From positions 1-64,000 of the forward strand of contig DAIDGV010000027.1 in assembly GCA_027452205.1 (NCBI GenBank): a DNA stretch of 64,000 nt. The letters are read 5' to 3'. This DNA is from a candidate division FCPU426 bacterium (GTDB lineage: Bacteria > Oederibacteriota > Muellerivitia > Muellerivitales > Muellerivitaceae). Position 1 is the first letter of the stretch. Each line of letters begins with the position of its first letter. Made by a program: the position numbers and the translations under genes. Shown in pieces: positions 1-64,000 of this stretch. The notes beneath the pieces are model-generated. The model was given only the letters and a program-made list of their open reading frames with translations, did not search any database and was not told where the DNA came from.

Positions 1-125
1 CAGTTCGTTGGGCTATCTGCCGCCAGCACCAGAAGCTTGGATTTTAGAACCCAAGACCAAGCCTATGCCGCTAATGGGTTCCGCCAATTGGTCCTATGCT
101 GCTGTGAGATAGGAATTGGTACTAA
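1..125. other. Window edge, no intact gene
   Basis: All three forward frames were read. One is open but has no recognisable domain; a second stops at 110-112; the third, which later becomes the NHL frame, has stops at 45, 72, 105 and 123. It may be a decayed upstream part of the NHL-repeat gene that follows, or a gene end from outside the window. Nothing firm can be supported here. Confidence 0.4.
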
Positions 126-299
126 CTTTGGGGGCAGGTCAAGTTTTCTGGAACGACAGGGACTTACGTATGCCAGTTCGGTAGTTCGGGTACAGGAAAT
201 GGCATGTTCGATTGGCCTGAGGGTTTGGCGGTCGATTCATCCGCCAATGTTTATGTGACCGACAACATGAATAATCGAATTGAATATTTTATTCCCTAG
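126..299 (+). pseudogene. NHL-repeat protein C-terminal remnant
   Basis: The frame ending in TAG at 297-299 encodes one clean NHL beta-propeller repeat: GTYVCQFGSSG, then MFDWPEGLAVDSSANVYVTD, then NNRIEYF. NHL repeats form propeller blades in secreted or cytoplasmic scaffold proteins. The reading frame is closed by stops immediately upstream, so only about 58 residues remain open and no start with a ribosome-binding site is visible. Either the gene is a degraded remnant or a frameshift lies just upstream. The repeat itself is clear; whether the rest of the gene exists outside the window cannot be judged. Confidence 0.5.
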
Positions 300-383
300 G
301 ACATCTTGATAATCTGATTTTGATAAGTCTTTAGTGTCCTCCGGGAGTGTTTTGGTCATTATTTCATGATTGTGGGGTGGATT

Positions 384-785
384 ATGTCGATCAAGACCTC
401 TTTTGAGATGAGACTCGAATATCTTCGTTATATTGTGGAAGGTCCCTGGGACACTCTGGCAACTATCCAGGCGATCCGGCAAATGATGGAGATCGCCGCC
501 GAATATTCAGTGCGGAAGGTCTTGGTGGATGGGCGGTTGCTCACAGGGAACCCTTCTGAAAAGGACCGGATCGATCTCAGCAAAGCCGGGGCTGAAAAAT
601 ACAGTGAATTGGTCAGGTCGGGGGCGATGGGATATACCACCATTGCCTTTTTGATGCCGACGGAATTGATGAGTCCCATCAAGATCGGTCAGACGGTCGC
701 AAATCTTCAGGGTGTTCCGGTCAAGACTGTCTCGACCCTCGCTGAAGCCTTCCAATGGTTGGGTGTTCGACCAGACCTTGAATAG
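384..785 (+). CDS. STAS/SpoIIAA-like domain protein
   Basis: A 133-residue soluble protein. The ATG at 384 is preferred over the one at 366 because a GGGGTGG ribosome-binding site lies just before it. The alternating beta-alpha pattern (YLRYIVEGPWD, RKVLVDGRLL, MGYTTIAFL, GVPVKTVSTLAEAFQWLGV) and the length fit SpoIIAA-like/STAS proteins, which act as small regulatory or lipid-binding modules. No phosphorylatable DSSG-type motif is evident, so an anti-anti-sigma role is not supported. It stands alone, with an intrinsic terminator about 85 bp downstream. The fold assignment is by pattern only. Confidence 0.55.
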   Translation: MSIKTSFEMRLEYLRYIVEGPWDTLATIQAIRQMMEIAAEYSVRKVLVDGRLLTGNPSEKDRIDLSKAGAEKYSELVRSGAMGYTTIAFLMPTELMSPIKIGQTVANLQGVPVKTVSTLAEAFQWLGVRPDLE

Positions 786-868
786 CCTAAATAATAAGGG
801 TTTTTGGGCGCCTAACTTGACGCTATCCCCTTATAAGCCCGATAATAAGGCCGTGACCCCCTGAACCT

Positions 869-902
869 CCTTTTCCCATCTGTTCGGAAAAGGGGGTTTT
901 TT
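869..902 (+). terminator. Intrinsic terminator after STAS-like gene
   Basis: An 8-bp stem CCTTTTCC/GGAAAAGG with a 9-base loop is followed by GGG and a run of six T. It separates the STAS-like gene from the phoH operon. Confidence 0.7.
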
Positions 903-972
903 GATTTAACCCGCCGTTGACCCGAGGGGTCTTAAAAAGGCTGAAAATCGGTGGGTATTTTGGAGGAAGTCC

Positions 973-1964
<992 letters not shown>

Positions 1965-1968
<4 letters not shown>

Positions 1969-2419
1969 AACTCCAGGTCCGCGTTTCGGTCAAACCCGCT
2001 CCCGTGCCCGCTGCTTGGTTGAAACTATTGGCGTCCAAGACCGTGAAAAAAGTGAAAGGCTCCGCCTTCGAGAAAAAAGCCGAGTTGTCGGTGGTGCTGA
2101 CCGGCGACGGGGAAGTGAAAAAACTGAACAAGGCTTACCGGGGCAAGGACAAAACGACCGATGTGCTTTCCTTCCCGCTATTGGAAGGGAAGAAGTTCCC
2201 CAAGAACCCCAAAGGGCAGGTCCTGTTGGGGGATGTAGTGGTCAGCGTGCCGCAGACGAAGCGGCAGGCCAAAGCCAACGGGAAGTCCTTCGGTTCGGAG
2301 TTGGCGCTGTTGATAACCCACGGGGTGCTGCACTTGCTGGGTTATGACCATGTGACCTTGGCGCAGGAAAAGAAAATGTTCCGCTTGCAAGAACGCATCG
2401 TGAAGGAATTTGGATACTA

Positions 2420-2420
<1 letters not shown>
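1965..2420 (+). CDS. ybeY: Endoribonuclease YbeY (16S rRNA maturation)
   Basis: A 151-residue YbeY single-strand endoribonuclease, which takes part in 16S rRNA 3' end maturation and 70S ribosome quality control. The zinc-binding signature HGVLHLLGYDH is at about residues 114-124, and the conserved TDVLSFPL segment lies near 65. Its ATG overlaps the phoH stop (ATGA) and its TAA overlaps the start of the next gene, so it sits in a tightly coupled operon phoH-ybeY-corC, as in many bacteria. Length and motifs are normal. Confidence 0.95.
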
Positions 2421-3849
<1,429 letters not shown>

Positions 3850-3853
<4 letters not shown>

Positions 3854-3933
3854 AATATCTGGACTGTCACAACCCCTCGATTCGCTTCGTCTCTTCGGGG
3901 CAAATCCTTCGTATTTCTCAGAGGCATGAATGA
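3850..3933 (+). pseudogene. Vestigial PHP gene start, 27-codon ORF
   Basis: A 27-residue reading frame begins at an ATG overlapping the corC stop (ATGA). Its first eight residues, MKYLDCHN, are the same as those of the intact PHP gene 80 bp downstream, but the codons differ at four synonymous positions. After residue 8 the frame runs through a palindromic repeat and ends in a TGA that overlaps the ATG of the intact gene. This looks like the ancestral start, displaced by an 80-bp insertion, with translational coupling kept through both overlaps. It is unlikely to make a functional peptide. Confidence 0.6.
3872..3904. repeat. Palindromic element E1 at PHP gene start
   Basis: A 33-base imperfect palindrome beginning ACCCCTCGAT and ending CGGGGCAAA lies between two copies of the PHP gene start. 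Aligned with the reverse complement of the element after carA (14507-14539), 25 of 33 bases agree by my hand count. This makes it one copy of a small dispersed palindromic repeat. Confidence 0.65.
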
Positions 3934-4697
3934 AATACTTGGATTGCCACAACCATACCGCCGAATGGAGTGATGGCCGCCAATCCATCGAACAGGTCAT
4001 CGAAAAAGCCAAGTTAGAAGGGGTGCGGGTGGGGCTGTCGGACCATGCGGGTTTGACCGAATACCTCAATAGCAACGACCGGCTTCTGGCCTACGCGGAC
4101 TTCCTGAGCCAATATCCGGTGGCCCGGGGTTTGGAAATGGACCTGGGGCGCAACTTTTTAGTCGCTCCGACTACCCGGGAAAAATTCGACTATATGATCG
4201 GATCGGTCCACGGCATGTCGGTGGAAGGAGTCCAACTGAACTTCGGCCAACTGATCGCCTGGACCAAGGGCGAGATGCCCAACTACAACCCCATGCAGCA
4301 ACTGAAGAGCCTTGACAGCTTCTTCAAAGCCCACTTGGCCCTACTTGAAAAAGAATACAGCGCCCAAAAATACGACATCCTGGGTCACCCGACCATGCTG
4401 CCGCCCTTGGCGTTGGGCAAACCGGAGGATGTTTTCCCTGAGTGGTGGGAAGACCAATTCCTGGCCCTGCTCAAGAAACATGATGTGGCCTTGGAGATAT
4501 CTAGCCGCTGGAAGACACCTTATGACCGCCTGATGAAAAAAGGTGTGGAAGCGGGGGTGAAGTTCTCGGTCGGCTCTGATGGGCACGACACCGCTAAGAC
4601 CTGTGTGTTGGATTACCCCAAAGAGATGATGAGAAAGTTCGGGGTGAAGCCTGAAAGCCTTTTTGATATTCAAAGAAAAGTCGAAAACCTTAATTAG
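3930..4697 (+). CDS. PHP domain metal-dependent phosphoesterase
   Basis: A 255-residue PHP-fold hydrolase, related to histidinol-phosphatase-type phosphoesterases. Metal-ligand motifs are visible in order: DCHNHT at residues 5-10, LSDHAG near 36, SVHG near 93, DILGHP near 150 and SVGSDGHD near 215. The substrate cannot be told from sequence; no his operon is nearby, so histidinol-phosphatase is only a possibility. The start at 3930 overlaps the stop of the vestigial copy upstream. The stop runs straight into a palindromic intercistronic element that fills the gap to era. Confidence 0.85.
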   Translation: MKYLDCHNHTAEWSDGRQSIEQVIEKAKLEGVRVGLSDHAGLTEYLNSNDRLLAYADFLSQYPVARGLEMDLGRNFLVAPTTREKFDYMIGSVHGMSVEGVQLNFGQLIAWTKGEMPNYNPMQQLKSLDSFFKAHLALLEKEYSAQKYDILGHPTMLPPLALGKPEDVFPEWWEDQFLALLKKHDVALEISSRWKTPYDRLMKKGVEAGVKFSVGSDGHDTAKTCVLDYPKEMMRKFGVKPESLFDIQRKVENLN

Positions 4698-4790
4698 CCA
4701 CAGATGCAGGGGATACATAGGATGAAAAACGAAAATAAGAATTTTTTAAAACGATACGTTGTCAACGTTCATCCGCGTTCATCTGTAGGC
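4696..4790. repeat. Intercistronic palindromic element A (CCACAGATG type)
   Basis: The element begins at the PHP stop codon with AGCCACAGATGCAGGGGAT and ends with GTTCATCTGTAGG six bases before the era ATG. The arms are inverted copies (CCACAGATG against CATCTGTAG) around an AT-rich centre. Its left arm matches the reverse complement of the right arm of element B (CCACAGATGCAGGGG in both). The element supplies the leader of era, and no good ribosome-binding site lies between it and the start. Confidence 0.7.
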
Positions 4791-4795
4791 GCGAT

Positions 4796-5710
4796 ATGAG
4801 CGCTTCACATCCTCTTTGCGGTGCTATCGCGGTAACGGGCCGGCCCAACGCGGGCAAGTCCACCTTCCTCAACTCGGTCCTTCAGACTAAGGTCGCCATC
4901 GTTTCGCCCCGGCCCCAAACCACCCGGGGTTCTATGGCGGGCATCTACCTGGATGATGATTGCCAGATCGTTTTTTACGATACGCCGGGTATCCACCAAC
5001 CCAAGAACAAACTGTCCCAATATATGCTTCACCAGGTCGAAGAGGTCCTTCGCGGCGCCGAAGGGGCCTTGTTCCTCATTGACGTTCGGGAAGGGCTGAC
5101 CGAAGAGGACCATTTAGTGGCCGAGTGGCTGCAGAAGACCCAAAAGCCCGTTTGGGTGGTGCTGAACAAGGTGGATGGGGTTTTGGACGACAAGATCCAG
5201 GTAATCGAAAACAAGATCAAGGAAGAATGGCCGAACTGGCCCATCCTGCGCATGGCGGCCATTTCGGGCCGGGGTGTGAAGGAGATTGTGGCCGAGGTCA
5301 AAAAGGCACTGCCCCGCCAGCCCTATCTTTTCCCCGAAGACGAGTTGACCGACAAGACCTTGCGGGAGATGGCGTCGGAGATGATCCGAGAACAGTGTTT
5401 CTTGAAGTTGAAGGACGAGATCCCTTATGGCGTGGCCGTGCTGATCGACAGCTTCGAGGAAAAGGAAGAACCGGAGCCGGTCGTCATCAAGGCGACCCTT
5501 TTCGTGGAAAAGGACAGCCAGAAGGGCATCGTGATCGGCGCGAGCGGACAGCAATTGAAGGCCCTTGGAAGCGCTTCCAGGGTGGAGATCGAGAAATTAG
5601 TGGGGCGAAAAGTGTTCCTGGAGCTTTGGGTGAAAGTCCTTAAAAATTGGCGCAAGGATGAAGATGTGTTAAAACGTTTGGGCTATTCCGTGCCCAAAAA
5701 GGGGAAATAA
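4796..5710 (+). CDS. era: GTPase Era
   Basis: Era GTPase, 304 residues, needed for 30S subunit assembly through binding near the 16S rRNA 3' end. G1 GRPNAGKS is at 15-22, G3 DTPG at 62-65 and G4 NKVD near 123. The C-terminal KH domain carries the GASGQQLK loop near 245. The family length is about 300. The start lacks a clear Shine-Dalgarno because a palindromic element ends just upstream; expression probably relies on read-through from the phoH-ybeY operon. It overlaps pyk at TAATG. Confidence 0.97.
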
Positions 5711-6771
5711 TGAAAAAATATAAACAGCTCAAGACCCAGATCGTTTGCACCGTTGGCCCGGCCTGCCGGACCGAGAGGATCTTGCGTCAAATGATGCAGA
5801 ACGGCATGACGGTGGCCCGGTTGAACTTCGCCCATGGCGATTTCGAGCAACATGGACGGGATATCGCGACGGTCCGTAAAGCGGCCAAGTCCCTGGGCCG
5901 TGAATGTGTCATCCTCATCGATCTGCCGGGCCCCAAGATCCGCTTGGGCCAACTGGCCAAGGAGCCTATTAGCCTCAACGTGGGCGATCAATTGCGCCTG
6001 ACCACCGAGAATATCAAGGGCACCAAAAAACTCATTCCGGTCAATTACGAACAGATCACCAAGAGCGTCAAGAAGGGCGGCTTGGTCTATTTGAACGATG
6101 GATTTGTGCAGTTGCGGGTTTTGGAAGTGGGCGCCAAGGAAGTGAAGTGCCGGGTGCTCATCGGCGGCGAGCTTTATTCCCACAAGGGCCTGAACCTGCC
6201 CGAGGCCAAGATGTTCGTGGAACCCATTACCGAACACGACCTGAAATGCCTGGATTTTGGCCTGAAGGAAGGCGTGGATCTTTACGGCGTTTCTTTCGTT
6301 GAAAAGGCCGAGGATATCCTGAAGTTGAAAGCCTATGCCAAGGCCAAGGGTTATAACGCCCGCACGGTCGCTAAGATCGAACGCCAGGAAGCGGTGGCCA
6401 ACATCAGCTCCATCATGCGGGTGACCGACGCCATCATGGTGGCCCGGGGCGACCTGGGCGTGCAGATCCCCATCGAGGATGTGCCGGTGGTTCAAAAGCG
6501 CCTGATCTACCTATCCAACCGCAAAGGGGTTTCGGTCATTACGGCCACCCAGATGCTAGAATCCATGGTCCATAACATCCGCCCCACCCGGGCGGAGGTC
6601 ACCGACGTGGCCAACGCCATTTTTGACGGCACCGACGCGGTGATGCTGTCCGAAGAGACGGCCATGGGCGAATATCCGGCCCAAGCGGTGGAGATGATGT
6701 CCAAAGTGGTCCAGACGGTCGAGGACTTCCTCAGCGCTAAGTCGGACCGGTTCCTGCGGGGTATTTTTTAA
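5710..6771 (+). CDS. pyk: Pyruvate kinase lacking C-terminal domain
   Basis: Pyruvate kinase, phosphoenolpyruvate + ADP to pyruvate + ATP. Substrate and metal motifs are present: ARLNFAHG near 37, [12 protein letters not shown] near 77, VAKIERQE near 222 and [12 protein letters not shown] near 243. The barrel ends with [10 protein letters not shown] near 320. At 353 residues the protein stops at the end of the A domain and lacks the ~110-residue C domain that usually forms the allosteric site and tetramer interface. The following 200 bp contain a palindromic element and no remnant of a C domain. A catalytically competent, unregulated short form is the simplest reading. Translation is coupled to era. 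Confidence 0.9.
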
Positions 6772-6794
6772 ATTTAAAAACCGAACCTCTTTTT

Positions 6795-6881
6795 AGCCAC
6801 GGATTCATTGGATAAAAGGGATAAACATGAATCTTTCAGTTTTGTCTTTTGCCATCCAATTCAACCCCTGCATCTGTGGCC
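6795..6881. repeat. Intercistronic palindromic element B (CCACAGATG type)
   Basis: Left arm AGCCACGGATTCATTGGAT and right arm CCTGCATCTGTGGCC form an imperfect inverted repeat of about 87 bp, 23 bp after the pyk stop. The right arm, read in reverse, repeats the left arm of element A over about 15 bases. The remaining ~100 bp to the next gene show nothing further beyond its ribosome-binding site. Confidence 0.65.
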
Positions 6882-6985
6882 AAAGCAGGTTTTGCCTTTT
6901 AGTTTTTTGAGCTAGGGCGTACCTGGAAATCGGGCGGTGGATGGTTTACCTTAATCTCCGCTGATATCCCTGCTCGGAGCCTTTC

Positions 6986-7330
6986 ATGAAGATCACGGTC
7001 TACCAAAAACCAACCTGTACCACCTGCCGCCAGGTCTATAACGCCTTGAAAGAAAGCGGCGTGGAGATGGAAGCGGTCAATTACTACATCGAACCCCTTT
7101 CTGAAGCAAAGCTCAAAGAACTCGTCAAAAAGATGGGCATCAAGGCCAGCGAACTCTTCCGAAAAAAAGAGGATTACAAAGACCTGGGTTTGGCCGACAA
7201 GGAAGTTTCGGATGATGAGGCCATCCGGCTCATGATCAAACACCCGGACTTGATGCAAAGACCCATCGTTGAAAAGAGCACGAAGGCCATCCTGGCCCGG
7301 CCCGCCGAACGCCTCAAAGAGATCCTGTAA
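6986..7330 (+). CDS. ArsC/Spx/YffB family thioredoxin-fold protein
   Basis: A 114-residue ArsC-family protein. The N-terminal KPTCTTCRQV carries a CxxC pair (residues 10 and 13) followed by Arg, and the RPIV segment near residue 91 is the family's second signature. The CxxC arrangement is closer to the YffB/Spx-like branch than to classical arsenate reductase, whose catalytic Cys is followed by GTSRN; arsenate reduction is therefore uncertain, and no ars genes are nearby. Start ATG 6986 follows GGAG. The next gene starts five bases after its stop. Confidence 0.8.
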   Translation: MKITVYQKPTCTTCRQVYNALKESGVEMEAVNYYIEPLSEAKLKELVKKMGIKASELFRKKEDYKDLGLADKEVSDDEAIRLMIKHPDLMQRPIVEKSTKAILARPAERLKEIL

Positions 7331-7335
7331 ACCCC

Positions 7336-8178
7336 ATGAACTTTCCCTTCGTCCTGGTCCTAGCCCTCCTTTTCATTGCTGTCTGGGCGTTGGTGTCTTA
7401 TTTCCTGATGCGCATCAACCGTCAGAACCGAACGGATAAACAAGCCAAGGTCGTCCAACCGGCTTTCCGTCTGGCGGACCAATGGATCATGGAATCCCAG
7501 CGCAAGATCGAGCAATTCATCGAAAGCGCCGAGGCTCCTTTAGGAACCGCCCAGCACGAGCTTTTGGAATTGCGGCTGGAGGCGGGCCGTTTGCCCCAAG
7601 GGGTGAAGAATCTGCGCACCCTTCGGGAATCCTTGGTGGGCCATATCCGTCCCCTAACCTTGTCCAAACCCCTGGGGGAGATCGTCGGTCTTTATCTGTC
7701 CCCGGCGAATTTTCAGCCCGAAGGACCCGGCTTTGTTTACCTGAAGACGGCCATGGGTATGGTGCCGGTCTTGGAAGCGCCAAAGTCCGGGGCTATAACC
7801 GACGCTGAAATGAAAGGCTGGCTTAATCGTTTATCGACCCACGCCAACTCGACCATCGGAGGGTTCCTTTATTTCGCCGGGGAAGAGAACTACCGCACTT
7901 TTGAAGCGAACAAGGCTTGGGCCGACGCTTTACGCAATCACCGGCTGATGGCGCTGGATTTTAAAGGTCTGACAGCTTTGCTCATCTCCCTCAAAGTAAG
8001 CCATGAGACCAACCAGATGCTTCAGGTATTCCAAACCGGTGTGCAGAACACGGTTCCCTTGGTGGGTCAGTCCGACAAAATGGGAGCGGCCCTGACATCT
8101 CTCGGCGCCAGTGTTTTGAACGCTCAAAGCGCGCTAGAGGGCGGTGTGCCGAGTCCTTCGAAGGAGGTAAAGGAATGA
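7336..8178 (+). CDS. Membrane-anchored protein of unknown function
   Basis: A 280-residue protein with one strongly hydrophobic N-terminal helix (about residues 4-24) ending in MRINRQNR, so it is probably anchored with a cytoplasmic C-terminal part. The remainder is soluble, mixed alpha/beta, without motifs I recognise. It overlaps the DUF1499 gene downstream (ATGA at 8175), so the two are probably made together, and lies five bases after the ArsC-like gene. No function is proposed. Confidence 0.6.
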   Translation: MNFPFVLVLALLFIAVWALVSYFLMRINRQNRTDKQAKVVQPAFRLADQWIMESQRKIEQFIESAEAPLGTAQHELLELRLEAGRLPQGVKNLRTLRESLVGHIRPLTLSKPLGEIVGLYLSPANFQPEGPGFVYLKTAMGMVPVLEAPKSGAITDAEMKGWLNRLSTHANSTIGGFLYFAGEENYRTFEANKAWADALRNHRLMALDFKGLTALLISLKVSHETNQMLQVFQTGVQNTVPLVGQSDKMGAALTSLGASVLNAQSALEGGVPSPSKEVKE

Positions 8179-8552
8179 GCTTTAAAGATTGGCTGACAAA
8201 ACGCATGTATGTGACCGCGCCCACCGATAAAGACCCTTTTTTCCATCCCCGGGCCTATGCCAAGACCAAAGCGGAAGTAGTAGCGATCGTTCATGAGATA
8301 TTGAAAGAATTGCCGCAATGGAAGCTGGAAGAATATAAAGAGATCCAAGGCCGGTTCCGCATCGTGCGTTGGACCAGTCCGCTGCCTTTCGCTGATGATA
8401 TCGACATCTATGTGGTGCAAGGTCATGACGGTATCACTCGGGTCGAAGTGATCGGGCAGACCCGGGTGGGCGCAAGGGACTGGGGCCGTAATAAGCGCAA
8501 TCTAAGGGGGTTTTTGTTGAAGCTCGACGACTTCATGAATAAAGACCGATAA
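8175..8552 (+). CDS. DUF1499-like protein
   Basis: A 125-residue protein resembling the DUF1499 family: a short polypeptide with the FRIVRWTSPLPFADDIDIYVV core and a VIGQTRVGARDWGRNKRNLRGFLLKL end, in which the conserved SR/ARxDWGxN-type signature can be read. The function of the family is unknown. The start overlaps the upstream gene and is preceded by GAAGGAGG. It converges on the minus-strand membrane gene with only two bases between the stop codons. Confidence 0.65.
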   Translation: MSFKDWLTKRMYVTAPTDKDPFFHPRAYAKTKAEVVAIVHEILKELPQWKLEEYKEIQGRFRIVRWTSPLPFADDIDIYVVQGHDGITRVEVIGQTRVGARDWGRNKRNLRGFLLKLDDFMNKDR

Positions 8553-8554
8553 AC

Positions 8555-10192
8555 TTACTTTTTTCCTAAGTCCGTGAATCGATAAACGTTGAAAAAAGCG
8601 CATCCGAAGATCCTGTGTGGCCTTACGGTACGATGATAGTGTTCTTCCATACCCCGGATGTAAAAGCAGCCTTCGTCGGGGTTGCAGATCATGAAAATGT
8701 CAGGTCTGTCCACGATGTCTGTGAAAAGATCCTTTATCTGAAAATGCTTCAACATATCCTCTCCGACCGGGGTCCTTTCGAACTCGTGCATTCCGAATAT
8801 ATTAATTTTCCGGAAGATCTCAAAATCGCCCAATGCATTCAAGTTTTCGTAAGGCAGAGTATTGTGCCAAATAACATAAAGTTGGTCCGGTGTGTCGGAT
8901 AATTTTTGAAGACAAGAATCGACATATGGTTCCAGGTCTCTCTTGTATTGATTAACCTTGTACTGGTTCGAAAAAAAGATCATGGCAAAAGTGAAGAGCG
9001 ATATGACTGCTAGTTTTTGCGTCTTTGTCAGAGCAGGTGATGTCGATGGACTTGAGGCCAGGTAAATCATTGTATGGGGAATGAAGGCCAAAAGCGGCTC
9101 GAATATCCAGGGCGGCGATTTCATGAGAAAGAACAGAAGGACATAAATCAAGAAAATGAAGAAGGTCATGATGCTCAGGATGAGCCATTCCTTCAGGACG
9201 AACAACGAGAGACAAAGGCAAGCAAGGTAAATAAGGTGGTCGGTCGGATCTGTCATGATCTGATCCAAAGGTTCGATAGGGTTCTGTTTTTTCCAATCGA
9301 AAGTCGGAAAGGAATTGGTAATGGATTCGAAGTTCTTAATGCTAAACCGGGATTTGTCCAAGAAGCACCAGTTATCAAAAAGGTCCACGTCGTTGCGGGA
9401 CCAATGGATTGAATCGAAGAGAGTTTTTTTTTGCTCGTCATATTTCAGAAAGCGGAAAGAAATGAGTTCACCAATAGCGGAGTTGAACGACTGGAATTCG
9501 TTCCAAGCTGGGTGCTTTGCATAATACTGGCTATCATGAGTGGAACAAGCCAGGATGGTGATGAAGGCCGTTGTCAGGGCTACCTTACTAGTTACTGGAA
9601 GAGAACGGCTTTTTTTGAGGAAGAATTCGTGGATGACGAGAGGCAGTACTGCTAGACAGCCCAATTCGAACATCATGGGTCGTAAAATATAGCTGGAGAG
9701 AAAACAAAAAAAGACAAGAATTCCCCCGGCTCCGTCAGTAGGTTTTTCCTTGTGATTGGCCAAAAGTAGAAAAAGTCCACCTTGGAAAACAAAAAAGGAC
9801 GAGGCCGTGAATTCCAGGGTCAAGATGAACCGAGTATCGATAAGAAAAAAACAAACCGCGAAGAGGTAGGAAGACAAAACGGGCCTGTTGCGATAATAAA
9901 GGGCTGCTAAAAATGCCCATGTTCCCAGATAACAACTGGTCAAAAGGAATAATCCGTGCCAAGGAATGTGGGGCTGCCAAAGGTACATGTGCTTCAGGAT
10001 GGATCCGTACAGAATGTTCATCCAATAGATATTCTCGTAGGGTTTTAAAGCTAGACCTATGCCCTTGGTGACGAGGATTGTGAAAACATCATCGTCGGTC
10101 ATGAAGTAAGCGTGCATGGAAAGCACGCCGAAAAGGAATCCGAAAAGAGAGGCTGTGAACAAAAAGGATATTCCAAGGGAGTGTTTTTTCAT
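8555..10192 (-). CDS. Polytopic membrane protein, unknown, AT-richer
   Basis: A 545-residue integral membrane protein with roughly 9-11 hydrophobic helices spread over residues 8-400, then a soluble C-terminal domain of about 130 residues with several Cys and His. The layout (loop with D-D-D near residue 33, many short helices, C-terminal extracytoplasmic domain) recalls GT-C-type glycosyltransferases or O-antigen-type enzymes, but I see no decisive motif. The coding sequence is noticeably richer in A/T than its neighbours, and it is the only gene on this strand for 24 kb, both consistent with acquisition. It lies back to back with the pyr promoter. Confidence 0.6.
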   Translation of the reverse strand: MKKHSLGISFLFTASLFGFLFGVLSMHAYFMTDDDVFTILVTKGIGLALKPYENIYWMNILYGSILKHMYLWQPHIPWHGLFLLTSCYLGTWAFLAALYYRNRPVLSSYLFAVCFFLIDTRFILTLEFTASSFFVFQGGLFLLLANHKEKPTDGAGGILVFFCFLSSYILRPMMFELGCLAVLPLVIHEFFLKKSRSLPVTSKVALTTAFITILACSTHDSQYYAKHPAWNEFQSFNSAIGELISFRFLKYDEQKKTLFDSIHWSRNDVDLFDNWCFLDKSRFSIKNFESITNSFPTFDWKKQNPIEPLDQIMTDPTDHLIYLACLCLSLFVLKEWLILSIMTFFIFLIYVLLFFLMKSPPWIFEPLLAFIPHTMIYLASSPSTSPALTKTQKLAVISLFTFAMIFFSNQYKVNQYKRDLEPYVDSCLQKLSDTPDQLYVIWHNTLPYENLNALGDFEIFRKINIFGMHEFERTPVGEDMLKHFQIKDLFTDIVDRPDIFMICNPDEGCFYIRGMEEHYHRTVRPHRIFGCAFFNVYRFTDLGKK

Positions 10193-10234
10193 TGTTTTGG
10201 AAATATATCAAATTCAGTCAAAGGCAGGGAGGAT

Positions 10235-11900
<1,666 letters not shown>

Positions 11901-12005
11901 TTAAGAATTAAGAATTTTAAATTATGAATTATGGAAAGTTTCAATTTGAACTTCGAAATTGAAACTCACAACAATTCTTAATTATTAATTCAAAAGTCTT
12001 AATTG
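11901..12005. repeat. AT-rich palindromic element F between pyrB and pyrC
   Basis: A ~105-bp imperfect inverted repeat, almost entirely A and T. Outer arms are AATTAAGAATT and AATTCTTAATTATTAATTC; the inner arms AGTTTCAATTT/AAATTGAAACT close on GAACTTCG. A shorter relative (GAATTCTTAATTATGAATT) follows groL at 45841. It interrupts an otherwise compact operon and may act as a transcript hairpin. Confidence 0.6.
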
Positions 12006-12045
12006 AGTGAAGCGAAGATCAAGTGCGCGAAAGGCGAGGTTTCAA

Positions 12046-13329
12046 ATGTCAAAAAGCATCTTAATCCAAGGCGGTCACGTGGTCGACCCGGCCAACCAAA
12101 TTGACGGCCCGGCGGATGTGTTCATCGAGAATGGCAAGATCGCTAAAGTAGGCAAGGGCCTCAAGGTCAAGGCCGACCAGACCATCGACGCCAAGGGAAA
12201 GATCGTCACCCCGGGCTTGGTCGACATCCATGTTCACTTACGCGAACCGGGCTTCGAATATAAAGAAACCATCGCTACCGGCACCCTGGCGGCGGTCGCC
12301 GGCGGGGTCACTTCGGTGGCCTGCATGCCCAACACCAACCCGCCCATCGACGACCAAGCCATCGTCCACTTCATCAAGAGCAAGGCTGAAAAAGAAGGCC
12401 ACTGCCATGTCTTCCCGGTGGGTTGTATCTCCAAGCAACGGGCGGGTGAAGAAATGTCCGAAATGGGAGAACTGAAAAAGGCCGGGGCGGTCGCCCTGTC
12501 CGACGACGGCGCGCCCATCATGAACGCTGAACTGATGCGCCGGGTCATGGAATACGCCAAGATGCACGACCTGGTCGTGATCGACCACTGCGAAGATATG
12601 CACTTGTCGAACAACGGGGTCATGAACGAAGGGGAGGCCTCCACGGTGATGGGCCTTCGGGGTATCCCCGCCGCTTCCGAAACGGTCATGGTCGCCCGCA
12701 ACATCGTGCTAGCCGAAATGACCGGGGCCAAGTTCCACGTCGCCCACATGTCCACCGCTGGGTCGGTGGAACTGGTACGCCAAGCCAAGAAGAAGGGTCT
12801 CAATGTCACCTGCGAAACCGCGCCCCACTACTGGAGCCTGTCGGACAAGTCGATCAAGAACTACAACGCGAACTTCAAGATGAACCCGCCCCTTCGCAGT
12901 GACGAGGACGTGGCGGCCATCCGCAAAGCGCTTAAAGAAGGCATCGTGGACTGTATCGCCACCGACCACGCGCCGCACTCTTCCACTGAAAAACAGTGCG
13001 AGTTCGACGAAGCCGCCTTCGGCATCGTGGGTCTTGAGACCCTCTTCCCGGTCACTTACAGCCACCTGGTGGAGCCGGGGGTGGTGTCCCTCTCCCGCGC
13101 CATCGAATTACTGACCGTCGCGCCCTCGAAGATCGTGGGGCTGAACAAGGGAACCTTGAGCGAAGGGGCCGACGCGGACGTTGCCATCTTTGATATCACC
13201 AGCGAAAAGAAAGTGGATGTGAATGAATTCAAGACGAAGGGCCGCAACTCGCCCTTCAACGGATGGAACCTCAAAGGTTGGCCGGTGACGACCATTGTCA
13301 GCGGTGTCGTGAAATATCAAGCGGAGTAA
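12046..13329 (+). CDS. pyrC: Dihydroorotase
   Basis: Third step of UMP synthesis: carbamoyl-aspartate to dihydroorotate. A 427-residue class I dihydroorotase of the amidohydrolase superfamily. The metal motif DIHVHLREPG is near residue 60; other conserved segments are MPNTNPP near 94, DHCED near 178, HMSTAGS near 231, ETAPHYWSL near 251 and ATDHAPHS near 304. I chose ATG 12046, which follows GAGG, over an in-frame GTG at 12007 that lies in the edge of the AT-rich element. carA starts three bases downstream. Confidence 0.95.
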   Translation: MSKSILIQGGHVVDPANQIDGPADVFIENGKIAKVGKGLKVKADQTIDAKGKIVTPGLVDIHVHLREPGFEYKETIATGTLAAVAGGVTSVACMPNTNPPIDDQAIVHFIKSKAEKEGHCHVFPVGCISKQRAGEEMSEMGELKKAGAVALSDDGAPIMNAELMRRVMEYAKMHDLVVIDHCEDMHLSNNGVMNEGEASTVMGLRGIPAASETVMVARNIVLAEMTGAKFHVAHMSTAGSVELVRQAKKKGLNVTCETAPHYWSLSDKSIKNYNANFKMNPPLRSDEDVAAIRKALKEGIVDCIATDHAPHSSTEKQCEFDEAAFGIVGLETLFPVTYSHLVEPGVVSLSRAIELLTVAPSKIVGLNKGTLSEGADADVAIFDITSEKKVDVNEFKTKGRNSPFNGWNLKGWPVTTIVSGVVKYQAE

Positions 13330-13332
13330 CGA

Positions 13333-14502
13333 ATGAAGCCAAGCAAGAGTCGTAAAGCGGTACTGGCCCTCGAGGACGGTACTTGGTTCGAAGGGCAGGC
13401 CTTTGGGGCGGATGGAAAAGTTTTCGGGGAAGTGGTCTTCAACACCTCCATGACGGGTTATCAGGAGATCCTCACTGACCCTTCTTACCGGGGTCAAATG
13501 GTGACCATGACCTACCCCATGATCGGTAATACAGGTGTGAACCATGTGGATGTGGAATCCCGCAAACCCTTCCTGTCGGGCTTTATCGTGAAGGAATACT
13601 GCAAACATCCCTCGAACTACCGCATGACCTCTACCTTGGGCGACTACCTCCGCAAGCACGGCATTGTGGCTATCGAAGGCATTGATACCCGCGCCTTGAC
13701 CGCCCACCTGCGTACCCATGGGGCCAAGAAGGGCGTTATTTCCACGACCGAACTGAACCCGGCCAAGCTGGTCAAACAAGCCAAAGATAGCCAAGGCCTG
13801 GTGGGGCGCGACCTGGTCAAAGAAGTCACCTGCGACAAGCCTTACCATTGGACCGAACTGCCTTATAACTTGGACGCTGCGGATCATACGCCCAGCGACC
13901 AAATGAACCTGGGCCTGGATAAAGAAGCTAAAAAAATAAAGATCGCGGCCCTCGATTGCGGCATCAAATACAACATCCTGCGCCGCTTGGTGGCGGAAGG
14001 CTTTGATGTGACGGTCTATCCGGCTACCACTCCGGCGGCGGAGATCCTCAATTCGGGCGTGAAGGGCGTGTTCCTCTCCAACGGCCCTGGCGACCCGGAA
14101 GGCGTGCCTTATGTGGCGGACACGGTCCGCGACCTCATTCACCGCAATATCCCCATCTTCGGTATCTGCCTAGGTCACCAAATTTTGGGTCTGGCCCTGG
14201 GCGGCAAGACCTACAAGATGAAGTTCGGCCACCGGGGCGGCAATCAGCCGGTGCTGAACCGCTTGAACAGCAAGATCGAGATCACCAGCCAGAACCACGG
14301 CTTCGCGGTGGACGAGGAAAGCCTGGATAAGAACCTGGTCACGGCGACCCATGTGAACCTGAGCGACAACACCAGCGAAGGTTTGATGATGAAGAACAAG
14401 CCGGTCTTCAGCGTGCAGTACCATCCGGAGTCGTCACCGGGACCGCATGATTCGCGGTATCTCTTTCAACAATTCCGCGAATTGATTGAGCGGAATGGAT
14501 AA
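13333..14502 (+). CDS. carA: Carbamoyl-phosphate synthase small subunit
   Basis: Glutaminase subunit of carbamoyl-phosphate synthase, 389 residues, which delivers ammonia to CarB. The N-terminal domain has STMTGYQEILTDPSY-type sequence near residues 37-52. The class I amidotransferase part contains SNGPGDPE near 252, the catalytic Cys in FGICLGHQIL near 275 and HPESSPGPHD near 360. The last residues LFQQFRELIERNG are followed, in the same frame after the TAA, by a palindrome and a second recoded copy LFQQFRELIEKQKIV. carB is separated from it by an AT-rich foreign-looking gene. Confidence 0.95.
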   Translation: MKPSKSRKAVLALEDGTWFEGQAFGADGKVFGEVVFNTSMTGYQEILTDPSYRGQMVTMTYPMIGNTGVNHVDVESRKPFLSGFIVKEYCKHPSNYRMTSTLGDYLRKHGIVAIEGIDTRALTAHLRTHGAKKGVISTTELNPAKLVKQAKDSQGLVGRDLVKEVTCDKPYHWTELPYNLDAADHTPSDQMNLGLDKEAKKIKIAALDCGIKYNILRRLVAEGFDVTVYPATTPAAEILNSGVKGVFLSNGPGDPEGVPYVADTVRDLIHRNIPIFGICLGHQILGLALGGKTYKMKFGHRGGNQPVLNRLNSKIEITSQNHGFAVDEESLDKNLVTATHVNLSDNTSEGLMMKNKPVFSVQYHPESSPGPHDSRYLFQQFRELIERNG

Positions 14503-14506
14503 AAAG

Positions 14507-14539
14507 TTTGCCCTGAGGGAGCGAAGCTCATCGAAGGGT
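14507..14539. repeat. Palindromic element E2 after carA
   Basis: A 33-base imperfect palindrome, TTTGCCCTGAGG...TCGAAGGGT, begins four bases after the carA stop. Its reverse complement matches element E1 at 25 of 33 positions by hand count. The arms CCCT...AGGG with a GAGC/GCTC-like centre resemble the widespread small palindromic repeats of the CCCTTCGA...CTCAGGG type. Confidence 0.65.
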
Positions 14540-14586
14540 TGTTCCAACAGTTTAGGGAGTTAATTGAGAAGCAAAAGATTGTTTAA
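14539..14586 (+). pseudogene. Second, recoded copy of the carA 3' end
   Basis: After the palindrome, and 78 bases (26 codons) downstream in the same frame as carA, the sequence encodes LFQQFRELIEKQKIV and a stop. The first ten residues equal the true carA end, but 10 of 30 bases differ and all changes are synonymous (for example CTC/TTG, CGC/AGG). It has no start of its own and would be translated only by read-through of the carA TAA. It appears to be a displaced gene end from a diverged carA. Confidence 0.65.
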
Positions 14587-14607
14587 GTTTGAGGAGATTT
14601 GATTTTA

Positions 14608-15531
14608 ATGAATGAGTATGTGCGACAAGTACTTCGAGAAAGAAAAGGTTTCATTGATTTTCTTTTGATTATTTTTCCTTCTTCTGTGATTGCTAATGTG
14701 GTTGCTTCTATAGTTATTGAATGGCATTGGTCTTATTTAATTTTTTTTGTTTTATTTTTTTCCTTTATAGCTTTGCTTTTTGGATTCTACCGGAGTCTTA
14801 AGTGCAAAGTTTTTGAATATGTCATTGCTGAAGAACTTGTTTTAGATCAAACGTCGAAAACGATATCTTTAAAGCTTGATTTTGGACATTCAACGGTTCT
14901 TGCACTGATTAACGAGATTTATTCGGAAGAAATTTTAAAGAATTCGAGTCTCGTAAATAATCAAACTGAAGAGTTGGCATCTTATTGGAGTTTTTCTTTA
15001 GATGTTTTTGAATACTTGATTTTTGATGTAATTGATAAAGTAAGCACTGGCTGGGGAATGATTCAAACTTCAAAATATTTCTATTCGGGAAAAGGTTCTT
15101 TGGATGGAAAAAAGTATTCATCTGATTCATTGCCCGATGAATTGAAAAACAAAAATCTTTTACTTAAAAAATTCATTAAAGAATTGTCGAAGGAAAATTC
15201 GAGATTGGCAGAAAAACCATTTTTTGTTCCGTTGAGTTCAAATATTCATTATTCGAGAACAGGTAGTACTAGGGATTCGAGAAGCATTATTGTTGAAAAT
15301 GATTACGCGGTTTTTAAAATTGGATTGGAGATGGGAACGAGTGGCTACAAATCTTTGAAACAAAATTCAAAGATTTTATATTATGCGCCGCAAATTTCCT
15401 TTGAATTTGAGTCGAAACCATTTTTGGCACTGTCTAAAAACTATGAAAAATCTTTGGCTTGGTCTGAATTTTTTCTAAAAAGTTTAAAAGTCAAACTGAC
15501 AAATTTTGCGAAGGGTGATTTAAATGCCTAA
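14608..15531 (+). CDS. AT-rich orphan protein with two membrane helices
   Basis: A 307-residue protein of unknown family inserted between carA and carB. Two adjacent hydrophobic segments lie at about residues 16-35 and 41-60, separated by EWHWSY, so the N-terminus is a short hairpin in the membrane. The remaining ~240 residues are a soluble, Lys/Ser-rich domain. Base composition is about one third G+C by eye, far below both neighbours, with AT-ended codons throughout. ATG 14608 is chosen because GAGGAG lies 11 bases upstream; TTG 14599 is also possible. Its stop overlaps the carB start (AATGCCTAA), so it is translated in series with carB. The two-helix-plus-soluble-domain layout recalls small membrane-acting defence effectors, but no motif supports that. 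Confidence 0.65.
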
Positions 15532-18500
15532 ACGGACAGACATCAAAAAGATCATGGTCATCGGGGCAGGGCCCATCATCATTGGGCAGGCCTGCGAATT
15601 CGACTACTCAGGGACCCAGGGCTGTAAGGCTCTTAAAGAAGAGGGCTACGAAGTTATCCTCATCAACTCCAACCCCGCCACCATCATGACCGACCCGGAA
15701 TTTGCCCATAAGACCTATGTCGAACCCATCAACCCGGATGTGGTCGCCAAGATCATCGAAAAAGAACGTCCGGATGCCTTGCTGCCCACCTTGGGCGGTC
15801 AAACGGCACTGAATACGGCTGTGGCCCTGGCCGAAAAGGGTGTTTTGAACCAATTTAATGTGGAACTCATTGGCGCCAACCTGGCCGCTATTAAAAAGGC
15901 CGAAGATCGCCAGCTTTTCAAAGAAGCCATGCTGAAGATCGGTCTGGATCTGCCGAAGTCCCTTACGGTAAACACCCTCGAAGAGGGGATCGGTTTTGCC
16001 GAAGGCAATGGCTACCCGGTGATCATTCGCCCGGCCTTTACTTTGGGTGGCACCGGCGGCGGTATCGCTTATAACCGCCAAGAATTCGAAGAGATCCTGT
16101 CCAAGGGCTTGGACCTGTCACCCATTCACCAATGCTTGGTTGAAGAGTCGGCCTTGGGTTGGAAAGAATATGAAATGGAAGTGATGCGCGACCTGAAGGA
16201 CAACGTGGTCATCATCTGCTCCATCGAGAATATGGACCCGATGGGCATTCACACCGGGGATTCGGTGACCGTGGCCCCGGCGCAAACGCTGACGGATAAG
16301 GAATATCAGCGCATGCGCGACGCCTCGATCGCTTGTATCCGTGAGATCGGTGTGGATACGGGTGGTTCGAACATCCAATTCGGTGTGGACCCTAAGACAG
16401 GCCGGATGATCGTCATTGAAATGAACCCCCGAGTTTCCCGCTCTTCGGCTTTGGCTTCCAAGGACACCGGTTTTCCTATCGCGAAGATCGCGGCCAAGCT
16501 GGCCGTGGGTTACACCTTGGATGAGCTCTTCAACGACATTACTCGCTACACCAAGGCGGCCTTTGAGCCTTCGATCGACTACGTGGTCACGAAGATCCCT
16601 CGCTTCACCTTTGAAAAGTTCCCGGACGCGGAAGACATCCTGAATACCTCCATGAAGAGCGTGGGTGAGACCATGTCCATCGGCCGCACCTTCAAGGAAA
16701 GCTACCAAAAGGCCATGCGGTCCATGGAAACGGGCATCATTGGCTATGGGGCCGATGGGCGCGAGTTCAAACAAGGCCGCTGGATAAAGACCGGCGCCCG
16801 CAAGCCGGGGCGTATCCCGGGTGATGTGCTGAACGCTCAATTGGGCAAAACCACCTCGCAACGCCATTTCTTCTTACGCCAGGCCCTGTGGCAGGGATAT
16901 GACGTGGAGAAAATCTATAAGATGACCGCGATCGATCCTTGGTTCTTGAATGAACTCAAAGAGATCGTCGATATGGAAAAAGAACTGGAAAAGGCCACGT
17001 CCAAACGCGGCACCTTGAAAGCCAAGTTGCCGGTCGATCTGTTGCGCCGGGCCAAGGAGATGGGCTTCTCCGACGCTCAATTGGCTTTCTTGACCGGGGC
17101 CAAAGAACACATGGTTCGCAACTACCGCAAGATGAACAAGGTCATCCCGGTTTACAAAATGGTGGATACCTGCGCGGCCGAGTTCGAGGCTTTCACGCCT
17201 TACCTTTACTCCACCTACGAATTGGGCCGTTCCTCGCTGATGGGGAAGGACACCGAGTCCGCCCCGACGAAGAACAACAAGATCATGATCCTGGGCGGCG
17301 GGCCGAACCGCATTGGCCAGGGGATCGAGTTCGACTATTGCTGCGTGCACGGGGCTTTTGCCCTGCGGGCAGATGGTTATGAAGTCATCATGGTCAATAA
17401 CAACCCCGAAACCGTCTCGACGGACTATGACACCTCGAACCGCCTCTACTTTGAGCCGCTCACCTATGAAGATGTGATGAACATCGTGGACCGCGAAAAG
17501 CCCAAAGGGGTCATCGTTCAATTCGGCGGACAAACGCCGCTGAAACTGGCGGTTTCCCTGAAAAAGGCCAAGGTGCCCATCATTGGGACCTCGCCCGAAT
17601 CCATCGACGTGGCGGAAGACCGCAAGCTCTTCGGCGCCATGCTGAAGAAACTGAAGATCCGCCAGCCGGACAACGGTATCGCCATGAACGTGAAGCAAGC
17701 CAAGCCGGTGGCCCGCAAAGTGGGTTACCCGGTGGTGGTGCGGCCCTCTTATGTGCTGGGCGGCCGGGCGATGGAGATCGTCTATGACGAATCCTCGCTG
17801 GATGAATTCGTCCAAAAAGCGGCTGAGGCGGCCCCCGACAAACCCATTCTGATCGACCACTTTTTGGAAGACGCTCTCGAAGTGGATGTGGACTGCGTTT
17901 GTGACGGCAAAGAAGTGCTGATCGCCGGCATCATGGAACATATCGAAGAAGCGGGTATCCACTCGGGTGACTCGGCCTGCGTGATACCGCCCTTTACCCT
18001 GCGGGAAGACCAGATCGCCGCAATCCGTAAATACACGACCCAAATGGCCATGAGCCTGAAGGTGAAGGGTCTCATGAACGTTCAGTACGCCATCAAGAAC
18101 GACATGGTCTATGTGCTGGAAGTGAACCCCCGCGCTTCGCGCACGGTGCCTTTTGTTTCCAAGGTCACCGGCACGCCCTGGGCCAAGGTGGCCGCCCGCA
18201 TTATGTCAGGGAAGAGCATCCAACAACTGAAGGTGAAAGAAGTCTCTTTCCTCAAGCATATCGCGGTCAAAGAAGCGGTGTTCCCCTTCAACCGGTTCCC
18301 GGGCGTAGATACGGTCTTGGGACCTGAGATGAAGTCTACCGGTGAAGTGATGGGCATTGACCAAGACTTCGGCATGGCTTTCGCGAAAAGCCAGATGGCC
18401 GCCAACTCGGCCCTGCCCCTAAAAGGCACCGTGTTCGTTTCGGTCAAGAACAAGGACAAGCGCACGGCCATCTTCATCGCCAAGCGCTTGATCGACATGG

Positions 18501-18820
18501 GTTTCAAGATCGTCGCCACCCAGGGCACAGCGCAAGCCCTGACCAGTAACGGGATGGAAGTAACGATCGTTCGTAAAGTGCATGAGGGCCGCCCGAACGT
18601 GGTGGATCTCATCAAGAACGGGGAAGTGCAGCTCATCATGAACACCCCCGCTGGTAAGGGGCCTCGCTCAGATGACTTCCAGATCCGCCGTACGGCAGTT
18701 GTTTATGGAGTGCCTTGTATCACGACGCTGTCGGCCTGCGCCGCGGCGGCCAATGGTATCGAGGCGATGAAAAAGCGGGACTTGAAGGTGAAGAGTTTGC
18801 AGGAGTATCATTCCATCTGA
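15524..18820 (+). CDS. carB: Carbamoyl-phosphate synthase large subunit
   Basis: CarB, 1098 residues, makes carbamoyl phosphate from bicarbonate, ATP and ammonia for pyrimidine and arginine synthesis. It shows the expected internal duplication: two ATP-grasp halves opening with [21 protein letters not shown] near residue 10 and [21 protein letters not shown] near 586, each with EMNPR/EVNPR metal motifs, then a C-terminal MGS-like allosteric domain from about 950. The N-terminal start overlaps the orphan gene and is preceded by AAGGGTG. Length is normal and no lesion is seen. Confidence 0.97.
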
Positions 18821-18918
18821 TCTTTTGGCGTTCCAGTGGATCAGTTCAACACCGATTTTTATGATCAGGAATTTGTTTATTGAATTTAGCGTTCGAAATT
18901 AACCAAAGGAGAATTGTT

Positions 18919-20982
18919 TTGAGAAAAACACTGATGGTTTTGACGTCGATGGCTTTGCTTGGCTCCTCCACAACGCTTTCCTTCGCCCTGCAAAATAAGC
19001 CGGTCGTTCTTAATGGCACCCATCCGAATTTGACCAAACAGAATTCTGGTAAGCAGGATTTGGGCAAGTCGAAAAATAATGCAAAGGGTAATTTGAAGAC
19101 CAGCATGAAAACGACGGGGAAGACCGGTTTGGTCGATCCTTTAACCGGCAAACATATGTTGGTCAATGACAAGACCGGTTTAGCGCGCACGGTGGATCCG
19201 AAGACCCACCAACCGGAGATCATCAATCCGACGACCGGCCATGTGATCCCCACGGACCCGAAGACGGGCCTGGTGATGACCTTGAATCCCTTGACCCACA
19301 AGATGGAAACGCTCGATCCGCATACCGGTGAGCCGGCGACGGTCAATCCCAAGACGGGTCTGATCACGACGACCAATCCGAAGACGGGTAAACCAGAGAC
19401 GATCGATCCGAAGACGGGACTGGGGACTATCGAAAATCCCATCACTCACAAGGTCGAGACGATCAATCCGGTGACGGGCAAGATCATTAAACCCAACGCG
19501 AAGACGGGTCTGATCACAGCAAAGGACCCGGCTACGGGTAATAAGATCTTGATCGATCCAAAGACCGGCAAGGAGCTGAAGGCCGACCCCAAAACGGGTC
19601 TTGTAACGACGACCAACCCGAAGACCGGCAAGGAAGAGACGATCGATCCCCAGACGGGTACGCCCGCCAAGTTCGATGCCAAGACGGGCCTGGTGACAAC
19701 GACGAACGCGAAGGGGAAAACCGAATCGTTCGATCCGAAGACCGGCGAGAAAGCTGTTTACAGCAAGGACACTGGTTTGATCTTGGAGAACGACCCGAAA
19801 ACGGGCAAGCCTGAGTTGTTCGATCCTAAGAGCAAGAACGGTTTACCTCTCCCGGTCGATCCGAAGACGGGTCTCGTGACGGTCAAGAACCCGAAAACGG
19901 GCAAGGAAGAGACCCTCGAACCGGAGAATGGTGAACCAGCGAAGTATGACCCGAAGACGGGGTTGGTCACAACGACCGGTAAAGAAACTGAAGAAGTGTT
20001 GCCCGGAACAAAGCTAGTCAAAAAAACCACCGAGATCTTCACCGCGTCGGGCGAGAAAGTGACGGTCAACCCGAAGACGGGTCTGGGGACTTACACCGAT
20101 CCGAAGACGGGTGTTCCACAATTGCTTGATCCGAAGACCGGCAAATTGTTGGTGCCGGACCCGAAGACGGGCCTCGTGACGACGAAAGACCCCGAGACGG
20201 GCAAGACGGAAACGGTCTTCCCGGGAACGGGTTCTACCGCAACCTACGACCCGAAAACGGGCCTCGTGACGGTGGATAATAGTAAGGAGTCTGGGAACAT
20301 CATCAAGATGAAAAAAGAGACCTTCGACCCGAAGACCGGCCAACCGGCCAAGTTGAACAAGCAGACGGGTCTCATTCAAACGACCGATCCGAAGACAGGC
20401 AATCCGGTGCTGTTGAATCCCAAGAGCGGCGAACCCTTGATGGCAGATCCGAAGACGGGTCTGGTGACGGTGGAGAACCCGAAGACGCATGAGATGGAGT
20501 CGGTCTATCCGGGTACAGGAACCACGGGAACCTATGACCCGAAAACCGGCCTGGTGACGGTGACGGCAACCGATAAAGCGGGGAAGGCCGGGTTGGCTGG
20601 GTTGGGCGCCGGCAAGGATCAAAAAGAAAGCTTTGATCCGAAGACCGGCGAGCCGGCAACCTACAACAAGAACACGGGCTTGATCAAAACGATCGACCCG
20701 AAGACGGGCGAGACGGTGCTGGAAGATCCGAAAAACGGCACGCCTATTCCGGTGGACCCCTACACGGGCCTCGTGACCACGAAGGACCCGCAGACGGGCA
20801 AGACGGAGACGATCTTTCCAGGAACGGGAGAGCCGGGAACCTTCAATGAGAAGACAGGCTACATCACGACGACCAACCCGAAAACGGGTAAAACCGAAAC
20901 GATCGACCCGGAAACGGGTAAACCGGTCAAGGGTAAGACTGGCATGACATCGGAAGATGATTGGGAAGCGCCCGTGAGCTGA
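18919..20982 (+). CDS. Secreted DPKTG-repeat protein
   Basis: A 687-residue protein with an N-terminal signal peptide (RKTLMVLTSMALLGSS..., cleavage near residue 24), a short Lys/Asn-rich segment, then about 600 residues of short repeats. The unit is ten residues, typified by DPKTGLVTTT, NPKTGKEETI and DPQTGTPAKF, which alternate as a ~30-residue triplet over most of the protein. There are no cysteines in the mature part, no C-terminal anchor and a short acidic tail (SEDDWEAPVS). The repeats are also nearly identical in DNA. TTG 18919 is chosen because AAAGGAG lies seven bases upstream and it begins the signal peptide. The extended repeat, rich in charged residues and Thr, suggests a surface or matrix fibre; this is inference. 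Confidence 0.8.
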   Translation: MRKTLMVLTSMALLGSSTTLSFALQNKPVVLNGTHPNLTKQNSGKQDLGKSKNNAKGNLKTSMKTTGKTGLVDPLTGKHMLVNDKTGLARTVDPKTHQPEIINPTTGHVIPTDPKTGLVMTLNPLTHKMETLDPHTGEPATVNPKTGLITTTNPKTGKPETIDPKTGLGTIENPITHKVETINPVTGKIIKPNAKTGLITAKDPATGNKILIDPKTGKELKADPKTGLVTTTNPKTGKEETIDPQTGTPAKFDAKTGLVTTTNAKGKTESFDPKTGEKAVYSKDTGLILENDPKTGKPELFDPKSKNGLPLPVDPKTGLVTVKNPKTGKEETLEPENGEPAKYDPKTGLVTTTGKETEEVLPGTKLVKKTTEIFTASGEKVTVNPKTGLGTYTDPKTGVPQLLDPKTGKLLVPDPKTGLVTTKDPETGKTETVFPGTGSTATYDPKTGLVTVDNSKESGNIIKMKKETFDPKTGQPAKLNKQTGLIQTTDPKTGNPVLLNPKSGEPLMADPKTGLVTVENPKTHEMESVYPGTGTTGTYDPKTGLVTVTATDKAGKAGLAGLGAGKDQKESFDPKTGEPATYNKNTGLIKTIDPKTGETVLEDPKNGTPIPVDPYTGLVTTKDPQTGKTETIFPGTGEPGTFNEKTGYITTTNPKTGKTETIDPETGKPVKGKTGMTSEDDWEAPVS

Positions 20983-21014
20983 AGCCGTAAAAGTTGAAGG
21001 AATTTGAATTCGCA

Positions 21015-21049
21015 AAGAACCGTGGACTGAGGTCCGCGGTTCTTTTTTT
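21015..21049 (+). terminator. Intrinsic terminator after DPKTG-repeat gene
   Basis: A 13-bp stem AAGAACCGTGGAC / GTCCGCGGTTCTT with loop TGAG (one G-T pair) and seven T. Strong rho-independent terminator. Confidence 0.85.
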
Positions 21050-21080
21050 GATCCTCCAGAATGAAGTTTTCCTGAAATCG

Positions 21081-21108
21081 AAAAAGGGGTCCGAAAGGGC
21101 CCCTTTTT
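21081..21108. terminator. Second hairpin, symmetric terminator
   Basis: Stem AAAAAGGGG / CCCCTTTTT with a ten-base loop. A/T tracts on both sides let it work in either direction; here it would reinforce the terminator 35 bp upstream and insulate the next small gene. Confidence 0.6.
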
Positions 21109-21176
21109 ATTTGCAACCCGCACCCCTTTGTGACCGTCTTATACAAGAAGACAGAAACGACTCACGGAGGCCGATC

Positions 21177-21401
21177 ATGAAAAAGCTCATTACCCTTTTC
21201 GCCTTGGTTCTCACGCTGGCTACCACCACCTTCGCTCAAGCCGATGTTTACGTTACCACCACTTATCGCACACCTTACCACCACGTCGTTCGTGTGGCCC
21301 CGCGTTACGAGCGCTGTTTCGTACCGGGCCGTGGTTGGGTGGTTTATGGCCCGGGCCATCGCATCGTGGTCTGGAACCGCTATCACCGCTGCTGGATGTG
21401 A
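21177..21401 (+). CDS. Small secreted Tyr/Arg/His-rich protein
   Basis: A 74-residue protein. Residues 1-22 form a signal peptide (KKLITLFALVLTLATTTFAQA), so the mature part is about 52 residues, rich in Tyr, Arg, His, Val and Trp, with two Cys (CFVPGRGW and HRCWM) that could form a disulfide. GGAGG precedes ATG 21177. I do not recognise the family. It stands between terminators and a structured non-coding region, as a single-gene unit. Confidence 0.65.
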   Translation: MKKLITLFALVLTLATTTFAQADVYVTTTYRTPYHHVVRVAPRYERCFVPGRGWVVYGPGHRIVVWNRYHRCWM

Positions 21402-21481
21402 AGGGACAGCTCTCGCGGGTTTGGAAGAATAAGTGATCTTTCAAATGCGCAGGTTGGAGACTTCTACTCTAGGTACTTCGA

Positions 21482-21635
21482 CCGAGCTGCCCACCCGAAA
21501 CCATGAAACGGATCATGGTTTCGGGTACTCGGCAAGCTTATGGGCGTTGCCCATAAGCTTAAGCAGCCGGTAACCGCTGAAATCAAGCGGCCTTGACAAG
21601 CCCGGTCTTCGCCCTGAAGGTGATGCCGGGTTTTT
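21482..21635 (+). ncRNA. Candidate structured RNA ending in a terminator
   Basis: A 390-bp gene-free stretch (21402-21792) holds four consecutive stem-loops. Hairpin 1: CCGAG/CTCGG outside a perfect 13-bp stem, CCCGAAACCATGA with TCATGGTTTCGGG (21482-21532). Hairpin 2: a perfect 12-bp stem AAGCTTATGGGC with a three-base loop (21534-21560). Hairpin 3: CCGCT/AGCGG (21574-21590). Hairpin 4: CCCGG/CCGGG then TTTTT (21601-21635), terminator-like. No open frame of note runs through it. I cannot match it to 6S, SRP, RNase P or tmRNA by conserved motifs. It could be a long 3' UTR of the small secreted gene, an independent sRNA, or two palindromic repeats before a terminator. Confidence 0.45.
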
Positions 21636-21792
21636 CCTTTGTTTTAAATAGGGAAAACGGATACCTCTATTTTCATTCTTTTTTTGACTAATCGTTCTCC
21701 ACCCCCCTGAGCCCTGCTAAACTGGTCGTGACTTTGGACCACCACACACCTCTTCGCTTTAAAGTCGATCTTGAACCATGACGGGGGGACGC

Positions 21793-22149
21793 ATGAACAA
21801 GGCACCGGAGAAGCGAGAATACAAACGGTTTAAATTCCGTAGACTGCTGAAGGTTTCGGCGGTCGTTCCTTCCAAATCCGGCAATATCCTCGAAGTGATG
21901 CCGAACAGCTTTGAGATCTTCTCCCACGATATCAGCGAGGGCGGTTTACGTTTCGATAACATGAAGCAGTTCTCGGCCAACGCCTTCTTCAAGGTTGATG
22001 TGGAGATCGCCAAGAACCAAGTGGTCGAGACCATCGGCAAGGTGACCTGGGCGGACCGTTATCAATGCGGCCTGAATTTCTTGATGACCGGCCAGGATTT
22101 CAAAAAGAACATCCGCCAGTTGGCCCTTCGCACCGCGCTTCACGCCTGA
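21793..22149 (+). CDS. PilZ domain protein
   Basis: A single-domain PilZ protein of 118 residues, expected to bind cyclic di-GMP and pass the signal to a partner. The N-terminal Arg motif REYKRFKFRR (residues 8-17) and the second motif DISEGGLRF near 47 match the RxxxR and (D/N)xSxxG signature. I use ATG 21793 behind GGGGGG rather than ATG 21778. The partner is unknown; no flagellar or cellulose genes are close by. Confidence 0.8.
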   Translation: MNKAPEKREYKRFKFRRLLKVSAVVPSKSGNILEVMPNSFEIFSHDISEGGLRFDNMKQFSANAFFKVDVEIAKNQVVETIGKVTWADRYQCGLNFLMTGQDFKKNIRQLALRTALHA

Positions 22150-22172
22150 TATTTAAGTTTTATCCAACTTTT

Positions 22173-22207
22173 AACGCCTCGGGACTTCGGCCCCGGGGCG
22201 TTCTTGT
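22173..22207 (+). terminator. Intrinsic terminator after PilZ gene
   Basis: Stem AACGCCTCGGG / CCCGGGGCGTT type (one mismatch) closing on ACTTCGGC, followed by CTTGTTT. Moderate T-tract. Confidence 0.65.
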
Positions 22208-22250
22208 TTCCGGCCTATCCCCGGTCCGGGGGCCCTGCTAGAATCCCCGC

Positions 22251-22799
22251 ATGGAAAACCGCCTTCACATCTACTACGGCTACGGCAAGGGAAAGACCAC
22301 CTCGGTCATCGGTTTGGCCCTGCGAGCCCTGGGGGCGGGGCTTAAGGTGGCCATCGTTCAGTTCGACAAGGGTTACGACGGCGTAAACGAACACTATTCC
22401 GAACGAAAAATTTTACGGACCCTTCCCAACCTACGTCTCTATCCTTTCGGCAAGGAAAGGGTATTGGGGCCCAACGCTTTCCGTTTCAGGAACGAACCAG
22501 GGGACTTTGAGGAAGCGCAAAAAGGTCTGGCCCAGGCCAAAGAGCTACTCGTTGATGGAAAGATCGATCTCTTGATCCTGGATGAGGTCTTGGCGGCGGT
22601 GATGTGCAAGCTCTTGACCCAGGAGGATGTGATGGGCTTGGTGAAGCTTTACAACCAGGACCGACGCTGTGAATTGGTGCTGACCGGGCACCAAGTCTGG
22701 CCCGAGCTGGTGGAAAAGGCCGACCTGGTCACCGAGATGCGCAAAGAAAAACATTACTTCGACCAGAAAGCCCCATCGAAAAAGGGGATCGAATTTTGA
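22251..22799 (+). CDS. cobO: Cob(I)alamin/cobyrinic acid adenosyltransferase
   Basis: A 182-residue CobO/BtuR-type ATP:corrinoid adenosyltransferase, which attaches the 5'-deoxyadenosyl group during coenzyme B12 synthesis or salvage. The P-loop GYGKGKTT is at residues 10-17, the IVQFDKG segment near 35, LLILDEVLAAV near 107 and LVLTGH near 142. No other cobalamin genes are in the window, so it may serve salvage. A TTG start of the next gene overlaps its stop. Confidence 0.9.
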   Translation: MENRLHIYYGYGKGKTTSVIGLALRALGAGLKVAIVQFDKGYDGVNEHYSERKILRTLPNLRLYPFGKERVLGPNAFRFRNEPGDFEEAQKGLAQAKELLVDGKIDLLILDEVLAAVMCKLLTQEDVMGLVKLYNQDRRCELVLTGHQVWPELVEKADLVTEMRKEKHYFDQKAPSKKGIEF

Positions 22800-23443
22800 G
22801 CGCGAAGCCCCTCCAGTCCCCCAAACCTTTCTTCATCCTGACCGCGCTTTTTTCGCTGATACCGGTGCTGAACAACAAGTATCCGGGTTCTTTTTTTCCG
22901 GGGATCGGTTCGGATTGGGTGGAAATCGTTTGTACTCTCACTGGTACCTACACGGCCTTTTTGGGATTAGGGCGCTTATGGGCCATTCTGCAGGTGCGGG
23001 CGGCCGCTCGGGTTTGGATCAAACAGGTGAACCTGACCCGGCTCCAGGGTATTTCCAACGACGAGAATGATGTGGTCAACGCGGGCCGTTCTGTTTCGCG
23101 ACTGATCCGCAATGTGGACAAGGATCTGGAAGAGATCAAGCCCGATTTCACCCTGGAATCCCTGAAACGGTTGGAACGCTATTTACCAACGCTTCTCATG
23201 GAAGTGGAAGATGAAGAAAGCGCCTCGATCCGCTTAGGTATTGTAGGAACCTATATTGGTGAGACCCTTTGCCGTACTTATGGTTGGCAATGGTTCTTTA
23301 AGGCCAATCCCGCGCTCAAACAATTCGCCTTCTTGCCTTCGGTGATCCAAAGGGGCGGTGAACAGATCGATCCGTTCAATCTGGCGGGCCAGGGCTTGGC
23401 GGAAAAAGCCCCACTCATCAAATTCTTGGGACACGTGAAATGA
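22796..23443 (+). CDS. Membrane protein of unknown function
   Basis: A 215-residue protein with two hydrophobic segments near the N-terminus (about 11-27 and 43-66) followed by a soluble, largely helical part. The TTG start overlaps the cobO stop and its own stop overlaps the next gene, placing it in the middle of a three-gene unit. I recognise no domain; a link with corrinoid metabolism is suggested only by position. Confidence 0.55.
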   Translation: MSAKPLQSPKPFFILTALFSLIPVLNNKYPGSFFPGIGSDWVEIVCTLTGTYTAFLGLGRLWAILQVRAAARVWIKQVNLTRLQGISNDENDVVNAGRSVSRLIRNVDKDLEEIKPDFTLESLKRLERYLPTLLMEVEDEESASIRLGIVGTYIGETLCRTYGWQWFFKANPALKQFAFLPSVIQRGGEQIDPFNLAGQGLAEKAPLIKFLGHVK

Positions 23444-24111
23444 AAGGGTTTTGTCTGGCCTTGGTCCTTGTCTTATGGGGCGTTCCGTTGCATGCCATGG
23501 ACTGCAAGGGCGACCGGCACTTTAACTCCAAGTCCGTTTTCCATGTGGTCACGACCCCGGTGCAGGTCCGTTATTTCCACAATTACACGACGGCCCAGAT
23601 CGAGGGCATGCGAAATCTGCATTTTCATAACCATTTGATGCATAACCCGGGTTTGACCTTAGCGGAGCATGAACTGAAGGTGGATTACCAGATCGGAGGT
23701 TTGGAACATGAGAATGGCGACGGTTATTGTGTTTGGGTCGAATCGGTGAACGTGGATTTTTCATACAAACAAATGGACGTTTACATTTCTAGCCAATATC
23801 CGGAGGGGACCTGCCCCTATCAGGTCATTTTGAACCATGAGAATACCCACGTGGCCATCAACCAAAGGGCCTTGGCCAAATACCGGGTCCTGCTGGAAAG
23901 GGCCCTCAAGAAAAGCCGGGCCATTCCCACCCGGGCCCATCCGATGAGCGTGGTCTCGATGAACAACGGGAAGGCCATCATCAATTCCCGGATCAACGCG
24001 ATCGTCAGCCGGGTAACCTCGGCCTATAAAAGGGAAGTGGCCCGGGAGAACGCGAAGATCGATACCCCGGCGGCTTATCGAAAGACCCAGGCTCTTTGCA
24101 ATAATTGGTGA
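23440..24111 (+). CDS. Secreted protein with HExxH motif, DUF922-like
   Basis: A 223-residue exported protein with signal peptide (residues 1-19, ending LHA). The mature part contains NHENTHVAIN near residue 131, an HExxH zinc-peptidase signature, and four Cys that may pair. The overall pattern, with a compact beta-rich half before the motif and a long helix after it, resembles the DUF922 family of predicted secreted zinc proteases. Catalysis is not proven by the motif alone. It overlaps the upstream membrane gene (ATGA) and is followed by a strong terminator. Confidence 0.6.
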   Translation: MKGFCLALVLVLWGVPLHAMDCKGDRHFNSKSVFHVVTTPVQVRYFHNYTTAQIEGMRNLHFHNHLMHNPGLTLAEHELKVDYQIGGLEHENGDGYCVWVESVNVDFSYKQMDVYISSQYPEGTCPYQVILNHENTHVAINQRALAKYRVLLERALKKSRAIPTRAHPMSVVSMNNGKAIINSRINAIVSRVTSAYKREVARENAKIDTPAAYRKTQALCNNW

Positions 24112-24122
24112 CCTAACCCAAC

Positions 24123-24158
24123 AAAAAAGCCCACTCCGGTGCGGGGTGGGCTTTTTTT
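24123..24158 (+). terminator. Intrinsic terminator, end of cobO unit
   Basis: Stem AAAAAAGCCCAC(T)CC / GG(G)GTGGGCTTTTTT with loop GGTGC and a seven-T tail. The flanking A and T tracts make it potentially bidirectional for the convergent cytochrome gene. Confidence 0.85.
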
Positions 24159-24178
24159 GTTTTTAGGAAGCGGTGTTG

Positions 24179-25183
24179 TTACCGGGCGACTTGAGCCAAA
24201 TAAGGCGTGAATTTCTCAACTTGATGCTTCACCGGTTTGACTTGGTTGTGTAGATATTCATAGATCGCGCCAAGGTCCTCGTCGGTCATCTCGCCGTAAG
24301 CGGCCCAGGGCATGAAGGTGTTCATCTGGTTCTCCTGCACCGGGGTCTGGGCAGTGGTCATCTGTTTGCCCAAACGGAACCGCTTGATGAAGAACTCCTT
24401 GCTCCATTCGCCGATGCCGGTCTTGTCCGGGGTGATGTTGGCGGTCCGAAGGGTACCGCCCTTGGGTAGTTCAAATTCCATGCCTCCGGCAAAGTCCATG
24501 CCCGGCAAGCCATTACCATGGTCATCCACGGGAGTGTGGCAGGCCGCACAGAGAGCGGCATTGGTCAGGTAGCGGCCATATTCGAGGATGTTCTTCTTGT
24601 CCGGGATGGCCGGATAGGCCCCGGCGTCCTGAGGAACGGTCTTAATGATGAAATTGATAGGAAAGTCCAACTGGGTCGAGGGCGGGTCATAGGCCACCGG
24701 CTTGAGGGAACGCAAATAGGCCACGATGGAGTAGATATCCTCCTGGCTTAAAGCGGCGAATTGCTGGTAGGGCATCAAGTTGAAAAGGGCGGAGCCGTCC
24801 TTGCTTACCCCGGTACGAAGGGCCCGGACGATCTCACCGTCGGACCAGTCCTTCAATTTGTAGGGGGTGATGTTGCGCGAGTAAATGTTACCGGGTAAGC
24901 CCATCAACTTGTGGTCGAAAAGGAAGCCGCCCTGGCCCTTCTTTTCCTCAAAGATGGGCGCGCCGAAATGGGTCATGTCGTGGGGCGAGTGGCAGCCGAA
25001 ACAATCACAAACGTTCTCGGTCAGGTATTTACCCCGGGCCAAACGCTGGGAGGTAAGATCGATCTTGATGTTCTCGGCGGGTTTGACCTTAGGGTAGGTG
25101 ACGTTCAGGTAGGTCATGCCACCAAGGGCGGTCAGAGCAGCTAAGGCGACCAAACCCAACAGGATCTTCGGCAATAGTTTCAT
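24179..25183 (-). CDS. Diheme cytochrome c
   Basis: A 334-residue membrane-anchored c-type cytochrome. One N-terminal hydrophobic helix (about 6-26) precedes two heme-binding domains with CFGCH near residue 62 and CAACH near 213. Downstream Met residues (MPYQQ, MPWAAYGEM) are candidate axial ligands. Periplasmic electron transfer, for example to an oxidase or a dehydrogenase partner, is likely, but no partner gene is adjacent. I use the ATG at 25183, preceded by GAGG, rather than an in-frame ATG 39 bases further upstream, because it begins the signal anchor directly. Confidence 0.85.
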   Translation of the reverse strand: MKLLPKILLGLVALAALTALGGMTYLNVTYPKVKPAENIKIDLTSQRLARGKYLTENVCDCFGCHSPHDMTHFGAPIFEEKKGQGGFLFDHKLMGLPGNIYSRNITPYKLKDWSDGEIVRALRTGVSKDGSALFNLMPYQQFAALSQEDIYSIVAYLRSLKPVAYDPPSTQLDFPINFIIKTVPQDAGAYPAIPDKKNILEYGRYLTNAALCAACHTPVDDHGNGLPGMDFAGGMEFELPKGGTLRTANITPDKTGIGEWSKEFFIKRFRLGKQMTTAQTPVQENQMNTFMPWAAYGEMTDEDLGAIYEYLHNQVKPVKHQVEKFTPYLAQVAR

Positions 25184-25277
25184 GGAGGGACCTCGCTTTG
25201 GTTCAGGCGGAAGCCTGTTCAATGGCGAGTAATATAGGTAAATCGACGTCCCGCGTGAAATTAAATGTGCAGAAAAT

Positions 25278-25312
25278 AAAAAAGGCCCCTGAGGTTTCCC
25301 TCAGGAGCCTTT
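25278..25312 (-). terminator. Intrinsic terminator of the cold-shock gene
   Basis: On the minus strand: AAAGGCTCCTGAGG, loop GAAA, CCTCAGGGGCC and six T, 15 bases after the csp stop. A strong hairpin with a GNRA-type tetraloop. Confidence 0.85.
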
Positions 25313-25326
25313 GTGAAGCCGTAAGA

Positions 25327-25527
25327 CTAGATCTTACGGACGTTCTCGGCCTTCAGACCCTTTTGACCTTGAGTCACTTCGAACTCAACCCGGTCACCTT
25401 CATTCAGGGACTTAAATCCATCCGACTGAATCGACGAAAAGTGAACAAATACGTCCTCACCGCCGTCTTGGGAAATGAAACCAAAACCCTTTTCATTCTT
25501 AAACCACTTCACAGTACCTTGTGCCAT
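25327..25527 (-). CDS. Cold-shock protein (CspA family)
   Basis: A 66-residue single-stranded nucleic-acid-binding beta-barrel of the CspA family. RNP1-like KGFGFIS (residues 13-19) and RNP2-like VFVHFSSI (26-33) are intact. It acts as an RNA chaperone; whether it is cold-induced cannot be seen. The 5' region contains AAAGGTTG before the ATG and a long untranslated leader is possible. Monocistronic, divergent from queE. Confidence 0.95.
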
Positions 25528-25789
25528 GCTGCAACAACCTTTCTACTAACTTAAAATTTAAAATCGCCTGGAAGGGCTAAGTGCCCCCAAGGCGGTTGCC
25601 ATATTACCCTAAAAAAACCGCCAAATGGAGTGTTAACACCATGAAAAGACGGCCTTTTGGGCCTTATGACCTCATAAATCTAGGAAAAAAAGGGTGTCTT
25701 TCAAGCCCTGGAGGCCCTGGAAAGCCCCTTTGGCTGCCTTTGCCACCCTTTAATTGGGTTTCGAAATTCGATCGAACCGTGTTAAAAGA
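25528..25789. promoter_or_regulatory. Divergent csp-queE intergenic region
   Basis: A 262-bp non-coding interval. It contains a GGCGGTT/AACCGCC inverted repeat (25591-25622) and a perfect ten-base palindrome GTGTTAACAC at 25631-25640, which could be an operator. No convincing -35/-10 pair was found for either gene, and no riboswitch motif is recognised. Confidence 0.35.
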
Positions 25790-26485
25790 ATGACCGCTGA
25801 GCATCCCTCGACTGTGAGCCCTATGACGACCACAACCGCCAATCCATTGAAGATCAACGAGATCTACCTGAGTGTTCAGGGCGAATCCACCTGGGCGGGA
25901 CTGCCCTGTATCTTTATCCGCCTGACCGGTTGTTCCTTGCGTTGTACCTGGTGCGATACGGCCTATGCTTTTTACGAGGGAGTGGACCAGGCCTTGGATA
26001 CCGTCCTCGATAAGGTCGCCTCTTTTGGGGTGAAACTGGTGGAAATCACCGGCGGGGAACCTTTGGAACAGGAAGGGGTCTATGCGCTGATGGAAGCCCT
26101 CTTGGGCCGGGGCTATCAAGTGCTCTTGGAGACCAGCGGGGCGGTGGATGTGGCCCGGGTACCCAAACCCGTGGTCAAGATCGTGGACGTCAAATGCCCG
26201 GGTTCGGGGGAGGAAGCCCGCAACCAGTGGGCCAACTTCGAGAAGATGGTGCCCCATCAGGATGAGTTGAAGTTCGTCATCAAGGACCGGGAAGATTACC
26301 ATTACGCTAAAGGGGTTATCGAAAAACACGCGCTGGCGGGGAAATTCACCCTGCTTTTCTCCTCGGCCTTCGAACATTTGAACCCGTCGGACCTGGCTGA
26401 ATGGATCACCGTGGATCGCCTGCCGGTGCGGTTCCAACTGCAAATGCATAAATACATCTGGCCCACCGATACCAAAGGACGTTGA
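25790..26485 (+). CDS. queE: 7-carboxy-7-deazaguanine synthase QueE
   Basis: A radical SAM enzyme of queuosine/7-deazaguanine synthesis that converts 6-carboxy-tetrahydropterin to 7-carboxy-7-deazaguanine. The cluster-binding CSLRCTWC lies near residue 46, followed by [10 protein letters not shown] near 84 and the LETSGAVDV segment. About 231 residues from ATG 25790; ATG 25823 (220 residues) is an alternative since neither has a clear ribosome-binding site. queC follows after one base, so these are a coupled pair. Confidence 0.9.
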
Positions 26486-26486
26486 C

Positions 26487-27176
26487 ATGAACCGTAAAAA
26501 AGCAGTGGTCCTCGTTTCCGGAGGTCTCGATTCCACGACCTGTCTGGCCATTGCCAAGGCCCAAGGTTTCGACCTATATGCCCTGACCCTTTTTTATGGG
26601 CAACGCCATAAGGTGGAACTAAAAGCGGCCAAGAAGGTCTCCAAAGCCTACGGGGTCAAGAAGCAGTTGGAATTGGAAGTGCCCCTGACGGCCTTCGGCG
26701 GTTCCTCCCTGACCGACAACAAGATCAAGGTGCCCAAGACCCATTCGGTCAAGAAGATCGGCAAGGGGATCCCTTCTACCTATGTGCCGGCGCGTAATAC
26801 GGTCTTCCTTTCCCTGGCCTTGGCCTGGGCGGAGGTGCTGGGCGCAGAGGATATCTTCATCGGCGTGAACGCTTTGGACTACAGCGGCTATCCTGACTGC
26901 CGGCCCGAGTTCATTCAGGCTTTCGAAAAGCTGGCCGGACTGGCCACCAAAAAGGGTGTGGAAAAGAAATGGAAACTCCGGATCCACACGCCTCTCCTTC
27001 GGATGAGCAAGTCGGAGATCATCCAAGCCGGTTATTTACTTAAAGTGGATTACAGCTTGACCCACTCCTGTTATGACCCCAAGCCCAACGACAAGCCCTG
27101 CGGCCACTGTGATTCGTGCCTTTTGCGGGCTAAGGGTTTTGAAGAAGCCGGTTTGACCGATCCACTTCAAGGTTGA
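26487..27176 (+). CDS. queC: 7-cyano-7-deazaguanine synthase QueC
   Basis: Converts 7-carboxy-7-deazaguanine and ammonia to preQ0 with ATP. 229 residues. The PP-loop SGGLDSTT is at residues 11-18. The zinc site is formed by the C-terminal Cys cluster, HSC near 197 and CGHCDSC near 209. Paired with queE; queD and queF are not in the window. Product preQ0 could feed tRNA queuosine or other deazapurines. Confidence 0.95.
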
Positions 27177-27233
27177 AAGGGTCCCCTGGGGCCCTTATCC
27201 TCAAATATAGAAATCTCAAGTACGGGAAAGCTC

Positions 27234-28247
27234 TTGTACCCATTGCTTAAAAAGATCCTGTTTCGCCTGGACCCAGAGACCGCCCATCATTTAGCTCTGG
27301 GCTCCCTTCAGGCTTTTCAGCCCCTGCTCCCTTTGCTGGCCCCGGTCCTTCGGGTATCCGATCCCCGTTTAGAAAAGACGGTCTTTGGTTTGAAATTCCC
27401 CAACCCCATTGGTCTCGCCGCGGGGCTCGATAAAAAAGGGCAATTACCCCTGGCCTGGGAAAGGGTCGGTTTCGGTTTTGCGGAGTTGGGCACCTTTACG
27501 GCTAAGGCCCAGGAGGGCAATCCCAAGCCCCGGATCTTCCGCTATCCCGAGCAACAAGCGCTCATTAACAAGATGGGGTTTCCTAATCCGGGGGCCTATG
27601 AAGTGTCCCAAAACCTGAAGGAACTCAAAGAGAAGGGCTTCTGGCCTTCCATTCCCATCGGCATCAACATCGGCAAAAGCAAAGTCACGCCGTTGGAGAA
27701 AGCGGTGGAGGATTATTTGGAATCCGCTGATTATTTAAAACCCTACGCGGACTATTTCGCGGTCAATGTCAGTTCGCCCAACACGCCGGGCCTGCGCCAA
27801 CTGCAAGAAGCAAAGCCGCTGAAAAAGTTGCTGACCGCTTTGGTCAGGGAAGTCAAAGGCAAACCGGTATTGCTGAAACTGGCGCCGGACCTGGAAGACA
27901 AACCTTTGAAAGAAGCGGCGGACGTAGCCCTATCCGCCGGATGCGCGGGGTTGATCGTGACCAACACCACCCTTTCCCGGCAGGGGTTGCCCAAGGGTCA
28001 CTATCCCGAGGGCGGATTGTCGGGCGCGGTATTGCGATCTAAAGCCACCCAGGTCCTCAAATCGGTCTCGAAATTCACGAAGGGTAAGGTTCCCCTGGTG
28101 GCGGTAGGCGGTATTTTTACCGCTGAGGATGTGCGAGAAAAAATGGATTCGGGTGCCAGCCTGGTTCAGGTCTATACCGGGTATATTTATGAAGGACCCA
28201 CTTTGCCCGCGCGGCTTTGCCGGGCCTTATTGAAGGATCTCCCGTGA
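27234..28247 (+). CDS. pyrD: Dihydroorotate dehydrogenase (quinone), class 2
   Basis: Fourth step of UMP synthesis, dihydroorotate to orotate with a quinone acceptor. At 337 residues with an N-terminal helical extension (residues 1-40) it belongs to the membrane-associated class 2. FMN/substrate motifs include NPIGLAAGLDKKG near 59-71, NKMGFPNPG near 105, NVSSPNTPGLR near 175 and VAVGGI near 290. The start is TTG 27234. It lies outside the main pyr operon and overlaps the rlpA-like gene by GTGA. No PyrR site was noticed upstream. Confidence 0.93.
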   Translation: MYPLLKKILFRLDPETAHHLALGSLQAFQPLLPLLAPVLRVSDPRLEKTVFGLKFPNPIGLAAGLDKKGQLPLAWERVGFGFAELGTFTAKAQEGNPKPRIFRYPEQQALINKMGFPNPGAYEVSQNLKELKEKGFWPSIPIGINIGKSKVTPLEKAVEDYLESADYLKPYADYFAVNVSSPNTPGLRQLQEAKPLKKLLTALVREVKGKPVLLKLAPDLEDKPLKEAADVALSAGCAGLIVTNTTLSRQGLPKGHYPEGGLSGAVLRSKATQVLKSVSKFTKGKVPLVAVGGIFTAEDVREKMDSGASLVQVYTGYIYEGPTLPARLCRALLKDLP

Positions 28248-28753
28248 GAAAGACCTTTTTACTACTGTGTGTTTTTTCTTTGGCGGGATGCGTGCCTATT
28301 CGCCAGATGCTTCCGGCGAAGAACAACCCCTCGAACGACAGCTCTTCCGATTCCCGCAAGCACTTACCCTATGCGGACATGCAGGGCAACGCGGATTGGG
28401 AAGACCCGAACGATTACAAGAACCTGGGCCCGGACGCCTGGAAGCAAGAAATGGAAGGCATCGCTTCCTGGTATGGGCCGGATTTCAACGGTAAGCTGAC
28501 CGCCAATGGCGAGGTCTATAACATGGATGACATGACTGCGGCGCATAAGACCCTGCCCTTAGGGTCGGTGGTGCGCGTCAACAACCTGGACAACGGAAAA
28601 AGCGTTGAGGTACGTATCAATGACCGCGGGCCTTATGTCAAAGGCCGGATCATCGACCTGTCCAAGGCCGCGGCCCATGCCATCGATATGGGCAATGGCG
28701 GTACGGCCCATGTGCGGCTGGACCTGATCAAATTGGCGGATAGGCCAAAATAA
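28244..28753 (+). CDS. rlpA: RlpA-like double-psi beta-barrel lipoprotein
   Basis: A 169-residue lipoprotein: signal peptide ending in lipobox LAGC (Cys about residue 16), a polar linker, then a double-psi beta-barrel domain with GIASWYGPDFNGKLTANGEVYNM-type sequence, AAHKTLPLGSVVRV and VRINDRGPY. RlpA proteins act at the septum, some as lytic transglycosylases on denuded glycan. The C-terminal SPOR domain of classical RlpA is absent. GTG 28244 overlaps the pyrD stop and starts exactly at the signal peptide, so I prefer it to an upstream in-frame start inside pyrD. Confidence 0.85.
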   Translation: MRKTFLLLCVFSLAGCVPIRQMLPAKNNPSNDSSSDSRKHLPYADMQGNADWEDPNDYKNLGPDAWKQEMEGIASWYGPDFNGKLTANGEVYNMDDMTAAHKTLPLGSVVRVNNLDNGKSVEVRINDRGPYVKGRIIDLSKAAAHAIDMGNGGTAHVRLDLIKLADRPK

Positions 28754-28954
28754 TTATCGTAAGTGGGCGGGGAAAAGATTGGGTTGGTTTTCGTGGACGC
28801 GCAAGTGGGCGGTCCGCTCGCTTAATTCCAGCAAACAGTTCTGGCAGTAGTACCAACCGGCATGATTGAAGAGGGTCTGGTTCAACAGGCCCGGCGTCTT
28901 GCAAAAATCACAGTGATGCGAGACGGGAGAATTTTTAGTTGTATAGGTGTTCAT
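28754..28954 (-). CDS. Small double-CxxC zinc-ribbon-like protein
   Basis: A 66-residue protein with two CxxC pairs (HHCDFCKTP and YYCQNCLLE) about 22 residues apart, a typical treble-clef or ribbon spacing. The ATG at 28954 is chosen because GGGAGG lies just upstream on the minus strand. Function unknown; RNA- or protein-binding is possible. Its stop directly abuts that of the rlpA-like gene (convergent). Confidence 0.6.
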   Translation of the reverse strand: MNTYTTKNSPVSHHCDFCKTPGLLNQTLFNHAGWYYCQNCLLELSERTAHLRVHENQPNLFPAHLR

Positions 28955-29089
28955 AGCAGCCTCCCTTTTTAACGGCAAAGATAAGTTAGGCCGGCTCCAT
29001 TAAATAACTGTAACTAGGGTCATAACCTTTCGTTACAATGAGCCCTCAAGAGCCGGGGTTTCGCAAGTGCTAAAAACGCAAGGAATGGT

Positions 29090-29911
29090 ATGGCGACCTT
29101 TTCGGACAAGCTCAAATCAGCGATCCAACGGACTGGCGGCTGTTTATGCGTGGGTCTGGACGTGGATCTGGCCAAAATGCCCGCTGGGGTCGCCAAAGAC
29201 GCTACGGGTGCCCTGACCTTTTGCCGGTCCATCATCGAAAGCACCCAGGACCTGGCCGCGGCCTATAAACCCAATTTGGCCTTCTTTGAGTCCTTGGGCC
29301 CTGCGGGTCTGAAAGTTTTAGAAGACCTCCGAAAAGCTATTCCCGCCCATTGCTTGGTCGTGATGGACGCCAAGCGGGGCGATATCGGCAACACTTCCCA
29401 AGCCTATGCCAAAGCTTTTTATGAAAACCTCAAGGCCGACTCGGTCACCCTTTCCCCTTATATGGGGAAGGATTCGGTGGATCCCTTCCTGGAATATCCG
29501 GATACCTGCTCTTTTGTATTGTGCTTAACGTCTAATCCCTCATCGGCGGATTTCCAATTCCAAACCGTCGCTAACGGGAAGAAGCTTTATGAGCTGGTGG
29601 CCCAAACCGCCACCGGATGGGCCAAGGGCAAGAAAGCTGAAGTGGGTTTGGTCGTCGGCGCGACGCAAATTCAATATATCCGCGACCTTCGACAGCTCGT
29701 TCCGGACACGGTCTTCCTCGTACCGGGTGTGGGTACCCAGGGCGGTGACTTGCAAGGCGTTCTGAAAGAAGGAAAGACCCGGAATGGTTTTGGAATCCTA
29801 GTGAATGTTTCCCGACAGGTGTTATATGCTTCCTCGGGCCCCGATTACGCCCAAGCAGCCCGGGTCCAGGCCCAAAAGCTGGTGGATGAAATGAAACCGT
29901 TCTTTTCTTAG
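29090..29911 (+). CDS. pyrF: Orotidine 5'-phosphate decarboxylase
   Basis: Last step of UMP synthesis, OMP to UMP + CO2. 273 residues, the longer subfamily-2 type. The catalytic motif VVMDAKRGDIGNTS is near residues 89-102; CVGLDVDL near 19 and the phosphate loop LVPGVGTQGGD near 213 are intact. It is followed eight bases later by pyrE, so the pair forms a small pyr unit separate from the PyrR-controlled operon. Confidence 0.94.
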   Translation: MATFSDKLKSAIQRTGGCLCVGLDVDLAKMPAGVAKDATGALTFCRSIIESTQDLAAAYKPNLAFFESLGPAGLKVLEDLRKAIPAHCLVVMDAKRGDIGNTSQAYAKAFYENLKADSVTLSPYMGKDSVDPFLEYPDTCSFVLCLTSNPSSADFQFQTVANGKKLYELVAQTATGWAKGKKAEVGLVVGATQIQYIRDLRQLVPDTVFLVPGVGTQGGDLQGVLKEGKTRNGFGILVNVSRQVLYASSGPDYAQAARVQAQKLVDEMKPFFS

Positions 29912-29919
29912 GAGTTGTC

Positions 29920-30507
29920 ATGACGAACGAAGAAGTCCTCAAGACCTACGAAGACACCCACGCCCTGCTCAAGGGCCATTTCCGCCTTTCCTCGGGCCGT
30001 CACAGCGACCGCTATCTGCAATCGGCCTTGGTGCTGCAATATCCCTGGATCGCCGAAAAACTTTGCCAGACCCTGGCGGAGAAAGTCCGTCCCCTGGGCG
30101 CCCAAATGGTGCTGTCCCCGGCCATGGGCGGGCTCTTTGTGGGCCATGAGCTGGCCCGGGCCTTGAAAGTAAAATCCATCTTTACCGAACGCAATAAAGA
30201 CACCGACGCGATGGAACTGCGCCGGGGTTTCACCGTGCAGCCCGGGGATAAGTTCTTCGCGGTGGAAGACATCATCACGACCGCCAAGTCGATCAAGGAA
30301 TCCATCAAGGTGCTGGAGGATATGGGCGCCAAACTGGTGGGGGTGGGGTGCCTGATCGACCGTACCGGCGGGGAAGTGGACAAGCTCTTCAATGTGCCGG
30401 TGAAGGCCTTGGCCTCGCTCAAGGTCGAAAGTTGGGAAGAGGCTGACTGCCCGCTTTGTAAGCAAGGTCTGCCGGTCGTGAAGCCCGGCTCCCGGGCCAA
30501 GTTCTGA
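29920..30507 (+). CDS. pyrE: Orotate phosphoribosyltransferase
   Basis: Orotate + PRPP to OMP. 195 residues. The PRPP loop FFAVEDIITTAKS is near residues 109-121, and the LSPAMGGLFVGHELA segment near 65. Together with pyrF, pyrD and the pyrR-B-C-carAB operon the window carries the complete de novo UMP pathway. The downstream small membrane gene starts within ten bases. Confidence 0.94.
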   Translation: MTNEEVLKTYEDTHALLKGHFRLSSGRHSDRYLQSALVLQYPWIAEKLCQTLAEKVRPLGAQMVLSPAMGGLFVGHELARALKVKSIFTERNKDTDAMELRRGFTVQPGDKFFAVEDIITTAKSIKESIKVLEDMGAKLVGVGCLIDRTGGEVDKLFNVPVKALASLKVESWEEADCPLCKQGLPVVKPGSRAKF

Positions 30508-30514
30508 GGTGGCT

Positions 30515-30757
30515 ATGAATCCCTCCCGAAAAAACAATCCGGCCGCAGGCCCTTCTTTCGAAGGCTATCTCTATGCCAATCTTTTCTTTTGGACGGTCCT
30601 GGTCCTGGCCGGGGTCGTTGGTTATTTTACCTGCGGGGCAATTTGGGACGATGTGACCCAAGGCGCCATGGAATTCCTCTTCGTGATCGTGGGAGGCGGC
30701 TTCACCCTGGTCTCGGTGTTGGATTATTTTTACGAGATCAAGACTACCGGTCGCTAA
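30515..30757 (+). CDS. Small membrane protein, two helices
   Basis: An 80-residue protein with two hydrophobic helices (about 24-45 and 54-72) and a short polar N-terminus. Start ATG 30515 follows GAGGTGG; GTG 30509 is possible but closer to the pyrE stop. No family recognised. Probably co-transcribed with pyrFE. Confidence 0.55.
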   Translation: MNPSRKNNPAAGPSFEGYLYANLFFWTVLVLAGVVGYFTCGAIWDDVTQGAMEFLFVIVGGGFTLVSVLDYFYEIKTTGR

Positions 30758-30787
30758 GGATAGATCGTCAAACCACAAGGATGGTGC

Positions 30788-31783
30788 ATGAAAAGTTTCC
30801 GCTCGAAGTTCATCGCTTTTTTCTTAGCTGTTCAATTTTTCATTGTTCCCGTCGTGGCCACTTTGGCTTTGGCCCAGGACGTGACCGCTTCTCCGGCGGC
30901 CACAGATGACGAAGTACAGACCATCCAGCAATTGGCCAAGAACGGCTATTTGGGCGATAAGAAGGATTACTACCTCAAGGCCCAGAACCTGACTGAGGAC
31001 GACATTACCGATGCCATCTTGAAGGCCAATGAGACGATCATGGCCATCGACATGAAGGATTATCAAAACCAGAAGGGCAATTACCGGATCGAGGATCTCC
31101 AGACCTTACTGGACCTGGTCAAGGACAAGGCCGCGAACATCCGGTCCCGAAAAGTTTCCGCTTGGAAATTAGAGAATCGACTGGAAAAGATGATCGCCCT
31201 TTCCACCCTGGTCCCGGCCTTGGATGCCGGGACGGTCGTTCCCCCGGTGCCCACCGCTACTAGCGTGCCTTTCACACCGACGGCAACCCCGATACCCGGT
31301 CCAACCCGGGCCGAGTTCAACAGCCTGAAGGAATCCATGGACCTTCTGGACCATAAACTGGCCGATGTGCAAACGGACCTCTACAAGAAAGCCGACGCGA
31401 TCCAGACTCTGCAGGCGAACGGGCAGGACCTTAAAATGGGTCAAGCGGATATCCAAGAACAACTCAAACTTGTCAAAAAGTTGCTTGATCGTGTACAGGA
31501 AGATGTGAAAAGGTCCGAGGATCACTTGACGGAGATGGACAATAAGATCGATAAGAAGCTGGTCACCGATACTGAAATGCGGCAAGAGCTGACGGTGATG
31601 CACAAAGATCTTCGCGACGACACCGAGGATATCAGTGTGCTCAAGGAACAGGTCGCCAAGTTGGACAAAACCGATTATGGGCCCAAAAACCCGGTGGACG
31701 AATTTTTGGCCTCGAAATGGTTACCCGGTGGCGCCTTGGTGGTGGGTTTGACGGCTTTGGTGCTGGAGTTGGTCCGAAAATAA
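30788..31783 (+). CDS. Exported coiled-coil protein with C-terminal helix
   Basis: A 331-residue protein with an N-terminal signal peptide (cleavage near LALAQD, residue 30), a helical domain (40-130), a Pro/Thr-rich hinge with PTATSVPFTPTATPIPGPT (about 150-172), a long coiled coil (about 175-295, KLADVQTDLYKKADAIQTLQ-type heptads), and a terminal hydrophobic helix (about 310-328). This layout fits a periplasmic rod anchored in the membrane by its C-terminus. I know no function for it. Confidence 0.55.
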   Translation: MKSFRSKFIAFFLAVQFFIVPVVATLALAQDVTASPAATDDEVQTIQQLAKNGYLGDKKDYYLKAQNLTEDDITDAILKANETIMAIDMKDYQNQKGNYRIEDLQTLLDLVKDKAANIRSRKVSAWKLENRLEKMIALSTLVPALDAGTVVPPVPTATSVPFTPTATPIPGPTRAEFNSLKESMDLLDHKLADVQTDLYKKADAIQTLQANGQDLKMGQADIQEQLKLVKKLLDRVQEDVKRSEDHLTEMDNKIDKKLVTDTEMRQELTVMHKDLRDDTEDISVLKEQVAKLDKTDYGPKNPVDEFLASKWLPGGALVVGLTALVLELVRK

Positions 31784-31792
31784 GGAGGCGTT

Positions 31793-32452
31793 ATGTTCTT
31801 AGGTCATTACGGGGCCGCTTTCGCGGCTAAAAAATGGGCGCCGAAAGTTTCCTTGGGACTGTTGGTCCTAGCTGCGGTTTGGCTGGACCTGCTCTGGTCC
31901 CTTTTCCTGATCCTTCACTGGGAGGATGTGGCCATTTCGCCTGGTATCACCAAGGTGATCCCCATCGACTTCACCAATTATTCTTTGAGCCATAGCTTGG
32001 TCATGGCTGTCGCCTGGGGTGTGGTGTTCTGGATGGTCTCCCTGGTGCTGACGAACAACCAAAAAACTTCCCTTATCCTGGGCGGGTTGGTGGTGGCCCA
32101 CTGGTTCCTCAATGTCATTACCCACCGGCCGGACCTTTCCTTGTTGCCCGAAGGCAATCCCATGACCCCGCGTTGGGGCCTGGGTCTTTGGAACTCGGTG
32201 CCGGGCACCATCGTGGTCGAATTGGCCCTTTTGAGCGCCGGTATCTGGCTTTACGCGAACGCGACCAAGCCGGTGGGGGCCAAGGGCCAATGGTTCTTTT
32301 GGAGCCTCTGCGCGGCTTTGATCGCTTCCTTCGCAGCTCTTTTTTTCATGCCGGTCCCCAAGGCACCGATCTGGGTCGCCATTGAGGGACAGGTCCAGTT
32401 GGTCTTTGTGGTCTGGGCCCTTTGGACCGACGACCACCGGAAGAACGCTTGA
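31793..32452 (+). CDS. DUF457/YdjM-like membrane protein
   Basis: A 219-residue protein with about six membrane helices. Conserved His positions, GHYG near residue 4, YSLSHSL near 65 and AHWFLNVITHRPDL near 100-114, match the inner-membrane metal-dependent hydrolase (YdjM, DUF457) pattern. Activity in this family is poorly defined. GGAGG precedes the ATG. The next gene begins with a TTG overlapping its stop. Confidence 0.6.
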   Translation: MFLGHYGAAFAAKKWAPKVSLGLLVLAAVWLDLLWSLFLILHWEDVAISPGITKVIPIDFTNYSLSHSLVMAVAWGVVFWMVSLVLTNNQKTSLILGGLVVAHWFLNVITHRPDLSLLPEGNPMTPRWGLGLWNSVPGTIVVELALLSAGIWLYANATKPVGAKGQWFFWSLCAALIASFAALFFMPVPKAPIWVAIEGQVQLVFVVWALWTDDHRKNA

Positions 32453-32892
32453 AACTTTCAGTCAAGGTCCGCCCGGTCCAGGCGAAGGATCGCGCCTCCC
32501 TGGCACTGGTCTTCCAAGCCGCTTTCTCCAACGAGCCTTTCCACGAAAGATGGGGAAGGGCCCAGGTTCTCAAAAGGGTCCAAGAGCTTCTTTCCGACAA
32601 ATCGGTCGCGGGCTGGGTCGTGATGGTCTTCGGACAGCCCATCGGATTCTCTTTCCTACAAGTGCGGCAAGGTGCCCGGGAACTTTATGGCGAACTTTTG
32701 GAAACGGCCGTCCATCCCTATTTCCAAGGACAGGGAATTGAGCGGACCTTGCTGAGCGCAGTGAAGCGATTCCAGAAAGCCAAAAAAGTCCGCAATGTGA
32801 TGGTCCTGGCCTTTAAAGGCCCCCATGCTGAGTGGTTCCGGGGAGCAGGCTGGGTCGAATCCAAGCGGACAACGGTCCTCGTTTCGAGATAA
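32449..32892 (+). CDS. GNAT family N-acetyltransferase
   Basis: A 147-residue GNAT-fold protein. The acetyl-CoA-binding region is recognisable around ELLETAVHPYFQGQGIERTL (residues 79-98) where the R/QxxGxG/A loop reads QGQGIE, and the C-terminal WFRGAGWVES is typical. Substrate unknown. TTG 32449 overlaps the previous stop. Confidence 0.75.
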   Translation: MKLSVKVRPVQAKDRASLALVFQAAFSNEPFHERWGRAQVLKRVQELLSDKSVAGWVVMVFGQPIGFSFLQVRQGARELYGELLETAVHPYFQGQGIERTLLSAVKRFQKAKKVRNVMVLAFKGPHAEWFRGAGWVESKRTTVLVSR

Positions 32893-32949
32893 CGCTTACC
32901 TGTTCAGTTTCATTCCCCCGTCGTTCCTTGTTCCGTTAAGATTTGACCT

Positions 32950-34860
32950 ATGAATAAAACCCTGAAATGGAAACTCAAAGCGCTGCTGGTCTTTGGCGCG
33001 GGACTTGGTCTTTCTTTGCTCTTTTGGGACCATTTTACCCTGCCCTTTCATAACCCTCTTGAAGTTGTCGGTTATTGCACCGAGAAGAGCATTAACCCCC
33101 AGGATGATGTGATCCGTTCGGCCTTCTTTATCCTGTTCCCGGCGTTGTTAGGACTTCTTTTTTTACGTGACTGGAAAGGTTTTTCCGAAAGAGAGTTGGG
33201 CCGGGAGCCTGTCCAGTCCAGGGATACCTTTTGGAAGTTCCTTTTAATGCTCTACGCGGCCTTGATCGCGGTCAACGTTCCCACCTATCACGCCTTTGGC
33301 CGCTTTGACGTTTTTCACGAAGGCGAATCGCTGGGCTCCGCCTTGTCCGTTCTCCAGGGGTTCAAACCCTATCGAGATCTTTTCTTCTTCCACGGTTTGG
33401 TGCAAGACCCCTTAAGGGCTTTAGCTGTCCGTCATGACCTGGGATATCTCATCGGGTCCGAAAGGGTCTGGGAATCGGGTATGAAGACGCTGGGTTGGAT
33501 GTTCCTGGCGCTGGCCCTTCTGAGTCTTTTTCGCCGGAATAAGGCCTGGGCCTTTGGCGCGCTTTCACTTTTGGCATTGTTGCATGTTCGCTTTCTCTTC
33601 GATGTGGTGGGTCTCTTAATGGTCCAACCGCTGAATCCGCAAACGGTCCTGCAGGCTTTTTTAACCCATTCTTCCTTTTGGGCTTCTTTCAACGAATTCA
33701 TTTTCCCGTCCAGGGACCTGTTGACCGTGCTTTGGTGCTGGAGCTTCTTTGAGATGGACCGGATGGAAAGGATGGGGGACGAGAGACGGTCTTTGGCTGT
33801 TTTTCCTTTCCTCTTCGCTTTTGTTCCGGTCTTCGGTTTGGTCTATTCGGTCGATCGAGGGGTTTATTTAATCCTCGCTTCGCTGTTGGTGTTGGGGCTT
33901 GCCAGACCCCAATGGAGGTCCCCAAACAGCAAGTTCCTTTGGGGATCGGCGATCGGTGGGGCGGTCCTCGCGGGAATGATCGATACGTTTTTACTCCAGG
34001 GAAATTGGGCCGGGTTCATTCAGTTCGTCTTCTTGAAACTACCCCGGTTCAAGGAACTGTCCGAGAAGTTGCCCTATCCCATCCACGAGCCTCTTTTCTT
34101 TGGGGTCTGCGCGGTCTTTGCGGGGGAGGTCTTTTTCTTGGCGCTGGCCGGATCGGCTTTATATCGGAATGAAAGAAATTGGGCCGCCATTCAACGGGAA
34201 TATCGGATCGAAGCGACCCTCCTTTTCCTCTCTTTGCTTTTCTTCCGCAATGTGCTGGCTAGATCGGAACAAGAACATTTGATCTACAGTCTCTTGCCCT
34301 TCTATCTGCTGCTTTTTTATCAAGGCTGGAAGTACGCCCGGGGTTGGTCAGGACGTTGGGAAAGGATCCTCAAACCTTTAGTCTTAACGCTGGCAGTCCT
34401 GATGGTGGTCCCTATTTTCCGGGAGGATGTGTTGCGGCAGAACTTTCCCCTGGGCGTTCCGGACGACCAGTTCGTTCTTCCCGCGCAAAAGGACCTCGTC
34501 AGCCGGTTGGGGCCACTGATCAAACCAGGGGATGGATTCTTCACCTTTACCCCGGAAGCAGGCTGGTATTACCTGCTTCGGCAGCCTTGTCCGACGCCTT
34601 ATCCCTATTTGTGGACCGCGGTTACCATTGAAGCGCAAAAAGAAGTGGTCGGGGCCTTGGAAGAAAAGCGGGTCAAGTGGGTGCTTTACCGGGACCAGGA
34701 ATGGTCCTGGCAGATCGACGGGATCCCCAATGACCGTAAGTTTCCGGTCATCGCGGCCTATCTAGCCCAGAACTACCAGCCCGCTTTTAACGTAGATGGT
34801 TCTGAAATTTGGGTCCGTAAGAAGAACAACAGTCCGTCAAAACCCGCCTCGAAAAGTTAG
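32950..34860 (+). CDS. Large polytopic membrane protein, GT-C-like
   Basis: A 636-residue integral membrane protein with about 11-13 helices and a C-terminal soluble segment (about 500-630). After the second helix a loop carries HEGESLGSALSVLQGFKPYRD, reminiscent of the acidic first loop of dolichyl/polyprenyl-phosphate sugar glycosyltransferases (GT-C fold). The soluble tail includes FFTFTPEAGWYYLL. Glycosyl transfer to an envelope component is plausible but unproven. Single gene with a weak ribosome-binding site. Confidence 0.6.
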   Translation: MNKTLKWKLKALLVFGAGLGLSLLFWDHFTLPFHNPLEVVGYCTEKSINPQDDVIRSAFFILFPALLGLLFLRDWKGFSERELGREPVQSRDTFWKFLLMLYAALIAVNVPTYHAFGRFDVFHEGESLGSALSVLQGFKPYRDLFFFHGLVQDPLRALAVRHDLGYLIGSERVWESGMKTLGWMFLALALLSLFRRNKAWAFGALSLLALLHVRFLFDVVGLLMVQPLNPQTVLQAFLTHSSFWASFNEFIFPSRDLLTVLWCWSFFEMDRMERMGDERRSLAVFPFLFAFVPVFGLVYSVDRGVYLILASLLVLGLARPQWRSPNSKFLWGSAIGGAVLAGMIDTFLLQGNWAGFIQFVFLKLPRFKELSEKLPYPIHEPLFFGVCAVFAGEVFFLALAGSALYRNERNWAAIQREYRIEATLLFLSLLFFRNVLARSEQEHLIYSLLPFYLLLFYQGWKYARGWSGRWERILKPLVLTLAVLMVVPIFREDVLRQNFPLGVPDDQFVLPAQKDLVSRLGPLIKPGDGFFTFTPEAGWYYLLRQPCPTPYPYLWTAVTIEAQKEVVGALEEKRVKWVLYRDQEWSWQIDGIPNDRKFPVIAAYLAQNYQPAFNVDGSEIWVRKKNNSPSKPASKS

Positions 34861-34979
34861 TTTTCGGTCAAAAAGGACCCACCCTTTCAGGTCAATGGGC
34901 CAAAAACCCCCTGTTTGGTCCCTGGGTTCAGGCATGGCTTATGCATTTCTAAAAGCCATCCGATGTCCAGAAGGTACCG

Positions 34980-35105
34980 ATGCGATATTCACTTTTAGTT
35001 TTTCTCTTGTTGGCGGGCTGTCTCTTGGCGGTCTCCTGCGCCGACCGATCCCTGCAGTCGCCGGTAAATCCCAGCACGGGTACCAGCGCGACGCCGGGTT
35101 ATTGA
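34980..35105 (+). CDS. Short lipoprotein, 41 residues
   Basis: A short reading frame starting at ATG 34980 behind AGAAGG: a basic N-terminus, a hydrophobic stretch with two possible lipidation Cys (LLAGC at 10-14 and AVSC at 17-20), then a polar tail rich in Ser, Pro and Thr. This is the layout of small entericidin-like lipoproteins. Its stop overlaps the 3' end of the convergent rqcH gene by seven bases. Small size makes the call tentative. Confidence 0.45.
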   Translation: MRYSLLVFLLLAGCLLAVSCADRSLQSPVNPSTGTSATPGY

Positions 35106-36757
35106 ACCTCGATCACGAGGCTCTTTTCCTTGGTCATGCTCACCATGCCCATGGGCGCGCCCGGTATCTTCTTCACGAATTTGCGGTGGGTATAACTGAC
35201 ATTCACCTTCGTGCCCGGCTTGGCCTTGCTGTGGGCCGCGGCTTCCTTGGCGGCTTGGACCACCAATTCATCCGGCACGGGGTCGTCCCGGCGGAAACGC
35301 CGAAGTACCACATGGGCTCCCGGCAAGTCCCGTACGTGGAACCAGAGGTCCTCCGGCTGGGCTAGCTGGAAAGTAACGTATTCATTGGCGGCGGCGGAGG
35401 TGCCGACGCAAAGCTCAAAATCCTTCCCGAGCTTGGTTCGGATGATATTGGGCGTTGGGACCTTTTCTTCCTTTGCTTTCTTCGGTTTGGCCGCGGCGGG
35501 TTTGGCGGAGGGAAAGAGCCGCTGGAAGGCTTTCTTTACCTCTTCGGCGGTTTGAAGGGAAGGCAGGCTGCGCTGGGCGGCCTTCAGGTCCTCAATGCGC
35601 TGCTGCACTTCCTTTTCCCTTTTTTCGACCATCTCCAGTCCCCGGGAACCCTTTTGGGACTTTTTGAAGAATCGCTGGGCGTTCTGTAGGGCGCTGATGC
35701 TTGGGTCCAAGGTGATCGGGATGGGGTTCGGGTTGCCGCGCACAATGTCCTCAAGATCCACCTGGGCGCTGTGGGGTTTGATCTTATGGAGCGACGCCAT
35801 GACCAACTCGCCCCAGTGCTGGTATTGGTCCGCCCGCATGGCCTCGGAACGGTCCTTTTTCAACTTATCCTGGATGCGCTTTTCGTGTTTGAGGACCTTG
35901 TTGATGCTCTGCTCCAGCCGAACCTTTTCGCCCTGGCGCTGATGATGCAGGTTCTCGGAACGGTACCAGTTTTCATAGGCTTCACTGGCGGTGGAAAAGA
36001 CCTTGGTTTGAGGATGGGGTGGCACGTGGCTGGGCAAAACCTTGAGCTGAGGCGGCGGACCGGGCAGCAACAAGAAATGGTTGAAGTGGCCGGCTTCGAT
36101 GTCCCTTTTGGTCTTGATCCACTCCGCGGGGGCATGGTCGCCGAAGCTTTCCAAGTAAGCGCTCAACTCCGGATCGGTGCCGATGAAGTCATTCTTGAGC
36201 CATGGACCCCAAGCGGGGGAGCCCGCTTTTTTCCAAAGGTCGGTGAGGGTTTTCTCATCCAAGTCCCAGATGTTCGGTTTAGGCGGCTGCGGGGGCGGGG
36301 CATAGACGCTTTGGGGCAGGATGGGCCGCTCCACGTCGCTCTTATAACGGAGGGCGCTGACGACTTGGTCCTGAGGGTCGAGCAGGATGAGGTTGGGATA
36401 TTTGGGAATGCCCTCGAAGACCAGGGCGTGGGGCCCTTGGGCGGTCTTGAAGTTGAAACGGATGATGCGACTGCCGGGTTGGGACTCGATTGTGGTCAGT
36501 TGGGCGTATTCCAAGTTCTTGCGTAGGGACCGGCAAAAGTTAGGCGGTTTGGGCAGGGCTGGTTCCTTGGCGGTGCTGGTAAAAATGACAGGATTTAAAG
36601 GCAAAATGGAAACAATCAGGTGCCGGTTGGACAGGTCCGGATGGTAGAAGCTGATCTCCACCGTCTCGTTAGCGGATTGGGAGATGTGGGATACTCGGCT
36701 GTTGGCGAGCTGCTTTCGGAATTCTTGGGTCAGGATCTGGATAAAGGTTGGGGTCAC
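35099..36757 (-). CDS. rqcH: NFACT family ribosome quality-control protein RqcH
   Basis: A 552-residue NFACT protein (formerly annotated fibronectin-binding protein A). In characterised bacteria RqcH binds stalled 50S subunits with peptidyl-tRNA and adds C-terminal alanine tails for degradation. The N-terminal NFACT-N region covers roughly 1-180, a long coiled coil 270-400, and the C-terminal NFACT-R domain (DUF814) is clear from LWFHVRDLPGAHVVLRR to SYTHRKFVKKIPG. The N-terminal domain is shorter and less typical than in Bacillus. Stand-alone gene, divergent from the acyl-CoA synthetase. Confidence 0.85.
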   Translation of the reverse strand: MTPTFIQILTQEFRKQLANSRVSHISQSANETVEISFYHPDLSNRHLIVSILPLNPVIFTSTAKEPALPKPPNFCRSLRKNLEYAQLTTIESQPGSRIIRFNFKTAQGPHALVFEGIPKYPNLILLDPQDQVVSALRYKSDVERPILPQSVYAPPPQPPKPNIWDLDEKTLTDLWKKAGSPAWGPWLKNDFIGTDPELSAYLESFGDHAPAEWIKTKRDIEAGHFNHFLLLPGPPPQLKVLPSHVPPHPQTKVFSTASEAYENWYRSENLHHQRQGEKVRLEQSINKVLKHEKRIQDKLKKDRSEAMRADQYQHWGELVMASLHKIKPHSAQVDLEDIVRGNPNPIPITLDPSISALQNAQRFFKKSQKGSRGLEMVEKREKEVQQRIEDLKAAQRSLPSLQTAEEVKKAFQRLFPSAKPAAAKPKKAKEEKVPTPNIIRTKLGKDFELCVGTSAAANEYVTFQLAQPEDLWFHVRDLPGAHVVLRRFRRDDPVPDELVVQAAKEAAAHSKAKPGTKVNVSYTHRKFVKKIPGAPMGMVSMTKEKSLVIEVQ

Positions 36758-36870
36758 GGGAACTTTCGGCCCGACAGTCGGGAAATTTTTGGGTCACTCG
36801 AGGGCTAGTCTAGCGGGAGCGGAGAGGTTCTTTCCATGAGAACTTTCTTTCGGTCGACCCCGCAGGATGT

Positions 36871-36899
36871 TTGACACTAGGAATGGGCAGGCTTAAACT
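36871..36899 (+). promoter_or_regulatory. Sigma-70 promoter of the fatty-acid cluster
   Basis: -35 TTGACA at 36871-36876, 17-bp spacer, -10 TAAACT at 36894-36899. It lies 47 bp before the acyl-CoA synthetase ATG. No FadR-like operator was recognised. Confidence 0.75.
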
Positions 36900-36945
36900 T
36901 GTTTTGACGCTCGCTTCACTCCATCAACACGTTTTGGGAGAGCTT

Positions 36946-38622
36946 ATGAACGACAGGCCTTGGCTGGCGTCTTACGACGAAGGCGTTCCTAAAACCCTTG
37001 AGTATCCCCAAAAATCCATCTCTGAGATCCTGGCGGAAACTGCCCAAAAGTTCCCAAATCATCCGGCGGTCTTCTATTTTGGCACTCGTTTTACCTATAG
37101 CGATCTCGATGAGAAGGTGAACCAGTTCGCCCATGTTCTTTTAAAAGAGGGCATCAAGCCCGGGGACCGGGTAGCCCTTTACCTGCCCAATTGTCCCGCG
37201 GCGGTCATCGGTTTTTACGCGGTTATCCGCGTCGGCGCCATCCTGACCCAGCTTAACCCGCTCTATTCGGCCAGTGAGACAGCCCACCAATTAAAAGACT
37301 CGGGCGCCCAATATGTGATCGCCCTGGACCGTTTCGTGCCCATCCTCCGCCAGGTGGCCGTTGAGTGTCGGCTGAAGAAGGTCTGGGTCACCCGGGTGAA
37401 CGATTATTTCCCCTTCCTTTTGCACCTGCTTTATCCCATAAAGGCCAAAAAAGAAAAGGTGTGGGTGGACTGGCCCACCGAGCCCCTTTACCAAAGTTTT
37501 GTCCATGAACTGGAAATAGCCTCCCGCGCCCCCGTGCATAGTCCCGCCCACATGGACACGACCACTTTGCTGCAATACACCGGCGGCACTACCGGAGTGG
37601 CCAAAGGCGTCATCATGACCCACCGCAACATGGTGGCCAACGCTTACCAATGCAAGTTATGGTTGCCGGGATTGGTTGAAGGCAAGGAAGTCTTCATGCT
37701 GGCCATTCCCATCTTCCATTCTTACGGTATGACCGCGGGGATGAATTTCGCCCTTTCGTTGGCCGGGTCCATGGTATTGGTCCCTAAGTTCGATGTGCTT
37801 CAGGTGCTCAAATCAGTGGATAAATACCACGTTAGCATCTTCCCGGGAGTCCAGGCCATTTACGTGGCCATCAACAACTATCCCGGCGTGGGCAAGTACA
37901 ACATTCACAGCATCAAGGCCTGCATTTCGGGCGCCGGGCCTTTGCACCAGGAAGTCCAAAAGAAGTTCGAGGCCCTGACCGGCGGCAAATTGGTTGAGGG
38001 CTATGGCTTGACCGAGGCCTCGCCGGTGACCCATTGCAATCCCGTGTTTGGGAAGCGCAAGATCGGAATGATCGGCCTGCCTTTCGTGGGAACCGACGCC
38101 AAGATCGTGGACGTGGAAACGGGCACTAAAGATATGGGTGTCCGGGAGATCGGCGAGGTGGTCGTGAAGGGGCCCCAGGTGATGCAGGGCTATTGGAACC
38201 ATCCGGAAGAGACCGCCATGGTGCTCAAGGACGGCTGGCTTCACACGGGCGATATCGGCTACATGGACGAGGATGGGTTCTTCGCTATTGTGGACCGCAA
38301 GAAGGACATGGTGAAGGTGGGCGGCGAGAACGTCTATCCCCGCGATGTGGAAGAAGTGCTGTTCCAGAACGAGAAAGTGCTCGATTGCGTGGTGGCGGGC
38401 GTGCCTGACGAGAAGTTGGTGGACAAGATCAAGGCTTACATTGTGCTCAAGCCCGGGCAGACATGCGACTCGACCGAGATCATCGAGTTCTGTAAAGGCA
38501 AGCTGGCGAAATATAAGGTGCCCAAGGAAGTGGAATTCCGTGAATCCTTGCCGAAGAACATGGTCGGCAAGATGTTAAGGCGTTTATTAGTCGAGGAAGA
38601 AAAGGCGAAACTGAAGAAGTAA
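36946..38622 (+). CDS. Long-chain acyl-CoA synthetase
   Basis: A 558-residue AMP-forming ligase that activates fatty acids to acyl-CoA. The AMP-binding motif LQYTGGTTGVAKGVI lies near residue 205, GYGLTEASPV near 351, and the hinge region LHTGDIGYMDEDG with DRKKDMVKVGGENVYPRDVE near 435-465. The C-terminal Lys in the PKNMVGKMLRR segment is the usual catalytic position. ATG 36946 follows GGGAGAG. It is the first gene of a cluster with the beta-oxidation enzymes, so FadD-like function is likely. Confidence 0.9.
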   Translation: MNDRPWLASYDEGVPKTLEYPQKSISEILAETAQKFPNHPAVFYFGTRFTYSDLDEKVNQFAHVLLKEGIKPGDRVALYLPNCPAAVIGFYAVIRVGAILTQLNPLYSASETAHQLKDSGAQYVIALDRFVPILRQVAVECRLKKVWVTRVNDYFPFLLHLLYPIKAKKEKVWVDWPTEPLYQSFVHELEIASRAPVHSPAHMDTTTLLQYTGGTTGVAKGVIMTHRNMVANAYQCKLWLPGLVEGKEVFMLAIPIFHSYGMTAGMNFALSLAGSMVLVPKFDVLQVLKSVDKYHVSIFPGVQAIYVAINNYPGVGKYNIHSIKACISGAGPLHQEVQKKFEALTGGKLVEGYGLTEASPVTHCNPVFGKRKIGMIGLPFVGTDAKIVDVETGTKDMGVREIGEVVVKGPQVMQGYWNHPEETAMVLKDGWLHTGDIGYMDEDGFFAIVDRKKDMVKVGGENVYPRDVEEVLFQNEKVLDCVVAGVPDEKLVDKIKAYIVLKPGQTCDSTEIIEFCKGKLAKYKVPKEVEFRESLPKNMVGKMLRRLLVEEEKAKLKK

Positions 38623-38643
38623 CGGTCAACAAGGAGGCCAATC

Positions 38644-39834
38644 ATGAAAGAAGTGGTCATCGTCGACGGCGGCAGGACCCCCATCGGTAATTTGGGCGGG
38701 GCTTTGAAGGACGTGACGGCCCAGGAAATGGCCTCGACCGTCCTGAAAGAACTCATCAAACGCAACAATCTGAAGGTCTCCGAGATCGATGAGGTCATCC
38801 TGGGATGTGTGGGTCAATTCTCCGACGCGCCCAATGTGGCCCGGGTAGCGGCCCTGATGGCGGGTATCCCGAAAGAAGCGACCGCTTATACCGTGCAGCG
38901 CAACTGTTCCTCGGGTATGCAAGCGGTGGTGAACGCTTTCCAGAACATCCAATGCGGCGATGCCGACCTTCAATTGGCCGGCGGGACCGAATCCATGAGC
39001 CAGGCCCCCTATGTCAGCCGGGATATGCGCTTCGGCAAGCGTATGCGCGATTCCAAGATGATCGACAGCTTGATGGAAGGCCTGACGGACCCCTATTGCC
39101 ACCTCATCATGGGCCAAACCGCCGAAAATTTGGCGGCGGAGTTCCAGATCTCCCGCAAAGAGCAGGACGAATACGCGGTGCAGAGCCATAAGAAGGCCTT
39201 CCGGGCCCAACGCGAGAACAAGTTCAAGGACGAGATCGTGCCGGTCATGGTTCAAAAGAAAGTCATGGGTAAGGTAGTCGCTACCGAGCCAGTAACCCAG
39301 GACGAAGGCATCAACGCCGCTTTGAACGAACAGACCCTGGCTTCTTATCCGACCATCTTTAAAGAGAATGGCACGGTCACCCCGGGCAATGCTTGCGGCA
39401 TCAACGATGGCGCGGCGGCGCTGCTGGTCATGTCCAAGGAAAAAGCGGATGCTTTGGGATACAAGCCCCTGGGATATATCCGCTCTTACGCTTTCTCGGG
39501 CGTGGAACCGGAACGCATGGGGATCGGTCCCGCGCACGCCATTCCGAAGGCCCTGAAAAAGGCCGGGTTAGAACTGAAGGATATGAAGCTTATCGAGATC
39601 AACGAGGCTTTCGCCGCCCAGATACTGGCCGACGACCGAGTGCTCAAGATGAACCGCGAGATCCTGAACGTTAATGGCGGGGCCATTGCCCTGGGCCATC
39701 CGGTCGGCATGACCGGAGCGCGTTTGATCATCACCGGCCTTCGTGAAATGGCCCGGCGCAATGTGGACTTGGGTGTCATTTCCATGTGCATCGGCGGCGG
39801 CTTGGGCGGCGCCATGGTGCTCGAACGCAAGTAA
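38644..39834 (+). CDS. Acetyl-CoA acetyltransferase (thiolase)
   Basis: A 396-residue thiolase that cleaves or forms the 3-ketoacyl-CoA bond. The nucleophile Cys88 sits in NCSSG, and NEAFA (near 320), GHPVGMTGAR (near 350) and CIGGGLG (near 382) complete the active site. GGAGG precedes the ATG. Position between the synthetase and the dehydrogenase/hydratase suggests beta-oxidation or a reversible C4 pathway; an acyl-CoA dehydrogenase is missing from the window. Confidence 0.93.
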   Translation: MKEVVIVDGGRTPIGNLGGALKDVTAQEMASTVLKELIKRNNLKVSEIDEVILGCVGQFSDAPNVARVAALMAGIPKEATAYTVQRNCSSGMQAVVNAFQNIQCGDADLQLAGGTESMSQAPYVSRDMRFGKRMRDSKMIDSLMEGLTDPYCHLIMGQTAENLAAEFQISRKEQDEYAVQSHKKAFRAQRENKFKDEIVPVMVQKKVMGKVVATEPVTQDEGINAALNEQTLASYPTIFKENGTVTPGNACGINDGAAALLVMSKEKADALGYKPLGYIRSYAFSGVEPERMGIGPAHAIPKALKKAGLELKDMKLIEINEAFAAQILADDRVLKMNREILNVNGGAIALGHPVGMTGARLIITGLREMARRNVDLGVISMCIGGGLGGAMVLERK

Positions 39835-39847
39835 GTTGGAGGAGCCT

Positions 39848-40213
39848 GTGCCAGGTCATAAACAAGCTGCGGTCGATTTCTTGAAGATGGTCGTGGCGGG
39901 TGACATTGAGGCCGCTTATGCCAAATATGTGGATATGAGCGGGAAACACCACAACTCTTTTACCCCTGCCGGGTTTCCGGCCTTGAAGAAAGGCATGATG
40001 GAGAACGACGCTCAGTTCCCGAACAAGAAATTGGAAGTCCTTCGGGTCCTGGAGGATGGGGATCTGGTTTCGGTCTATTCGAGGCTTTCGCTGGGTGAAA
40101 TGGTGCTGGCTGTGAACCATTCGATGCGTTTTAAAGGCGATAAAGTAGTGGAGTTCTGGGATTACGCGCAGCCAGTGACGAAAGACTTGGTCAATCAAGA
40201 CGGTTTGTTCTAG
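39848..40213 (+). CDS. SnoaL/NTF2-like protein
   Basis: A 121-residue protein with the cone-shaped NTF2-like pattern: initial helices (AAVDFLKMVVAGDIEAAYAKYV), then strands ending in DKVVEFWDYAQPV. GTG 39848 follows TTGGAGGAG right after the thiolase stop. Related proteins include isomerases, hydratases and binding domains; no catalytic residues can be assigned. Location suggests a helper in the same acyl-CoA pathway. Confidence 0.7.
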   Translation: MPGHKQAAVDFLKMVVAGDIEAAYAKYVDMSGKHHNSFTPAGFPALKKGMMENDAQFPNKKLEVLRVLEDGDLVSVYSRLSLGEMVLAVNHSMRFKGDKVVEFWDYAQPVTKDLVNQDGLF

Positions 40214-40232
40214 CACTAAACAGGAGGCGGCT

Positions 40233-41444
40233 ATGTTCATCTATAAAGCGGGTGTGGTGGGCGCGGGGGCCATGGGGTCCGGTATCGCCCAGGTCATTTC
40301 TTTCTCGGGGCTTCCGGTGGTCTTGAAAGACACCGATATGGACCGGGTCAATAAGGGTATCGACATGATCCGCAAGGTCTATCAAAGCCGGGTAGACAAG
40401 GGCAAGATGACCGCCTCGGAGATGGACCAGAAGATGAAACTGGTCATCGGGACCACTTCTTATGACGACTTTAAAGATTGCGACTTAGTGATCGAGGCAG
40501 TGTTCGAGAACATGAAGGTAAAACACCAAGTTTTCCAAGAACTGGAAAAGGTATTGCCCGAAACCGCCATCATGGCCAGCAACACCTCGGCCCTTTCCAT
40601 CAGCCAGATCGCTTCGGCGGTGAAACGCTCCGATAAAGTGATCGGTATCCATTTCTTCAATCCGGCGCCGGTGATGAAGCTCATCGAAGTCATCCCGGGT
40701 TTGCAAACCTCGACCGAAACGGTGGATGACGCGGTGACGTTCGCCGAATCGCTCCGCAAAATGCCGGTGCGCGTTAAGGAATGCGCAGGGTTCTTGGTCA
40801 ACCGCCTTTTGCTCCCTTATTTGAACGAAGCCGCTTTCGCTTTCCAAGAAGGTTCCGCGCCGATAGAAGAGATGGACAAGGTCATGCGCGGCTTCGGGAT
40901 GCCGATGGGACCTTTCGCCTTGCTGGATATGCTGGGCTTGGATGTTTGCGCGGATGTTTCCATGATCCTTTACGATTCTTTCGGCCCCCGCATGAAAGCT
41001 GCTGAGATCCTGGCGGAAATGCAAAAGAACAACCGCCTGGGCGTAAAGAACGGCATCGGCTTCTATGTTTATGACGAATCCAAGAAGGCGGACCTGGCCC
41101 CGGTGGTCTCGGCTATCCAGGCTAAGACCGGCGTGAAGGGAACGCCCTTCTCGGCGGAACGCTTGGTGTTCCAGATGATCAATGAAGCGGCCTATTGCCT
41201 GGAAGAGAACGTGGCCTCGCCCTCGGATATCGATCTGGCTATGCTGGCTGGGACCGGTTATCCTCAAGACAAGGGCGGTCCTTTACATACAGCCGACGGT
41301 ATCGGTATCGACGTGGTGGTGGCCAGACTCCAAGAGTTCTCGAAGACCTTGGGGCCCCGTTTCTGGCCCGCACCGATCCTCAAACGCATGGTGGCAGCCA
41401 ACTATTTGGGTCAAAAGACGAAGAAGGGATTTTTTAATTATTAA
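40233..41444 (+). CDS. 3-hydroxyacyl-CoA dehydrogenase
   Basis: Oxidises 3-hydroxyacyl-CoA with NAD+. A 403-residue protein with the NAD-binding GAGAMGSGIAQ (residues 10-20), the HFFNPAPVMKLIEVI active-site segment near 145, and two consecutive C-terminal dimerisation domains, which makes it longer than the ~280-residue single-domain form. GGAGG precedes the ATG. The stop is followed directly by a palindromic element. Confidence 0.93.
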   Translation: MFIYKAGVVGAGAMGSGIAQVISFSGLPVVLKDTDMDRVNKGIDMIRKVYQSRVDKGKMTASEMDQKMKLVIGTTSYDDFKDCDLVIEAVFENMKVKHQVFQELEKVLPETAIMASNTSALSISQIASAVKRSDKVIGIHFFNPAPVMKLIEVIPGLQTSTETVDDAVTFAESLRKMPVRVKECAGFLVNRLLLPYLNEAAFAFQEGSAPIEEMDKVMRGFGMPMGPFALLDMLGLDVCADVSMILYDSFGPRMKAAEILAEMQKNNRLGVKNGIGFYVYDESKKADLAPVVSAIQAKTGVKGTPFSAERLVFQMINEAAYCLEENVASPSDIDLAMLAGTGYPQDKGGPLHTADGIGIDVVVARLQEFSKTLGPRFWPAPILKRMVAANYLGQKTKKGFFNY

Positions 41445-41445
41445 C

Positions 41446-41583
41446 CTGAGTTACGAAGGACACTAAGGGCGCCAAGTGCCGCGAAGAAAAAATGGGTAAA
41501 GACTGAAATTCCGATTTTTAAATAAGTAGAAGGTTTTACTTTGTGATTTAACTTAGTGGTCTTGGTGCACTTTGTGGTTCAAG
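41446..41583. repeat. Intercistronic palindromic element C (GGACACTAAG type)
   Basis: A ~138-bp element fills the gap between the dehydrogenase and the hydratase. Left arm GTTACGAAGGACACTAAGG, right arm (reverse complement) CTTGAACCACAAAGTGCACC, AT-rich centre. The arms match the terminal inverted repeats around the GxxExxY gene at 54729-55199 (CTTGAACCACCAAGGACAC), so this looks like a gene-less relative. Confidence 0.65.
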
Positions 41584-41600
41584 ACTGAAAGGAAAAATGT

Positions 41601-42377
41601 ATGGGTCAATTTTTGAATATTGCGGTGGAAAGCAAGGTCGCGACGGTCACCATCAATAATCCTCCGGTGAACGCCCTGTCCCAGGATGTCTTGAAAGAAC
41701 TGGAAGCCACTATCGATGAATTGGCGGGCAATAAGGACGTCAAGGTCATCGTGCTGACGGGTGTCGGGCCGGTCTTTATCGCCGGGGCGGACATCAAACA
41801 GTTTTCCCAGATCCAGTCCGAGGAGGACGGCAAGAAAGCCGCCGGGTTCGGTCAGCGCATCTTCACGAAGATCGAAAAACTCCAAAAGCCGGTCATTGCG
41901 GCCATTAACGGGGTCTGCCTAGGCGGCGGCATGGAATTGGCCATGGCCTGTCATATCCGCATTGCCTCGGACCGAGCCCGTTTGGGCCAACCTGAAATTA
42001 ACTTAGGGATCATTCCCGGTTTCGGTGGAACCCAACGGCTGGCCCGCTTGGTCGGGACCGGTAAAGCCATTGAGTGGATCCTGACGGGCGACAATATCCC
42101 GCCGGCAGACGCTAAGGCTTTGGGGTTGGTCAATCATGTGGTGCCCGAAGCCGAAGTTTTACGCCAAGCCCAGGGCTTGGCCAAAAAGATTGCCATCAAG
42201 CCCGCGGTGGGTATCGCCCAAAGTTTGAAGGCTGTGTTCACGGGCATCGACCAGACCATCGAAAAGGGGCTGGAAACCGAATTGGATGGTTTCGGCGCTT
42301 GCTGCAAATCACCGGACATGAAAGAGGGCGTGAAGGCTTTCGTTGAGAAACGTCAGCCGCAATTTACGGACCTGTGA
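41601..42377 (+). CDS. Enoyl-CoA hydratase
   Basis: A 258-residue crotonase-fold enzyme adding water across the 2,3-double bond of enoyl-CoA. The oxyanion-hole segment AGADIKQF is near residue 62, and both catalytic glutamates are present: in GGGMELA near 112 and in GQPEINLG near 132, followed by IPGFGGTQRL. AAAGG lies 10-14 bases before the ATG. It overlaps the patatin gene (GTGA). Confidence 0.93.
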   Translation: MGQFLNIAVESKVATVTINNPPVNALSQDVLKELEATIDELAGNKDVKVIVLTGVGPVFIAGADIKQFSQIQSEEDGKKAAGFGQRIFTKIEKLQKPVIAAINGVCLGGGMELAMACHIRIASDRARLGQPEINLGIIPGFGGTQRLARLVGTGKAIEWILTGDNIPPADAKALGLVNHVVPEAEVLRQAQGLAKKIAIKPAVGIAQSLKAVFTGIDQTIEKGLETELDGFGACCKSPDMKEGVKAFVEKRQPQFTDL

Positions 42378-43258
42378 GAAAAACCGCTATGCCGAAAAAA
42401 GCCGCGAAGAGAGAACAACACTTTCACACCCTGGCCCAGCTCAAGGAGACCATGGAAGCCAACCGCTATAAAGTGGGTGTGGCCTTGTGCGGGGGTGTGG
42501 CTTACGGCGTGGCCCAGATCGGGGTGCTGAAGGCTTTGGAAGAAGCGGGAATCCATGTGGATTGTTTGGCGGGTACCAGCGCGGGGGCCATCATCGCGGC
42601 GGCCTATGCCTCGGGCTTGCCGGTGTCCCGTATCGAGGAGATCGGCATCAATACCGGTTGGGGAGAGTTGTTCGCTTTTAGGCCTTCCCGGAAGGGTTTG
42701 GTCTCTTCGGGGCCCATTGAGGAATATATTCGCAAATACCTGAAAGTTGCCAATTTTTCAGATCTCAAGAAACCTTTGGCGGTGGTGACCACCGACCTTT
42801 GCTCCGGCGAGGAGATCGTTTTTACCGACGGACCTTTGGATAAAGCGGTCCGGGCCTCTTGCTCCATCCCGGGAGTTTATACCCCGGTCGAACTGGAAGG
42901 GCATCAATTGGCGGACGGTGGTATGGCGGAGAACGTGCCGGTCAAGGCCTTGAAGAACCTGGGCGCGGACGTGGTGATCGCAGTCAACCTTTTCGGCCAT
43001 CATCAGGTCTTCCCGCCGGCCTCCAATGTGTTCCAGATCCTGATGCGGGTCTGGTACTTCTTCGTCCAAGAGGAATCCTCCTGGCGGGAACAGGCCGACG
43101 TCATCATCGAGCCGGATATGCGTCTTTTCGACCTTTTCGATTTTTCCGCGGGCAAGGAAATGATCGCGGTAGGCGAAAAGGAAGCCAAAAAGCACATGCC
43201 CAAGATCAAGCAGACCATCCAACGCCGTTTTGTTTTCCGCCCTGAGATCTACCGTTAA
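42374..43258 (+). CDS. Patatin-like phospholipase
   Basis: A 294-residue patatin-fold lipid acyl hydrolase of the RssA type. The nucleophile Ser69 is in GTSAG, the oxyanion loop is CGGVAYG (39-45), and the catalytic Asp is in ADGGMAENVPV near 181. GTG 42374 overlaps the hydratase stop; ATG 42389 is an alternative start. Linked to the fatty-acid cluster, so it may release fatty acids for activation; cytoplasmic, since no signal peptide is seen. Confidence 0.88.
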   Translation: MRKTAMPKKAAKREQHFHTLAQLKETMEANRYKVGVALCGGVAYGVAQIGVLKALEEAGIHVDCLAGTSAGAIIAAAYASGLPVSRIEEIGINTGWGELFAFRPSRKGLVSSGPIEEYIRKYLKVANFSDLKKPLAVVTTDLCSGEEIVFTDGPLDKAVRASCSIPGVYTPVELEGHQLADGGMAENVPVKALKNLGADVVIAVNLFGHHQVFPPASNVFQILMRVWYFFVQEESSWREQADVIIEPDMRLFDLFDFSAGKEMIAVGEKEAKKHMPKIKQTIQRRFVFRPEIYR

Positions 43259-43381
43259 GGCCCGCCAGGCTTTTCTTTTAGTGGAAATATCGTTTTCCAA
43301 AAATGAACATAAAAAGACTTCGTCTCCCTCCGGGACGGACCCATAATCAGGGGATCAGCCATCCTTGCAGGGAGAGCTTCC

Positions 43382-43654
43382 GTGACGAACGACGAATTGA
43401 TCGCGAAAGTTGCCGAGGCCACCGGCCAAAAGAAGATCGACATCCAAAAGGCCATGGATGTGATGATCGAGACCATTACCCAGACCGTGAAAACGAACGG
43501 TAAGGTCAACATCACGGGTCTGGGTATCTTCAAGTTGAAGGACAAAAAAGCCCGGGTCGGACGCAACCCCAAGACCGGCGAAACGGTGCAAGTGCCTGCC
43601 CGAAAAGCTCCGAAATTCCTGCCCTCGAAGAATTTCAAAGAGATCGTGAACTAA
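43382..43654 (+). CDS. HU family DNA-binding protein
   Basis: A 90-residue HU/IHF-type architectural protein. The DNA-binding arm GRNPKTGETVQVPARKAPKF (residues 60-79) is intact. It begins with GTG 43382 behind GGAGAG. Single gene with its own terminator. Confidence 0.95.
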   Translation: MTNDELIAKVAEATGQKKIDIQKAMDVMIETITQTVKTNGKVNITGLGIFKLKDKKARVGRNPKTGETVQVPARKAPKFLPSKNFKEIVN

Positions 43655-43678
43655 AAAAGTAAAAAAGACGGTTTGAAG

Positions 43679-43708
43679 GCTATTCACCCTAGTGAATGGC
43701 GCTTTTTT
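43679..43708 (+). terminator. Intrinsic terminator after HU gene
   Basis: Stem GCTATTCAC / GTGAATGGC (one T-G pair), loop CCTA, followed by GCTTTTTT. Confidence 0.75.
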
Positions 43709-43721
43709 ATGCCCCGGTTCC

Positions 43722-43750
43722 TTGACGATTTTGCCCACCCTACCTATCAT
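43722..43750 (+). promoter_or_regulatory. Sigma-70 promoter of groESL
   Basis: -35 TTGACG at 43722-43727, 17-bp spacer, -10 TATCAT at 43745-43750, 107 bp before groES. I looked for a CIRCE element (TTAGCACTC-N9-GAGTGCTAA) in the leader and found none, so HrcA control is not evident. Confidence 0.7.
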
Positions 43751-43856
43751 GACCCAGCTTTCGGCGGTTCGCGCAGTTTCAGAACCCCAGGCTCTTACCG
43801 AAAAATCGAATAAAGTCTGCGGTTTTTCGCCGCGGTTAATTTTCAGGAGGTTGTTC

Positions 43857-44147
43857 ATGAAATTCCGTCCGTTGTACGACCGTATCCTCGTGGAGCGTTT
43901 AGGAGACGAGGAAAAAACCAAGAGTGGCATCATCATCCCCGACGCGGCCCGCGAAAAGCAGCAGCGCGGCAAAGTCGTTGCTGTGGGCAAGGGCCGGGTC
44001 AATGAGAAGGGCGAAGTCCTGAAATTGGACGTGAAAGTGGGCGATGTGGTCCTCTTTGAGAAATACGGCGGGGAAGAGATCAAGATCGACGGTCAAGAAT
44101 ACGTCATCATGAAAGAAGAAGGCGTGATCGGCGTGGTTGAAGCCTGA
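43857..44147 (+). CDS. groES: Co-chaperonin GroES
   Basis: A 96-residue Gro[13 protein letters not shown] at the N-terminus, mobile loop [12 protein letters not shown] (about 21-32) and [18 protein letters not shown] near 61 are typical. Start ATG 43857 follows AGGAGG; a longer in-frame reading upstream runs over the promoter and is rejected. It caps the GroEL ring. Operon groES-groL with 43 bp between. Confidence 0.97.
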
Positions 44148-44154
44148 TTGATAA

Positions 44155-45834
<1,680 letters not shown>

Positions 45835-45837
45835 AAA

Positions 45838-45877
45838 CATCAATTTTGAATTCTTAATTATGAATTTTGAATTGTGG
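45838..45877. repeat. Short AT-rich repeat, relative of element F
   Basis: CAATTTTGAATTCTTAATTA and TGAATTTTGAATTGTGG repeat the motif seen in the pyrB-pyrC gap (11901-12005). It lies between the groL stop and its terminator. Confidence 0.45.
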
Positions 45878-45910
45878 AAGCCCTTGGCGGGAAACCGCCA
45901 AGGGCTTTTT
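45878..45910 (+). terminator. Intrinsic terminator of groESL
   Basis: A perfect 13-bp stem AAGCCCTTGGCGG / CCGCCAAGGGCTT with loop GAAA and a T-tract. Confidence 0.92.
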
Positions 45911-45923
45911 GTTTAAGGGCTCG

Positions 45924-45952
45924 TTGACGTTAGAGGGGATAACCCCTATTAT
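45924..45952 (+). promoter_or_regulatory. Sigma-70 promoter of the Bat operon region
   Basis: -35 TTGACG at 45924-45929, 17-bp spacer, -10 TATTAT at 45947-45952. It lies 31 bp before the small membrane gene that opens the unit leading into the Bat genes. Confidence 0.75.
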
Positions 45953-45983
45953 TTTTGACGCAACACCAACAAAGGAGTCCGTC

Positions 45984-46166
45984 TTGGCACCTGGCTGGAT
46001 CGTCGGCATCATCGCAGGCTATGTCCTTTTCAATCTGGGTCTTTGGAAGTCCGATTCCACCCCGAAACCGCAAGATACGCTCTGGGCCCTAGTCATGCTG
46101 GGGGGGACCGTGCTGATGTTCCTTTCCGTTCTTCTCTGGGCCGTGCCGGGCTTCTTTAATTCCTGA
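45984..46166 (+). CDS. Small two-helix membrane protein
   Basis: A 60-residue protein made of two hydrophobic helices (about 5-20 and 33-55) joined by a polar loop KSDSTPKPQDT. The start is TTG 45984 with AAAGGAG just upstream; longer in-frame readings would begin inside the groL terminator. No family recognised. First gene behind a strong promoter, 18 bp before the next gene. Confidence 0.6.
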   Translation: MAPGWIVGIIAGYVLFNLGLWKSDSTPKPQDTLWALVMLGGTVLMFLSVLLWAVPGFFNS

Positions 46167-46184
46167 ATTCCGAAAGGCCGCTCC

Positions 46185-46529
46185 GTGAAGGAACTCCTCA
46201 CTGAACAACAAGCGGACCAGGTCGTGGCGCTTCTTTCCCTTTTGGTCACTTTAGCTAGCCTGGGTTGGGGTTTTTACCAGACCCGTTTCACCAAGAAAGA
46301 TGTTTCTAAGTCTGTTTGGGCCACCGCCGTCCTTTTCGCGTTGGCTGGGCCCGTTATTTGGGCTTTCTGGGGTATCTATAATTCCATCGAAGATCATTAT
46401 GGTTTGGATTCGGTCAAGGCCTTGGAGATCAATTTTGGTATCGTCGTTGGGATAGCGCTTCTTTTCACGGCTGCCCTTGCCTTGATCCGACATTGGGTCC
46501 CCGCGGGGCCCAAATCCCGCCGCCGTTAA
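46185..46529 (+). CDS. Three-helix membrane protein, unknown
   Basis: A 114-residue protein with three predicted membrane helices (about 14-31, 43-64, 82-104) and a basic C-terminus (KSRRR). GTG 46185 is the likely start. Not recognised. Its position between a strong promoter and the Bat genes suggests co-expression with them. Confidence 0.55.
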   Translation: MKELLTEQQADQVVALLSLLVTLASLGWGFYQTRFTKKDVSKSVWATAVLFALAGPVIWAFWGIYNSIEDHYGLDSVKALEINFGIVVGIALLFTAALALIRHWVPAGPKSRRR

Positions 46530-46574
46530 AGGGCGTTTTCCGAACCAAGAAAGCGGTTGGAACGTCTAAAAGTC

Positions 46575-47459
46575 ATGAAATCATCTATAACCCCTCTCTC
46601 GATCCTTAGTGAAGTCAAACGCCTGGAGTTGGTCACCCGGGGCGCAGTCGAGACTTTGCTCAAAGGCTCCTATAAGAGCACCTTCCGGGGCCAGGGGTTG
46701 GAATTCCACCAGGTCCGGGAATATTTCCCCGAGGATGATGTCCGCTCCATCGACTGGAATGTCACCGCCCGTCTCAACTCGCCTTTCGTTAAGACCTTCG
46801 TGGAAGAGCGGGAACTGCAAATGGTCCTGGCCGTCGACCTGTCGGCCTCCCTTTGGTCCGGGTCCGGACCAAAAAGCAAAAGGGAGACAGCCCTGCGGCT
46901 TTGCGCGACACTGGCCTTTTCAGCGGTCAAGAACCAGGACCGGGTGGGTCTTTTCCTCTTCACCGACCGGGCTGAGTATTGGCTGCCGCCCAAAAGGGGC
47001 AAGGCGGCGGGAATGCGCATCCTGCGTGAATTGATCCAATTCAAACCCGCGGGCCGACGCACCAATTACCAACCGGTCTTCAGGACCCTGTCCAAGGTGC
47101 TCAAACGCCGCAGCGTGCTGGTGTTGGTCTCGGACTTTACCGAAACAGTGCCGGTGGAACTGGCGGGATTCCTGGCCCGCCGTCATGACATGGTGTCGGT
47201 TGTGGTCAAAGACCCGATCGAGACGGATTTCAAACTGCCGGCATGGGTGACCGTGAAAGATCCGGAAACGGGCCGGGTCGGTTATTTGTCACCAGGTTCC
47301 CAAAAGGCTTTTCAAAAAGCGGAGGATTTCCGGGAGTCCCAGTTGAGAGTTCTTACCCGCCAAGGCTCGGACCGGATGGATATCACCGCCGGCGAGAACG
47401 TGACCTTATCCCTGATGAAGTTCTTCAAAAAACGCTTTGAGCGAAACGGCAGGCGTTGA
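46575..47459 (+). CDS. DUF58 protein of the Bat/MoxR cluster
   Basis: A 294-residue DUF58 protein. The family signature GLEFHQVREYFPEDDVRSIDW lies near residues 43-63 (start of a von Willebrand-like fold), and the VLAVDLSASLWSG segment near 87 supplies a partial MIDAS-like DxSxS. These proteins sit next to MoxR ATPases and Bat membrane proteins in many aerobic or aerotolerant bacteria, probably as part of an envelope chaperone-like complex. ATG 46575 is used; TTG 46557 is the alternative. Confidence 0.85.
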   Translation: MKSSITPLSILSEVKRLELVTRGAVETLLKGSYKSTFRGQGLEFHQVREYFPEDDVRSIDWNVTARLNSPFVKTFVEERELQMVLAVDLSASLWSGSGPKSKRETALRLCATLAFSAVKNQDRVGLFLFTDRAEYWLPPKRGKAAGMRILRELIQFKPAGRRTNYQPVFRTLSKVLKRRSVLVLVSDFTETVPVELAGFLARRHDMVSVVVKDPIETDFKLPAWVTVKDPETGRVGYLSPGSQKAFQKAEDFRESQLRVLTRQGSDRMDITAGENVTLSLMKFFKKRFERNGRR

Positions 47460-47460
47460 C

Positions 47461-48576
47461 ATGGACTTTCACAGCATCCATTTCGCGAACCCTATTTGGC
47501 TGACCGGGCTTTTTATACTGCCTTTGGCTTTTTTGATCGCTCTTTGGGTCTCCCGGGCCCGACACAGCACTTTTTCATTAGGTAATTCCCGGTTGGTGGA
47601 GATGGCTTCGGGGTTCCTTTCCCCCCAGGCGGTGCCTTGGTTGTTGCGCTTGGTAGTGGTTGGCTTGTGTTTGATCGCGGCGGCACGGCCCCAAAGCGGG
47701 CAAAAGAAAGTGGAAGAGAAAAAACAGGTCTCAGATCTTTTTGTGGCCCTCGATGTTTCGGGGTCTATGGTCACGCCAGACTTGAAACCGAACCGCATTA
47801 CCGCGGCCAAAAAGTTCCTTGCTGACTTCCTGGATAAGATCGAAAACGCCCGGATCGGGTTGACCATCTTCGCCCGGATCAGCTTTACCGCCTGTCCTTT
47901 GACCACTGACACACAGATCGTCAAACAGATCCTTTCGAATGTCAAACAAGCCCCCTTTTCGATAAAAGTGGATGGAACGGCCATCGGCGACGCCATCGTG
48001 GCCTGTGTGGGGCGTCTGGAAAGGGGCGATCCCCAAGCGGAGAACAAGAACAACCCGGTGGTGCCGTCGTTGTTGTCCGCGCTGGCGGATAAACCGAAAG
48101 AAACCGAAACCTCTGAAGGTAAGCATCAAGCTATCATCCTGCTGACCGACGGCGGTGATAATGCAAGCCGCGTGGATCCTTTGACCGCGGCCAAGATCGC
48201 CGCCAGCCGCGGTATCAAAATCTATACGGTGGGGATGGGCAGTCTTCATCCAGTGCCCGCTTTGTTTTTGCAACCCGATGGCACTTACCAGTATGCGATC
48301 GACGCCCGTACGCGGGAGGTTTATATGAGCGATCCGGTCGAGATGGGAATCTTGAAAGAGATCGCCCGTATCACGGGTGGAAAGGCCTATAGCGCGGAGA
48401 ACAACAGTACCTTTCAAGCGGTGCTGGACGACATCGCGCGGCTGGAGAAAAGGGATGTTGCTGTCACCACCCATTGGGAATACAACGAATTAGCCCCTTA
48501 TTTCTTGCTGGCGGCTTTCATCCTCTTGGTCATGGACCTTGTCCTGGAAACGACCTATCTAAGGACCTTGCCATGA
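47461..48576 (+). CDS. batA: BatA, von Willebrand factor A membrane protein
   Basis: A 371-residue protein with N-terminal (residues about 14-33 and 60-78) and C-terminal (about 345-365) membrane helices around a VWA domain. The MIDAS motif VALDVSGSM is near residue 97, and LLTDGGDNAS near 235 carries the conserved Asp. Named for the Bacteroides aerotolerance operon; the biochemical role is not settled. It starts one base after the DUF58 stop and overlaps batB (ATGA). Confidence 0.88.
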   Translation: MDFHSIHFANPIWLTGLFILPLAFLIALWVSRARHSTFSLGNSRLVEMASGFLSPQAVPWLLRLVVVGLCLIAAARPQSGQKKVEEKKQVSDLFVALDVSGSMVTPDLKPNRITAAKKFLADFLDKIENARIGLTIFARISFTACPLTTDTQIVKQILSNVKQAPFSIKVDGTAIGDAIVACVGRLERGDPQAENKNNPVVPSLLSALADKPKETETSEGKHQAIILLTDGGDNASRVDPLTAAKIAASRGIKIYTVGMGSLHPVPALFLQPDGTYQYAIDARTREVYMSDPVEMGILKEIARITGGKAYSAENNSTFQAVLDDIARLEKRDVAVTTHWEYNELAPYFLLAAFILLVMDLVLETTYLRTLP

Positions 48577-49559
48577 AGATCGCTTATTTGGATAACCTCT
48601 GGTACTTGGTGTTGATCTTCGGCGCGGGATTGTTGCTGGCCCTTTGGACCTGGGCCCGGGACCAAAGGGACCTCAAGATCCTCAGTCTTCAGAACCTGGT
48701 CCTGTCGCCCGAACTGGCCTGGGCCCGGCGGGTGGTGAAGAGCCTGTTCCTTTTGGCAGGACTTTTTTTAGTGCTGCTGGGGGCCCTTCGCCTTCAGGGC
48801 AAACCGGTTCCCGAGGACCTGGACCTGAGGGGCAGCGATATCGTGGTCGTCTTGGACCTTTCCAAGAGCATGTTGACCCAAGACATGGTCCCTAACCGGT
48901 TGGAAGCGGCCAAGAAAGCCGTACTTTCTTGGATGCAAGGCCAAGATGGGGACCGGGTTGGTCTAGTGGCTTTCGCAGGAGAAGGAATGGTGCAAGTACC
49001 TTTGACATTGGATCTTCAGGCTGTCTCCGTCGTGTTACAGAGCGACGATACTGACGTGGTAGGCAAGGGTGGTACGGATATCGGTAAAGGGATACGGGAA
49101 GCTTTGACGGTATTTCCCAAAGAAAACCCGGACAAAAGAGGGAGGGCCATCCTTCTTTTGACCGACGGTGAATTGACGGATCGGGCTTCCAACCTGGACG
49201 AAGCCTGCCAAGAGGCCAAAAAAATGGGAGTGCCGGTGGTCGCGGTGGGATTGGGAACACCCCAGGGTAAGCCCATTCCTGACGGTGCCTTCTGGGGACA
49301 GGAGACCTTTAAAAGAGACGAGACGGGTAACGTGCACATCAGCCGGTTGGATGAGGGAACCCTTCGCAAGATAGCTGACACGACCGGTGGCCTTTTCGTG
49401 AGCGGGGACAACGGGGATAACCTTGGTTCCATTGACAAGGTGTTGGAAAATCTTCAAAAGACAGAGATGAAGGGAAAGGGCGGGGTTAAGCGGGTTGAGT
49501 TCGCGCCTTCCTTAGGTTGGATGGCGGCGGCTACCCTTTTTATCTCGACGATCCTGTGA
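48573..49559 (+). CDS. batB: BatB, von Willebrand factor A membrane protein
   Basis: A 328-residue companion of BatA: two N-terminal helices (about 8-26 and 55-72), then a VWA domain with MIDAS VVLDLSKSM near residue 90 and LLLTDGELTD near 193. The C-terminal helix is short (SLGWMAAATLFISTIL) and the protein stops right after it, without the basic residues usual in homologues. ATG 48573 overlaps the batA stop; longer in-frame readings lie inside batA. Confidence 0.88.
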   Translation: MKIAYLDNLWYLVLIFGAGLLLALWTWARDQRDLKILSLQNLVLSPELAWARRVVKSLFLLAGLFLVLLGALRLQGKPVPEDLDLRGSDIVVVLDLSKSMLTQDMVPNRLEAAKKAVLSWMQGQDGDRVGLVAFAGEGMVQVPLTLDLQAVSVVLQSDDTDVVGKGGTDIGKGIREALTVFPKENPDKRGRAILLLTDGELTDRASNLDEACQEAKKMGVPVVAVGLGTPQGKPIPDGAFWGQETFKRDETGNVHISRLDEGTLRKIADTTGGLFVSGDNGDNLGSIDKVLENLQKTEMKGKGGVKRVEFAPSLGWMAAATLFISTIL

Positions 49560-49563
49560 GGAA

Positions 49564-50523
49564 ATGAACGTGCGCTTTGTCGGACTGCTTACTTTAATGT
49601 TCTTGGTGGGGTCGATTCCCGCTTGGGCCCTGGACTGGTCCCCGGGCCGGACGGCCTATGACAAACAAGATTATGAGGCCGCTGAAAAATACTACGGTGA
49701 CCAAGTCCAGAAAAATCCCAAGGACGCGAACGCGGCCTATTCCTGGGGCGACTCCCTTTATCAATTAGGCCGTTATGAGGACGCGGAGAACGCCTTTTCC
49801 CAAGCCCTTCAATCCAAACCTGACATGGAACAGGCTTGGTACAACATGGGGAACAGCGTTTACCAACAACAGCGCTATAAGGACGCTATCGAGGATTACC
49901 AAAAGGCCCTTCAGTTGAACCCGAAGGACACGGACGCCCAGCATAATTTGGAAGTGGCGGAAAAGAAGTTGAAGGACAATCCAAAATCGGACAAGAGCGG
50001 CCAAAAGAAGCCCAAGAATAAAAAGAATCAACCGACCCCAACCCCTTCACCCAACCCTAACTCCCAATCGAACCAAGGCCAGCCCAAGCAGCCTCAACAG
50101 GGCGGATCCAATCCGAAACAATCGCCCAATGGGCAGCCCCAATCGAGCCAGTCCCAAGGCCAAAAAAAGTCGTCTCCCGATCAGCAAGGCAATAAGCAAC
50201 CGGGAGGCCAAGGACAAAATCAACCTGGCGGTTCGGGACAAAACCAGCAGCAATCCCAACAGTCCAAAGAAGACCAGCAAGACCAACAACGCGAGCAACA
50301 GGCCAAGAAACAACTGGGCTTGAACGACAGCCAAGTCCAAAACCTCATTAACCAGCTCGAGAAGCAGGAAAGCCAGACTCGGCAGTACTATTCGGCCGAT
50401 CCTAAGCGGGATATGCAGCGACAGGGTGCTATGGACTTTCTCCCACAGGAACAACGCGACTTTTTAAAGCATTTTTTTGGCATGTCAAACCAAAACGGGG
50501 ATGGGGTCCAGGAGGACTGGTAG
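49564..50523 (+). CDS. batC: BatC, TPR protein with Gln/Pro-rich tail
   Basis: A 319-residue protein: signal peptide (1-23, ending AWA), three TPR units (about 27-135) with the typical AAYSWGDSLYQLGRYEDAE and AWYNMGNSVYQQQRYKDAIE repeats, then a ~130-residue low-complexity Gln/Pro/Ser/Lys stretch and a conserved-looking end QRDFLKHFFGM. The TPRs probably bind BatA/BatB. The low-complexity part resembles a flexible spacer crossing the periplasm. A terminator follows. Confidence 0.82.
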   Translation: MNVRFVGLLTLMFLVGSIPAWALDWSPGRTAYDKQDYEAAEKYYGDQVQKNPKDANAAYSWGDSLYQLGRYEDAENAFSQALQSKPDMEQAWYNMGNSVYQQQRYKDAIEDYQKALQLNPKDTDAQHNLEVAEKKLKDNPKSDKSGQKKPKNKKNQPTPTPSPNPNSQSNQGQPKQPQQGGSNPKQSPNGQPQSSQSQGQKKSSPDQQGNKQPGGQGQNQPGGSGQNQQQSQQSKEDQQDQQREQQAKKQLGLNDSQVQNLINQLEKQESQTRQYYSADPKRDMQRQGAMDFLPQEQRDFLKHFFGMSNQNGDGVQEDW

Positions 50524-50543
50524 GGTGAAGTTTACAGGTTGAT

Positions 50544-50572
50544 AAAAAAGTCCGGTAAAGACAGACTTTTTT
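50544..50572 (+). terminator. Terminator between batC and batD
   Basis: A 9-bp stem AAAAAAGTC / GACTTTTTT with an 11-base loop and terminal T-tract. It would stop or reduce transcription before batD, splitting the operon. Confidence 0.6.
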
Positions 50573-50583
50573 GTATTTAGGTC

Positions 50584-50673
50584 GCGAATCACCCCTTGCA
50601 ACCAGGGGTGGGATCGGTTCGCTCCTAACCCGTGGCTGTAGAACGGGGTAAGAGGCATTTTTAAGCACCCCGT
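50584..50673 (+). promoter_or_regulatory. Structured leader before batD
   Basis: After the terminator come a two-part hairpin (GCGAA...TTCGC outside CACCCCT/AGGGGTG, 50584-50622) and three related segments AACCCGT (50627-50633), ACGGGGT (50643-50649) and ACCCCGT (50667-50673). The middle one can pair with either neighbour, giving mutually exclusive stems. This could be a regulatory switch or simply the untranslated leader of a separate batD transcript. No promoter was clear. Confidence 0.35.
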
Positions 50674-50718
50674 TTGTAGGTGTTTTTGATACTTTATGGA
50701 ACCTTTGAGGAGCGAAAA

Positions 50719-51696
50719 ATGGACTGGAAACGTACTTTAACACTGTTCTTATTAGTCTTCGGACTTGGAGCGGCCATGCCCCGCTGGGCTCAAGCCCAGG
50801 TCGAAGTTGGCCTGAAGATGGACGTGGACCAGCGACAATTGGAAGTAGGGGATACCCTGACCCTGACGTTGGAATTCAAGCAACTGGGGTCTAGTAATTC
50901 GTCGGTGGTCCAAGAGCCATCTATCCCTAGCTCTGAATTCTTCGAAATCCGGGGAACTTCCTCGGCGACCCAGGTTTCCATCATCAACCGGCAAATGGCG
51001 CAGGTTTCGCGGACGACCATCAAACTGGAAGCCACTAAGGCGGGCACGGCGACCTTGGGTCCGGCGCTCCTGATCTACCAAGACCCCAGCGGAAAAAGGC
51101 ACGAAATCCAGTCCAATATCGTGACGGTCACGGTCACGGAAAAATCGGGATTCTCGCTCTTTGGCAAAAAGAAGACCGCTGCCCCGACCGCAGTGCCCCA
51201 GGCGGCAGCTCCGGCGCAACCTACACCCGACGAATTGAATGGGATCAAAGGACTTCCGCCCGATTCTTTTTCTTGGGTTAGTTTTGCCTTCTGGTCGGTC
51301 GTTTTGGCGGTCATCATCGGCTATTTTTGGCGCAGACGGAATAAAAATAAAAAGGGTCCTGCCAAATTTATATCGGTGGGCAAGATCGCTGAATTGCAGC
51401 AAGCTTGGAAGAAACTGGGACGGGAGGACATCTCGTCCAAGGAATTTGCCTTGGAACTTTCCAATCTGGTACGCGAATGCCTGCAGTACCGTTTTGGGTT
51501 CCCAGCGGTGGATCTGACGACCGAGGAAATATTCACTGAAGTTAAGAAGTTCAAGTTGTCCGAGGCTGAAAAGGTCGCGGTGGAAAAATGCCTTAAGACC
51601 TCGGACCGGGTCCTTTATGCCGATGGGAGTTTGGTCAATAAAGACGCTTTGAAAACCACTTGTTCGGCCTTATTGCCGAAGAACGAAAAGAACTAG
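50719..51696 (+). CDS. batD: BatD-like oxygen tolerance protein
   Basis: A 325-residue exported membrane protein: signal peptide (1-27, ending AQA), an Ig-like BatD domain (about 30-150) with DVDQRQLEVGDTLTLTLEF-like opening, a Pro/Ala linker, one membrane helix (about 187-205) followed by basic residues, and a cytoplasmic helical domain. It is shorter than full BatD proteins, which carry two or more Ig-like domains. ATG 50719 follows GAGGAG. It closes the Bat set with moxR ten bases downstream. Confidence 0.8.
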   Translation: MDWKRTLTLFLLVFGLGAAMPRWAQAQVEVGLKMDVDQRQLEVGDTLTLTLEFKQLGSSNSSVVQEPSIPSSEFFEIRGTSSATQVSIINRQMAQVSRTTIKLEATKAGTATLGPALLIYQDPSGKRHEIQSNIVTVTVTEKSGFSLFGKKKTAAPTAVPQAAAPAQPTPDELNGIKGLPPDSFSWVSFAFWSVVLAVIIGYFWRRRNKNKKGPAKFISVGKIAELQQAWKKLGREDISSKEFALELSNLVRECLQYRFGFPAVDLTTEEIFTEVKKFKLSEAEKVAVEKCLKTSDRVLYADGSLVNKDALKTTCSALLPKNEKN

Positions 51697-51705
51697 GAGA
51701 AGACC

Positions 51706-52695
51706 ATGGCTACGCAAAACGAGGAGTTATCCGCTGAAGCCCAACGCCTGAGCGACCAGTTCCAAAAGGTCCGTGAGGAGGTCCAGAAGGTCATCGTGGG
51801 TCAGGACCAGTTGATCGATCGGCTCCTGCTGGGACTTTTGAGCCGGGGACATATCCTGCTCGAAGGTCTTCCGGGATTGGCCAAGACCTTGGCCATCAAG
51901 ACCCTGTCGGACGCCTTAGGGGTCGCCTTTAGCCGTATCCAGTTCACACCAGACCTTTTGCCGGCGGATCTTTTGGGAACCCGCATTTATATGCCCGCAA
52001 AGGGAGACTTCAAGACCCAAAAGGGACCGATCTTCGCCAATATGATCCTGACCGATGAGATCAACCGCGCCCCCGCCAAGGTGCAATCCGCCCTGCTGGA
52101 GGCCATGCAAGAACACCAGGTCACCATCGGACCCGAAACTTTCGTGCTGGATGAGCCCTTTTTCGTCATGGCCACCCAGAACCCTATCGAGCATGAGGGT
52201 ACTTACCCCCTGCCCGAAGCCCAGGTGGATCGTTTCTTGATGAAGGTTCACGTGCAGTATCCGGGTTTCAAGGACGAGAAAGAGATCGTGTCCCGCATGA
52301 CATCGGGAAGTTCCGTCAAGGTGAATGAGATCATTTCGGACAGCGCTATCCTGAAAGCCCAAAAGGCCGTGGATGGGATCTATGTGAGCGATACCTTGAA
52401 GGATTACATCGTTCATTTGGTCACGGCTACCCGCAGTCCCAAGAATTACGGCCTGGATAAACTGACCAGCCTGATCGAATATGGCGCCAGCCCGCGGGCT
52501 TCCATCGGGTTGACGGTGGCGGCCAAGGCCAATGCTTTCATGAAGGGGCGCGGTTACGCGACGCCCGAGGACGTCAAGGCTTTGGCATATGATGTGATGC
52601 GGCACCGCTTGATCCTTAGTTATGAGGCGGAGGCGATGAACATCACGACCGATAACGTGATCTCGCAGATCTTGAGCAAAGTTCCGGTTCCTTGA
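51706..52695 (+). CDS. MoxR family AAA+ ATPase
   Basis: A 329-residue MoxR ATPase. Walker A GLPGLAKT is at residues 54-61, Walker B LTDEINRAP near 114, and the sensor-1 region VMATQNPIEHEGTYPLPEAQ near 155. MoxR proteins act as chaperones for VWA-domain partners, here BatA/BatB. The order is unusual in that moxR comes last rather than first. AGGAG precedes the ATG; the following lipoprotein gene overlaps its stop. Confidence 0.93.
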   Translation: MATQNEELSAEAQRLSDQFQKVREEVQKVIVGQDQLIDRLLLGLLSRGHILLEGLPGLAKTLAIKTLSDALGVAFSRIQFTPDLLPADLLGTRIYMPAKGDFKTQKGPIFANMILTDEINRAPAKVQSALLEAMQEHQVTIGPETFVLDEPFFVMATQNPIEHEGTYPLPEAQVDRFLMKVHVQYPGFKDEKEIVSRMTSGSSVKVNEIISDSAILKAQKAVDGIYVSDTLKDYIVHLVTATRSPKNYGLDKLTSLIEYGASPRASIGLTVAAKANAFMKGRGYATPEDVKALAYDVMRHRLILSYEAEAMNITTDNVISQILSKVPVP

Positions 52696-53687
52696 ACCGT
52701 TTTAAAGGGTCCCCGATCTTGAGAACGACTTCTTTCCGCTTTGTGTCGATCTTTGTCCTGACGGCGATGGCCGCCTTGGCAGGCTGCCATTCCAAAGGCA
52801 AGACTGCCTTGAAGGACCTGCCCCTGCCGCCCACCGTGGATGGGGGATTGGTGAACGGCCAATTCATCCAAGTGGATTACGGCTTCGGTATCCCAGTGCC
52901 TTCCAAATGGATCTATTTGCCCCTGTCCGCCGAGCAAGAGGTGGATGAAGTGGCCCGGTTCCTGGATCCTGGCAAGGAAATGATCGTGCGCCTATCGGTT
53001 CAAATGAGGGATCCCTCCCAGAAATTCGGCACCAAGGTTTGGGTCGAGCAGGCGGAGGAAGACCTGAAGAACCATCAGTTCCAGACCGTGAAAAAAGAGA
53101 CTGTGGAAGAATGGAAAACGAACTCCGAAGAGTCCTGGATCATGGCGGCTTTCAAAATGACCGATTCCCGCAGCAACGAATGGTTCGATGAGGAGTGTGC
53201 TCTTTCCAAGGATGATTATTTGATCGTGGCCCATATGACCTTGCCCTTGAAGACCGCCCAGACGGACCATGGAAAGAAGCTTTTCCTAGCCATGGAAGAC
53301 TCTCTGAGCCGCATCACCTGGTATATGCCCATTGGGGTCCGGGGCATTTCCTCGAGCCGGTATGAATTACAGCATTTCACGGAGCAGTTCTGCCGGGCTT
53401 TGGAGAGCAAGTCGGTGGTGCAGGTGGGCGGCTATTTTGACGAGATGTATCCGGAAAAGAGCAAGTGGAACGCTTGGTACCAGCAAGCTATTGCCGGCGA
53501 TCCGAAATCCTTCGACCTGCAGGCCCAATTGAGCGGGTTGGTCATCAATGGCGACGGGGCCACGGCCTCTTTCACGCTCGTCCGCAAGGATAAAGACAAA
53601 GATTCCAAGCCGGTCAAACTGGAGCGCAATTTCAAACTGGCTAAAAAAGACAGCCAGTGGAAGATCACTTTATCGTTGGACAAATAA
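52692..53687 (+). CDS. Lipoprotein of unknown function
   Basis: About 331 residues with a type II signal peptide; lipobox ALAGC puts the lipidated Cys near residue 32, after which the mature chain is rich in charged residues. Two repeats of a mixed alpha/beta region end in the segment WYMPIGVRGISSSRYELQHF and a C-terminal domain carrying FTLVRKDKDKD. The start is TTG 52692, overlapping moxR, or TTG 52719. It belongs to the end of the Bat unit but I recognise no family. Confidence 0.6.
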   Translation: MNRFKGSPILRTTSFRFVSIFVLTAMAALAGCHSKGKTALKDLPLPPTVDGGLVNGQFIQVDYGFGIPVPSKWIYLPLSAEQEVDEVARFLDPGKEMIVRLSVQMRDPSQKFGTKVWVEQAEEDLKNHQFQTVKKETVEEWKTNSEESWIMAAFKMTDSRSNEWFDEECALSKDDYLIVAHMTLPLKTAQTDHGKKLFLAMEDSLSRITWYMPIGVRGISSSRYELQHFTEQFCRALESKSVVQVGGYFDEMYPEKSKWNAWYQQAIAGDPKSFDLQAQLSGLVINGDGATASFTLVRKDKDKDSKPVKLERNFKLAKKDSQWKITLSLDK

Positions 53688-53692
53688 AGATT

Positions 53693-53829
53693 AACCACAG
53701 AGTACACGGAGTACACAGAGTAAGGCGAAAACTGTCTAAATTTTAACGTTATGTTTTGGGTTCGAATGGCCTAGATATTTGGGTTTAGTCCCGTGAACTC
53801 TGTGGCCGCCGAAGGCGGCCTGTGGTGAA
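53693..53829. repeat. Intercistronic palindromic element D (CCACAGAGT type)
   Basis: Left arm AACCACAGAGTACACGGAGT, right arm (reverse complement) CCACAGAGTTCACGGGAC, AT-rich centre; it fills the gap between the lipoprotein stop and yicC. The right arm is interrupted by a second small palindrome, GGCCGCC-GAA-GGCGGCC (53804-53820), flanked by exact copies of CTGTGG (53800-53805 and 53820-53825). Confidence 0.7.
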
Positions 53830-53854
53830 ATTGTTTAGGAAATGAGAGGCATCT

Positions 53855-54727
53855 ATGCGTAGCATGACAGGCTTTGGCCGGGGAACCGGGGAATCCAAGA
53901 CGGTACAAGTCGTGGCCGAGATCAAGACGGTCAATCACAAGTTCCATGACATTTCCGCCAAAATGCCTTCTTCCTATCAGTTCCTGGAGCCGGACGTGCG
54001 CGAAGTGGTCCTGGGTTCGGTCACCCGGGGCAAGGTGGAGATCTTCATCAAGGACCTGTCGCCGGACCGGAAAAGGACCATCCGTCTCAACGAAGAACTG
54101 ATCGACGAATATCTCAAAGTCTCCAAAAAAGCCGCGACCAAGTTCAAGCTCAAGGGTGAGCTTTCCATCGAGACCCTGCTCAAGATGCCCGATGTGCTGC
54201 AAGTGGTCGAGGAAGAACGCCAGGAAGCGGACCAGAAAAAAGCGCTGGTCGCCGCGGTCGAGGAAGCCTTGAAAGCGCTGGAAAAGATGCGCCAATCCGA
54301 AGGCGGGCGCCTGGGCAAGGATATGTTGGAAAAGGCCAAGGAAATTTCGCAAGTGGTCAATCAAGTCCGTCAACGCCACAAAGTGGTCGTTGCTGAAAAG
54401 GTCAGGGCCTTCAAAGAGAAGATCACCGATTTTCTGCCCGAGCCTTTGATCGATCAGGTCCGATTAGCCACAGAAGAGACAGTCATCCTGCAACGCCACG
54501 ATATTGCCGAAGAGTTGACCCGGTTGGACAGCCATTTAGAGGCCCTTCAGGAAACCCTGAAGGATAAGGGCGCGGTGGGCCGCAAATTGGACTTCCTCAT
54601 CCAGGAAATGAACCGGGAAGTGAATACGACGGGCTCCAAGTCGGCGGACGCCAAGATGGCCCAAAGCGTGGTGCGGCTTAAGGAGTTGTTGGAACAACTG
54701 CGGGAACAGATCCAAAATATAGAATAA
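53855..54727 (+). CDS. yicC: YicC family endoribonuclease
   Basis: A 290-residue YicC/YloC protein; the N-terminal signature MRSMTGFGRG and the C-terminal DUF1732 segment GRKLDFLIQEMNREVNTTGSK are diagnostic. YicC has been described as an endoribonuclease affecting small-RNA stability. It starts the widely conserved yicC-gmk-rpoZ-coaBC string, here interrupted by a mobile-looking gene. AATGAGAGG precedes the start. Confidence 0.92.
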   Translation: MRSMTGFGRGTGESKTVQVVAEIKTVNHKFHDISAKMPSSYQFLEPDVREVVLGSVTRGKVEIFIKDLSPDRKRTIRLNEELIDEYLKVSKKAATKFKLKGELSIETLLKMPDVLQVVEEERQEADQKKALVAAVEEALKALEKMRQSEGGRLGKDMLEKAKEISQVVNQVRQRHKVVVAEKVRAFKEKITDFLPEPLIDQVRLATEETVILQRHDIAEELTRLDSHLEALQETLKDKGAVGRKLDFLIQEMNREVNTTGSKSADAKMAQSVVRLKELLEQLREQIQNIE

Positions 54728-54728
54728 T

Positions 54729-55199
54729 CTTGAATCTCAAAGTTCACGAAGACCACAAAGTGATAAACACTAAGAATTTCAAGCCGATACCGGCAGAAAT
54801 TGAAAAGATTGGAAAATCCGTTTTGGATGCGGCTTTTCGGATTCATTCCTCTTTGGGGCCGGGTTTATTGGAAAGTGTTTATGAGTCTTGCTTAGTCCAT
54901 GAATTGTCCAAGTCTGGTATCGTTTGTCAGCGTCAAGTTGGATTGCCTGTTGTTTATGATGATTTGAAATTCGAGGAAGGCTTCCGGATTGATGTTCTGG
55001 TTGAAAATAAGATCGTTCTTGAACTGAAGTCTGCGGAAGCACTACTGCCGGTCCATCAGGCGCAAATGCTGACTTATCTTCGTCTTTTTGGGTGTCGGTT
55101 GGGCTATTTGATTAATTTTAAAACCGTGTCTTTGAAAAGCGGCATCAAAAGGTTTATTTTGTGAGAACTTTGTGATCTTAGTGTCCTTGGTGGTTCAAG
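54729..55199. mobile_element. Putative element: GxxExxY gene with terminal inverted repeats
   Basis: The GxxExxY gene lies between inverted arms of about 40 bp: CTTGAATCTCAAAGTTCACG (54729) and, at 55161-55199, the reverse complement beginning CTTGAACCACCAAGGACAC; I count about 28 of 39 positions alike. The unit begins two bases after the yicC stop and ends exactly before the gmk ATG, splitting a conserved operon. The left arm contains the gene's start codon. Elements A-D share the arm style but lack the gene. Mobility is inferred; no target duplication was identified. Confidence 0.55.
54760..55164 (+). CDS. GxxExxY protein, PD-(D/E)XK-like
   Basis: A 134-residue member of the GxxExxY family: the naming motif reads GPGLLESVYE (near residue 32), and the nuclease-like core is FRIDVLVENKIVLELKSAE, where Asp, Glu and Lys match the D-ExK pattern of PD-(D/E)XK enzymes. 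Further typical segments are HQAQMLTYLRL and LGYLINF. The family is common in multiple copies in some phyla, and its function is unknown. The start is GTG 54760 or TTG 54730, both within the left inverted repeat. Base composition is lower in G+C than yicC and gmk. Confidence 0.8.
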   Translation: MINTKNFKPIPAEIEKIGKSVLDAAFRIHSSLGPGLLESVYESCLVHELSKSGIVCQRQVGLPVVYDDLKFEEGFRIDVLVENKIVLELKSAEALLPVHQAQMLTYLRLFGCRLGYLINFKTVSLKSGIKRFIL

Positions 55200-55775
55200 A
55201 TGAATGTTAAAAGAAAAGGGTTGCTGATCGTTCTTTCCTCCCCCTCGGGCGGGGGAAAGACCACCATTGCGCACCAACTCATGGCCAAGGACAAGAACAT
55301 TGTCCGGTCCATTTCCTGTACGACCCGCAAGCCCCGTTCGGGTGAGAAAAGTGGCCGAGATTATTTCTTTGTGACCGTTCCTAAGTTTAAAGCCATGGTA
55401 AAAGCGAAGAAGTTCCTGGAGTGGGCCAAAGTGCATCAAAATTTTTACGGCACCCCGGCCCATTGGGTGGAGGCCCAACTGAAGAAGGGGAAAGATGTCC
55501 TCTTCGTCATCGATGTTCAAGGCGGCAAGATCATTAAGCACAAGGCCCCCCATGCCCTTTTGGTTTTCGTAAAGCCTCCCAGTTTCACGGTCCTGAAACA
55601 GCGGCTTTTGGGCCGGAAGAGCGATAGCGCGGAAGCCCTGAAAGTGCGCCTGAGCGACGCCAAGTGGGAAATGAAAGAGGGGAAGCATTACGATCATCGG
55701 GTGATCAATGACCGTTTATCCCACGCGGTCAAAGAAGTCCGAAAAATCATTCAAAACGAACGAAAAAAAGCCTGA
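55200..55775 (+). CDS. gmk: Guanylate kinase
   Basis: GMP + ATP to GDP + ADP. 191 residues; P-loop SSPSGGGKTT at about 13-22, SCTTRKPRSGE near 39, GRDYFFV near 52 and FVIDVQG near 103. The ATG directly follows the right arm of the mobile-looking element, whose GGTGG must serve as the ribosome-binding site if any. Followed by a terminator-like hairpin and a separate rpoZ promoter. Confidence 0.95.
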   Translation: MNVKRKGLLIVLSSPSGGGKTTIAHQLMAKDKNIVRSISCTTRKPRSGEKSGRDYFFVTVPKFKAMVKAKKFLEWAKVHQNFYGTPAHWVEAQLKKGKDVLFVIDVQGGKIIKHKAPHALLVFVKPPSFTVLKQRLLGRKSDSAEALKVRLSDAKWEMKEGKHYDHRVINDRLSHAVKEVRKIIQNERKKA

Positions 55776-55777
55776 GC

Positions 55778-55802
55778 AAAGGCCCGGAACAGGGGCTTTT
55801 TT
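55778..55802 (+). terminator. Terminator-like hairpin after gmk
   Basis: Stem AAAGGCCC / GGGGCTTT (one internal mismatch), loop GGAACA, then six T in total. Weak to moderate. Confidence 0.5.
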
Positions 55803-55803
55803 C

Positions 55804-55832
55804 TTACGAAAACCCTGGTTCTTGAGTATAAT
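55804..55832 (+). promoter_or_regulatory. Probable rpoZ promoter
   Basis: Consensus -10 TATAAT at 55827-55832; a poor -35 (TTACGA, 55804-55809) lies 17 bp upstream. 34 bp before the rpoZ start. Confidence 0.5.
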
Positions 55833-55866
55833 TCGCATCCCGTAGAGAAACCCCGAAGGAGCTGTC

Positions 55867-56097
55867 ATGACCGACGAAAAGAAAGTCCAGACAATGGAAA
55901 CCATCCCGAATAAGTATGTTTCCGTCCTGGCCGCCTCGAAGCGCGCCCGCCAATTACTGGATCGCGCCGAAAAGCACAATTTGACCGTGGATACGGAAAA
56001 GGTCATTTTGCAGGCTTTGAACGAGTTCATGATCGGCAAGGTGACCTACACCAACGCCCCAGTCAGTTCCAAGAAGCGTTCCAAAGACAAAGAATAA
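55867..56097 (+). CDS. rpoZ: RNA polymerase omega subunit
   Basis: A 76-residue omega subunit; NKYVSVLAASKRARQL (residues 15-30) is the conserved helix that latches onto beta-prime, followed by KVILQALNEFMIGKV. The position between gmk and coaBC is the standard one. GAAGGAG precedes the ATG. Confidence 0.9.
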   Translation: MTDEKKVQTMETIPNKYVSVLAASKRARQLLDRAEKHNLTVDTEKVILQALNEFMIGKVTYTNAPVSSKKRSKDKE

Positions 56098-56165
56098 GCT
56101 TTCCACCCAAGCCCCGGCCTCCTAGCCGGGGCTCCGGGCGACTCCGCCGAGCATCGAGTCCTTCC

Positions 56166-57398
56166 ATGACCCAAGGCCGCAAGAAACCCAGAGTTCTTTT
56201 AGGCGTGACCGGCAGTGTGGCCGCTTATAAAGCGGTCGATCTGATCCAACGATTAAAACCCTTCTCTGAAATCAAAGTGGTGGCCACGGAGGCCGGTTCG
56301 AAACTGGTACCCCTGAAGGCCCTGGAAAAGGCCTCGGGCTCCAAGGTTTGGACCAGTCTTTTTAAAGGCGCTACCCCCATCGCGCCCGGAACCCCCAGCG
56401 GCAGCCATCCCTTAGCGGTCGTCCCCCATATCGAATACGCCAAATCCGCCGATCTGGTGCTGATCGCACCAGCCAGCGCGGACATCTTGGCCAAACTGGC
56501 TTTAGGTCTGGCCAATGACCTGTTATCGACCCTTTGTCTTTACGCCACTTGTCCGATCTGGGTGGCCCCGGCCATGAACGTCAAAATGTGGAACCACCCG
56601 GCGGTGAAACAGAACGCCGGTGTGCTTCGCTACCGGGGCGTTCGATTCCTGGGCCCGGAAAGCGGCCACTTGGCTTGCGGGGAAGTAGGGGATGGCCGTT
56701 TCGCGGAGCCCGCTGAGATCGCCCTACAAGTGCAAAGCTACTTCGAGAATTTCGACCGTTGGGCGGGCCGGAAGATACTGGTCACCGCGGGTCCGACGGT
56801 TGAACCCATCGACCCGGTGCGGGTCATCAGCAATCATTCCAGCGGCAAGATGGGTTATGCGTTGGCCCAAGCGGCGCTAAACCGGGGAGCGGAAGTGGTC
56901 CTCGTGACCGGACCTACCAGGATCATCCCGCCGGTGGGTGCAGAAGTGGTGGCGGTCAAGACCGCCGAGGAAATGCGCCAGGCGGTCAAAAAGGTCTCGG
57001 CCCATGTCGATCTTTTCATCATGGCGGCGGCGGTGGCGGATTACCGGGTCACCTCGGTAGCGAAATCCAAGATCAAAAAGACAGATAAAGGCTTAACACT
57101 GCAACTGACCCCCAATGCGGACATTCTGGGCGAGGTCCTGAAAAACCGTAAAAAAGATCAAAAGGTCATCGGTTTCGCCGCTGAGACGGACCACCTTGAA
57201 AAGAACGCTTCGGAAAAGTGGAAACGTAAACCCTGTGACCTGTTGGTGGCCAACTCGGTGGGTGGTCAGAATAGCGCCTTTAACGGCGACCGGAATGAAC
57301 TATTGGTCTTCAGTCAAAAACGCTCTAAACCGGTCTTGCTCAAGAAGGATTACAAAAGCCGGTTGGCTGAACAGATCCTGGAAATGATCGATGAATAA
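56166..57398 (+). CDS. coaBC: Bifunctional phosphopantothenoylcysteine synthetase/decarboxylase
   Basis: Makes 4'-phosphopantetheine in coenzyme A synthesis. 410 residues: the flavin-dependent decarboxylase half (1-190) with VTGSVAAYKA, the PAMN motif (AMNVKMW near 136) and the active-site loop GHLACGEVGDGR; then the CTP-dependent ligase half with TAGPTVEPIDPVR near 217, NHSSGKMG near 234 and AAAVADYR near 289. The subtilase gene overlaps its last eight bases. Confidence 0.95.
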   Translation: MTQGRKKPRVLLGVTGSVAAYKAVDLIQRLKPFSEIKVVATEAGSKLVPLKALEKASGSKVWTSLFKGATPIAPGTPSGSHPLAVVPHIEYAKSADLVLIAPASADILAKLALGLANDLLSTLCLYATCPIWVAPAMNVKMWNHPAVKQNAGVLRYRGVRFLGPESGHLACGEVGDGRFAEPAEIALQVQSYFENFDRWAGRKILVTAGPTVEPIDPVRVISNHSSGKMGYALAQAALNRGAEVVLVTGPTRIIPPVGAEVVAVKTAEEMRQAVKKVSAHVDLFIMAAAVADYRVTSVAKSKIKKTDKGLTLQLTPNADILGEVLKNRKKDQKVIGFAAETDHLEKNASEKWKRKPCDLLVANSVGGQNSAFNGDRNELLVFSQKRSKPVLLKKDYKSRLAEQILEMIDE

Positions 57399-59136
57399 GG
57401 TTCGGATGACGGCATACCCATTCCTGTTGTTCGTCTTGGCCTTTCTTTACTCCTCGCCCGTCCTTTCGGGTGTCCTTTCCCGTGAAGGTAAACCTCTTTT
57501 CGTGCCGGGTGAAGTGCTGGTGCGCTTCAATGATGACGCCCAAGAAACGGACAAGACAAAAGTCTTTTCCGCGGCGAAGACCCATGCCTCGGTAGACCTG
57601 GATGCTTTGTCGGTGCAGGGAGTTTATAAGATGCAATTGGCCGACGGGGTCGATGTGCTCAAAACCGTCGAGAGCCTCAAAGGCATGTCCGGTGTGCGCT
57701 ATGCCCAACCGAACTACAAGTATTATGCCTTGGGCTGTACGGCCCCGAGCGATCCGGATTACACCAGCCCTTATAGCTGGCCGTTGGTGAAGATCCAGGC
57801 GCCCCAAGCCTGGACCCTGATCAATTGGCCTTCCTGTCCCCCGGGAAGCGGTGTGACGGTGGCGGTGCTGGATACGGGGATTGACCGCACGAACCCGGAC
57901 CTTTCAGGGGTCCCTAATATCGGCTACAACGCTATTGGGGCTGTTGGTGAGGAGGCGGTTAGTTGCACCACTTGTGTTGGCTGCAGCGCTTATTACACTA
58001 CGCCTTATTCCAATACGACGGATGATTATGGGCACGGCACCTGGGTGTCGGGCATCATCGCGGCGGCTTGGAACAATGGCGCTGGTTTGGCGGGTTTGGC
58101 GGGCGGTGCGGTGATCATGCCGGTCAAAGTTTTGGATTGTTCGGGCAGCGGCTCCAGTAATTCCATCTCATCGGGCATCAATTACGCGATCAACCACGGT
58201 GCCAAGGTGTTGAGCATGTCCTTGGGCGGTCCCCAGGATACTTTCGAACAAGAAGCCATTCAGGGAGCTTTGAATGCGGGTTGTGTGGTCGTGGCCGCGT
58301 CAGGGAATGATTACGCGAACACGCTTGAGTATCCGGCAGGATATTCGGGAGTGATCGCGGTGGGCGCCAGCGATGAGAATGATAATGTGGCTAGCTATTC
58401 CGATGGCGGGACGGGGTTGGACGGTAAAGTCCTAGACTTGGTCGCGCCAGGCGGGGCTACAGCACCGGATACTACCCAAAGCTTCAATACCGCGGCGGCT
58501 TATACCCTTTTCAGTGACTTTGTCGATCCTTTGCCTGCTGGCGCTGTTAATGACGGCGGGTTTGATTATGATCCAGCCGATCGACACTATGGTTTGGCAG
58601 CTGGTACATCGGGGGCCACTCCTTATGTTTCCGCGGCGGCGGCCTTGGTCCTTTCCTTGAACCCGACCTGGAGCAACACCCAGGTGGCCCAACAACTGAT
58701 CAATAACACCGATAGCTTGAACGGAAACACAGGTTGGGACGTCAGGTCCGGTTATGGAAGATTGAATGTTTATAAGGCACTGTCCAGTTCTTTGGGGTCG
58801 GGCCAGGTGACGACCTTTACGAAGACCTTCAATAGCCCTAATCCCTTCTATGCGGACTTACAGCCCTATACCCACATTACGCTAGTTATGAGCCAAGCCC
58901 AATCGGTCCAGCTGTCCATTTATGACACGGCGGGGGAAACGGTTTTGAACCGCACCTACGCTTCGGGCCAGTTGAACAATGACCCTTCCACCCCGCAGTT
59001 CAAGTCCTTCTATATCGCCTGGGATGGCAAGAATGGCGCGGGCCAACCGGTAAAGACGGGTGTCTATTTTTACACGGTCAACATTGCCGGACAGATATCC
59101 CATAACAAGATCGTTGTGATCCGGGGCCCCCAATGA
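57391..59136 (+). CDS. Secreted subtilisin-like serine protease
   Basis: A 581-residue S8 protease. Signal peptide about 1-27; I9-like propeptide about 38-113 (FVPGEVLVRFN to RYAQPNY); catalytic Asp161 (VLDTGID), His215 (YGHGTWVSG) and Ser407 (GTSGATP). Cys195 and Cys198 sit in a CTTCVGC insert. The C-terminal ~85 residues form a FlgD-like Ig domain ending NGAGQPVKTGVYFYT, as in many exported proteins of diderm environmental bacteria. It overlaps coaBC and, by ATGA, the barrel gene, suggesting a joint role at the outer membrane. Confidence 0.9.
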   Translation: MNKVRMTAYPFLLFVLAFLYSSPVLSGVLSREGKPLFVPGEVLVRFNDDAQETDKTKVFSAAKTHASVDLDALSVQGVYKMQLADGVDVLKTVESLKGMSGVRYAQPNYKYYALGCTAPSDPDYTSPYSWPLVKIQAPQAWTLINWPSCPPGSGVTVAVLDTGIDRTNPDLSGVPNIGYNAIGAVGEEAVSCTTCVGCSAYYTTPYSNTTDDYGHGTWVSGIIAAAWNNGAGLAGLAGGAVIMPVKVLDCSGSGSSNSISSGINYAINHGAKVLSMSLGGPQDTFEQEAIQGALNAGCVVVAASGNDYANTLEYPAGYSGVIAVGASDENDNVASYSDGGTGLDGKVLDLVAPGGATAPDTTQSFNTAAAYTLFSDFVDPLPAGAVNDGGFDYDPADRHYGLAAGTSGATPYVSAAAALVLSLNPTWSNTQVAQQLINNTDSLNGNTGWDVRSGYGRLNVYKALSSSLGSGQVTTFTKTFNSPNPFYADLQPYTHITLVMSQAQSVQLSIYDTAGETVLNRTYASGQLNNDPSTPQFKSFYIAWDGKNGAGQPVKTGVYFYTVNIAGQISHNKIVVIRGPQ

Positions 59137-60110
59137 GGTGGACGCGTTCAATAGGTCTGCTGATGCTCCTCCTGTTCTGGACCCTGCCGGTGTGGGCCGA
59201 TCAACAAGGGGGTCAGAGACCGGCGGCTTACTTGGACATGGGCGTGGGCGGAATGCAGAACGCCATGGGCGGCACGGGGGTGGCGGTCCGGAACGATGTA
59301 GCCGATGGTTACTGGAACCCGGCTGGCTTGACGGCCTTGCGGGGTTTTCAAGTGGAAGACCAATACACCCTTCTTTCCCTGAATCAGGAATTGAACTATT
59401 TGGGATTAGCCAACAACTTCCGGGATAAATTCTTTTACGGTCTTTCCTGGATCTATTACAGCGCGGGGAACGATCTGGAAGCCCGTACGGGACCCTCTTT
59501 GAACCCGGACAGCATTTTTTCCGACCTGGAAATGACCTTCATTGTTTCTTTGGCCATTCGCATCGACCCCCGGTGGGCACTGGGTCTGAATTTAAAGATA
59601 TTGACCCAGAACCTAGGTTCCTTTTCATCCGGTGTCGGTTTTGGGGAAGACTTTGGTTTGCAATATCGACTGACCAAAGACACCACCTTGGGATTGATGA
59701 TCGAGGATATCTACACAAGCCTGACTTATAGTTCGTCCACGTCCTCCAGTTCCACGGATCCAGCCCAGATCCGTCCGACGACTTTCAAGGTTGGCGTGGC
59801 TGACCATGAGGAACAATGGAACTTGAAAGGAACGGCTGACCTAGCCTGGAGCCAGGATCTGGGCCTGGAACCGCGTCTGGGTGTTGAATGGCGCCCCTTG
59901 GATGGTTTGGCGTTGCGGGGCGGTTTTTGGGCAGAGAATTTGACCGCGGGAGCTGGAGGCGGATCGCCTTTGGTCTATTTGACGACCGGGGTCGCTCTTT
60001 TACTCCCGGTCCAGGGTAATTTGCTAGAATTCGACTATTCCATCATCCCGGACCGCATCGACGCGGGTGCCATCATCAACCAGATCGCTATCACCGGAAA
60101 GTTCCTCTAA
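59133..60110 (+). CDS. PorV/PorQ-like outer-membrane beta-barrel protein
   Basis: A 325-residue protein with a signal peptide (1-22, ending VWA) and the N-terminal signature of UPF0164/PorV/PorQ proteins: AAYLDMGVGGMQNAMGGTGVA, then YWNPAGLTALRG. The remainder is alternating amphipathic strands ending in IAITGKFL with a C-terminal hydrophobic residue, typical of a barrel. Such proteins help export or anchor secreted proteins with C-terminal signals; the upstream protease could be a client, which is inference. Confidence 0.8.
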   Translation: MRWTRSIGLLMLLLFWTLPVWADQQGGQRPAAYLDMGVGGMQNAMGGTGVAVRNDVADGYWNPAGLTALRGFQVEDQYTLLSLNQELNYLGLANNFRDKFFYGLSWIYYSAGNDLEARTGPSLNPDSIFSDLEMTFIVSLAIRIDPRWALGLNLKILTQNLGSFSSGVGFGEDFGLQYRLTKDTTLGLMIEDIYTSLTYSSSTSSSSTDPAQIRPTTFKVGVADHEEQWNLKGTADLAWSQDLGLEPRLGVEWRPLDGLALRGGFWAENLTAGAGGGSPLVYLTTGVALLLPVQGNLLEFDYSIIPDRIDAGAIINQIAITGKFL

Positions 60111-60877
60111 TGGACATTCAAACCCACTTAAAAGCTATCCAACGTTTAGGGGTCAAATACGTCTCTTTGACCTCTTCAACTTCGCCCGAAAGGGAAGTTG
60201 TTGTCGAGACGGCTTCACCAGTTGCGATTCCTGCCCCGGCCCCACAGGTCACTACCGAAGTCGTGCCCACGGGGATTCCCTCATGGGTGACCGCGTCCGA
60301 GAACAGCGTGAAGGCCATGGAATTGATCGCTTTTTATCAGGATATCCATGAGTGTCAAAATTGCCCCCTGGGGGCGACCCGGAAACATTTTGTGTTCGGC
60401 AGCGGCAATCCTGAGGCCAAGGTGATGTTCGTGGGTGAGGCCCCGGGCGCCGATGAGGATGAACAAGGCCTGCCTTTTGTGGGTCGGGCCGGCCAACTTT
60501 TGACCAAGATCATCGAATCGACCCAAGCCTGGAAAAGAAAAGAAGTATTCATCTGTAATGTGCTCAAGTGCCGTCCTCCGGGAAATCGAACGCCCTTGCC
60601 TGAAGAAGTGGAACAGTGCCGTCCTTATTTAGAAGAACAGATCAGGGTCGTTGGACCCAAGCTCATCATGGCTTTGGGCGCCAGCGCGGCCCAGGCGCTT
60701 TTGAAGACCAAGGAACCGGTCGGGAAATTACGCCAGGGTTGGCATGATCTTCAAGGGATCCCTTTGAAGGTCACCTATCACCCTGCCGCTCTTTTACGGG
60801 ATGAGACCCGCAAGAAGGATGTCTGGCAGGACATGAAAGAATTCACTGCCAAATACAAAGAGTTGGAAGGGCTTTGA
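60110..60877 (+). CDS. Uracil-DNA glycosylase, type 4/5-like
   Basis: A 255-residue family 4 UDG. An N-terminal ~75-residue low-complexity extension precedes the core: [18 protein letters not shown] (about 80-97) with iron-sulfur Cys, motif 1 [20 protein letters not shown] near 104-123, [12 protein letters not shown] near 145, and the HPAALLR motif near 225. It removes uracil from DNA. The ATG overlaps the previous stop (TAATG). Confidence 0.9.
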
Positions 60878-60971
60878 CCGCTACGCAGGACCATGCTTTT
60901 CGCCGATGGGTCCTGAATCTTGTTATAATCCTCTCGTCTTTTACCCTGGATCCTAGGATCAAGCCCATTTC

Positions 60972-63275
60972 ATGAACTATTTGAGCTATTTCCTCAATCC
61001 AGCCAATTGGTTCTTCCCACCCTCCCGCCGGTACCGGCTTGAAGTCCACGCCTTTGACAGTGAAGTTTCCAAGATCAAGGATTTTGCCCAAGCCATCTGC
61101 ACCGTGGCGGGTTATTCCCTGGCCGACGCCAATGTCATCAAATTGGTTCTTGAAGAGGTTTGCGTCAACATCATCCGGCACGCTTATACGGAAAGCTCCA
61201 AGGGGCCCATTTTGGCCGAAATGAGCATCGGGTTCTTTGGTATGCGTATCAAGGTCATGGATCAAGGCCAGAGTTTCGACTTCAAGAGCGTGAAAGACCC
61301 GGACCTGGACCATTATGTCGAAGTAGCCAAAAGAGGAGGTCTGGGACTTTGGGTCATTCGGAAAATGATGACCAATGTCCATTACCGTTCTTTGGACGAC
61401 CATAACGAATGGACCCTTTATTACCGTCCCTCCAATGAAACCGAAGAGGAAGAAAAAAAGACCCCGGCGTGGGACGGTCTTTCGCTTAAGTTCACCCTGG
61501 CCTCTTTTTTGCTTTTCACTTTCCTGATCTTCCTGGTCTATGTACTCACGGTGTTGGTCACTGTGCCGATCCTTGGGCCTATGGATACCCTGGCCCGGCG
61601 GTTGGGGGCCGGGTACACGACCACCCTGGGCCGGGGTATCGTGTTGGTCTATGGTTTGGGTTTGGCGGGTTTCGCATTGATCTTTTACAAACTTTTCCAT
61701 CCCTTGGTCTCTTCGCGGGATCCCCGAACGAACTTGCGGGACCGGTGGAGGTTACGGCAGGCTTTTTTGAAGGATCGGGAAGAATATGACAGGCTCTTGA
61801 AGGTCTTGACCGAAATGGAGCAGAACAAAAAGGAACTGCAACAAAAGAACCGGGATAGCGTGTCCCGGGAAGCCCAATTACAGGAAGAACAACGGGCGGC
61901 TTTAGAAAAAGTGGCACTCCTTGAGGCTCAACTGGAGTCCGAGAAGAACGCCAATGCGGCTAAGATGGCATTGGAACCGGCACCCTCGAGAACGGACAAG
62001 GTATCCGAACAGGCCGATGAAGTGCGGGCGATCCTGACCGGCTCGGATCCCGTCAAAATGCGGTTGGAAAAGGAACTGGAAGACGCCCAAGCCCGTATCC
62101 GCACCCAGTCCCATTTTGAGGAGGGAATTCGCAAAGAAGTGGAAGTGGCCCAACAGATCCAACACGCGCTCCTTCCCAAAGAATATCCCCAAATCGAGGG
62201 GTTCCAAGTGGGCGCATCCTATCGGGCGGCCAGCGAAGTGGGCGGCGATTATTATGACTTTATTTGGGTGGACCCGACCACACTGGGCATCGCGGTGGGG
62301 GACGTGGCCGGTAAGGGCGTGCCTGGGTCGATGGTGATGGCCATGATCCGCACGGCCATGCGTCTGGAAGCCAAAAAGAACAAGTCTCCGGCCAACGTGT
62401 TGTTAAAGGTCCACGAGCATGTGAATGGAGATATGAAAAGAGGGATGTTCGCCACGATGTTCTATATCGTGCTGGATTCCCGCAACCGGTCCATCAGTTA
62501 CGCCAGCGCGGGACACAATCCCATGGTGCTTTACCGCGGTTCTACCGATGAAGTTTACTTCTTGAAACCTAAGGGGTTCCCCCTAGGCATCGATCTGCCC
62601 GATGAAAGCTTGTTCGCAAAGACCATGGCCCTACAAAAACTAAGCCTTCAAAAAGATGATCTGCTTCTTATTTATACTGACGGCGTGACCGAGGCTATGA
62701 ACTCGAAAAACGAACAGTTCGGTGAGGATCGGATGATCCAGGCCGTACGCGAGAACTGCCATCTGCCGGCGGCCGAAGTGGTCCAAAAGATCGAGGAAAG
62801 TATCGCCCGTTTCGTGGGCGGAGCCGCGCAAAGCGACGACGTGACCATCGTGGTCATCAAGGAGAACCTGCAAGCGGAGGACGTCATCTACAAGTTCCGC
62901 AAACAGCTATTGAAATTGGTAGATGACGGCACTTCCATCGCCGAGGCTTGCCGTCAACTGAATGTCTCGCCACAGACCTACTATTACTATAAAGCTATCC
63001 ACGACAAGAAGGGGGACGCGGGTTTAAAACCGGTGTTCCCTAAGAAGAGAGCCGCCGTGCATGAGCTTTCCTTGGACCAACGCAACGCGGTCTTGTCGGT
63101 GGTGAAGTCCAATCCGGAGTTGGGCGCGGGACAGATCGTGGAGTTCCTCAGGAGCGTCCGGAAACCTGCCATCAAGTTGGAAACGAAGGTAGTTTCCGAC
63201 TTCCTGAACCGCAAGGGCTTGGGTGAAGCCAAGGAAAGAAAGGTCTTCGCGGCCAACGAGATTGACACCGTTTAA
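60972..63275 (+). CDS. Anti-sigma-type kinase, SpoIIE phosphatase and HTH fusion
   Basis: A 767-residue multidomain protein. (1) HATPase of the RsbW type at about 20-150 with N-box EEVCVNIIRHAY, MDQGQSFD and GGLGLWVIRKMM. (2) Two membrane helices near 173-195 and 217-240. (3) A coiled coil about 265-335. (4) A PP2C/SpoIIE phosphatase about 395-635 with VGGDYYDF, VGDVAGKGVPG, SAGHNPM, YTDGVTEAMN and SDDVTIVV. (5) A C-terminal ~120-residue region with transposase-like helix-turn-helix IAEACRQLNVSPQTYYYYKAIHD and a second helical unit. Kinase and phosphatase of a partner-switching system plus a DNA-binding-like tail in one chain is unusual. The N-terminal kinase is cytosolic if both helices form a hairpin. 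Confidence 0.85.
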   Translation: MNYLSYFLNPANWFFPPSRRYRLEVHAFDSEVSKIKDFAQAICTVAGYSLADANVIKLVLEEVCVNIIRHAYTESSKGPILAEMSIGFFGMRIKVMDQGQSFDFKSVKDPDLDHYVEVAKRGGLGLWVIRKMMTNVHYRSLDDHNEWTLYYRPSNETEEEEKKTPAWDGLSLKFTLASFLLFTFLIFLVYVLTVLVTVPILGPMDTLARRLGAGYTTTLGRGIVLVYGLGLAGFALIFYKLFHPLVSSRDPRTNLRDRWRLRQAFLKDREEYDRLLKVLTEMEQNKKELQQKNRDSVSREAQLQEEQRAALEKVALLEAQLESEKNANAAKMALEPAPSRTDKVSEQADEVRAILTGSDPVKMRLEKELEDAQARIRTQSHFEEGIRKEVEVAQQIQHALLPKEYPQIEGFQVGASYRAASEVGGDYYDFIWVDPTTLGIAVGDVAGKGVPGSMVMAMIRTAMRLEAKKNKSPANVLLKVHEHVNGDMKRGMFATMFYIVLDSRNRSISYASAGHNPMVLYRGSTDEVYFLKPKGFPLGIDLPDESLFAKTMALQKLSLQKDDLLLIYTDGVTEAMNSKNEQFGEDRMIQAVRENCHLPAAEVVQKIEESIARFVGGAAQSDDVTIVVIKENLQAEDVIYKFRKQLLKLVDDGTSIAEACRQLNVSPQTYYYYKAIHDKKGDAGLKPVFPKKRAAVHELSLDQRNAVLSVVKSNPELGAGQIVEFLRSVRKPAIKLETKVVSDFLNRKGLGEAKERKVFAANEIDTV

Positions 63276-63340
63276 GCACCCCTGGATAATGAAATCCTCT
63301 TGCTGTGGTTGAAACCACTTCGAGTTAAAGGCCTACACTT

Positions 63341-64000
63341 TTGGAACCCATCACCTTTAAGTCGCTCATTGAGATCGAAGGCAAACACTTCATCCTCGAG
63401 ACTTCCTCCATGCCGGGACGTCCCCGGTATTCCTATTACATCCAACTTGACGGCCGTATCATTTCCCAAAAAGAGTCCGATTTTCCTGAGGGCCTCAGCG
63501 ATGAAGGGATGAAAACCTTCCTGCAGAACAGCCATAAAGCCCGGGCGGTGGAACTGGAATCCATTTTTCGTCTCAACCGCAAGATCGACGAGAAAGCCAC
63601 GCCGGATACTTGCTGGAAAATGGGGGTCATCCTTCTTTCAAACGGTTTTTACGAGGATGCCAAGAACCGCTTCCTGAAAGCCATGGAAATCGATCCGGTC
63701 CATCTTCAATCGGCCAAATGTTACGGTATCACCTTGATGCTGCTCGGCGACATGGAAGGGGCCATCGCGGCCTTGAACCGAGCCAAGGAATTAGGGCCTT
63801 CTTTCGCGGACATCTATTACCACTTGGGCAACGCTTACTTGTTCAATAAGGACCTGGACCAAGCGGTCCAAAGTTATCTTCAAGCCCTGCAGATCAACCC
63901 CCGTTACGCCGATGCCCGGTTGCGGTTGGCTACCGCTTGCGTAGGCTATCTGCTCCAATCAGCCAGTCAGTTGAATGACGCCAAGAGCAATGAATTGGTC
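63341..64000 (+). CDS. TPR protein, partial (runs off the window)
   Basis: An open frame from TTG 63341 to the window edge, 220 codons so far. After an N-terminal ~95-residue segment (KSLIEIEGKHFILETSSMPG) come TPR units: GVILLSNGFYEDAKNRFLKA, GITLMLLGDMEGAIAALNRA and HLGNAYLFNKDLDQAVQSYL, each followed by a Pro-containing turn. TTG follows CTACACTT without a clear ribosome-binding site, so the start is uncertain. The C-terminus is outside the window. Confidence 0.75.
   Translation, partial: MEPITFKSLIEIEGKHFILETSSMPGRPRYSYYIQLDGRIISQKESDFPEGLSDEGMKTFLQNSHKARAVELESIFRLNRKIDEKATPDTCWKMGVILLSNGFYEDAKNRFLKAMEIDPVHLQSAKCYGITLMLLGDMEGAIAALNRAKELGPSFADIYYHLGNAYLFNKDLDQAVQSYLQALQINPRYADARLRLATACVGYLLQSASQLNDAKSNELV

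Follow-up and report, generated by a model that had tools for sequence, protein, structure and literature searches.

What kind of genetic unit is the GxxExxY gene that lies between yicC and gmk in this candidate division FCPU426 bacterium? In the window, that is, the whole 64,000-nucleotide stretch of contig DAIDGV010000027.1 that was analyzed, the first-pass annotation had placed such a gene, with inverted arms on both sides, between the yicC stop and the gmk start, and this arrangement is confirmed here (Table 1). The inverted arms had been estimated at about 40 bp; they are present, but measure 35 nt each, with 28 of the 35 positions matching (ATCTTGAATCTCAAAGTTCACGAAGACCACAAAGT versus the reverse complement of ATCTTGAACCACCAAGGACACTAAGATCACAAAGT), and their score was equalled in none of 5000 shuffles and at none of 1219 window positions with this geometry. 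The arms are runs of the short units CACGAAG, CACAAAG, CACTAAG and CACCAAG and were found by local alignment; a generic repeat finder gave no match there because of the mismatches between the arms. The open reading frame, the only one between the arms, matches the TIGR04256 profile with 142 bits (E 9.8e-42 in a profile search; the curated cut-off is 35 bits) and PF13366 (PDDEXK_3) with 140 bits (E 5.4e-41), placing its product in the GxxExxY family.

Table 1. Genes, inverted arms and gene-less hairpins in the window (strand given where assigned).
Feature	Position	Strand	Details
Gene-less hairpin, AATTAAGAATTAAG..CTTAATT	11899-12004		arm family of L322
Gene-less CACNAAG hairpin at a gene junction	41450..41590 (ends approximate)		L008
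Gene-less CACAGAG hairpin	53693..53835		AACCACAGAGTACACGGAGTACACAGAG .. GTGAACTCTGTGG, 3' arm decayed; arm units as in L009; read directly
yicC, upstream flanking gene	53855..54727	+	PF03755 and PF08340
Left inverted arm	54727..54761	+	units CACGAAGAC-CACAAAGTG; local inverted alignment
GxxExxY gene	54730..55164	+	144 aa from TTG 54730 or 134 aa from GTG 54760
Right inverted arm	55167..55201	-	reverse complement CACCAAGGA-CACTAAGAT-CACAAAGT; local inverted alignment
gmk, downstream flanking gene	55200..55775	+	PF00625

The outer 1-2 nt of the arms extend into the yicC stop and the gmk ATG. The GxxExxY gene may start at the TTG within the left arm or, more probably, at the GTG on the inner edge of that arm; the spacing that results from the GTG agrees with that in the relative L016. 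The genes yicC and gmk are otherwise close, as had been supposed, with a short gap between them in two relatives (G006 and G008) and about 100 nt in a third (G004). Empty sites, also anticipated, were found in G004 and G006, where the junction contains no GxxExxY gene, but in G005 it is occupied. The copies from this junction in the genome under study and in G005 are not joined in the protein tree, in which support is weak. The window copy is a real GxxExxY gene-plus-hairpin element, lodged in the yicC|gmk junction.

The conserved motifs of the GxxExxY protein are GxGxxExxY, D, ExK and QxxxY; in 38 sequences, E48, D88, E98, K100 and Q112 (in the numbering of the 144-aa form) are invariant, and Y116 is nearly so. 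The AF2 model (pLDDT 88.9) finds its best PDB match in Cas4 SSO0001 (E 4.4e-4), followed by lambda exonuclease, and domain searches matched only nuclease families, with no recombinase, Y1/HUH domain or known transposase among the hits. By its sequence and predicted fold, GxxExxY belongs to the PD-(D/E)XK nucleases of Cas4/lambda-exonuclease type, with all of the characteristic residues retained and a presumed nuclease activity. In the literature that we searched, there was nothing on the function of GxxExxY or its association with hairpins, and nothing relevant on the arm sequences or on palindromes in Flavobacterium.

The enclosure of the gene in a hairpin is by no means peculiar to the window. 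The genome under study contains six GxxExxY loci, including one remnant and one with a stop, and inverted arms enclose all six, with a different arm sequence at each (CACAGAG, CAGATGCAGGGGAT, GATGAACATTGATG, CGGATAAACGCCGAT, CACGAAG and CACCAAG); even the weakest pair, GATGAACATTGATG, scores 15.5 versus a shuffle maximum of 12. Among the relatives, about 82% of 51 GxxExxY loci reach an arm score of at least 18, compared with 0 of 26 gmk controls. Similarly, 81% of 79 loci from many phyla (Bacteroidota, Pseudomonadota, Chloroflexota, Verrucomicrobiota, Planctomycetota, Acidobacteriota, a Methanosarcinales archaeon and others) are armed, versus 8% with swapped flanks and 3% with flanks taken 1 kb out; this set was fetched by one conserved motif and consists almost entirely of the GPGLLE subfamily, so that the evidence is mainly for that subfamily. 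The inverted ends that the first-pass annotation expected at other GxxExxY flanks thus recur, as a type of architecture, at nearly every locus. A complete element is about 450-730 bp long and comprises two matched arms, 25-45 bp long and consisting of 3-4 imperfect tandem units (8-11 nt) apiece, and a single nuclease ORF in the loop. Neighboring arm units are mostly spaced 8-11 nt apart, and the sequence at the outer end, ahead of the first CRCNRAG unit, approximates TTNACC. A single transposon family with fixed terminal repeats is ruled out, because the arms match within a locus but differ between loci.

The elements lie tightly against genes. According to mechanical ORF calls for the 79 loci, the median distance between the upstream gene's edge and the start of the left arm is 5 nt (15 nt or less in 66% of the cases), and GxxExxY is co-directional with that gene at 68 of the 79 loci. 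The sites include trpD|trpC, leuD|leuB, asnS|rpoN, hemW|cyclase, fabD|fabG and radA|FAD-dependent protein (several of these gene names were read from the sequence), and the gene is present in 101 of the 198 Bacteroidota sampled. We also considered a defense or cargo gene of phages or plasmids, which is ruled out by the presence of GxxExxY in 0 of 50,697 phage records and 8 of 72,556 plasmid records and by the housekeeping genes that flank the hits H1, H2 and H4.

Location behind stop codons and co-directionality could also be the marks of host features, that is, terminators or mRNA-stability elements that are homogenized by template switching and in which GxxExxY, as a chromosomal repair or defense gene, happens to settle. 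The strength of the hairpins (folding z of -3.0 to -9.9 for five gene-less elements) and the speed with which hairpins of several families turn over would fit this explanation as well. It does not, however, account for the presence of arms at 81-82% of the GxxExxY loci as against none of the 26 gmk loci, for the near lack of arms in genomes without the gene or for an arm class that follows the protein subfamily within one genome, and we consider it improbable.

The last of these points is borne out by a comparison of subfamilies. Arms of the CRCNRRG class flank 74 of 85 GPGLLE-type loci versus 0 of 14 loci of other subfamilies (Fisher 1.2e-10), which mostly have GAT-type arms instead. The tree gives a 100/100 clade for subfamily B, and the FLEKVYEN subfamily forms a separate clade with 100/100 support. 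Both protein types, each with its own arm class, coexist in the genome that contains the window; because two protein-arm pairings are found within one genome, base composition offers no explanation. Thus, the arm class covaries with the protein subfamily. This covariation, along with the occurrence of the same gene family within arms across unrelated phyla, argues against GxxExxY being cargo of a non-autonomous passenger moved by another transposase, in the manner of an ordinary IS or MITE. Although the MITE-like arms, the gene-less copies and the intergenic distribution are all compatible with such a passenger, the window element has no other ORF between its arms, and the odds of this explanation appear to us to be very small.

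In genomes that carry GxxExxY, gene-less hairpins consisting of the arms and a short loop, about 60-200 nt in all, are dispersed. One of those in the window, of the CACAGAG type, sits between the stop of the preceding ORF (at 53687) and yicC. We scanned 59 genomes of relatives with a pattern of three CACNRAG units and, independently, a set of 198 Bacteroidota with a wider arm pattern: arms were detected in 14 of the 59 genomes, 13 of which have GxxExxY (p=6e-7), and in 41 of the 198, of which 40 have it (p=5e-13; Spearman 0.53), a correlation that is trivial in part, given that every gene comes with two arms of its own, and that is drawn from genomes of shared ancestry, which are not phylogenetically independent. 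The informative side of the correlation is that arms occur in only 2 of 135 genomes without GxxExxY. Furthermore, arm counts are far above two per gene, with 40 arms in the genome under study and 136 arms versus 7 genes in G005, and a control with the reversed pattern gave almost zero matches. Thus, the gene-less repeats follow the presence of the gene in two sets of genomes, as the first-pass annotation had anticipated.

Among the relatives, the exception is G052, which has 29 CAC-type arms and no GxxExxY. This genome yields 19 hits to S23-like genes (see below), many of them arranged as back-to-back pairs, and two of the S23-like hits are located near a cluster of CAC arms on its contig C2, where they are perhaps another driver of the same arms.

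A de novo search for hairpins in the genome under study, which covered contig C24 (700 kb), yielded 23 short inverted repeats, compared with none after shuffling. Many of the 23 bear the arm sequences of the GxxExxY genes of this genome, and a few adjoin tRNA-like sequences and are probably unrelated. Nested hairpins, with an AATTC-type hairpin within the loop of one of the CAGATGCAGGGG type, occur in several copies on this contig (G000:C24 350812, 496884, 510304 and 633537).

Occupancy of orthologous junctions is variable, and hairpins are exchanged there between sister species. At asnS|rpoN in Flavobacterium, the junction holds a GxxExxY element of 460-729 nt in some species and a short AT-rich spacer or a hairpin of an unrelated kind in others. 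Flanks that are 98.7% identical enclose wholly different stop-to-start sequences in F. anhuiense (L190) and its neighbor G127 (L217), and the alternative hairpin of G127 is itself dispersed, its family being matched at 22 places of the G127 genome; the same alternation was found in two further pairs with flanks of 94.3% and 91.9% identity. In the same genus, the hemW|cyclase junction is filled in at least 7 species; its other occupants are GAT hairpins, a CAC hairpin that lacks the gene, and spacers measuring 21-26 nt. Two Flavobacterium species (L355 and L364) have other inserts at this junction, of 1034 and 1102 nt, with no match to GxxExxY.

In a 200-kb comparison of the sister species G060 and G127, other intergenic hairpins were found to be exchanged and one to be inverted in place. 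The inverted element is a 98-nt hairpin (G060:C10 ~119397 versus G127:C27). Elsewhere in this pair, opposite G060:C10 ~152761, an intergenic insert of G127 contains an apparent toxin-antitoxin pair (an addiction-module protein and a RelE/ParE-like protein, named by eye), whereas G060 has a hairpin at that place.

Many elements look old at their site, which implies that movement is infrequent; the trpD|trpC copies of three beta-proteobacterial bins, for example, are more closely related to one another than to any other copy. A search for target duplication at the outer ends (TTNACC) found none that could be resolved, with no close filled/empty pair having a resolvable junction, and no filled/empty pair from the same species was obtained, so that insertion is not visible at the base level. 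The turnover looks as though one hairpin had replaced another while the junction stayed the same, and less like a simple insertion.

At one pair of loci (L153/L166), the gene is 98% identical within flanks of about 82% identity and the tract is centered on the element, a pattern that resembles gene conversion and is suggestive only, because the pair was picked out as conspicuous. This tract, the reuse of identical junctions across species and a nuclease fold that includes neither a recombinase nor an HUH domain all speak for homing, in which the hairpins would pre-exist, GxxExxY would cut gene-less hairpins or empty junctions and would be copied into them by gene conversion, and the gene-less hairpins would be targets rather than offspring. 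Left unexplained by homing are the dispersed gene-less hairpins with the same arms, which are nearly missing where the gene is absent; moreover, unrelated arms at one site offer no homology for homing of the ordinary kind. Among the rival explanations, homing into resident hairpins is the foremost; we deem it unlikely, and it may even be a component of the process that we favor.

We favor, as probable, the explanation that the hairpins with GxxExxY are small selfish elements, whose nuclease recognizes its own arms and spreads the element. The anatomy of the element, the covariation of arms and protein, the co-occurrence of gene and arms and the variable occupancy, all observed above, are consistent with this explanation, and from them we infer that the nuclease drives mobility. 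The nuclease would recognize its own arm class, most likely in the form of an extruded hairpin or cruciform, and would cut or process the arms; the ensuing repair or replication would then place a copy, either of the element or of one of its gene-less relatives, at another intergenic site or over a resident hairpin. This mode of spread can be likened to that proposed for RAYT transposases acting on REPs. The first-pass annotation had suggested that GxxExxY is the nuclease of a small mobile element: the architecture of an element and its variable occupancy stand, the nuclease is a presumptive mover, and the turnover resembles hairpin exchange, not simple insertion. Neither unconserved flanks nor fixation of the gene at this junction in all relatives, the two outcomes named there as contrary, was seen.

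GxxExxY is not the only gene in hairpins of this kind. In the same genomes, TIGR02436 (S23, four-helix-bundle) genes, which were detected in 37 of the 59 relatives, are also located between tandem-unit inverted arms (70% pass the score of 18, versus 2% for crossed and 0% for far flanks), and their arms are of other classes, with CRCNRRG in 1 of 21. The four-helix-bundle gene of the genome under study (L322) has arms of the AATTAAGAATTAAG family, and gene-less hairpins of this family recur on contig C24. Armed S23-type loci are found among L305-L334 and in the region ~159818-160246 of G060:C10. The known 23S rRNA intervening sequence (IVS) is put together in just this way, with the S23p ORF in the loop of an inverted-repeat stem (PMC4990558).

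Several known systems resemble the GxxExxY element in part. As in the RAYT-REP system (PMC2817692, PMC3116915, PMC8266576), a small gene is flanked by inverted palindromic repeats, gene-less copies are numerous and intergenic, and the class of the repeat is tied to the class of the protein. However, RAYT is a Y1/HUH transposase whereas the protein here is a predicted PD-(D/E)XK nuclease with no HUH domain, and REPs are palindromes of 20-40 bp whereas the arms here consist of tandem units and differ from element to element. The IVS of Coxiella and Leptospira, suspected to be selfish, shares the terminal inverted repeats, the long stem and the one small ORF in the loop (PMC4990558), but it is located in a helix of the 23S rRNA and encodes a four-helix bundle, whereas the window element is located between yicC and gmk and encodes GxxExxY. 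Homing endonuclease genes are likewise small, free-standing nuclease genes that occupy the same site across species, and the conversion-like tract of L153/L166 adds to the likeness; unlike them, the GxxExxY element has inverted arms of its own and gene-less relatives and lodges between genes rather than inside them. With MITEs and bacterial IS it has in common the short inverted ends, the autonomous and gene-less forms and the intergenic copies, but it lacks a DDE or HUH transposase and its ends vary from copy to copy; no target duplication could be resolved at its junctions. By analogy, the element would work like RAYT-REP or the IVS, and by the features tested it is a member of neither.

The window element belongs to a widespread family that has apparently not been described so far. 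More tentatively, and with somewhat more doubt than conviction, we propose a new class of mobile DNA, namely tandem-unit hairpins that spread with the aid of a non-recombinase accessory protein encoded in the loop, either a GxxExxY nuclease or an S23-type bundle, widely in bacteria and in at least one Methanosarcinales archaeon; in this class, arms and protein would co-evolve, hairpins would displace each other between genes, and the 23S rRNA IVS would be one branch. That GxxExxY and S23, two common genes of 'unknown function', both lie in the loops of fast-evolving hairpins with gene-less relatives gives them a testable role and accounts for many anonymous repeats between genes (ACCACAGAGNACACAGAG and its kin). 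It would also add a nuclease-driven type to the RAYT-REP route to interspersed palindromes.
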